Positions 1 through 32,819 of a DNA stretch of 32,819 nucleotides are shown here, in pieces. The number at the start of each line of letters is the position of its first letter. Positions within the stretch are counted from its first letter, which is position 1. The position numbers were made by a program, and so were the translations under genes. A model generated the notes under the pieces. It searched no databases. It was not told the DNA's origin and saw only the letters and a list, made by a program, of their open reading frames with translations. Source of the DNA: a virus. Location of the stretch: IMG/VR virus record IMGVR_UViG_3300028608_000050, positions 1 to 32,819 of that record. The stretch is one strand, 5' to 3'.

Positions 1-28
1 ATATATTTGTCTGTGTATTAGCGCTACA

Positions 29-40
29 CATAAAATACAG
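29..40 (-). promoter_or_regulatory. Candidate late-type promoter motif, copy 1
   Basis: Read on the minus strand this is CTGTATTTTATG. Near-identical 12-mers occur at 25756-25767 and 29519-29530, each 50-65 bases upstream of a minus-strand start codon. This copy lies just after the end of the gene at 46-594 and would drive a minus gene left of the window. The TATG core resembles the short late promoter element described for phiKZ; that link is an inference. An 8-base palindrome TAGCGCTA lies beside it at 19-26, and the same palindrome lies near copy 2. Confidence 0.4.
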
Positions 41-45
41 TGAAG

Positions 46-594
46 TTACGGGTTTTGTATACTAACCAGTTTGTAAACCTCTGCCAAGGTAAATTCACCC
101 TGGTTAGGTTTTGGGATTTTGCCGTTGTGGGATTCCATGTATCCCACCTTAGCAAAGATTGTTTCCAGCAAAGCGCCGGAGAAAGTGATGCACTCCAGCG
201 TGTCGAAGCCAGGAGCCTTAGGAGCGTTCTCCCCATTAAATAGCAAAACGATGGTATTCATGCCTGCATCGATGCAGCTGAACGACTTCGTCTCCTTGGC
301 AATCGCGGATAAGCTTTCACCGTCAAGGCTATTAAATGCAGCCTCGACCATGCCGGCGTTGTAACCCTCACCGAACAAGTGCTTGGGATCAATCAGCAAC
401 ACGCCGAGCTGTTGAGCCACAATATATTGGAACTTCAGAATGCTCGCGATTTCACCAAAGGTCAACTTCTGATGATATGTTGACAGCTTTGCGATCTCGC
501 TGCCAGGAATTGCTTGACGGGCCAGCAACTGTTGCATTTCGCTGGTCAGGTAAAAAATACGGACTGACTTCCCTTGAGGGGTCTTAAGAATCAT
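46..594 (-). CDS. Hypothetical protein, 182 aa
   Basis: I do not recognise the family. The protein is 182 residues, mixed alpha/beta in appearance, with no signal peptide, no clear membrane segment and no catalytic motif that I can see. Its start is well supported by AGGAG six bases upstream of the ATG on the minus strand. It is divergent from the helicase gene, with only 23 bases between the two start codons, and both Shine-Dalgarno sequences sit in the same CTCCTAGGGG stretch. A promoter-like motif lies just past its stop codon, so the next minus gene seems to start a new transcription unit. Sharing a junction with the helicase hints at a role in DNA metabolism or early infection, but this is only context. 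Confidence 0.75.
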   Translation of the reverse strand: MILKTPQGKSVRIFYLTSEMQQLLARQAIPGSEIAKLSTYHQKLTFGEIASILKFQYIVAQQLGVLLIDPKHLFGEGYNAGMVEAAFNSLDGESLSAIAKETKSFSCIDAGMNTIVLLFNGENAPKAPGFDTLECITFSGALLETIFAKVGYMESHNGKIPKPNQGEFTLAEVYKLVSIQNP

Positions 595-617
595 TTTCAG
601 CTCCTAGGGGTTTCCTA

Positions 618-2162
618 ATGAACGATTTATTGGTACTGGTTAAGTTGTTGTCCGCGTTGTATCAGGCTAAGAAGCTGAAGGACACTAACCTAATCACGGA
701 ACTGGTAGATACGTTGAATGAACTGCCTGTTCCCAATTCGGATGTCTTTACACAAGATAAGGGCATACGGGATAGCATTCGCGCAACTATCCACTGGCTG
801 CTGAAACAGCCTGAAGATGAACCGGTCATAAAATCAGCGTTGATGCAACGCGTGAACATGTTCATCAAGAACGACGACAGTCTGAAAGACGCGATCGAAC
901 ACGGTCTGGAAGATCAGCCAACTGATGAACAAACTCGTAAGCTGATCTATCAGCACATCTCCGAGATCCGTCTGAACTCGGAAGGTGAAGAGTTCTCCAA
1001 GAAGTTCAAGAAGGCCATTAAGGACTTCTACTTCAAAGACATCAACGACATGGGTAAAGACGATTGGGCTAACCTGATCGACTTGGTACAAGCGGGTGTT
1101 AACCAAGGCTTTGAAGAACGTCAATCTGAGATTGTTGCTCAGGTTACTTCTGAAACGCCTGACTCGTTCAACTCGGTCATTGACATGGCCAAGCGTGAGA
1201 ACAGTCTCGAAGGTATCATGAAGTCGGGTATCCAGGGTTTGAACATTGCCCTTAATCCTGATGGTGGTTTCCGTCGTGGCAAGATGTACATGATTGAAGC
1301 ACTTACCAACCGCGGTAAGTCTCTGGCCACAAGCCATATGGTTGCAAGTATCGGACTGTACAACAAACCGATGCTCAGGGATAAAGCCAAGATCCCTACG
1401 ATCCTCCTGGAGTCTGCAGAAGACACCATGGACTTGATCATCATGCGTATGTACAAGCTGGCGCTCTCTGCACGGCATGACCAAGTCGCTGACTTCCAGT
1501 CTGCTGAGAACATGGACATCGTCGATGCCATCGTTAGCTGCTTTAAAGAAAATGGTTGGTATCTCATCATCAACCAAATTGATTCCAGTAAAGACTCTGC
1601 GAACACTATGTTTGCTCGTTGCCGTCAACTGGAACTCAAAGGTCACGAGATCATCTTCTGGGCCTACGACTACTGCGGTCTGCAAAACATCGACAAGATC
1701 CCTGGCGAAACAAAATCCGACAAGCTGCAAATGCACTTCCGGAAGATCAGGGGTTTCATTATTGCTCGTGGTATTTGCTTCCTGACGCCTCATCAATTGT
1801 CTCCAGCAGCCAAGATGAAGCTACAGGAATCGGACGAAGAGTCTGAGGTGTACTTTGCTCGTGAAGTTTCCGGTAAGTCGCTTACTGAAACCTCGACCAA
1901 GATCACCAACGAAGTGGATGTGGTTATTACCATCCATGTGGCCAAGACAACCTTCAAAGTTTACTTTACGTTCTGCGTAGGTAAACAACGGGGCGAGGGC
2001 TGTCTGCCAGAAGAACGGTTCGGGATCTATGATCTCCATCCGGATAAAGGTTTGATTCACGACATCAACAAGAAAGCAGCATTCCGTCGCAGCTTGACAC
2101 AACGACTAAATGAAAATGGCGAACTAGAAGCGGACTTTGATGATTTCAGTGTAGCAGCATAA
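618..2162 (+). CDS. DnaB-like replicative DNA helicase (RecA-fold, SF4)
   Basis: Predicted hexameric ATP-driven helicase that unwinds DNA ahead of the phage polymerase. The 514-residue protein has an alpha-helical N-terminal half (about 1-200) and a RecA-like core from about 205. The P-loop is EALTNRGKS (227-235, Lys234), a variant of GxxxxGKS in which the first Gly is replaced. The ESAED segment (265-269) sits where DnaB has its catalytic Glu, Walker B is IIFWAYDY (345-352, Asp351), and TPHQLS (390-395) matches the DnaB sensor segment that usually ends in Q-L. The length fits a DnaB-type enzyme. The start has AGGGG eight bases upstream. The gene stands alone on the plus strand and ends at a strong hairpin. 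A RadA-like or Twinkle-like ATPase is the alternative; a SF4 ATPase is much more certain than the exact role. Confidence 0.75.
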   Translation: MNDLLVLVKLLSALYQAKKLKDTNLITELVDTLNELPVPNSDVFTQDKGIRDSIRATIHWLLKQPEDEPVIKSALMQRVNMFIKNDDSLKDAIEHGLEDQPTDEQTRKLIYQHISEIRLNSEGEEFSKKFKKAIKDFYFKDINDMGKDDWANLIDLVQAGVNQGFEERQSEIVAQVTSETPDSFNSVIDMAKRENSLEGIMKSGIQGLNIALNPDGGFRRGKMYMIEALTNRGKSLATSHMVASIGLYNKPMLRDKAKIPTILLESAEDTMDLIIMRMYKLALSARHDQVADFQSAENMDIVDAIVSCFKENGWYLIINQIDSSKDSANTMFARCRQLELKGHEIIFWAYDYCGLQNIDKIPGETKSDKLQMHFRKIRGFIIARGICFLTPHQLSPAAKMKLQESDEESEVYFAREVSGKSLTETSTKITNEVDVVITIHVAKTTFKVYFTFCVGKQRGEGCLPEERFGIYDLHPDKGLIHDINKKAAFRRSLTQRLNENGELEADFDDFSVAA

Positions 2163-2178
2163 AGAAAGTAATGGAGCT

Positions 2179-2218
2179 TAATACCCTAACCGCTCCTACG
2201 AGCGGTTAGGGTATTAAT
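2179..2218. terminator. Bidirectional hairpin terminator
   Basis: A perfect 18-bp inverted repeat with a CTAC loop (2197-2200) lies 16 bases after the helicase stop and 17 bases before the end of the convergent small ORF. The stem is flanked by TT/AA, so the transcript from either strand would end in a short run of U after the stem. Confidence 0.85.
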
Positions 2219-2235
2219 ATGACCGCTATAACCGT

Positions 2236-2379
2236 CTACAGCACGCGTAGAGCGCTTTCAATCAATTTGTCGTGCTCTGCCTTGGCGAACGCCGCGCGCT
2301 CCTCAATTTGCTTCTGAGAAGGTTTACGGAAGATCAAACCCATAAAGGTAATCTTTTTTCTTGCAAGGTTATTTAACAT
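2236..2379 (-). CDS. Small hypothetical protein, 47 aa
   Basis: A 47-residue product starting MLNNLARKK and ending LIESALRVL. The start at 2379 is chosen because GGGGAG lies nine bases upstream; longer in-frame extensions to 2484 run through a hairpin and lack a ribosome site. The N-terminal third is basic, and the C-terminal part (about 20-47) is a charged amphipathic helix. It lies between the helicase terminator and the hairpin behind the structural operon. No known family is recognised. The ribosome site is good, but so short an ORF could still be spurious. Confidence 0.5.
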   Translation of the reverse strand: MLNNLARKKITFMGLIFRKPSQKQIEERAAFAKAEHDKLIESALRVL

Positions 2380-2413
2380 TATTGCTAACTCCCCTATAAA
2401 GCAAAAGATGCAT

Positions 2414-2433
2414 CCCTTACCTAACGGTAAGGG
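2414..2433 (-). terminator. Hairpin behind the 2529-7436 operon
   Basis: CCCTTACC, loop TAAC, GGTAAGGG: a perfect 8-bp stem. On the minus strand it is followed within ten bases by CTTTTGCTTT. It lies about 95 bases after the stop of the last gene of the structural operon and about 35 bases before the small ORF start, so it probably ends the operon transcript. The stretch 2434-2528 holds no gene I can support; on the minus strand it is a purine-rich tract. Confidence 0.6.
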
Positions 2434-2528
2434 GCTTAGTTTATATCGTGAAACTCCCCACTTCCCTCCCCCCTGGTTTCCCAAGAGTTGGTCCTTTCGA
2501 ACATAGGCATAGGAGACCGACTGAAGAT

Positions 2529-3887
2529 TTATTCCGCAAGGATCTCTTCATCAGAGATGAATAGCCCCAAGAGAGAAATCTCCCTGAAGGTAGGTTGCCC
2601 AGCACTCTGGGTATCCATCTGCCACTCAGACTTGATCACGTGGACAGTACCTTCCTTGTACACCAGATTGTTGCTACCGCTCATGTAGTAGTAACGAACC
2701 ACCATGGCAGGATCAATCAGCGAAGCATCAGAGTTGTGCCATGCCACCTGAACGAGGTTACCATCGTTCTTAGCGTTCTCTGTGAGGTGCTTGCAGAGGT
2801 TGTTGGTTGGCTCTGCATGATACGCCATCATCTCCTCGCCACTAGCCCGCTTGGAGGTCTGGTATTCAGACAGCGAGTCAGCACGGGTGGTCATGGCCTG
2901 ACCTTTGTTGTAATACACGCCAGTCTCAGCCATGGCCGCATCTGCGGTGATGATCCGCTTACCCGTACCCACGTTCTGCTTCTTGATGTCAGAACCGTCT
3001 TTGGTAACACCGCCACCAGTCGACAGAACTGTCAGTACCTTCCCTTCCTGGTAATACGACCGCTTCAAGGTTGGTATTACGTCTTCAGGCACCCGGTACA
3101 CGTTAAGTACCTTAGGAGCCGTCTCATACCGTCCTGTGCGGTAAAGAGGATAAACCCACCACATCCCCTTCCGGTAGTACATCCCCAAGCCCGTGTTGTA
3201 GAAACCGAACTCTTCATGCTCCTGCATCCACATCCCTAGTTTAACCAGAGGCACAGCAGCAGGAATAGCCACATGACTGAAGACCCGAGTGTTATCCACA
3301 GGCTCTTCAATGTTCACACCCTTGAAGCTATCAGCGCCGGTCAATGCAAGACCTTGACCAAACTCCGTCAGCTTGCCATGCAGGACGTCCTTCAACGTAG
3401 CCATCAGCAGGGTATCCGAAACCAGTTCGTTCTTGAGCAAGGCATAACCTGTCTCAAACAACTGAAAGTTCACGGTGATCATGTTGGTTTCGTCTTTGGT
3501 GGTCAAATCCGCCATAGCCGAGTTACCACCCTGCATCTCTGGGTCGGCATCTCCCAGAGGCACAGCACGCCAGCGACGCATGACTTGCGAGAAGCCTACC
3601 CGTTGGGTCACCTCAATGTAGAGGTTATCCTTATTGGGTAATACCTTACGCATGTAGACACCTGGTTGGATCTGTGCCTTGATACGTGCGTTATCGCTGT
3701 GGGAGATACCACCACCATGGGCAGGACCAAACAACGACAAACAGGCAAACCCGTTAGGGATCAACAGGGGGATCTGCTCGGTAGGAGTCACCACCATGGC
3801 GTCAACAGTAAAGATCCGTTCATAGCCCACGTTATCAAGTGCGTTCGCGTGGGCGATGATGTTGGCTATTGGCTTTGGCATCTCCAT
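2529..3887 (-). CDS. Virion structural protein, probably tail or baseplate, 452 aa
   Basis: Last gene of a tight four-gene minus-strand operon. The 452-residue protein is rich in Gly, Tyr and Trp and looks like a soluble beta-rich structural protein (for example YYRKGMWWVYPLYRTGRY at about 240-260). It has no signal peptide and no enzyme motif. The start has GAGGAG about eight bases upstream, and the preceding gene ends two bases away. No S/A/G-x-E site near the N-terminus has the amphipathic helix typical of the internal head proteins elsewhere in the window, so I do not group it with them. The tail or baseplate assignment is inferred from size, composition and operon partners. Confidence 0.7.
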   Translation of the reverse strand: MEMPKPIANIIAHANALDNVGYERIFTVDAMVVTPTEQIPLLIPNGFACLSLFGPAHGGGISHSDNARIKAQIQPGVYMRKVLPNKDNLYIEVTQRVGFSQVMRRWRAVPLGDADPEMQGGNSAMADLTTKDETNMITVNFQLFETGYALLKNELVSDTLLMATLKDVLHGKLTEFGQGLALTGADSFKGVNIEEPVDNTRVFSHVAIPAAVPLVKLGMWMQEHEEFGFYNTGLGMYYRKGMWWVYPLYRTGRYETAPKVLNVYRVPEDVIPTLKRSYYQEGKVLTVLSTGGGVTKDGSDIKKQNVGTGKRIITADAAMAETGVYYNKGQAMTTRADSLSEYQTSKRASGEEMMAYHAEPTNNLCKHLTENAKNDGNLVQVAWHNSDASLIDPAMVVRYYYMSGSNNLVYKEGTVHVIKSEWQMDTQSAGQPTFREISLLGLFISDEEILAE

Positions 3888-3889
3888 GA

Positions 3890-4630
3890 TTAGTCTCCTC
3901 TGAAGATCCAGTCGTTGGTGTCGCCCACAGGTTCGAGGTTACTCAAGCTGTCAGACGAAACCTTGAGCGTTGGGAAGAAGTTACCCGGAGCAGGTGCCTG
4001 GTGGTCAATCTGGTACTGATGGTTCTCATGACCCTCCAGCTCGTCCAGGTGACTGACAAAGCTGATATCCTGACCTGTGCCCTTGTTGAGCATCGGTGTC
4101 ATGGTAAACAGCATCCCCAGGGACGCCAGACCCATGCCTTCCTGAGCCTTGTTGTCCTTACCCGCATCACGGATAGCCTGGTTAACGGTAAACGGCTTGA
4201 TCTTCGAGTAGGCAGGGAACAGCATGTAAGCCAGCCCCTCCAGTTGGCGCAGTTCCTCACGAGGAGGAGCTTTGAACTCTGGTACCGTACGAATCATCTC
4301 ACACCACAACGCCAAGTACTCTTGAATCGATTCGTAAATACCTGGCACCGCTTCGTTAGCCTTCTGGAACCCCAGGTCCTGAGGACCCAGGAGGTTGCCC
4401 AGGAACCCCAAGATCTGAGGAACCTTCATCTGCCGCAGTTGAGGTTCTTCGTAATAGCCGTGGTCGTTGGCAAAGCCGGGTTGGTTGTTGTGGTAACGTT
4501 CACGGAGGTCATCCATGGACATCAGGGACTTAGGGGCAACCCACACCCCATAGACCCGGTGGTTCAAGATGCTGTGCAGTTCAATCAACCGAGCCCGCAC
4601 CGCACCATAACGAGGATAAAGCATTTTCAT
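3890..4630 (-). CDS. Virion-associated protein, 246 aa, function unknown
   Basis: A 246-residue soluble protein whose N-terminal part (about 1-175) looks helical and whose C-terminal 70 residues look unstructured and acidic with Asn/Pro/Gln content. A Met/Leu-rich segment around 165-185 (LASLGMLFTMTPML) is too short and polar at its edges to be a confident membrane span. The start codon overlaps the upstream stop by the ATGA arrangement at 4627-4630, so translation is probably coupled. No family is recognised. Its place between two large structural genes suggests a tail or baseplate component or a dedicated assembly factor. Confidence 0.65.
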   Translation of the reverse strand: MKMLYPRYGAVRARLIELHSILNHRVYGVWVAPKSLMSMDDLRERYHNNQPGFANDHGYYEEPQLRQMKVPQILGFLGNLLGPQDLGFQKANEAVPGIYESIQEYLALWCEMIRTVPEFKAPPREELRQLEGLAYMLFPAYSKIKPFTVNQAIRDAGKDNKAQEGMGLASLGMLFTMTPMLNKGTGQDISFVSHLDELEGHENHQYQIDHQAPAPGNFFPTLKVSSDSLSNLEPVGDTNDWIFRGD

Positions 4631-5916
4631 ATCGGAGGTCCGAACTTACGGCTCACCTGAATTAACAGCAGCAGGATTGCGCCGTGGTAGAGTTGTTGCC
4701 ACTTGGGTAGAGTGAAGTAGTCCTTGCAATAGGCGAGGAGCTTCTCCCGGTCTACCATCTGGTTCTTCAGGGCGTCCACTACCAGCTTCTCGAAATCAGT
4801 CTGGGGGTCGCCGTCGTAGAACTGAGGGGTAAACAAGTAGGCAGTTGTATATTGCGGACTGGACGCTAGCAGCGGGAAGCCGTCCATGTTGAAATACGCC
4901 CGTTGGATCTGGTAACGCTCTGGATCGACCACAACCACCCAGTCAAACTTGCTGGAACGCAGGTTGCCGTACTGACGGGTGTTGATCAGGCGGTTGGTCG
5001 AAACGATGGTTACCGTGGAGTTCTTGACCACTGGGAGCAAGTTGAAGTCGCCCCGCATCAGGATCTCCCAGATGGTGATGTCACCAAAGCCACCGTATTC
5101 CCGTCCACCGTACTGCGTGGAGAACAGGTTGATCGGAGGATAGGAGGTTCTGAGGTCAGCCGGCATTTGCCCAGCCAAGAACTTAACCAGGTACTGGTCG
5201 TAGATCTTCCGCCCGTTACCGTCTTCCCAGGCAATAGTCCGTTCAGGGTTCCAGTAGAAGGTGTTCATGATGTAGTTGGCAATGGTCAGGCGCCAGCTGA
5301 ACAGATCCTTGGCGGTGTTGAACTCTGGCTCAGTGATGATGCCAACGCCACCATGCAACGCGGAGTCTTTCGAGTAGATCCATTCCTTAACAACACGGAT
5401 CTCCAACTGGGCCATGAGGTCTTCGGTAAGGATACCGAGTTTCTCGAAGGTGCAGAGGTAGACCTTGTTGGAAGTGTCGTTACGGATCTCAGGTGGCTGG
5501 GTGATGTGATACAGGCCTGCACGGCCTTCACCCGCATCCATGATTGCCACGTCGAACTGCAACGGTGCCAGATCGAATGCCAGCCACATCTCAAACGAAC
5601 CACTGGACTGACCTGTGGTTGGATCGAAGGCATAAGTGCCTGCGCCGTCCTGTTTACCGATCAGGCTCTTGATCCGAGCATAGCTCTGATAGACCGCGGA
5701 GTTATCCGGCTGGAAGGTACTGATCTCTTCGTCAGCACCCAGTTCCCGACGGTAGTACTCCATCAGACGCGGGGTACCGTCTACCATTGTCAGCAACGAA
5801 GTCTCAGGCGTATAGGCCGAGTCTACAATGGTGTGCTTGTAGGCGTGGTTATAAATCTTGGGGCTTTCCGGTGTTGGCGGAAGCTCTTGCCCAAGGGGAG
5901 TGGTCTTTAAGGCCAT
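4627..5916 (-). CDS. Virion structural protein, probably tail or baseplate, 429 aa
   Basis: A 429-residue protein rich in aromatic residues, with segments typical of phage baseplate or neck proteins, such as a Tyr/Gly loop GGREYGGFGDITIWE in the middle. It ends in a hydrophobic stretch (HGAILLLLIQVSRKF) that may be a buried or amphipathic helix. The start follows GAGGA by nine bases, and its ATG overlaps the upstream TAA by one base (TAATG). No signal peptide and no catalytic motif are visible. The family was not recognised; the structural call rests on composition and on the overlapping gene order. Confidence 0.7.
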   Translation of the reverse strand: MALKTTPLGQELPPTPESPKIYNHAYKHTIVDSAYTPETSLLTMVDGTPRLMEYYRRELGADEEISTFQPDNSAVYQSYARIKSLIGKQDGAGTYAFDPTTGQSSGSFEMWLAFDLAPLQFDVAIMDAGEGRAGLYHITQPPEIRNDTSNKVYLCTFEKLGILTEDLMAQLEIRVVKEWIYSKDSALHGGVGIITEPEFNTAKDLFSWRLTIANYIMNTFYWNPERTIAWEDGNGRKIYDQYLVKFLAGQMPADLRTSYPPINLFSTQYGGREYGGFGDITIWEILMRGDFNLLPVVKNSTVTIVSTNRLINTRQYGNLRSSKFDWVVVVDPERYQIQRAYFNMDGFPLLASSPQYTTAYLFTPQFYDGDPQTDFEKLVVDALKNQMVDREKLLAYCKDYFTLPKWQQLYHGAILLLLIQVSRKFGPPI

Positions 5917-7436
5917 TAGCGTTTGTCCTCTACCAATACGTAAGCGTTAAGCCCGAAGTTCATCATGTACCGACCCGGATTATTGTGCGGGAGACTTGAA
6001 CCACCCTTGTCGATATCTTTTCGGATCTGCTCGATATGATCCAACCAAGGTTCTGGCAACTTATCCCAGGGATACCACGGGAAAATAGACGGCAACAGAT
6101 TGAGGTCCTGAGGGTTCTTTGACAGATCGTCCCAGAATTCGTCTGTGTAGTCCCTGATCGCATAATCGAGGGTTACCACGACGTGGTGCACGTTTTTCAT
6201 CGTAGGCAGCCTGGAGAGCCTCACAGAGCCTGTCTCATCCATACTCAACTGAGTGGGGAGGATGCGCAAGTTGTTGCTAAACACCCATACCAGGAACGGC
6301 GTAGCGTTATGCTTGAACGCCACCTCATGACGACGGAGCATGTAAGCCTTAACCTGCTCATTCCATTTAAAGCCTGGAATGTCGAAGATGTTGACCAGCT
6401 CCTGGTTCTCGATGTTCTCTACCGACAAGCGCGCCTGGATGATCGGTTGTACGAAGGGTACCCGCTTCATGACCCAGGGGTCGTGTTTGGGCAGCTTCAT
6501 GAAGTAAGGAGCTTCCTGGTTGCGGGTGATCTGGTTAGTCACACCCCAGGCCACCTCAGGCGCCATCCGCACGTTGAATGGGCGAACGAACTGCTCGTTA
6601 GGAATCGGTATCCATTTAGCAGGGATCTCGTCCTGATAAATATCCAGTGGGTAGAAGAACTCCCAGTTGGTGAACTCGTTGAAGTAGAAGAAGTACTTCA
6701 GCTCAACTTCATACTTGCCGACGGTGGAACCTTTACGTGCACGCTGGATCTCTGCACCGTCCCACTGGATACCGATGTAGTCCAGACGCTGTGGAACGAC
6801 CAAGCGCTTGTTCTTACCAGCCACGTTGGAGATGGTGGTAAAGGGTACTTGGCAATACTGGTTGAACCACTCACCGAACTCTGGGGTGGTTGGCTCGTTC
6901 TTGAGGATCAGCGCATGGATGTCCTGCATACAGGCCAGAATGCCGTTGTTAACGCCCAGGTGAACAGTAGCACTGAAGGCCATATCGGCCACCTGGTTAT
7001 CACGGGTGCGGTTGATGCGACGTACGTAATGTTCAGCCAGTTTAAGGCTGTTAAACGAAGCCACTACAGAAACGTTAACCTTTACACCAGAGAAGGCTGG
7101 GTACAAACCCATGGGCTCTTCGTCATCGGTCAACCATACCGGGCGTTCGGTCGGTTCACGACGCTGGTTGGAATAACCGGTGTTGAATGGGGTGTCTTCT
7201 TTCTCTACAACTACGTACAACTTATTACGAAAAATACCGTCGGTATACATATCGCCACGTACACCGTCTTCGCTATTGGTACCAACCATCCTGGTAACGT
7301 CATTCTCGCCATTGTAAATAATTTGCGAGGCGTTTTCCAAGCCGTAGTACTTTAGAACTTGTCTGAGGGAATCCAGCGCCGCTGGGCGAAAGAACGAGGC
7401 ATAGTCGTCCTCAGACATAACGATTGATTTCAGCAT
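5916..7436 (-). CDS. Virion structural protein, probably tail or baseplate, 506 aa
   Basis: First gene of the four-gene operon. The 506-residue protein is soluble, aromatic-rich and evenly charged, with Trp/Tyr/Phe clusters such as KYFFYFNEFTNWEFFYPLD near the middle and PSIFPWYPWDKLPEPW near the C-terminus. I see no enzyme motif. The first ATG (7436) has only a weak AGG upstream, and a second Met at residue 7 has no better ribosome site, so the exact start is uncertain. The 76 bases upstream contain the hairpin that ends the preceding cluster, followed on the minus strand by T-rich sequence; any promoter for the operon should lie there or further up. Confidence 0.7.
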   Translation of the reverse strand: MLKSIVMSEDDYASFFRPAALDSLRQVLKYYGLENASQIIYNGENDVTRMVGTNSEDGVRGDMYTDGIFRNKLYVVVEKEDTPFNTGYSNQRREPTERPVWLTDDEEPMGLYPAFSGVKVNVSVVASFNSLKLAEHYVRRINRTRDNQVADMAFSATVHLGVNNGILACMQDIHALILKNEPTTPEFGEWFNQYCQVPFTTISNVAGKNKRLVVPQRLDYIGIQWDGAEIQRARKGSTVGKYEVELKYFFYFNEFTNWEFFYPLDIYQDEIPAKWIPIPNEQFVRPFNVRMAPEVAWGVTNQITRNQEAPYFMKLPKHDPWVMKRVPFVQPIIQARLSVENIENQELVNIFDIPGFKWNEQVKAYMLRRHEVAFKHNATPFLVWVFSNNLRILPTQLSMDETGSVRLSRLPTMKNVHHVVVTLDYAIRDYTDEFWDDLSKNPQDLNLLPSIFPWYPWDKLPEPWLDHIEQIRKDIDKGGSSLPHNNPGRYMMNFGLNAYVLVEDKR

Positions 7437-7470
7437 GGGCCTGCGCTCAATAATGAAAATAAAAGGATAA

Positions 7471-7497
7471 GTAATGGAAGGGGTTACCTTCCATTAC
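7471..7497 (-). terminator. Hairpin terminator behind the 7513-17517 cluster
   Basis: GTAATGGAAGG and CCTTCCATTAC form a perfect 11-bp stem with a GGTTA loop. Read on the minus strand it follows the stop of the gene ending at 7513 by 15 bases, and it is followed by a T-rich tract containing CCTTTTATTTTC, as in an intrinsic terminator. Confidence 0.75.
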
Positions 7498-7512
7498 CAA
7501 CCAGTAAGGGTG

Positions 7513-8205
7513 TTACTTCCAGCGTACAGGTACAACCAGGCCGCCCGAGAACTGAAGGATCGCGAGCTTCGAGATACCATCGTTCAATTGACTAACAACG
7601 ATAGCTTCCTGAAAGTCTTCCGCTTCAAGCACCAGTTTAAAGCCAAGGGAGTTCGTGAACTCAGACAGCTGTTCAGCGTACTCCTGGGAAACACCGTGCT
7701 CCCCAACAGCGTCAGCAACCTGGAAGACTTTACCTGCCAACGCTAAACGAATGCGCTGCTCTTCCAGATCGACCGCGGCACGTTCCGAAGAACGAGGTTG
7801 AGCATCCTTGTTCTTGACGGTGAAGATCAGTGCCCCGCACACGCTGGTGCTGGTTGCCAGCATCGGAACCGATACTTGACATTGATCCTTGCCCACAAAC
7901 TCAACCAGAACGCCATCGACGTTGTAGTCCACCTTATCCAACAGGTGAAGCTGATACGCATCCGACAGCTCTTGGATGATCGAACCCAGGGAATCCCCTT
8001 CAGAGGCTGAAACTTCAGGCGCCTTGTGAGCCATCACTTGCAAGAGGTTACCCTTACTCATGTGGGCCAGTTGGGTTTTGCCATTCCGTTCAACCAGAAA
8101 CGCGGTATGGGTCGCTTCGGCAGTTGCACTTAAAACTGCGTAGCCTTCGGGGAGCTGCTTCTTGATGCGAGCAAGAACCTCCGGGTGGACGTTTTCCAAG
8201 GCCAT
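7513..8205 (-). CDS. Hypothetical virion-cluster protein, 230 aa
   Basis: A soluble alpha/beta protein of 230 residues. Two Met codons compete for the start; I chose the second (8205), because AAGGAG lies eight bases upstream of it but only two bases from the first (8211). The upstream gene's stop lies at 8211-8213. The protein has no signal peptide, no membrane span and no motif I recognise; it ends in a hydrophobic strand-rich segment (LAILQFSGGLVVPVRWK). It is last in the internal-head-protein cluster, before a terminator, so a virion or head-assembly role is plausible by position only. Confidence 0.65.
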   Translation of the reverse strand: MALENVHPEVLARIKKQLPEGYAVLSATAEATHTAFLVERNGKTQLAHMSKGNLLQVMAHKAPEVSASEGDSLGSIIQELSDAYQLHLLDKVDYNVDGVLVEFVGKDQCQVSVPMLATSTSVCGALIFTVKNKDAQPRSSERAAVDLEEQRIRLALAGKVFQVADAVGEHGVSQEYAEQLSEFTNSLGFKLVLEAEDFQEAIVVSQLNDGISKLAILQFSGGLVVPVRWK

Positions 8206-8210
8206 TGCCA

Positions 8211-9647
8211 TTACTCCTTTTTAGCGGCTTTATCGTCTTTTTTCGGTTCTGGTGCTTCTGGTGCTGGGAAGACCTTGGTAGAGATACCGTTTACCGCTTT
8301 ACGGATACCACTTACCAATTTCTTGTGAGCGGTGATTTGCTCTTTGAGTTTCTTCACCGACTCTTTGGCAGCAGCGGTTGCTTCTGCTGTGGACTTCTTG
8401 GCAGTAGAGACGACTTCCTTGTTCTTCTCATCTTTGCCAGTCACATTACTGGCTGCTGTTTTAAGGGCAGCCATTTTCTCTTGAGCGATCTTCAATAGTT
8501 CTTCCAAGCCAGCAGCAGGACCTTCCTGCTTCTTCAGCAAACCCATGAGCTTGTCAAGGCAGGCGGCTGCGTCAGCTTTGGTGTTAAGCCCACCCACGAT
8601 GGTGCTGAACGCACCAGACGGATCAGCCTCAGCGGCCAACTTAACCAGACCTGCTTTAGCCGCAGGGTTGATTTGATCACCACTGCCATCTTTAGCAGCT
8701 ACCAGCGCTTTCTTGTTTGTTTCTGCTGTATCGGCCACGGCTTTATTTGCTCCACTTTCGTCACTAGACGAGAACCATTCCTTGATAGCGGCAAAAGACT
8801 CTGTGATCATCGCCCAGGCCTTCATTGCCATATCCTTGATGCCGTCAAGGATAGCGCCTTCAGTACCCTCTACGGCGCTCATACGCACGTTGTGAGCGCT
8901 AGCTGCACCGATGAGGAAACGGGACTCATAACTGTCCACGCCGTTCAGGTAGTCTTCCATACCTTGAATCAGTGCGATGGTGCCGTCGGCTACACAACCG
9001 CAATCGCAGTCGTTGTCCTTACGGCAGTCTTCCGGTGGCTCGAAGTCTGGCTCAGAAGGTTCCGGCAGATCTTCCAGCTGAGCAGGAGCGAACTCTTCCA
9101 CACCCATGAACATACCCAGACGACTGGTCACAAACACGTCGATGATGTTCAACACCTTCTCGGCGTATTCGATCCGACGGATCTGCGACTGGATCCCCAC
9201 GAGGTTGGGTTGCTCATGACCCTCGTAGAGGTCAATGAAGTAGCGCAGGTTCTTGTGAGAGAACTCGATCCACTCATTAACAGCACTGCCCGACATGTTG
9301 TCAGAAGTTTTGTTACCCAGTGCACAGACCTGCATGGCCACATTACGCTCTGGGGTGAAGTTGCCGTTGTGCACCTCGCTCAACAGCTCGTTGAGGTACT
9401 GATTCACCGGCCAGTTAACCAGCAGCTCACTACCGTCGTAATACGCCAGACGGTCTTCCAGTGCGGCTACGATTCTGCACAAGCGTTCCTTTGCAGAACC
9501 CTCGTCGTCACCGTCCTGATCTACAACGTAGTCAAGACCCATGGACCGCAGCAGGTCAACCAGCACCGGGTTGTTCTCTTCGCTCAGCTTTGCGGCTCTG
9601 CCAGTCAGCAGTAGACTGACCAGCCCCAGCTCAAAATACAGATTCAT
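8211..9647 (-). CDS. Fused structural domain plus processed internal head protein, 478 aa
   Basis: The protein has two parts. Residues 1-190 form a helical domain (MNLYFELGLVSLLLTGR at the start). Residues 191-220 are a Pro/Glu/Asp linker with four closely spaced Cys (208, 214, 216, 218). After that come overlapping cleavage-type sites AVE (258-260) and GTE (261-263), followed by an amphipathic helix (GAILDGIKDMAMKAW). The tail is rich in Ala and Lys. The site-then-helix layout is shared with the internal head proteins in this window; phiKZ prohead protease is known to cut after S/A/G-x-E. The start at 9647 has GAGGAG six bases upstream; the longer ORF to 9701 overlaps the upstream gene and has no such site. 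Processing would release a C-terminal piece of about 215 residues. Confidence 0.7.
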   Translation of the reverse strand: MNLYFELGLVSLLLTGRAAKLSEENNPVLVDLLRSMGLDYVVDQDGDDEGSAKERLCRIVAALEDRLAYYDGSELLVNWPVNQYLNELLSEVHNGNFTPERNVAMQVCALGNKTSDNMSGSAVNEWIEFSHKNLRYFIDLYEGHEQPNLVGIQSQIRRIEYAEKVLNIIDVFVTSRLGMFMGVEEFAPAQLEDLPEPSEPDFEPPEDCRKDNDCDCGCVADGTIALIQGMEDYLNGVDSYESRFLIGAASAHNVRMSAVEGTEGAILDGIKDMAMKAWAMITESFAAIKEWFSSSDESGANKAVADTAETNKKALVAAKDGSGDQINPAAKAGLVKLAAEADPSGAFSTIVGGLNTKADAAACLDKLMGLLKKQEGPAAGLEELLKIAQEKMAALKTAASNVTGKDEKNKEVVSTAKKSTAEATAAAKESVKKLKEQITAHKKLVSGIRKAVNGISTKVFPAPEAPEPKKDDKAAKKE

Positions 9648-9657
9648 TCGCCACTCC

Positions 9658-10143
9658 TCACTGATACTTGATGATGACGGTACCGCAGTAGTACACGGCA
9701 TCCCGTCGAGCTGTTACGTGGAGGTAACCCTCGCTCGTACCCAGCTCTACTTCAAATCGGGACAGGTCACTTAAACCAACGAGACGCAGCCAGTTGTAGA
9801 ACAGAATGGACAGATCATCTCCCAGGACTCCTGGGGGAGCATCGCCAGTAACGATACATTCTTCTGTCGTGTTGTCGATCAGGTCCTGGAGTGGTTGCAG
9901 GTTCACCTGTTCGGGGACCCCGAAGGTCAGACCGGTGATGTCCTGGGGGATACCTTTAAACAGTTCACCCAGGTCTACCTTGTCGATCAGCAGGCCAGCA
10001 CCAGCGCCACCCAGTTCAAGATAGCTGAACACGGTATCACTAACGGAACGACCTGCGCCGAAACGAGGATTCAATCCCTTAACACCTTGCTGCTCCATGA
10101 CCTCAGCGACCAACAGCGTTTTGTTAAAGCAATTCAAGCGCAT
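9658..10143 (-). CDS. Small virion-cluster protein, 161 aa
   Basis: A 161-residue acidic soluble protein without membrane spans or recognised motifs. The start is supported by AAGGG nine bases upstream. It sits between two genes for processed internal head proteins, six bases after the upstream stop and eleven bases before the next start, so all three are surely co-transcribed. It lacks the G-x-E-plus-helix signature. It could be a minor capsid, neck or chaperone-like protein; nothing in the sequence decides this. Confidence 0.65.
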   Translation of the reverse strand: MRLNCFNKTLLVAEVMEQQGVKGLNPRFGAGRSVSDTVFSYLELGGAGAGLLIDKVDLGELFKGIPQDITGLTFGVPEQVNLQPLQDLIDNTTEECIVTGDAPPGVLGDDLSILFYNWLRLVGLSDLSRFEVELGTSEGYLHVTARRDAVYYCGTVIIKYQ

Positions 10144-10149
10144 GATTGA

Positions 10150-11208
10150 TTACCCTTTGGTCTCGATACTAGACTTGGCAATCTGGTACGTGGTCTGGTA
10201 GATCTTAAACAGCAAAGTTTCCAGAACCTTGATACCCGCCATGCCGTTTCTGATAACTTCGTTCAGACTGCTTGCCATGGATTTAGCACCAGCTTCATCA
10301 TCCTTCTCAGTACGCTCAGCAAACGCCAAGCTTTTCTGTAGGTTCTTGATGAATACATCTTCCAACTTCATCGCGTCGTTAATAACGCTGGCAAAGACCT
10401 TGTTGGTGGCCGTCAACGCTTTAGCCACTTCACGAGTCTTGGTCTCATTAGGCAGGTATCCGGCGTTCTTGTCGCTTTCCAGCAGATCAGGGTCGACCTT
10501 CAGCGTCAGCTTACCGTGTGCATTGATGGAGATTGTAGTGCCACCCACAAACGGTGCCGGATCGCTACCGAAGATCTTCACCAGGTTGTCATGGTGAGTC
10601 TTGAACAGCTTATCAAGATCTTCTTTGGCATGACTCAACTGCCCCTTGCCCAGGAACGCCAATTCGGCCTTCACTACAGCATCACCGACTTCTTTGATGT
10701 AAGCATTGGTCTTAGCCGCCGCCTTATCGAGTTCGTCGATGTTCTTGATCATCCAGTCCAAGTTGTTCGGAACCTTGGCCTTGCTGGCCCACAGATTCAT
10801 ATAACCCGCTGGATAGTGCGTGAAGTGTTTCCTCACCCCATGTTTGTCCAGTAGCGTCAAGAGCTCTTTATTCTGACGCTCGGCATTTTCTTTCTTGCCG
10901 GTAAAGAAGTTCCACACCCATTTGAAGAAGTTCTTCACGGCCGTGATAAGTGCACCCACCATGTCCTTAATCCAGCTAAAGAAACCTTCAGTGCCTTGTA
11001 CACTGGAAAGATCCTGCTTGCGTGGGATGTGGGAGAAGATATATTGGTAGTACAGAGACTCGGTACCCGACACCTGGTCATATTCATCCGACAGGTCATC
11101 GATCTTGTCATCTGGGGCGTCCACAACACTCTCAGGATTCTCGGCGTTGTAGAGCGCTTCAACTGTGGGTGTATTGATAAAACGACGAGCAAGCACTGGT
11201 TGCGTCAT
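10150..11208 (-). CDS. Processed internal head protein, 352 aa
   Basis: Predicted internal head (inner body) protein. Residues 1-74 form an acidic propeptide with two candidate protease sites, GTE (48-50, followed by SLYYQYIF) and GTE (72-74). The second is followed directly by a strongly amphipathic aromatic helix GFFSWIKDMVGALITAVKNF. The rest is helical and Lys-rich. phiKZ-type prohead protease cuts after S/A/G-x-E, so the mature protein would begin at Gly75. The start at 11208 (MTQPVLARR) has AGGT nine bases upstream. The longer reading to 11280 runs into the preceding terminator region. A hairpin and a TTTATG element lie upstream, so this gene probably has its own promoter. Confidence 0.75.
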   Translation of the reverse strand: MTQPVLARRFINTPTVEALYNAENPESVVDAPDDKIDDLSDEYDQVSGTESLYYQYIFSHIPRKQDLSSVQGTEGFFSWIKDMVGALITAVKNFFKWVWNFFTGKKENAERQNKELLTLLDKHGVRKHFTHYPAGYMNLWASKAKVPNNLDWMIKNIDELDKAAAKTNAYIKEVGDAVVKAELAFLGKGQLSHAKEDLDKLFKTHHDNLVKIFGSDPAPFVGGTTISINAHGKLTLKVDPDLLESDKNAGYLPNETKTREVAKALTATNKVFASVINDAMKLEDVFIKNLQKSLAFAERTEKDDEAGAKSMASSLNEVIRNGMAGIKVLETLLFKIYQTTYQIAKSSIETKG

Positions 11209-11273
11209 GGTTAAATTACCTGTTAAAAAAGGATATGTAGCAAAACCTATAGCATCCCTTGAAAAAACAAAAT

Positions 11274-11288
11274 GCGGCATAAAGACTA
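11274..11288 (-). promoter_or_regulatory. Possible promoter after the 11285-11316 hairpin
   Basis: The minus strand reads TAGTCTTTATG followed by CCGC, immediately after the terminator stem and about 70 bases before the start at 11208. It keeps the TTTATG core of the three matching 12-mers (29-40, 25756-25767, 29519-29530) but differs in the 5' half, so it is a weak match. Confidence 0.25.
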
Positions 11289-11316
11289 CTAAGGGCGATT
11301 GCTCGCCCTTAGTAGT
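11285..11316 (-). terminator. Hairpin terminator after the 11352-12617 gene
   Basis: A perfect 14-bp inverted repeat with a TTGC loop (11299-11302). It begins 36 bases after the stop codon of the internal head protein gene on the minus strand. The following bases on that strand are CTTTATG, a weak U tract. It separates this gene from the next one downstream. Confidence 0.75.
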
Positions 11317-11351
11317 TACTTTACGGCAGGTACAGCAACAGCCACGGCGCC

Positions 11352-12617
11352 TTAGTAGGCGATGTGAGCCGCGATGCAGTCCAGAGCGGCGCCAGCGCCG
11401 TTGATCAGGAACTTGGTCATGTTGGTGGTCACGCTCGAAGTCGAGCTGTACACCGCTTTGACCAGGGTAACCTGAGCATTGACTTCGGACGCTTTGTCGT
11501 TGTCGCCGCCTTTGATGGCGTTCAGGGAACCGATAACGCGATCACGCTCGGCAGCCGAGAAAGCCTTGGCCACTTTGTCCTTACGGATACCAGCACCAAC
11601 GCCACGCACGTCAGCGATTTCTTTCAGCAGAGCCGACTTGTCGTGCTTCGCTTTGACATCGGAACCGCCAGTCAGCTTCTTGGCTTCCGGATCTTTCATG
11701 ATCACGAACTTCAGGGAGCGGGCAGCGTTGGCCGCGTCGGCCATGGTTTTGATGTCGCTGTCGATGTACGACGCCTGGATGCGGATACCGTTGATCACGC
11801 CGATCAGCACGTCGTGGGTACCAGCCTTCTTCTCGTTGTACTTGCCGGCTGCCTTGGCATCCGACTTGATCGCGGAAACAACACCGCTGTACGCCGATTT
11901 GAAGTCTTCCAGGGTGATGCCCTGAACGTTTTTGCCCAGCTCGGTCAGCTTGGCGATGGCAGCGCTCGAAGATTCGAAGCCTTTGGCTTTGAAGCCACCC
12001 AGACCGCCTTTGGCGTAGTCGATGTAAACGTTCCAGCCGCCGAGCTTGATCTGCTCTTTGACCTTGGCGCCGTCTTCGAGACGCTTCTTCAGCTGGTCGC
12101 AGCGTTTTTCCAGCGCGGCAGCTTTGTCGAAGATCGACACGAAGAAGTTGATGACGGTGTTGAAGATGTGCTTGATGAACTCGATGGCTTTGCGGCCGTA
12201 TTCCTTGATCGAGTCCATGATGCTTTCGATGCCCTGACGAGCATACATCTGAGCGGTCGAAGCGTCGGTGATGGATTCAGCACCCATGCGCTCGCCCTGG
12301 ATGTTTGCACCCAGCTTGTTGCCGAGAACCACGCCGCGGCGGTACAGCTGTGCGAAAGCCATCGCGTTGAAGTTGCCGGAGTTGATCAGCGACTCCATGC
12401 CTTCAACGACTTCGGTCGCTTCTTCAACAGCTTCTTCCAGCTCTTCGACTTTGTCGACCAGCTGTTCAACTTGCTGCGATTGCTCTTCGATCGCCACGGT
12501 CACTTCGGCGATTTCGGATTTGACGACGTCTTCAACGGCGTCGACCACGGTGCCAGCAGCACCATCCAGTTCCAGTTCTTCGGCACCGGCGTACATGTCC
12601 AGAATATTGAGGCCCAT
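11352..12617 (-). CDS. Processed internal head protein with coiled-coil propeptide, 421 aa
   Basis: Residues 25-75 are a very acidic heptad-like coiled coil (EEQSQQVEQLVDKVEELEEA is typical). The segment after it holds two candidate protease sites, GME (73-75) and RMGAE (110-114). Each is followed by a similar peptide in which Ala, Tyr and Gly recur (MESLINSG... LYRRG and ESITDAS... MYARQG). After the second site comes a helix rich in Ile and Phe (FIKHIFNTVINFFVSIFD) and a Lys/Ala-rich helical body. This fits an inner-head protein packed with DNA after loss of the acidic propeptide. The start has AAAGGA about eight bases upstream. Codons are strongly C/G-ending compared with the adjacent 12669-13685 gene, as expected for a highly expressed virion protein. 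Confidence 0.78.
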   Translation of the reverse strand: MGLNILDMYAGAEELELDGAAGTVVDAVEDVVKSEIAEVTVAIEEQSQQVEQLVDKVEELEEAVEEATEVVEGMESLINSGNFNAMAFAQLYRRGVVLGNKLGANIQGERMGAESITDASTAQMYARQGIESIMDSIKEYGRKAIEFIKHIFNTVINFFVSIFDKAAALEKRCDQLKKRLEDGAKVKEQIKLGGWNVYIDYAKGGLGGFKAKGFESSSAAIAKLTELGKNVQGITLEDFKSAYSGVVSAIKSDAKAAGKYNEKKAGTHDVLIGVINGIRIQASYIDSDIKTMADAANAARSLKFVIMKDPEAKKLTGGSDVKAKHDKSALLKEIADVRGVGAGIRKDKVAKAFSAAERDRVIGSLNAIKGGDNDKASEVNAQVTLVKAVYSSTSSVTTNMTKFLINGAGAALDCIAAHIAY

Positions 12618-12668
12618 TGCGTGTATCCTTTTTCGTTAACGAAGGAAAATTGAGTGTTTAATTAAACA

Positions 12669-13685
12669 TCAAGCGAAAACACCAAGCACACCATGAATGT
12701 ACCTGTCGGTGTAGCTGACCACCCGAGGAGTGAATCCGCTATAGAATGCCAAGGCATTAGCCTCACCGCCGAGGAGTTTCTCTGCCTCTCCCATAGCACT
12801 TGAGCTAACCTTATCCAGCTTGCTGAGGTTAGCATCAACTGATTTGACCATCTCACCCCAGCTCTTAATGAAGCTCAGATAACTGTCGTAAGATGCCTTC
12901 AAGCGCTTATGCATGGAGTTGATCTTGTCCAGCTTATTCAGCAAAGCGCTGACCTCAGACTTAGACAAAGTCACAGTGGACCCAGATTCAGCAGGTGAAT
13001 CTCCACCTATAACATATTTCGGGCTCTTGCCATCACCGTACACACATTCCCAGACCTTGCCACCTGGCAGGGTATCCGAGTACGTCGAAGTGCCCTTGGA
13101 ATGCGGCAACTTAAACGCAGGGTACTTCACCGCTTCAAACTCCTCCACAATAGCGAAGATGTTCTCAGCAGTAGAAACACCCTTGAGCTTACGAGCAACA
13201 ATCAGCTGCTTGTCCAGATAGCTCAGAATGTCTTTGCTGTGCTTGTCCAGCGAATCCAACGTGCTCAGCAGAGTGTCCATATCATGACTGATATGCCCAA
13301 TGTCGCCATTAGCAGTGATCAGAGCAATCGTGGTCTTGCTGAGGTTTAGCTCATGGTCATCGATCTTGCTGAAGTTTTGCGTCAGCTTACGGATCAAGGT
13401 GTCGTTGTCACTGAAGGCGCGGTACAGACCAGAACCTGCTGCACCGATAGCCTTGCCAAACAGGTCGATAGTTTTACCACCGACCCACTTGCTGGCTGAG
13501 AGCAACCCGGAGCCCAACTCCTTGAGGTTCTCCGTGAAGTCTTCATTGCCATCAACCGCCAGCTTTATCCGATGGGGTAAAGCCAGCAGCTCATTCCCGG
13601 CCCGCTCCATGTCTCGCTGAACATCCAACGTCGACAAATGGTTTTCCAGGCAGTTCTGGTATAGACGGTGTGCACTGACGTTCAT
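12669..13685 (-). CDS. Probable internal head or virion protein, 338 aa
   Basis: A 338-residue, mostly helical protein. A candidate protease site AVDGNE ends at residue 48 and is followed by a helical, Gly-containing segment (DFTENLKELGSGLLSASKW...), the same general layout as the clear internal head proteins nearby. The aromatic helix after the site is weaker, so membership of the family is likely but not certain. A short non-helical insert at about 195-235 (Ser/Gly/Pro-rich, one Cys) interrupts the body. The start is supported by AAGGAG seven bases upstream. It lies 18 bases after the upstream stop. Codon choice is less C/G-ending than in the neighbouring 11352-12617 gene. Confidence 0.65.
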   Translation of the reverse strand: MNVSAHRLYQNCLENHLSTLDVQRDMERAGNELLALPHRIKLAVDGNEDFTENLKELGSGLLSASKWVGGKTIDLFGKAIGAAGSGLYRAFSDNDTLIRKLTQNFSKIDDHELNLSKTTIALITANGDIGHISHDMDTLLSTLDSLDKHSKDILSYLDKQLIVARKLKGVSTAENIFAIVEEFEAVKYPAFKLPHSKGTSTYSDTLPGGKVWECVYGDGKSPKYVIGGDSPAESGSTVTLSKSEVSALLNKLDKINSMHKRLKASYDSYLSFIKSWGEMVKSVDANLSKLDKVSSSAMGEAEKLLGGEANALAFYSGFTPRVVSYTDRYIHGVLGVFA

Positions 13686-13703
13686 AACCAGTCTCCTTTC
13701 TCC

Positions 13704-15017
13704 TTACGGAGTGTTGGCCTTTACCGAGAGGTTCGACAGCTCAATCAAGCCGTGGATCACCAGGGTCAAGTAGCTGGTCAGAGTAGAACGCAGGGTGAGC
13801 AGCTCCATCTGGTTCTTGCGCACGATCTGCGAGAACGCCGTGAGGACTTTATCCTTCAGCTCGTCATCCATCTGCGACTCGTAGATGCCCTTGGCAACAT
13901 CGTTGTAATCGTTGTCCGTAAGCTTGAACTTGTCGCCGGCTTCGAAGACCTTGCTCCATTCCTTCAGCAGTTCTTTCAGGTGTTTTGCAATTACCTTGAT
14001 CTGCTGCGAAGAAGGACTCTTCACTTCGTTACCGAGTTTCGGGTAGATGATCTCCGAACTGTTCTCGAACCCAGTCAGTTCCTCGTTGAGGTAGATCTGG
14101 AGGAACTGCTCGACGTCATCCGCCGTGTGCATGCGGTAGTTCGGCTTGGTCTGACGGATGTCAATGAAGTACGCACCACCCATCAACTCAACCGACTGCT
14201 TCGCTGTTACACGACCAGTGGTGAAGTCTTTGTTTGGTTTGTTGCATTCCTTGAACGGAGTCGACGGCAACTGAGAAGGCAGATCCAGGAACCGTTCCAA
14301 CCCCAACGCTTGATCCAATCCTGCAAACCCGCCAAAGAAGCCGAGGACTGCATTCATGTTGTTCTTGCTGTTGAGGTAGTAGTTCGAACTCAACGCCGAG
14401 ATGGTACGGCTCAGCTTGCTGACGTCGCCGGTCCAGTCACCGCTGATCTGGCCGTTAACCTTAAACAGGTTAAACAGACGAGCACCGAGCAACAGGGTTT
14501 CGCGGTTCTCTTCGAACTTTGGAGTGGTATCAATCCCCCGCTCCAAAGCGTCAACCGCCTCCATCAGGCTTTCCTGGTTTTGCGTGAACACAATGTAGGC
14601 TTCACGGAAACCGTCGTTGATGCGGACGACCACTTCCTTGGACTTGCGAAGGAAGTCGCCCAGGAAGCTCTCACAGCCCATCAGACGGGTCAGGAGGTAA
14701 TCTTCCGGCATCAGGCTGCGTCCAAGCGCTTCTGCGCCTTCTACAGCGTCCAAACCGCTTACAGGCGGAATGTCGACATTGGAACGCACCAGGGAGTTGT
14801 CCATGGCGTTGGCCAGCTCAGGCGTAACCTGATGAGGCTCGGTACCTGCGAGCACCGCCTTAACCATGTCAACCCGGTTCTTGCTGTCGTCCAGACGGTT
14901 CTGGAAACGATCCAGATCCGCCGTGTCTTTGGCCAGGCTAACGATCTCGGCAGACTTAACTGCGGAGATAGCGGCCATCTCAGCCGCCAGCTGTAGCTCT
15001 TGGTTAATTTGGCCCAT
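13704..15017 (-). CDS. Processed internal head or virion protein, 437 aa
   Basis: A 437-residue protein. The N-terminal 90 residues are Ala-rich and helical, followed by adjacent sites AVE (91-93) and GAE (94-96), and then MGCE (113-116). The last is followed by SFLGDFLRKSKEVVVRINDGFREAY, which resembles the post-cleavage amphipathic helix of the internal head proteins. Two of the three sites are therefore probably used. The C-terminal 300 residues look globular and helical. The start at 15017 (MGQINQELQ) has GGAGGA ten bases upstream and overlaps the upstream gene by 14 bases. The ORF to 15056 lacks a better ribosome site. Confidence 0.68.
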   Translation of the reverse strand: MGQINQELQLAAEMAAISAVKSAEIVSLAKDTADLDRFQNRLDDSKNRVDMVKAVLAGTEPHQVTPELANAMDNSLVRSNVDIPPVSGLDAVEGAEALGRSLMPEDYLLTRLMGCESFLGDFLRKSKEVVVRINDGFREAYIVFTQNQESLMEAVDALERGIDTTPKFEENRETLLLGARLFNLFKVNGQISGDWTGDVSKLSRTISALSSNYYLNSKNNMNAVLGFFGGFAGLDQALGLERFLDLPSQLPSTPFKECNKPNKDFTTGRVTAKQSVELMGGAYFIDIRQTKPNYRMHTADDVEQFLQIYLNEELTGFENSSEIIYPKLGNEVKSPSSQQIKVIAKHLKELLKEWSKVFEAGDKFKLTDNDYNDVAKGIYESQMDDELKDKVLTAFSQIVRKNQMELLTLRSTLTSYLTLVIHGLIELSNLSVKANTP

Positions 15018-15522
15018 AGTAGGACTCTCCTCCGAGGAGCAAGAAGATACGCCCAACGACGCCTGCTCCTACGCCAGCCATGAGACGGTAAAGGTCGTTG
15101 TCATAGACCGTGTCCCCATCCTGCAAGAAGGCCGCATGGCCACCTGTGCGAGTGGTGGGAGTGTAAGTGCCATAACGGGTACTGTTGGCATCCAGGAGTT
15201 TGTTCTCTTGAATGCTCAGCGACGTGATCAACTGACGGTGACCACAACGACCATTCAGGTAATGAATGATGTCACGGATCAGTTCAGCCAATGGCCCCTT
15301 GCCACTGTCGAAGTTGACTTCCATCCACCCTGCAAAAGAAGTGCCGGTCAGGGCATTCACTTCACGCAGGGTTTCGATGGTAACGTCACCTTTCATGATC
15401 AGTTCAAAATCCTGGTACGCATCCTGACGGAGGTACTTGAGGTTCTTGAACATGGCGTCAAGCTCACCATCACCGAGGTGAGCGCTGACGTACCCGTTGT
15501 TACCCCGGCGAAATTCAGGCAT
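15004..15522 (-). CDS. Hypothetical virion-cluster protein, 172 aa
   Basis: A 172-residue protein starting MPEFRRGNNG. I prefer 15522 over the longer ORF to 15618 because CGAGG lies seven bases upstream, the start overlaps the upstream stop by only eight bases, and the longer reading lies wholly inside the upstream gene. The C-terminus has a Gly/Val/Leu-rich hydrophobic segment (LMAGVGAGVVGRIFLLLGG) that could be a membrane or membrane-interacting helix. No family is recognised. It lies in a chain of overlapping genes with structural proteins on both sides. Confidence 0.65.
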   Translation of the reverse strand: MPEFRRGNNGYVSAHLGDGELDAMFKNLKYLRQDAYQDFELIMKGDVTIETLREVNALTGTSFAGWMEVNFDSGKGPLAELIRDIIHYLNGRCGHRQLITSLSIQENKLLDANSTRYGTYTPTTRTGGHAAFLQDGDTVYDNDLYRLMAGVGAGVVGRIFLLLGGESYYGPN

Positions 15523-16396
15523 AGTCGGCCTCGATCTCGGAAATGGTGTGGTCGTTGCGAATGATCTTGTCCTGGTAGATCTCGATACGGCGATCCAGCT
15601 CAGGGTCATTCGTGCCATTACGCTTGTTGATCGCTTGCGAGATCTTCATAGCGAAGTATTCGTTGTCGCGGCGCATGCGCTCGATACGAACACTCTGAAT
15701 CTTGCTGATACCCACACCCAGCCAGAACAGCGGGTTAACCAGGTGGATACCGAAGCCCTTTTGCAGCAGGTCAACTTGACCCTTGCCGCCGGTGCTTTCC
15801 ATGACGTCCAGCGAGGTCTGAGTGATCTCGATGTCCGGCAGGTTGTTCATGTTCTTCATGATCGTGGCAGCGCCTTTCAGCAGGTCCACGGTGAAGTTGT
15901 TGTAGAACGACGCAGTGCCGTTGATCCAGCGCAGGTCAACACCGTTCAGGTAACGAGCAGGATCGACTTTCTGGTTGTTCATGGTCAGCAGTACATCGTA
16001 GACCATGCGGGTGTAACGCAGCCAGAAGTTCAGGTACTCGACGACGTTCAGCAGGTTGGCTTGCTTAACAGTCATGGTGTGACCGTCCCACAGGCTTTCC
16101 TTATAGCTGTTAACAGCCTTGGTCAGCTCAGTGGTCAGCGCATCGATAGCGCCCAGGCTGTGCTTGCTCACGCCAACCAGATCAGCACCGGAGAAGCCCT
16201 GGGCAGTGATTGCCTTTTTCAGGGACTTGGTGATGACCCAGTGCTCGATGTGATCGCTCAGGTCGATGTCGTTGCTCTGGAGGTTTTCCAGACCGGCCTT
16301 CAGGTCGTCGCCAGCTACCTTGATGTTGAGGATAGCAGCCAGGATTTCGTTTTTCTTTACTGCCTTTACTTTCCCGACGTAGGAGAAAATATCCAT
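15515..16396 (-). CDS. Virion structural protein, 293 aa
   Basis: A 293-residue helical soluble protein with no recognised domain. Two adjacent starts exist: GTG at 16399 and ATG at 16396. The ATG is preferred because GGAGG lies six bases upstream, and the ATG overlaps the upstream TGA by one base (TGATG). One hydrophobic segment, about 215-245 (LVNPLFWLGVGISKI), is probably buried. Codons are mostly C/G-ending, as in the upstream gene at 16396-17517, which suggests high expression. Its tight coupling to that gene suggests the two products are made in step and may interact. Confidence 0.68.
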   Translation of the reverse strand: MDIFSYVGKVKAVKKNEILAAILNIKVAGDDLKAGLENLQSNDIDLSDHIEHWVITKSLKKAITAQGFSGADLVGVSKHSLGAIDALTTELTKAVNSYKESLWDGHTMTVKQANLLNVVEYLNFWLRYTRMVYDVLLTMNNQKVDPARYLNGVDLRWINGTASFYNNFTVDLLKGAATIMKNMNNLPDIEITQTSLDVMESTGGKGQVDLLQKGFGIHLVNPLFWLGVGISKIQSVRIERMRRDNEYFAMKISQAINKRNGTNDPELDRRIEIYQDKIIRNDHTISEIEADYA

Positions 16397-17517
16397 CACA
16401 TGCCTCCGTTGAGCAACTTAACCAGATCCGCCAGAGTGTTGGAACCGGAATCTTTCTTGGATTTAACGGCGATATCCTTGCGGGTGTAGATTTCAGGCAT
16501 ATCGCTGCCGTGGGTGTAGAAGGTGTAGATGCCGCGGTCTTCGTTGCAGACCACGATGGTGTTCGCCACTACAGCCTTGAAGATGCCTGCACGCGACACT
16601 GGGTCACGGAAGCGCTTGCCCAGATCCAGTTCCAGCTGGGTAGCCGATTCCTGGGTCATGATGAACGAGTTGGCCATGCTGTTGAAGCTGACCACACCGG
16701 TACGCACAGCAGTAAGCTTGTTACCGGTTTCGCGACGCAGGGCTTCTTTGTAGTAGCCCGACATCTCTTCGTTCTTGATGTTGAAGCGTTCTTTGATGAT
16801 GTCACGACCGCTGAGGAATTCAGGGTAGGTGATTTCACGGGTCTTCGCCATGGTCAGGCGAGCAAAGAAGCCTTCTTCGATCTTGGCGGCCGAGAAGGTA
16901 CGCTTCATGTCTTTGAACGACATTGGGACCGGGATCTGACGGAAGGTCAGCGGGAAGTCGATCTTGTTACCGCGCTCGGTGGTCAGGGTGGCGTTAACCA
17001 CTTTACCAACGGCCAGCGGGGTGTACTCGTTTAGGTCAGGCATGGACTTGCCGCCGACTTGGACGAAGTGTTGCTCGGGCTTCTTGTCGTCGTCGTCTTT
17101 GGACTTAGCCTTGTCGCCGTTCGGGATGTTGTTGTCGTAGGCTTCGCAACCCATCAACGCCATCATGCCGGCACGGTTCGGGTTGATCGAACCGATAACG
17201 TCCTTGATCTGCACACCCATTGCCACGGTGCCTTCAAGCGCCAGGTGAGTCAAGGTAGCCACTACGTCACGCAGCATAATGATCTGCATGAGATCGGCCA
17301 TGAATTCTTGGTGCAGAAGGGTCTGCTCAACACCCACCATAGGGGCAATGATAGCGCGGTTAGCACTCTCATGGACCGAGGTGGTCGAGACCACATTGTA
17401 TGAACGTTGAACCTGGCCCGCCACCTTGGCGGCGGAGTTTATGTCTTTGCTATCGGGATAAAACTTAGCTGCAATATCCAGCAGGTAAGACCCCAAACCT
17501 AGTACGTTACCAATCAT
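16396..17517 (-). CDS. Virion structural protein with possible protease sites, 373 aa
   Basis: First gene of the long minus cluster. The 373-residue protein has a helical N-terminal 125 residues that contain VGVE (61-64) and MGCE (122-125). The second precedes a short acidic Lys/Asp-rich linker (KAKSKDDDDKKPEQ) and then a beta-rich domain of about 220 residues. The MGCE site matches the S/A/G-x-E rule for phiKZ-type prohead processing, but no amphipathic helix follows it, so cleavage is only possible. GAAGGA lies about eight bases before the start. It is divergent from the gene at 17551 with 33 bases between starts. Confidence 0.7.
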   Translation of the reverse strand: MIGNVLGLGSYLLDIAAKFYPDSKDINSAAKVAGQVQRSYNVVSTTSVHESANRAIIAPMVGVEQTLLHQEFMADLMQIIMLRDVVATLTHLALEGTVAMGVQIKDVIGSINPNRAGMMALMGCEAYDNNIPNGDKAKSKDDDDKKPEQHFVQVGGKSMPDLNEYTPLAVGKVVNATLTTERGNKIDFPLTFRQIPVPMSFKDMKRTFSAAKIEEGFFARLTMAKTREITYPEFLSGRDIIKERFNIKNEEMSGYYKEALRRETGNKLTAVRTGVVSFNSMANSFIMTQESATQLELDLGKRFRDPVSRAGIFKAVVANTIVVCNEDRGIYTFYTHGSDMPEIYTRKDIAVKSKKDSGSNTLADLVKLLNGGM

Positions 17518-17550
17518 TTTGTAATTCCTTCATTAATGGGAGCCAGAGAA

Positions 17551-18627
17551 ATGGCAGATGATCCGAATCAGTATAACGGGTGGTACGACAAGACCCCAGG
17601 GAATGAAGAACCCGCAAGCGATCTAACTTCACAGACATATGACGAATGGCTGGAGTTTGCGTTTCGAGAAAACGGTGGACCCGGTTACTCAAGCGCACTG
17701 ATCAGCATGTTGAAAGGGGTACGAATTCTAGGCCCTGGGAACCAGTTGGCTCCCATCCCCGACGACACCATAGGATTAGTCTTTATTAACCGGCCGTTGT
17801 TGAACTTATCCGACGAAAACGTGATAAAACATCCTCAAATGTTGCCGTTGTATAACCCTGATCGAAATACCCTGCAACATTACGTTAAGGGGTTGCTGGA
17901 TCCGGTGTGGGGCAGAGCCAACAGTGGTAACAGTTCCATGTTGGACCCGCTCTATCCGTGGATGGGTTGCTTGACTAACCTGGTTAAGGTGTCCTCAGGT
18001 TTCCCTGACGTCAGCATGCCGGTGGAGAAGTCTACTCCTGGTATCCGTAAAGAAGTCTATCAGTACCCCAACGGGATTCTGAAGGTTAACTACGACTTCG
18101 ATATGCGCCTGACCTTCCACAACCCTAAACCGGGTGTGGTGCCGTTCATCTTCGACGTACTCAACCACTACATCGAAGGCGTAACGCTGGGCGACGAAGG
18201 CATGGAACCTTATCCAGAAGCCTTGATCCAGAACTACCGTGATTATGACGTGCGGGTTTATCACGTCATCATGAACAAGAACATGCGCAGTATTGAAGGG
18301 ATCTACTGCAACGGCTACTCCTGGCCTAACACCTACCCGTCGGGTGCGTTCAGTACCATCGACCGTACACAGAACAGTTTGCGGGGTCAGGGTCAGGATG
18401 AAGTGGAGATCAACTTCCCAAGCGTGATCTTCCGTTATAACAACTTGCGTGTTGCGGACATGTTTAACCGTACCACGCTGTTCTTTAATCCAAACATGAA
18501 CCCAAGTGTTCGGGCCAACAACTACCGTAAGTTGAAGTTCAGTGAGTACTACGCCGCTAACTACGCCGTGTGCTACCCCTGGATCAACCTGAACTCGATG
18601 GAAATGGAATACTGGGGCGATAAGTAA
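17551..18627 (+). CDS. Virion structural protein, 358 aa
   Basis: A 358-residue soluble protein rich in Asn, Tyr, Pro and Trp, typical of phage tail, baseplate or neck parts, with no enzyme motif. Start 17551 (MADDPNQYN) is preferred over 17536 because GGGAG lies eight bases before it, while the earlier ATG has nothing. Its stop abuts the ATG of the next plus gene directly, so the two form one operon. It is divergent from the minus cluster with too little space for two separate promoters, so its promoter may lie inside the 5' end of the minus gene. Family not recognised. Confidence 0.7.
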   Translation: MADDPNQYNGWYDKTPGNEEPASDLTSQTYDEWLEFAFRENGGPGYSSALISMLKGVRILGPGNQLAPIPDDTIGLVFINRPLLNLSDENVIKHPQMLPLYNPDRNTLQHYVKGLLDPVWGRANSGNSSMLDPLYPWMGCLTNLVKVSSGFPDVSMPVEKSTPGIRKEVYQYPNGILKVNYDFDMRLTFHNPKPGVVPFIFDVLNHYIEGVTLGDEGMEPYPEALIQNYRDYDVRVYHVIMNKNMRSIEGIYCNGYSWPNTYPSGAFSTIDRTQNSLRGQGQDEVEINFPSVIFRYNNLRVADMFNRTTLFFNPNMNPSVRANNYRKLKFSEYYAANYAVCYPWINLNSMEMEYWGDK

Positions 18628-21558
18628 ATGGCCGACATTACACAGAACGAATTGATCGCGTTAGCCAACAACCCCATCCGTGGGGTGAACCGAGTAGTCA
18701 ACCAGATCGAAGAGAATTACTTCGGTCGTTCGGTAAAGCTCAACAGTAAGACTCACCCGTTTGTCTTTGGTACTGACATCATCCTGGGTTCTGCTCACGG
18801 CATCTTGAACCGTGTTGATGACGCCATCGCCAAGTTGTTCCCTGCTCACGCGCGCACCACCTCCGATCTCAGTCGCCACATGTCTGAAGAAGAGCAGATC
18901 GGCATGTTCGGTACACCGTCGATCATGGACCTGCAATACGCCATCAACACTGATGTCTACATGCAGTTGGCCAAAGATGTAACAGTCATCATGGGCAAGA
19001 GTACTTTCACGTACAAAATGCTGTTGCTGCCTAAGGACTCCGAGCTGACCTTTGGTGGTTACACCTTTGGTATCGAGAACGGTATCGAGATCCGTTACAG
19101 CGAGCAAACCGGTTACCAGGTGGTTTACGATGACTCCACCAACAACCCGCTCAATCCGATCTCCAACAACCTGCTGGAACGGCGTGTAACCCCTAACGGT
19201 TACCTGACCATCGTTATCCCGTGCCGTCAGCTGGTGTGCAAGCCTAGCGAAAGCCTGACGTCTAACCAGAGTTCGGGTTGCAGCGGTGATATCGAGTTCA
19301 CCGACTACTTGTACTCGGTACGGGCCTTCCTGACAGTCGCTGGTGTTAAGCGCGAGATCCTGGTGAGCTATGACCAGGATGTGTTTGATCCAAACACTGT
19401 TACCTTGTCGTTAAGCCTGGATGTCAGCAATGGCCGCTTTAACTACAAGATTCCTGACGTCTATATCGCCAACAATCTGGGTATCGGTACTGTCGACATC
19501 TATACCTACACCACCAAGGGTGAGTTGCTGAAAGACTTTACCCAAACGGCTCTGGGTGATGTGGGGGTCAACTACCAGGACTATCGCTTCGGCGCTGGTG
19601 TCCTGGGTTCGTTCTCCAGTGCTCTGAAGTCTTCTGGTGGTATGGCCTGGCGTGCAATGACACCTACGTCGGGTGGTAGCAACGCCCTTCCGTTTGCTCA
19701 GATGAAGGCTTCCTTTATCAACGGCCGTCGTCAGCGTAATTTGCCGATCACCGAGAACAACCTGATTGGTACCGTGGAGAACTACGGCTACAACTCGGTT
19801 AAAGCCATCGACTACATGACCAAGCGTAGCTACTCGGTGACCAAGGAACTTCGGATCCAGGACAACAAGAAGCTGTTTGCACCTATGGGGTGTTTCGTGG
19901 GCAGCTACTTGGCGTCGGTTAACAGCCTGATCGGCAGTGGTGTGGTGATCGACAACGGTTCCCGCATTACTATCCCGCACAACGTGCTGTTCGACATTAC
20001 CCAGCCAACCACCGTGTTGATCAACCAGGTTACCAAGAACGCTTACGAGGCCATGGGCAACGAAGCCAAGGTTGACCTGATTACCGACACTACGTTGGTG
20101 TACACCCCGTTCTACTACGTGATGGACCTGACCAATACCCAAGCGGTGTTGCGCACCTATCACCTGGATGAACCGAAGTTCAAGAGCCAGACGTTCCAGA
20201 ACGAGAACGGTGCACTGGGTATTGATGTGGGTGTGGGTTCTGTGGCTATTGAGCAGAACGACAACGGCTACCAGATTACAGTGATTACTGCTTCTGGTAA
20301 GAGCTACCAGGAACTGGACGATTCCACCCTGGGTGTTCAGTTGTCGGTACAGCCTGAGGACACCAACAGCCTGGCCAGTATCGCAGGTACGTTGTATGGC
20401 CTGACCGAAGACGGTGAGCGTATCTGGCAGTTCAATCTGGACAGTCGCTTCGATGTAGACGTCAACGACGTACTCTACTTCACCAACTTCACCCAGTTCG
20501 GTACCTCCCAGCCTGTAACGGGTGTGCCGCTGAGTCTGGACATGACGTTGATCTTCACCTTCCAGGGCGATAAGGCTAACACCAACACCCTTTCGGATGA
20601 GAAGATCGAGCAGTCGCTGTTCAATGTGCCGATGGTGGCCATCATCGAAACGCAGTACGCGGTTACCCTGGGTAAGAAACTGGGCAACCTGTACAGTCGC
20701 ATCCGTCCGTTGGTTGGCGAAGCGCAGTACAAGAAGTATGGGGTGGATATTCCGTTCACCTATCAGGAAACGATCTACCAGCGTAACGAAGATGAAGAGA
20801 TTATCTTTATCGACGGCGTAGCACAGATCGAGCACCAGGTCGGTGATGTGATGTACGATAACAACGTACCTCCTCGCATCATGATGCAGTACACCAAGAA
20901 TGACTACCAGCTGGATGCCGAGGGTAACTACATCACTGTAGCTCCTCGTGACTTGCTGTACCACTGGGACTTCATCGGTTTCGACGGTGCTTACTTCTTC
21001 AGTCATGACCTCTATGACGTGCAGTTTGCTCAAGAGACCAAAGACTACTTCGTGGATGTGATCAGTCAAGACATGGCTTTCTTTGCATCGTCCGCACTCG
21101 ATCAGACCAGCCTGGTTTACCAGCCGCGTAATAAGCTGGGTTATCAGAAGGTAGTGGTGAACAGCAACTATACCAGTTACTTGCGTCAAGACCTGAGCTT
21201 CGTGGTTACCTATTACCTGACAGCAGCAGGCATGAAGAGCCCAAGCTTGAAGGACTCGCTGGAGGCCAGCACTCCACGGGTGTTGAACGAAGGTCTGTTC
21301 GGGGCTACAACGTTCAGTGCCAACGACCTGGCGTCTCAGTTGAAAGACGGAGCATCCAAGGAAGTGGTAGCAGTTAAACTGAGCGCGATTGCAGGTGACA
21401 GTACTGTAGACGTGATCAGTAACGCCGACAGCCTCACAGGCTTCAGTATCCGTAAACTGCTACAACAGAGTTCGGATGGTCTGTTGTCGATTAAGGAAGA
21501 CGTTGACATTGTCTTCTTGCCGCACGACGTGTCCATGGTCAACATGGGTCCGGTGTAA
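18628..21558 (+). CDS. Large virion structural protein, probably baseplate or tail, 976 aa
   Basis: The largest gene in the window. The 976-residue protein is beta-rich with many Thr, Asn, Asp and Tyr, repeated strand-turn stretches, and a helical N-terminal 100 residues (ELIALANNPIRGVNRVVNQ). It lacks a signal peptide, membrane spans and catalytic motifs. The size and composition fit a baseplate wedge, tail or fibre-attachment protein. Its start codon follows the upstream stop with no gap. The gene ends 10 bases before a strong bidirectional hairpin. Function is inferred from composition and partner genes only. Long antisense ORFs inside it are codon-bias shadows. Confidence 0.72.
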   Translation: MADITQNELIALANNPIRGVNRVVNQIEENYFGRSVKLNSKTHPFVFGTDIILGSAHGILNRVDDAIAKLFPAHARTTSDLSRHMSEEEQIGMFGTPSIMDLQYAINTDVYMQLAKDVTVIMGKSTFTYKMLLLPKDSELTFGGYTFGIENGIEIRYSEQTGYQVVYDDSTNNPLNPISNNLLERRVTPNGYLTIVIPCRQLVCKPSESLTSNQSSGCSGDIEFTDYLYSVRAFLTVAGVKREILVSYDQDVFDPNTVTLSLSLDVSNGRFNYKIPDVYIANNLGIGTVDIYTYTTKGELLKDFTQTALGDVGVNYQDYRFGAGVLGSFSSALKSSGGMAWRAMTPTSGGSNALPFAQMKASFINGRRQRNLPITENNLIGTVENYGYNSVKAIDYMTKRSYSVTKELRIQDNKKLFAPMGCFVGSYLASVNSLIGSGVVIDNGSRITIPHNVLFDITQPTTVLINQVTKNAYEAMGNEAKVDLITDTTLVYTPFYYVMDLTNTQAVLRTYHLDEPKFKSQTFQNENGALGIDVGVGSVAIEQNDNGYQITVITASGKSYQELDDSTLGVQLSVQPEDTNSLASIAGTLYGLTEDGERIWQFNLDSRFDVDVNDVLYFTNFTQFGTSQPVTGVPLSLDMTLIFTFQGDKANTNTLSDEKIEQSLFNVPMVAIIETQYAVTLGKKLGNLYSRIRPLVGEAQYKKYGVDIPFTYQETIYQRNEDEEIIFIDGVAQIEHQVGDVMYDNNVPPRIMMQYTKNDYQLDAEGNYITVAPRDLLYHWDFIGFDGAYFFSHDLYDVQFAQETKDYFVDVISQDMAFFASSALDQTSLVYQPRNKLGYQKVVVNSNYTSYLRQDLSFVVTYYLTAAGMKSPSLKDSLEASTPRVLNEGLFGATTFSANDLASQLKDGASKEVVAVKLSAIAGDSTVDVISNADSLTGFSIRKLLQQSSDGLLSIKEDVDIVFLPHDVSMVNMGPV

Positions 21559-21568
21559 AGCAGCTATA

Positions 21569-21603
21569 ACCCCTCCCACTCCTGTAAAGGGAGTGGGAGG
21601 GGT
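21569..21603. terminator. Bidirectional hairpin terminator
   Basis: ACCCCTCCCACTCC pairs perfectly with its complement across a seven-base loop. It lies between the plus gene ending at 21558 and the minus gene ending at 21613. The stop codon and leader (TAAAGCAGCTATAA) match those of the terminator at 27643-27684. Confidence 0.85.
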
Positions 21604-21612
21604 ATATGGCCG

Positions 21613-22359
21613 TTACTCAGCGGATGCAGCAGGGTACTTCGCGTTCAGGTGTGCAGCGAACAGGAAGGGCAACTGAATCTTGCTCGCCATGTCGCTGGTG
21701 CGCCAGGAGAAGTCTTTCAGGCTGTAGCCCGACATCTTCAGGTCTGGATAGAACGCACCATCCAGATAAGCTGTGTGCGCCTTTTGCAGGGTGGTTGTGA
21801 ACTCGTTGACGAACAGGTAGTCCCCGCTGATCACCAGGTCTGGAACACGGTTAAGTTCCGCCCACGAAGTCAGTGAACCATCACGCAGCTTTGGTTCAAC
21901 CTCGTAGAAGTAACCGTCCGTATACGAAGCGTACTGCAATACCTCACAACGTAATTCATTCACGAGTTCCTGGTTCTCAGTCGTGAACGAACCGTCCAGC
22001 ATGCGCTTCATGGTAGAAGACACCACGGCGTCGATGTAGGAGTAAATCGCCTCGAAGTAATCACGAGTCTCCTTCAGCTGGCCGAGTTGCTTACGCGCCT
22101 CAGCGACAGGCAAGCCGGCGTACAACACCACAGACTTGTTAGTCTCTGGGAAGCATTCCGACAACTGCACCATCAACGCATTGGCACGGGAGCCGTTACC
22201 CCAGATACCGCGGATGATCTTTGTAGCAACAGGCAGCGGCAGACCTTCGTCGTCCATTGCCTGAATCAGAGCGTCGAGTTCGTCGGTATACGTCTGAGTA
22301 GTGACCAAGGCCACGTTCTTCAGTTTGACGATCTCTTCCCACATGGCTTCTCGGCTCAT
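21613..22359 (-). CDS. Virion-cluster protein, 248 aa, function unknown
   Basis: A 248-residue, mostly helical soluble protein without recognised motifs. Its start overlaps the upstream stop in an ATGA arrangement (22356-22359), so translation is coupled to that of the internal head protein. It is the last gene of the minus operon that begins at 25693, and it ends just before the strong terminator. A structural or assembly role follows from position alone. Confidence 0.65.
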   Translation of the reverse strand: MSREAMWEEIVKLKNVALVTTQTYTDELDALIQAMDDEGLPLPVATKIIRGIWGNGSRANALMVQLSECFPETNKSVVLYAGLPVAEARKQLGQLKETRDYFEAIYSYIDAVVSSTMKRMLDGSFTTENQELVNELRCEVLQYASYTDGYFYEVEPKLRDGSLTSWAELNRVPDLVISGDYLFVNEFTTTLQKAHTAYLDGAFYPDLKMSGYSLKDFSWRTSDMASKIQLPFLFAAHLNAKYPAASAE

Positions 22360-23870
22360 AGCAATTTACCTGCCCCGATTTGTTTGGTGAAGTTGTTGAG
22401 GCTAGTTTTCACCCCACCAATATCGTTCTGGATAGCGAAGTTCACGTTGGCCGTCAGCTTCTCGCCAAACGTCTTGGCGTCAGCATCTTTGATAAAGACA
22501 CGACCCTCGATGATTGGACTGAGACCCTTGGCGCGCGCAGCCGTGACTATCTTCTCCAGGGCCTCGATGTCGCCCATCACACCGCTGTAGTAGTAGGCGT
22601 GAATACGACCATACCACTCAACCAGGCTAACGATCTGACGCTCGACCCGCAGGACTTCCTTGTTGATCGCGTAGCACATCTGGGTGAAGTTACGCACCTC
22701 GACAGACAGCGCCTGGTAGTCGGCCAGCAATTGAGGGGTATTGTAGTAACCCGCAATAGTAGCGATCTTGTCCATGTCGCTCTTGTCAACGATCTCGCCC
22801 AGGGCTTTCCAGTCAACCTTCGAGATATCGACCTCGGAGTCAACCAGTTCCTGGTAACGAGCGTTGAGACGGTTGATCTCAAGCAACGTAGCCGAAACGT
22901 CCACGCCTCTAACAACCGACGCACTGGCAGTGACTTCGCTCGCCAGACGCTTCTGCACCTGATCGAACTTGTTAGCCAGCTCTTCGTTGGAGAAGTCGAG
23001 ACTGTAGAGGTCCTTGTACAGCTTGCTCATCAGACCAGTCACTTCGGACACATCCAACGACAGCATGGTTTCGTGGAGGGCTTTGTTGATCACAGTTACT
23101 TCACTGGAATCATCACCGCCCACACGGTTACCGGCTTTAGCCCGCACACGAGAACGGTTGTACTCGTCCAGGATGACCTTCTTCAGGCGTTTGCTGGCGA
23201 GACCCATCTTGTCGCCGGCCATCTTGACCTTACCGTTCAGTTGCTGGATCAGTGGCACACAGGTACCCAGCTTTTTAACCTGGTCGATATCGCTATCGAG
23301 CTTGTTCTTCAGCAGGTGAATCTGCGCTACCCGATCCTGGCCCTTAGGCAGGTCACCGAGGAACTTCTCGACGTTGTATTCAGCGATGTTGAAACCAAAG
23401 CTGATCAGCGTGTCTTCGAATTCCTTCTTCAGATCACCGAGCGAGTCGTCGATGGCTTTAGTAATCCGCTCACTTTTGCGGAAACCAAAGATCCCCTTGA
23501 CCATGTCGACAACCCAGTCGATGGCCATGCGGATGTACTTGATGATGGTTTCGATGAAGGTCTTGAAACCGTCGTAGATCGCAGTGAAGAAGCCTTCAGC
23601 ACCCATGCGAGCATTACGCTGCGAAGGGAACGGGTCGTACTTCTCAACACCCTGAAGTTTAAGGTGGCGGGCGATCTGCTTCGAGAACGTGCCCAGCGCC
23701 AGCTGCTCAGAACCCATGACCATAACAGTCGCGTTGTTCTGATCGCTGACCTGGTAGTATTCCGTCAGGTCTACTCGCTGTTTGTTTTCGCCTGGCTGAT
23801 AGGAATCAACAGGGCTCGAGTTACCCATCTGCTGGTAATCGTCGAGACTAGTGGTTGCGGAATCACTCAC
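22356..23870 (-). CDS. Processed internal head protein, 504 aa
   Basis: A clear member of the internal head family. The propeptide (1-92) contains MGSE (52-55), GVE (74-76) and RMGAE (88-92). The last is followed by GFFTAIYDGFKTFIETI and a further hydrophobic amphipathic stretch to about 130. The body is helical, with Lys/Asp-rich segments. Mature protein probably starts at Gly93, by the phiKZ-type S/A/G-x-E rule. The start codon is GTG (23870) with GGAGG about seven bases upstream, and it overlaps the upstream stop by eight bases. The same post-site helix (GFF or GVF, then DGFK) occurs in the 27699-28784 protein. Confidence 0.78.
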   Translation of the reverse strand: MSDSATTSLDDYQQMGNSSPVDSYQPGENKQRVDLTEYYQVSDQNNATVMVMGSEQLALGTFSKQIARHLKLQGVEKYDPFPSQRNARMGAEGFFTAIYDGFKTFIETIIKYIRMAIDWVVDMVKGIFGFRKSERITKAIDDSLGDLKKEFEDTLISFGFNIAEYNVEKFLGDLPKGQDRVAQIHLLKNKLDSDIDQVKKLGTCVPLIQQLNGKVKMAGDKMGLASKRLKKVILDEYNRSRVRAKAGNRVGGDDSSEVTVINKALHETMLSLDVSEVTGLMSKLYKDLYSLDFSNEELANKFDQVQKRLASEVTASASVVRGVDVSATLLEINRLNARYQELVDSEVDISKVDWKALGEIVDKSDMDKIATIAGYYNTPQLLADYQALSVEVRNFTQMCYAINKEVLRVERQIVSLVEWYGRIHAYYYSGVMGDIEALEKIVTAARAKGLSPIIEGRVFIKDADAKTFGEKLTANVNFAIQNDIGGVKTSLNNFTKQIGAGKLL

Positions 23871-24258
23871 GGTTGGCCTCCAGCTCTTTTACCAGGTAGT
23901 CGGTCAGCACGGCGCAGGCAGGCAGTTCACCTACGTCCACGTCGTTAACGACTGTGCTGTAGCCGCTCTTGCACGGCAGGGTGCCGGTGGTCATCATGGC
24001 GCCAGCGATGGAACCGATGCGAACTTGGGCTTGCTTGTGGATCAGGGCAGCCGGGATAGGCGATACGCCGTTCCACTTGTCGAGCATGGCCCAAGCCTTT
24101 TCGTCCATCTCGGAAGTCCAACCGCCAACGCGGTACGAACGACGGATCAGCGCACGAGTGAAAGGCTCGGCCAGCAGCTTGCTCTGTTCGATCGGGCAGG
24201 TGATACCTTTTTCGGTCAGGGCTTTCTTGTATTCAAGAACATGGATCAAATGCGACAT
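23863..24258 (-). CDS. Small hypothetical protein, 131 aa
   Basis: A 131-residue protein starting MSHLIHVLEYKK. Start 24258 is preferred because AAGGA lies nine bases upstream; the longer ORF to 24339 overlaps the end of the metallopeptidase gene. It has four Cys, spread out without a zinc-finger pattern, and a small Ala/Gly-rich hydrophobic stretch (IGSIAGAMMTTG). No family is recognised. Its leader has the palindrome CCTTGCAAGG overlapping the ribosome site, as does the leader at 28785. It lies 28 bases after the metallopeptidase stop. Confidence 0.65.
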   Translation of the reverse strand: MSHLIHVLEYKKALTEKGITCPIEQSKLLAEPFTRALIRRSYRVGGWTSEMDEKAWAMLDKWNGVSPIPAALIHKQAQVRIGSIAGAMMTTGTLPCKSGYSTVVNDVDVGELPACAVLTDYLVKELEANRE

Positions 24259-24286
24259 GGTAGAGTTCCTTGCAAGGGGGAGGGTG

Positions 24287-25693
24287 TTAGGCTTCGAAGG
24301 TTTTGTTTTCTTCTTCAGGGCTGGTGTCAGTCCCGTCACGCCGTGCTTTCAAACGTGCCAGTTTAACAGCGAAGGTGTTCACCTCGTGGTTGGCGACCAC
24401 AGAAGTGTAGTGTTCGACCTCTTGGGCCTTAAAGTCAGCCTGGCTGAACACCCAACCCATGAAACGGTGGATCACGGTGGACTCATACCAAGGACGCAGG
24501 GTCTCGGCATGCTTCAACAACAGTTGCACTTCATCAGCCAATGCCTCTTTCTCAGCGGCAGGGACGCTCTTGTCTTCCTTCAGCTTTTGAATCAGCTGGC
24601 GAGCAGCATCTTCGAAGCGACGGTGGTCGGCGTTGTAAACACCCGAGTAGCCCTTGCTGAAGTAGTTAAGAACAAAGATGAAGCTGTAGAAGATCATGGC
24701 TGTAAACAAAGCACCACCCAGACCGATACTGACAGTCAGGCTGATCCACGCAGGGAATGCGATGATGGTGGTAACCGCAGCGATCATCAGGCTACTTACC
24801 ACGGTCACGATGCAACCCTGGTCAGTCAGAACACCGATGGCCGCGATGATGCCCTTGTCGCAACCCATGCGGATGGCGTACATGTCAGCCACAACCTCGG
24901 AAGACATAGCTTCTACGCCTACTGACAGACTGCGTCGCATATTACGTTGGGCGACTAATTTGTCGAAGTAGAGGAAGAGAGTTTTCTCATCCTGGTCTTG
25001 AGCAAGCTTCTGCAACTCACCCTGTTTGGCTGGTGGAACATCCAGGAGAGAAGCGATGTCCTTAAGCACTACAACGCGATCTGAGACGTCTTTGGCTTCC
25101 TGGTAGTAACGCAGGCCGGCTTTCAGATAAAGGTTGTCAGACGCGATTGTGAGCAGCATCATGCAACCGCTGAACACATGACCACACTCGTGAGCAATGG
25201 CCCCGCAAAGGATGCCAGCGAGTGGAACGCCGAACTTGGCGATCTTGTCTTTTGGAAAGGTCGCATGCAGATCCGGGTTGATCTTGAACGCCACAGGAAT
25301 GGTCTGGAAGCTACCCAGTACTTTACCCGTGGTGTAGTCGATGCCGCCCTTGAACACCTTGTCCTTGCTCTGGGTAAACCAGCGGTACATGGTGGTCTGG
25401 GTTGGCTTCAGCAGTTCGTCAACCAGGCTGTTGTTCAGTACGTGGTTGGGGGAGAAGTAACCCACGTCGACCGACAGGTTACCACTGTTGGCGAACTGTA
25501 GATCGATGTTCTTGAAGCCAGTGTATTCGTTGATGAGTTCTTTAATGCCTGGGATGGATTCTTTGCTCAGGACACCGTCTGGACTGATCTGACCTTCAAG
25601 GAACGTCGACAACTTGCGATAGAAGTCAGATGACTGGAAGTTAATGAACTCCAGTCCTCCAACAGGTCGTTTCAAAAAATCCATCGAGATCAT
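24287..25693 (-). CDS. Membrane-anchored M48-like zinc metallopeptidase, 468 aa
   Basis: Predicted zinc endopeptidase in a membrane. Residues 165-172 are AIAHECGH, a HExxH zinc site (H168, E169, H172). SSEVVADMYAIRMG at 264-277 matches the M48 third-ligand motif ExxxD (E266, D270). DHRRFEDA at 356-363 resembles the region after the M48 core. Two hydrophobic spans follow the ligands (about 293-315 and 318-345), and a charged C-terminal domain of about 120 residues comes last. HtpX has its membrane spans at the N-terminus, so the order here is unusual. GAGGAG lies nine bases before the start, and the late-type promoter motif at 25756-25767 lies just upstream. Target unknown; virion entry, membrane remodelling or cleavage of host membrane proteins are possibilities. 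Confidence 0.78.
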   Translation of the reverse strand: MISMDFLKRPVGGLEFINFQSSDFYRKLSTFLEGQISPDGVLSKESIPGIKELINEYTGFKNIDLQFANSGNLSVDVGYFSPNHVLNNSLVDELLKPTQTTMYRWFTQSKDKVFKGGIDYTTGKVLGSFQTIPVAFKINPDLHATFPKDKIAKFGVPLAGILCGAIAHECGHVFSGCMMLLTIASDNLYLKAGLRYYQEAKDVSDRVVVLKDIASLLDVPPAKQGELQKLAQDQDEKTLFLYFDKLVAQRNMRRSLSVGVEAMSSEVVADMYAIRMGCDKGIIAAIGVLTDQGCIVTVVSSLMIAAVTTIIAFPAWISLTVSIGLGGALFTAMIFYSFIFVLNYFSKGYSGVYNADHRRFEDAARQLIQKLKEDKSVPAAEKEALADEVQLLLKHAETLRPWYESTVIHRFMGWVFSQADFKAQEVEHYTSVVANHEVNTFAVKLARLKARRDGTDTSPEEENKTFEA

Positions 25694-25755
25694 GCACCTG
25701 TACTCCTCAAAGATATTTAATACTGGGACGCCATTGATATAGCGCTAAAAGCGGG

Positions 25756-25767
25756 CATAAAATGCAG
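25756..25767 (-). promoter_or_regulatory. Candidate late-type promoter motif, copy 2
   Basis: The minus strand reads CTGCATTTTATG, 11 of 12 bases identical to copy 1, about 62 bases before the metallopeptidase start. It would drive the 25693-21613 operon. The motif overlaps an alternative plus-strand ATG at 25762, which supports placing the polymerase start at 25777. TAGCGCTA lies at 25740-25747. Confidence 0.45.
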
Positions 25768-25776
25768 GATACAAAC

Positions 25777-27636
25777 ATGACACAAAACCTATCACCGATT
25801 ATTGCACGCGTCTGCAAACATGCCGTCTATACGGAGCATCGTTTTGACAAGAGCAAGGACTTGCTGACCGCAAAGATTACCAACGTTCATGAGGATAACT
25901 CGCGAACCAACTCATTCATTTCGATTGAAAACTACAAGATGCCTTGGCACCTTGTCAAAGAGCAGCATCGTAAGTTCGAGCAGCCTAAAGACTACCTCGA
26001 AGAACGTTACTGCCGTGAATATCGCAGCACCCGTCGTTCGATTCCGTTTGAAGTACGCAAGCAGCTATTTGGGGTAGCTGACCGTAGCTCGACGATCTAT
26101 GACATTAAGTCGGGTAAAGGCATTCAGTATGTGTTTGGTTTGGACCAGACCACACCGGTTCACTTCAAGCAACAGTTCTTTAAGAAGTACGCGGAGTATC
26201 AGGAAAAGGAACCGTACACCGTAGCAGCTTTCGACGTTGAAGCGGATATGGAAGTCTTTGGTGAAGTCAAACCAATCATGATGGCTTCGGTTACCATGAA
26301 AGGTAAAGCTTACTTTGCTGCTCAGCGTAGCTGGTATCAGAGTCGTCAGGACAAGATCGATCCAAAGGTTCGGTTAACTGACTTTGCAATCCTGGCCGAG
26401 TTAAAAGCAGCTGAGAAGAAGTACGTACAGGAACACCTTGATCGTCGCAAGTGCACGATTGAGTATGAACTGTTCGACACTCCTGGTCAGATTGCTTATG
26501 CCTGCATTCAGAAGTTCCATGAATGGGAACCGGACTGGGTACTGAGCTGGAACGCCGGTTATGACATGGAAGCCTGTGAACGCGCGCTCAGGACTGAAGG
26601 TTATAACCTCGCAGACGTCTACAGTGATCCATCGGTACCAAAAGAGTATCGCAGTTATGAACTGAACCTTGGTCGTACTCACAAGGTTAAGGAGAACGGC
26701 GACAAGACTCCTCTGGAACCACAAGAGAAGTTTCCAACCGTTCGTGCTCCAGCTAAGTGGCAATGGGCTGACGCTATGTCGGGTTATGCCATTAAGCGCT
26801 TCTCGTCGGGTAAGCTCGAGAGCTACTCTCTGGAGTCGATTGCTACTCGTGAAGAGGTCAAGGGTAAGCTGTATACCGAAGAGGGCATGAAGCACGGTCC
26901 TGGTTCACCTCAGTGGCATCGGTACATGCAGAAACATCATCCGTATCTGTATTCGATGTACAACATTGCGGACAACTGGCCTATTGAAGAGATCAACGAG
27001 CAGACTCTGGACTTCTCGCTGTCGATTCCAATGCTGCTGCGTTATTCGGAATACTTCAACTTTGTTTCGCAACCACGGTTGATCGCTGATACCCTTTCGT
27101 TCCTTGCACGTGAGAACGGTTACGTCTGGGGCAGTACTCCGGCTAAACGTGACAAGACCTTTACTGATCGTCTACCAACCCTCGACAACTGGATTGCACT
27201 CCTCGATACCGAGAAGAACGCAGACATGGGCCGAGCGATGTTTATTGGTCTGGATGACGTACTCAGTTCTGGTCGTGGTAGTACCTCTGACCTTGACGTT
27301 GAGGGTGCTTACCCAACGGGCACACTGGCGGCTAATGCCAGCAACAAAACGACACAGATGGAAGTCTATGCCATCCAGGGTGCTGACGACATGAAGTTCC
27401 GGGAGATTGCCGTGAACTATGCCAGCAGTACTCAGGCGAATGCCATGGGCTTGGGTCATGACCTGTTCCGCTTCCCGCAAGCAGACAACATGCAAGCAGA
27501 CTTCGAGAAAGGTCTTGAAGAGCTGGGCATGGGGGACATGTTGCAGCAACTGCGTGAAAGTGCAGCAAAAGCAAAAGCAGAACGAGAGAAGCGTCAAGCA
27601 GAAGTATTGCCAGAAGTACTTAAAGAAGCCGCGTAA
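25777..27636 (+). CDS. Family B DNA polymerase, N-terminal and exonuclease part, 619 aa
   Basis: Predicted replicative DNA polymerase fragment with proofreading. Numbering from the 25777 start: Exo I is AAFDVEAD (D153, E155), Exo II is SWNAGYDME (N259, D263), and Exo III is YNIAD (Y395, D399). Polymerase motif A is DLDVEGAYPT (D507, Y512), and an N-x-S-x-x-T stretch follows it as in other B-family enzymes. Only about 110 residues remain after motif A, with no motif B (KxxxNSxYG) and no motif C (DTD), so about half of the palm and all of the thumb are missing. RB69 polymerase has about 490 residues after motif A. The start has CAGGA about eight bases upstream. The gene ends at a terminator and the missing half is not here. 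Confidence 0.78.
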   Translation: MTQNLSPIIARVCKHAVYTEHRFDKSKDLLTAKITNVHEDNSRTNSFISIENYKMPWHLVKEQHRKFEQPKDYLEERYCREYRSTRRSIPFEVRKQLFGVADRSSTIYDIKSGKGIQYVFGLDQTTPVHFKQQFFKKYAEYQEKEPYTVAAFDVEADMEVFGEVKPIMMASVTMKGKAYFAAQRSWYQSRQDKIDPKVRLTDFAILAELKAAEKKYVQEHLDRRKCTIEYELFDTPGQIAYACIQKFHEWEPDWVLSWNAGYDMEACERALRTEGYNLADVYSDPSVPKEYRSYELNLGRTHKVKENGDKTPLEPQEKFPTVRAPAKWQWADAMSGYAIKRFSSGKLESYSLESIATREEVKGKLYTEEGMKHGPGSPQWHRYMQKHHPYLYSMYNIADNWPIEEINEQTLDFSLSIPMLLRYSEYFNFVSQPRLIADTLSFLARENGYVWGSTPAKRDKTFTDRLPTLDNWIALLDTEKNADMGRAMFIGLDDVLSSGRGSTSDLDVEGAYPTGTLAANASNKTTQMEVYAIQGADDMKFREIAVNYASSTQANAMGLGHDLFRFPQADNMQADFEKGLEELGMGDMLQQLRESAAKAKAEREKRQAEVLPEVLKEAA

Positions 27637-27642
27637 AGCAGC

Positions 27643-27684
27643 TATAAGCCCTCCTACTCCTTTACGGGAGTAGGAGGGCTTATA
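27643..27684. terminator. Bidirectional hairpin terminator
   Basis: A perfect 18-bp inverted repeat with a TTTACG loop (27661-27666) lies between the polymerase stop and the end of the minus gene at 27699. The stop codon plus leader (TAAAGCAGCTATAA) is the same as at 21556-21569, and the stem is a close variant. Confidence 0.88.
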
Positions 27685-27698
27685 TTCACGGTCGACGC

Positions 27699-28784
27699 TT
27701 ATTCAGCGGCAGCAGCTGGAGCACCGCCGATACCGAATACCTTGTTCAGGGCAGTCGATGCTTCGGCAACGCGGGTGTAGTTGGCTTCGATCAACTTGGC
27801 CACTTTCACGCAAGAGCTGACGATGATGCGCAGAGCACCGATGTCTTTCTGAAGTTCGGCCTTGTCCTTAGCGTCCTTGGCTTTCTTCATCTTGCCTTCA
27901 GCGACGGTCAGCAACTTCTCGATCGCCGACTTCTTGCCTTTGAACTCGTCCGAGAACGCCTTGATCGACACGACGTTGGCGGCGCAGTCTTTGCTGAACT
28001 GGATCGCGGCGTTTGCATCAGTGATGCTAGTAGCCTTTTCCAGCTTGCCCAGGAACTGTGCGTCGCGGGTCATGAACTTCGCAACCATGGCGCCGACATC
28101 GATGGCGTTGTCGGTGAAGTCAGTATTGCCGGACAGGTGCTGAGCGGCTTTGTGTTCCTTATCGGAACCGTTGGCAGCAGCGACGGTCAGGAACGCCTTC
28201 TTCGCTTTAACAGCGCCTTCGACGACCTTGGCCAGGGCACCTTGTGCCTTCTTGTTCATCTTGGCCATTTCTTTCAGAGCAGCCTTGACAGCGTCACGCT
28301 TCTCTTTCAGATCGCCTTTCTTGGCCTTGGCGACGTCAACACCGGCAGCAGCAGCAGCGTTCAGTTGCTTGTCGGCGGTGGCTTCGTCCTGGGTGCCCGA
28401 CGCAGCAGCTTGCAGCTCAGCGGCGTTTTCGGTGCAGACATCTTTGGCCACTTCAGCGTCTTTGGCGCTGTCACGGTTGAAGAAGAAGTCCCAGATGGAC
28501 TTGAAGGTTTTGGTGATGTAGTCCCAGACAGCTTTGAAACCGTCGCCGATGGCCGAGAACACACCTTCGTTACCAGCTACTTGCGAGCCGGAGACGATAC
28601 CAGCGGACAGCAGCACGCCCTGGGCGTATTGTTGAGCGGCGGTCAGGTTGAAGCTTTCGGTACCCGCGATGTCCATCTGCTCAGCAGTGTCGTTCAGGGA
28701 GTCGAACATGATCTCGACGTGCGGGACATCCGGAAGACCAAAGCCGTCGCCGTCTGGTTGGTAAGAGCCTTCTACGTATTCCAT
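27699..28784 (-). CDS. Processed internal head protein, 361 aa
   Basis: Clear family member. Site one, IAGTE (39-43), is followed by SFNLTAAQQYAQG. Site two, VAGNE (69-73), is followed by GVFSAIGDGFKAVWDYITKTF, an amphipathic helix of the same kind as in the 22356-23870 protein. The mature part (from 74) is Ala/Lys-rich and highly helical, fitting DNA-packed inner-head material, and ends GAPAAAAE. The start ATG has AAGGA eight bases upstream, inside the palindrome CCTTGCAAGG. Codons are strongly C/G-ending, which suggests high expression. Mature mass would be about 30 kDa. Confidence 0.8.
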   Translation of the reverse strand: MEYVEGSYQPDGDGFGLPDVPHVEIMFDSLNDTAEQMDIAGTESFNLTAAQQYAQGVLLSAGIVSGSQVAGNEGVFSAIGDGFKAVWDYITKTFKSIWDFFFNRDSAKDAEVAKDVCTENAAELQAAASGTQDEATADKQLNAAAAAGVDVAKAKKGDLKEKRDAVKAALKEMAKMNKKAQGALAKVVEGAVKAKKAFLTVAAANGSDKEHKAAQHLSGNTDFTDNAIDVGAMVAKFMTRDAQFLGKLEKATSITDANAAIQFSKDCAANVVSIKAFSDEFKGKKSAIEKLLTVAEGKMKKAKDAKDKAELQKDIGALRIIVSSCVKVAKLIEANYTRVAEASTALNKVFGIGGAPAAAAE

Positions 28785-28832
28785 TTCTTCTTTCCTTGCA
28801 AGGAGGGGGTTGTGTGAATTGACGGCGGTGGA

Positions 28833-29468
28833 TTAGACGTTGGTCAAGTAGCGGAAGTACTGGGTAACGTTTTCTTTACCCTTGCGATTCAGGTCAACGA
28901 TAACGCTGGCCAGATCAACGAGCTGGTGCAGCTTGTAGCGCGCTTCCCAGTTCTTGGCAACCATCGACAGGAACGACATGTACGTGTGGTACAGTCGGAT
29001 GGTCTGTACCGGATACTTCCGATCCAAACCAACGGTGTGACGGAAGGCCAGGCCACCATCGAAGACGTCGCGGTTGTTGCGAATGATGTTCAGCAGATCG
29101 TCGGTTACCACAACGAACTGTTCGAAGTCAAGACGCAGGGAGTTGCCGACCGTTTCCATGAAACTGATCTGCTCTTCGCGCTCTTCTTCTTTGGTCTTGT
29201 AACGCTTACGGCCAGCGAGGAATTCCACGTGGCGTTCGATACGCGCTACCATGACGTCGGTGGTGGTGTCGCCTTTGGCGTTAACCTGTGCACCGATGCC
29301 AACAACCATGATGTCTCCCTGGTAAGTAGCCTCAGCCGGAGCAACAGCTTCTTTTGCAGGTTCGGTGACAACAGCAGAGGCTTTAGCAGCTGGTTTAGTG
29401 CTAACCTCCTTTGCTGGAGTACCACTGAGATCTTCGCTCTCAGGTGGCGTATAATCTGGAGTGCTCAT
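28833..29468 (-). CDS. Virion structural protein with low-complexity N-terminus, 211 aa
   Basis: Residues 1-50 are Pro/Ala/Lys/Glu-rich and probably disordered. A compact helical domain follows (about 55-211), with a highly charged KTKEEEREEQ stretch. There is no enzyme motif and no membrane span. The start at 29468 has AAGGG seven bases upstream, inside the 14-base palindrome GAAAGGGCCCTTTC (29469-29482). Promoter motif copy 3 lies about 50 bases upstream. It is followed by the 27699-28784 gene after 48 bases, so the two share an operon. No family is recognised. Confidence 0.7.
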   Translation of the reverse strand: MSTPDYTPPESEDLSGTPAKEVSTKPAAKASAVVTEPAKEAVAPAEATYQGDIMVVGIGAQVNAKGDTTTDVMVARIERHVEFLAGRKRYKTKEEEREEQISFMETVGNSLRLDFEQFVVVTDDLLNIIRNNRDVFDGGLAFRHTVGLDRKYPVQTIRLYHTYMSFLSMVAKNWEARYKLHQLVDLASVIVDLNRKGKENVTQYFRYLTNV

Positions 29469-29482
29469 GAAAGGGCCCTTTC
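29469..29482 (-). promoter_or_regulatory. Palindrome containing the ribosome binding site
   Basis: GAAAGGGCCCTTTC is a perfect 14-base palindrome directly before the start codon of the 211-residue protein, and it contains the AAGGG ribosome site. Folding or strand pairing here would hide that site. The leaders at 24258 and 28784 have the similar CCTTGCAAGG. Confidence 0.4.
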
Positions 29483-29518
29483 GTAGAGAGTTATAGAGAC
29501 CACAAATAATGGTTTCAG

Positions 29519-29530
29519 CATAAAATACGG
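29519..29530 (-). promoter_or_regulatory. Candidate late-type promoter motif, copy 3
   Basis: The minus strand reads CCGTATTTTATG, matching copies 1 and 2 at ten or eleven of 12 positions, about 50 bases before the start at 29468. It would drive the 29468-27699 operon. Confidence 0.45.
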
Positions 29531-29535
29531 CTATA

Positions 29536-29563
29536 CCCCTAGGGCCCTTGCGGACCCTAGAGG
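29536..29563 (-). terminator. Weak hairpin after the 29574 ORF
   Basis: CTAGGG (29539-29544) pairs with CCCTAG (29555-29560), with inner CC/GG pairs around a TTGC loop and one C/A mismatch. It sits just downstream of the ORF ending at 29574 on the minus strand and just upstream of promoter copy 3. No clear U tract follows, so a terminator role is uncertain. Confidence 0.4.
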
Positions 29564-29573
29564 CTAGCAGTGA

Positions 29574-30110
29574 TCAGATCAATTTCTTGTCCAAACCCAG
29601 TTGGCGCATAATTTCCATCAAGTCTTTATTGCTATCCCCAACCTTAGGCAACTTACCATTGCCCGATGGATCCGGTGGGTTATCAATCTTGTCTCGTTCA
29701 CTGCGTCCTTCAGTCACACCAGTGATCAAGTCGTCGATCAGAAACATAGGCATCTCCATGTAATCCCTTAAAGAGATAAGCTCATGAAGTTTGTAGAACC
29801 CGTACTTCTTAGCGACAGACTTAATCGACCACTCATGGTAGAAGGCGTTCTCCTCAGGGATGTAGGCAACTGAAGAGAACGGATCCATGGTAGCAGGCGT
29901 GTAGTGGTTCATGTTCAGGTCATGCAACATGGACTCGTTAAACGACATGGCTTCTGGGGTAATGCCTTTGATAGACTTCCCCAGCAGCGCATTGTTAACC
30001 TGATTGAACGCAGGACTGAAGACAATCCTGTTGTCGACTCGGGGGCTTATTCCGAGAGGGCTTCGGATTTGACTTTGCCTTGCTCGGCCGTCTGCTTGAG
30101 CATCGCCCAC
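29574..30110 (-). CDS. Minus-one-frame ORF, probable frameshift extension, 178 codons
   Basis: A coding-looking ORF that overlaps the end of the 30047-31768 gene by 64 bases in the -1 frame. The only early start is a GTG at 30110 with no ribosome site, and the next Met (residue 54) also lacks one. Yet the sequence from about residue 23 (RVDNRIVFSPAFNQVNN) reads like real protein. The frame stays open upstream to the T7 slippery site at 30122-30128 and past it. I infer that it is translated as a -1 frameshift extension of the upstream protein, giving about 182 extra residues. It has a helical core (SIKSVAKKYGFYKLHELISL) and a Pro/Gly/Asp-rich part. Independent translation from a rare start, or a homopolymer sequencing error, remain possible. 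Confidence 0.7.
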   Translation of the reverse strand: MGDAQADGRARQSQIRSPLGISPRVDNRIVFSPAFNQVNNALLGKSIKGITPEAMSFNESMLHDLNMNHYTPATMDPFSSVAYIPEENAFYHEWSIKSVAKKYGFYKLHELISLRDYMEMPMFLIDDLITGVTEGRSERDKIDNPPDPSGNGKLPKVGDSNKDLMEIMRQLGLDKKLI

Positions 30111-31768
30111 TGGGTGAGGGTAAAAAAACTCATCACTGGATCGATAGGCGTGTAGCCGAGCTTACGATCCAACAGGCCTTCAGGGTCTTCCAGGTCACCC
30201 TGGTTAGTCCGGCACTTCGGACACACGTAGTTGCGCACGCCCATAAAGGTACGGGACATGTACGGTGTCTTGTTGAGGATGAACTTCACCAGGTTACGGT
30301 TGAGGTCTGCCTGATCACGCAGGACATCCATCAGGCCGCCGTTGAACTCGACATCGTCGATCTCGCTACGACGGAACACCACTTCTTCCTCGTCGGTGTT
30401 TTCCGCTGGCAGGTCAACTTGTGCCTGTACCCAGTGGATGAACTCCGTGGAACCGAGGTTGTTGTGGAGCATGGTGACCTGGGTCTGGTACTCAGCCGGA
30501 TCGATCAGCTTCGTACGCAGCTCTGCCAACCGAGGGTTGATATCGCCAACGAAGAAGTCGAACGCCGAGAAAGCTTCAGCCAGAGTAGGCGGGGCGCATT
30601 CCAGGTACATCGACTTGTCGTCGTTATACACGCGGTTGCTTTCCAGGCCATAGGTCGAAGCTCGGCTCAGCGCACGGGTTTCCGCCATGGTGTACTTGGC
30701 ATGACCGTTCAGCAGGTTGGCGTAGATAGCCACGTCTTCGTCAGTCGTGATGTGATGACGGTGACGCAGTAGCTTGCTCGCCTGTACCAGCTTGAAGGCT
30801 TCCCAGTCGCACTTGCCCGAGAGGCAACGCAGGTTCAGGTTGATACCCTTGTTGTTGGTCGACTCGATCAGTGCGTTGATGATCGCATCCATGTCAGTCA
30901 ACAGGATAACGTTGGACAGCTGGTTGAAGTCAGCCAGGTCCGATACGCTCGAGTTGGTGACGCGGTTCGCCATGAAGTTCCAGATCACCCGGATCGAAGC
31001 GATACGCGCCAGCACGGCAGAGTTGTTACCGATCTGCTGTACATAGCCGGTGATCGTGCGACGGATGTCGTTGATCAGTGCACCCATCTCGGTATGGTTG
31101 GTACGCGAGAAGGCAAAGCTCAGGAACGAGTCACGGCACAGCACGTCGTAAGACAACTTATCAGCACCAGAGCCCGTTTTACGCGCAGCACGGCGACGCA
31201 TGTTTTCACGCTGGGAGAAACCCTTGGTAGAAGCAGAAGGTTTCTTACCGATGATGTCACCGGTATTCACGCCACCACGGTTGGAGACGTTGGACACACC
31301 CGCTTCGTTCATGACGCTGGTACGGATCTTCAGCTCGTCCTGGATTTCCGACATGAAGGCGTACAGATCGCTGGCGTGGTTGGAAACCTCGTCAGAAGTC
31401 TTGCCCGGGAAGTTGGCCTCGAGATACTGAAGCCAATCCGATTCAGCCTTATGGAAGACCGACTCAGGAACACGCTCTTCATCGAACATGGCCTTGGCGC
31501 CGCTGTAAGTCAACCAGCGACCAATAACGCCTTGAGCCTTGATGATGTCTTCTTTACGGTTACCGAGGAAGACTGTCAGGAAGCCACCGTCCTGTTGCTC
31601 TTCTTTGGTGAGGTCACGAATGATCTCATCCTCGGGAGTCAGGACTTCTTTCATCGTGGTGTTCAGTGCAGTATGCACGTCACGGTGAGTTGGAGCAGGG
31701 GCAGCGGGTGCAGCAGCCACAGCCGGAGCAGATTGCTCCAGCGGATCTTGAGGGAGATCAGTACTCAT
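30047..31768 (-). CDS. Virion or tail-assembly protein, zero-frame product, 573 aa
   Basis: A 573-residue protein. The first 35 residues are Ala/Pro-rich, and a basic stretch (RENMRRRAARK, 187-197) lies in the first third. Two Cys pairs, CLSGKC (315-320) and CPKC (516-519), could bind zinc together. Codons 548-549 are the two TTT codons of a T_TTT_TTT slippery site, 24 codons before the stop. A -1 shift there would join residues 1-549 to the next ORF, giving about 731 residues. Short and frameshifted forms of one gene are known for tail assembly chaperones (lambda G and GT). Length and Cys pairs hint at a T4 gp26-like hub chaperone, but this is a weak guess. AAGGA lies eight bases before the start. 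Confidence 0.72.
   Translation of the reverse strand: MSTDLPQDPLEQSAPAVAAAPAAPAPTHRDVHTALNTTMKEVLTPEDEIIRDLTKEEQQDGGFLTVFLGNRKEDIIKAQGVIGRWLTYSGAKAMFDEERVPESVFHKAESDWLQYLEANFPGKTSDEVSNHASDLYAFMSEIQDELKIRTSVMNEAGVSNVSNRGGVNTGDIIGKKPSASTKGFSQRENMRRRAARKTGSGADKLSYDVLCRDSFLSFAFSRTNHTEMGALINDIRRTITGYVQQIGNNSAVLARIASIRVIWNFMANRVTNSSVSDLADFNQLSNVILLTDMDAIINALIESTNNKGINLNLRCLSGKCDWEAFKLVQASKLLRHRHHITTDEDVAIYANLLNGHAKYTMAETRALSRASTYGLESNRVYNDDKSMYLECAPPTLAEAFSAFDFFVGDINPRLAELRTKLIDPAEYQTQVTMLHNNLGSTEFIHWVQAQVDLPAENTDEEEVVFRRSEIDDVEFNGGLMDVLRDQADLNRNLVKFILNKTPYMSRTFMGVRNYVCPKCRTNQGDLEDPEGLLDRKLGYTPIDPVMSFFTLTQWAMLKQTAEQGKVKSEALSE
30122..30128 (-). other. Candidate -1 ribosomal frameshift site (T_TTT_TTT)
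   Basis: The minus strand has seven T in a row. The zero frame divides them as AGT TTT TTT ACC, which is the X_XXY_YYZ pattern. The ORF ending at 29574 is in exactly the -1 frame and is open across this point. I could not identify a strong downstream stem or pseudoknot by eye. Confidence 0.55.
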
Positions 31769-31791
31769 GTACTACTTCCTTGCGTGAGTGA

Positions 31792-32574
31792 TTAGTTAAC
31801 TTGTTTAGCGCCGACGTCTTCGTACGCGTCGCTGTCCAGCAGCTCGCCCATGACAGGCATGGTGCCTTCAGCAGGGGCTTCTACCGGTTGGACGGTACGG
31901 TACATCGCGGCCACGCGGGCAATACGCTCACCGTGCAGACGCATACCGAAGTCGTAGTTGGTTTCACCTTCGAGGCTGTGCTCACGCACGTATTCGTTGA
32001 TGACCTCTTCGCGAGGACGCAGCACGACTTCCATCAGACCTGGGATGTCGAACTGCATGACCTCGGCCAGGGTGTCGGTGTAGTGCACGAACAGCGAGAT
32101 GTAGTCTTCAACTTCTTTTTCTTCGTTGATGAACACGAAGATTGCATTGACGTCTTCAGCGACCGAAACGATCTGCTTGTCGAAGGCGTCAACCAGCGCT
32201 TGTTCTTCGGCGGTCAGCGTAACCTTCTTCATCGCGACCAGCTTTTCAACAACTTCCAGCACGCCGTGGATGTTGCCCAGGATCGGGATCATTTCGTTGA
32301 TGCCTTTCAGCACGTCAACGTTGGTCAGGGATTCCTTGACCGCCTGGTAATCTTTCTTCAGATCGAGCGCCGTTTGCACAACACCTTTGGTAGCGATGTC
32401 GTAACGCAGTTTGGCTTCTGCTGCCTGAATACCTTCCGGTGTTGCGGCCATACGTGCCAGTTCACGACGCCCCATGCTGAACTGCTTCACGTTACGGTCT
32501 GAGTTAGCCGCCTTCTTTTTCTGTTTGGACTTAACAGCACGCTGAGCTTTCTTCTGCGCTTGTTTAGTAGACAT
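31792..32574 (-). CDS. Virion structural or assembly protein, 260 aa
   Basis: A 260-residue helical protein. The first 50 residues are very basic (QKKAQRAVKSKQKKKAANS), which suggests nucleic-acid or acidic-protein binding. The rest is Glu/Val-rich and helical, with an acidic C-terminus. No known domain is recognised. AGGGA lies about ten bases before the start. It lies 23 bases upstream of the 573-residue protein gene and is probably in the same operon. Codons are C/G-ending, suggesting high expression. It is divergent from the plus gene at 32616. Confidence 0.68.
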   Translation of the reverse strand: MSTKQAQKKAQRAVKSKQKKKAANSDRNVKQFSMGRRELARMAATPEGIQAAEAKLRYDIATKGVVQTALDLKKDYQAVKESLTNVDVLKGINEMIPILGNIHGVLEVVEKLVAMKKVTLTAEEQALVDAFDKQIVSVAEDVNAIFVFINEEKEVEDYISLFVHYTDTLAEVMQFDIPGLMEVVLRPREEVINEYVREHSLEGETNYDFGMRLHGERIARVAAMYRTVQPVEAPAEGTMPVMGELLDSDAYEDVGAKQVN

Positions 32575-32595
32575 ATGCTATGATTCCCTGGTTAA

Positions 32596-32605
32596 CTAAC
32601 GTTAG
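32596..32605. promoter_or_regulatory. Palindrome in a divergent intergenic region
   Basis: CTAACGTTAG is a perfect 10-base palindrome in the 41 bases between two divergent start codons, next to GTTAAC (32591-32596). Its right end runs into the AGGAAA ribosome site of the plus gene. It may be an operator, or it may be chance. Confidence 0.25.
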
Positions 32606-32615
32606 GAAAGCCCCA

Positions 32616-32819
32616 ATGTTTATTGAGACTGACGAAGTGGTGATGATGGAAGCGGAGGAAGATCTCGCCGCCAAACTCATCGGTGGTATTTGGGTTGACT
32701 TCAAGGCCTCTATTCCCGCCCCTCAAGCTAAAATATTGACAGACGGGTTCAATTTAATTCTTTTGAACGTTCCCGAGTCACTGCTGCAATCCGTGATCAC
32801 CGAAATCATCGTAGATGAA
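32616..32819 (+). CDS. Hypothetical protein, 5' part (68 codons in window)
   Basis: An open frame from ATG 32616 to the window edge, with AGGAAA about six bases upstream. The 68 visible residues (starting MFIETDEVVMMEAEED) are acidic, then alternate hydrophobic strands and turns. It is cut by the window end and no family is recognisable. It is divergent from the gene at 31792-32574. The good ribosome site and the lack of stops support it, but the fragment is short. Confidence 0.55.
   Translation, partial: MFIETDEVVMMEAEEDLAAKLIGGIWVDFKASIPAPQAKILTDGFNLILLNVPESLLQSVITEIIVDE

Follow-up and report, generated by a model that had tools for sequence, protein, structure and literature searches.

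The window analyzed here, 32,819 nucleotides of the IMG/VR virus record IMGVR_UViG_3300028608_000050 (positions 1 to 32,819), carries on its minus strand a gene of 573 codons (30047..31768), homologous to EL gp47 and PHIKZ077 (phrog_4585), and a second open reading frame of 182 codons plus stop (29574..30122), homologous to EL gp48 and PHIKZ076.4 (phrog_19747). An earlier note on this DNA had singled out the pair as a candidate for programmed −1 frameshifting, and the features on which it built were all recovered. The first gene contains an in-frame T_TTT_TTT heptamer (30122..30128, minus strand) in the register AGT TTT TTT ACC, separated from the stop by 24 codons, and the next frame lies in −1 relative to it; this frame opens at 30161, 33 nt upstream of the heptamer, and continues to its stop at 29574. 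A −1 shift at this site is predicted to join 549 residues to 182, giving a fusion of 731 residues beside the 573-residue form, in line with the approximate size proposed before. The last 24 codons and the stop of the short form (30047..30121, minus strand) would be read in both frames, followed by a stretch read in the −1 frame only (29949..30046, minus strand) which extends to the first ATG of that frame at 29948.

Across the 27 open reading frames of the window that we took as genes (10,420 codons), there are 15 in-frame heptamers of the type X_XXY_YYZ, and the one in the 573-codon gene is the only one at which the −1 frame continues beyond 47 nt after the stop, namely for 473 nt. With one such heptamer in 15 opening into a long −1 frame, a chance origin of the arrangement was rejected. 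TTT is a rare codon in the rest of the gene, where it occurs twice as compared with 20 occurrences of TTC.

On the basis of homology and of a local gene order in common with EL and ΦKZ, the window is assigned to an EL/ΦKZ-type jumbo phage of the Chimalliviridae, the family which includes both Elvirus and Phikzvirus. Searching 50,697 phage records with tblastn, we found matches to the core in 69 records (E 0.01) and to the extension in 40; with PHIKZ077 as the query, 208 records were matched (E 0.001), and profile comparison identified PHIKZ077 as a homolog of the core (E 1.9e-15). EL, RisingSun, FishSpeaker, PDCC-1, and OBP share an order in which the RNA polymerase beta gene is followed by two genes, the frameshift pair, one to four genes, and the DNA polymerase. 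This order is kept in ΦKZ as PHIKZ080 (RNA polymerase beta), 079, 078, 077, and 076.4, with the DNA polymerase on the other side, and SPN3US diverges further than ΦKZ does. In the window itself, a gene for 260 amino acids (31792..32574, minus strand) occupies the place of EL gp46 and PHIKZ078 upstream of the pair, and one for 211 amino acids (28833..29468, minus strand; phrog_14374) takes the place of EL gp49 downstream; the DNA polymerase, which marks the vicinity of the pair in EL-like relatives, lies at 25762..27636 on the plus strand.

Several other observations were made along these genomes. The Goslar gene directly downstream of the pair (4319-4879) is annotated as a macro domain (Poa1p-like). 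The core gene and its neighbors in the EL-like phage vB_PQ1 (PQ516283) are annotated as several small pieces, and this fragmentation suggests many sequencing errors in that record. Within the window, the PHROGs matches (35992, 21850, 33940, 27616) of the genes at 8211-9701, 10150-11280, and 27699-28784 (minus) overlap with one another, a pattern that paralogs from a single family of unknown function might give.

We followed the site through the family in 57 records, which comprised, besides the window, 30 contigs from IMG/VR and 26 named isolates. Several records are near-copies, and the set is part of the records found, its isolates spanning many, not all, genera of the Chimalliviridae. The run turned out to be kept throughout, reading TTTTTTT in 34 records, TTTTTTC in 20, and GTTTTTT in the remaining three, such that 54 of the 57 have T_TTT_TTT or T_TTT_TTC. 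The 0-frame stop follows 10 to 46 codons after the first TTT (23 to 26 codons in 48 of the 57), and the −1 frame is open in every record, over 154 to 183 codons in 56 of them and, in the remaining record (L033), over 98 codons to the end of the contig. Although TTC outnumbers TTT in 36 of 41 homologous genes, every one of the 41 uses TTT as its first slip codon. The three records with a G for the first T of the heptamer at the 3′ end of the core gene, PhiPA3 and the IMG/VR contigs L061 and L062, keep six T, the −1 extension, and the same frame relation; single P-site tRNA slippage or slippage by the polymerase is possible there.

PHIKZ077 and PHIKZ076.4, EL gp47 and gp48, OBP_093 and OBP_094, and SPN3US ACQ60_gp227 and gp226 are homologous pairs with the same slippery run and the same −1 frame, and all four are annotated as separate proteins without any frameshift noted. 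The earlier note had considered that relatives might instead carry two cleanly separate genes. What we saw is the opposite, with the frame relation and the two-frame coding described below conserved through the phage family.

The same comparison speaks to a second concern of that note, that the true run might be of eight T, read short, so that the two frames would be one continuous ORF. T runs are indeed error prone under some sequencing methods. Nevertheless, the split recurs in all 57 records, which come from many laboratories, the run is ended by a C in 20 of them, and a 0-frame stop kept within 46 codons of the first TTT is contrary to an error in run length. Because the same split is present in many independent genomes, we exclude a run-length error, whose probability we consider negligible.

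If the −1 frame is translated from the heptamer onward, selection should be visible in both frames. Among seven close relatives, the proportion of synonymous change (pS) in the last 23 codons of the 0 frame was 0.13, compared to 0.435 ± 0.114 in 23-codon segments clear of the overlap, the lowest of which reached 0.203. Read in the −1 frame, the overlap gave a pS of 0.057 and a pN of 0.082, each frame constraining the other. The −1-only stretch between the 0-frame stop and the first ATG had a pS of 0.476 and a pN of 0.124 in these relatives, hence a pN/pS of 0.26; over all 17 sequences, where pS is near saturation in this stretch, pN/pS was 0.57.

Nine pairs from other clades gave a similar picture, with pS lower in the overlap than in the gene body in all nine and no body segment as low as the overlap in five. 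In the other four, such segments numbered 7 of 495 (pEt-SU/Survivor), 16 of 444 (L061/L062), 43 of 479 (L040/L043), and 63 of 496 (L044/L046), the signal being weak in the last three. The stretch ahead of the first ATG showed pN below pS in eight of the nine pairs; no purifying selection was seen there in the AH04/L055 pair, in which it comprises eight codons. Low synonymous change in the overlap together with purifying selection after the stop fits a coding −1 frame that lacks a start of its own. Judged by comparison of the sequences, the site, the frame relation, the two-frame coding, and their conservation in the 26 named isolates and 30 IMG/VR records are well established.

Public annotation sees the locus differently. 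A separate downstream coding sequence is annotated in 26 of 26 isolate records examined, a join in none, and in this reading the downstream ORF would start alone, either at a GTG (30110) or at one of the ATG codons found from 29948 onward. This GTG, the first start codon of the −1 frame, lies inside the overlap, has no visible Shine-Dalgarno-like sequence, and is common only to the closest IMG/VR relatives of the window, which argues against a general role as a start. In ΦKZ, the first ATG of the extension frame comes as late as 221 nt past the stop. The extension protein is conserved from the slip point on, ahead of any ATG, and in 25 of the 40 records matched by tblastn the alignment begins at its residue 1 or 2. 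With no shared early start and with conservation preceding any ATG, we rejected separate initiation, which appears very improbable. That the two ORFs are expressed by joining of their frames we regard as nearly certain, as far as genome comparison can tell.

We propose that one gene would thereby yield two proteins through programmed −1 ribosomal frameshifting. Most ribosomes would terminate at 30047 and release the 573-amino-acid short form. A minority would step one base back on U_UUU_UUU, re-pairing from UUU to UUU in the P site and from UUU or UUC to UUU in the A site, and would then read 182 more codons to produce a long form of 731 amino acids with an additional C-terminal domain. The register of the heptamer agrees with such tandem slippage, and the programmed −1 shift suggested at the outset is supported by a slippery run, a frame relation, and two-frame coding that are all conserved in the phage family.

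We also looked for signals that might promote the shift. No downstream RNA structure was found at the site (mean z +0.19 over 42 loci), nor was a conserved Shine-Dalgarno-like stimulator, the longest match being 0 to 5 nt in 57 loci (a set differing from the 57 conservation records). A stimulator, be it a downstream structure or an upstream Shine-Dalgarno-like site, is common in −1 frameshifting, although not obligatory. An excerpt of PMC5009743 describes U_UUU_UUU as less shift prone than A_AAA_AAG in E. coli constructs, and for this reason the long form is probably the minor one. Both the efficiency of the shift and the ribosome, rather than the polymerase, as the slipping machine are points that we infer.

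The same fusion product could be made by transcriptional slippage, whereby the phage RNA polymerase would add one U on the T run to generate two kinds of mRNA. These phages encode RNA polymerase genes themselves, no RNA stimulator was detected, and all 57 records have six or more T in a row, whereas the preceding base is a G in three; in Goslar and RAY, the run has eight T. Set against this, T_TTT_TTC in 20 of the 57 amounts to a run of only six T (seven in SPN3US) before the C, and C-ended six-T runs make polymerase slippage less likely, runs of six or seven T being short for such slippage by bacterial enzymes. In addition, 54 of 57 records retain the T that precedes the first TTT codon. Overall, slippage by the ribosome fits the sequences better than slippage by the polymerase, which we deem unlikely.

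What might the two proteins do? The core contains two invariant pairs of cysteines, the first (C315 and C320; 30809..30826, minus strand) located beside predicted strands and the second in the motif C516-P-K-C519 (30212..30223, minus strand); we infer that these pairs bind zinc. An AlphaFold model of the short form was of good quality (mean pLDDT 83.9, pTM 0.83), and in a Foldseek comparison with the BFVD viral models, the best 50 of 95 matches were headed by the protein's own family. A "Baseplate protein" of an uncultured myovirus ranked sixth (E 3.8e-17), and the same name recurred at ranks 20, 23, and 42. Weak matches to a "Baseplate hub assembly protein, bacteriophage T4-like" were seen at rank 19 (E 2.3e-3, probability 1.00, TM score of 0.50 by target length) and rank 21 (E 0.12, probability 0.87). 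Within the first 23 ranks, all names that tell are thus of baseplate (6, 20, 23) or T4-like hub assembly proteins (19, 21), the lower ranks being mixed. As for existing annotations, one relative is called "putative baseplate protein" and one "putative baseplate hub assembly protein."

Other searches were less informative. Searches of the PDB by fold and by sequence gave no match, and these together with Pfam and PHROGs assigned no function; no known tail-chaperone family was matched in the Pfam or PHROGs searches of 25 members of either part. Pfam hits to Zn_ribbon_FGT1_1 (1 of 25) and DUF5420 (2 of 25) were far below their cutoffs and set aside, and fold matches of the extension were given no weight, its model having a mean pLDDT of 58.9. 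The label "putative ZipA-like cell division protein," carried by the homologs of RisingSun, Joad, LAh10, and ZPAH34, received no support in our searches. The PHIKZ077 record, unlike those of many neighbors, lacks a "structural" note. The earlier note had suggested that a tape measure gene might be found nearby; neither such a gene nor one for the tail tube was recognized among the 27 ORFs of the window, most of which are without known function.

We consider the frameshifted protein a probable chaperone for tail or hub assembly in these phages. A hub or tape measure protein would be bound by the abundant short form, whereas the scarcer long form would use its extension to bring in another partner, much like lambda gpG and gpGT, on a core that may resemble T4 gp26/gp51. 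The tail assembly chaperone suggested in the earlier note is plausible: the best lead is the weak similarity in predicted fold to T4-like proteins of hub assembly, and no tail-chaperone profile matched. One may ask whether the frameshift is real and the protein serves some other core role in nucleus-forming phages, for example, in transcription, packaging, or nucleus biology. Its gene lies near those of RNA polymerase beta and DNA polymerase, matches in Pfam, PF12322, and solved structures are lacking, and T4-like hub proteins are matched only weakly in fold. However, the near-top fold matches with telling names are baseplate proteins, and a short form with a frameshifted long form is, according to an excerpt of PMC5009743, typical of tail assembly chaperones. 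Such another role thus seems the less plausible option, if a more serious one than slippage by the polymerase. Taken as a whole, one gene with a −1 ribosomal frameshift whose two forms serve as a tail/baseplate-hub assembly chaperone of the Chimalliviridae is an explanation to which we assign a probability of roughly 0.65.

A short form and a longer frameshift product of the same locus, in the style of lambda G/GT, are here predicted from sequence alone. Lambda-type chaperones are encoded between the genes for the tail tube and the tape measure, bind both of these proteins, and do not occur in the virion. Lambda G/GT and other frameshifted chaperones likewise have their −1 shift shortly before the stop of the first gene and a common short form next to a rarer, C-terminally extended one. 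In contrast to lambda G, which is a small protein, the gene in the window has a core of 573 amino acids with four conserved cysteines. It further differs from lambda-type chaperones in its T_TTT_TTY site, in matching no tail-chaperone family, and in having no recognized tape measure gene alongside.

A second comparison is with T4 gp26 and gp51, paralogs that both belong to PF12322 (T4_baseplate), contain cysteine pairs, and differ in that gp26 ends soon after the second pair, whereas gp51 runs on for some 46 residues. An excerpt of PMC3004832 describes both as hub assembly chaperones, gp51 being needed yet absent from the particle, and also cites genetic support for gp26 in the hub. Shared with the jumbo phage protein are two cysteine pairs, of which the second lies close to where the short member ends, the existence of a short and a C-terminally longer member, and possibly, on a weak match, the fold; the two-pair trait of PF12322 is our own reading of that family, and such short motifs recur by chance. 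Unlike the jumbo phage forms, gp26 and gp51 come from two separate genes (208 and 249 amino acids), gp51 has CC as its second pair, which is reduced in one relative, and the cysteine spacing differs. The PF12322 profile matched the locus in none of 25 records, its two weak hits, in PS1 and CF8, lying elsewhere. When the core was compared with gp26 and gp51 by profile, only 12 to 15 residues around CPxC were aligned, at 5 to 39% probability, as against 98.7% for the gp51-gp26 control, and the extension aligned with neither. Because there was no profile match at the locus and only this short alignment, we leave the protein out of PF12322 and propose, by analogy, that it may work like a hub assembly chaperone in the fashion of lambda G/GT. 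The terminal FF of T4 gp26 was considered as a similar slippery site and rejected, its codons being TTC TTT and gene 25 following directly in the record.

A published description of the frameshift was not found in the open-licence literature, among the matches listed, and the name PHIKZ077 did not occur in the open-licence literature searched. The excerpts of PMC10885494, PMC10449902, PMC5009743, PMC11849849, PMC7412058, PMC12915314, and PMC4981718 make no mention of it.

Two genes annotated apart in the opened jumbo phage records, ΦKZ included, are thus very probably one frameshifted gene, to judge from their reading frames. For ΦKZ, the exact fusion peptide at the junction of PHIKZ077 and the −1 extension is predicted to be FPHLIPIDMLSTFFYFGGLEVKPDGVVNDLR. 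Merging the two would correct the proteome of a much-studied phage group and provide a candidate tail assembly chaperone for the nucleus-forming phages. More tentatively, and at rather less than even odds, the frameshifted gene could be a hallmark of all Chimalliviridae that encodes a tail/hub chaperone, with T4 gp26/gp51 as the same pair obtained via gene duplication; the pairing of an abundant short chaperone with a scarce long one would then be a principle common to lambda-like siphophages, jumbo phages, and T4, arrived at in two genetically different ways. If the link to T4 is true, it would also suggest why T4 has two paralogous hub chaperones.
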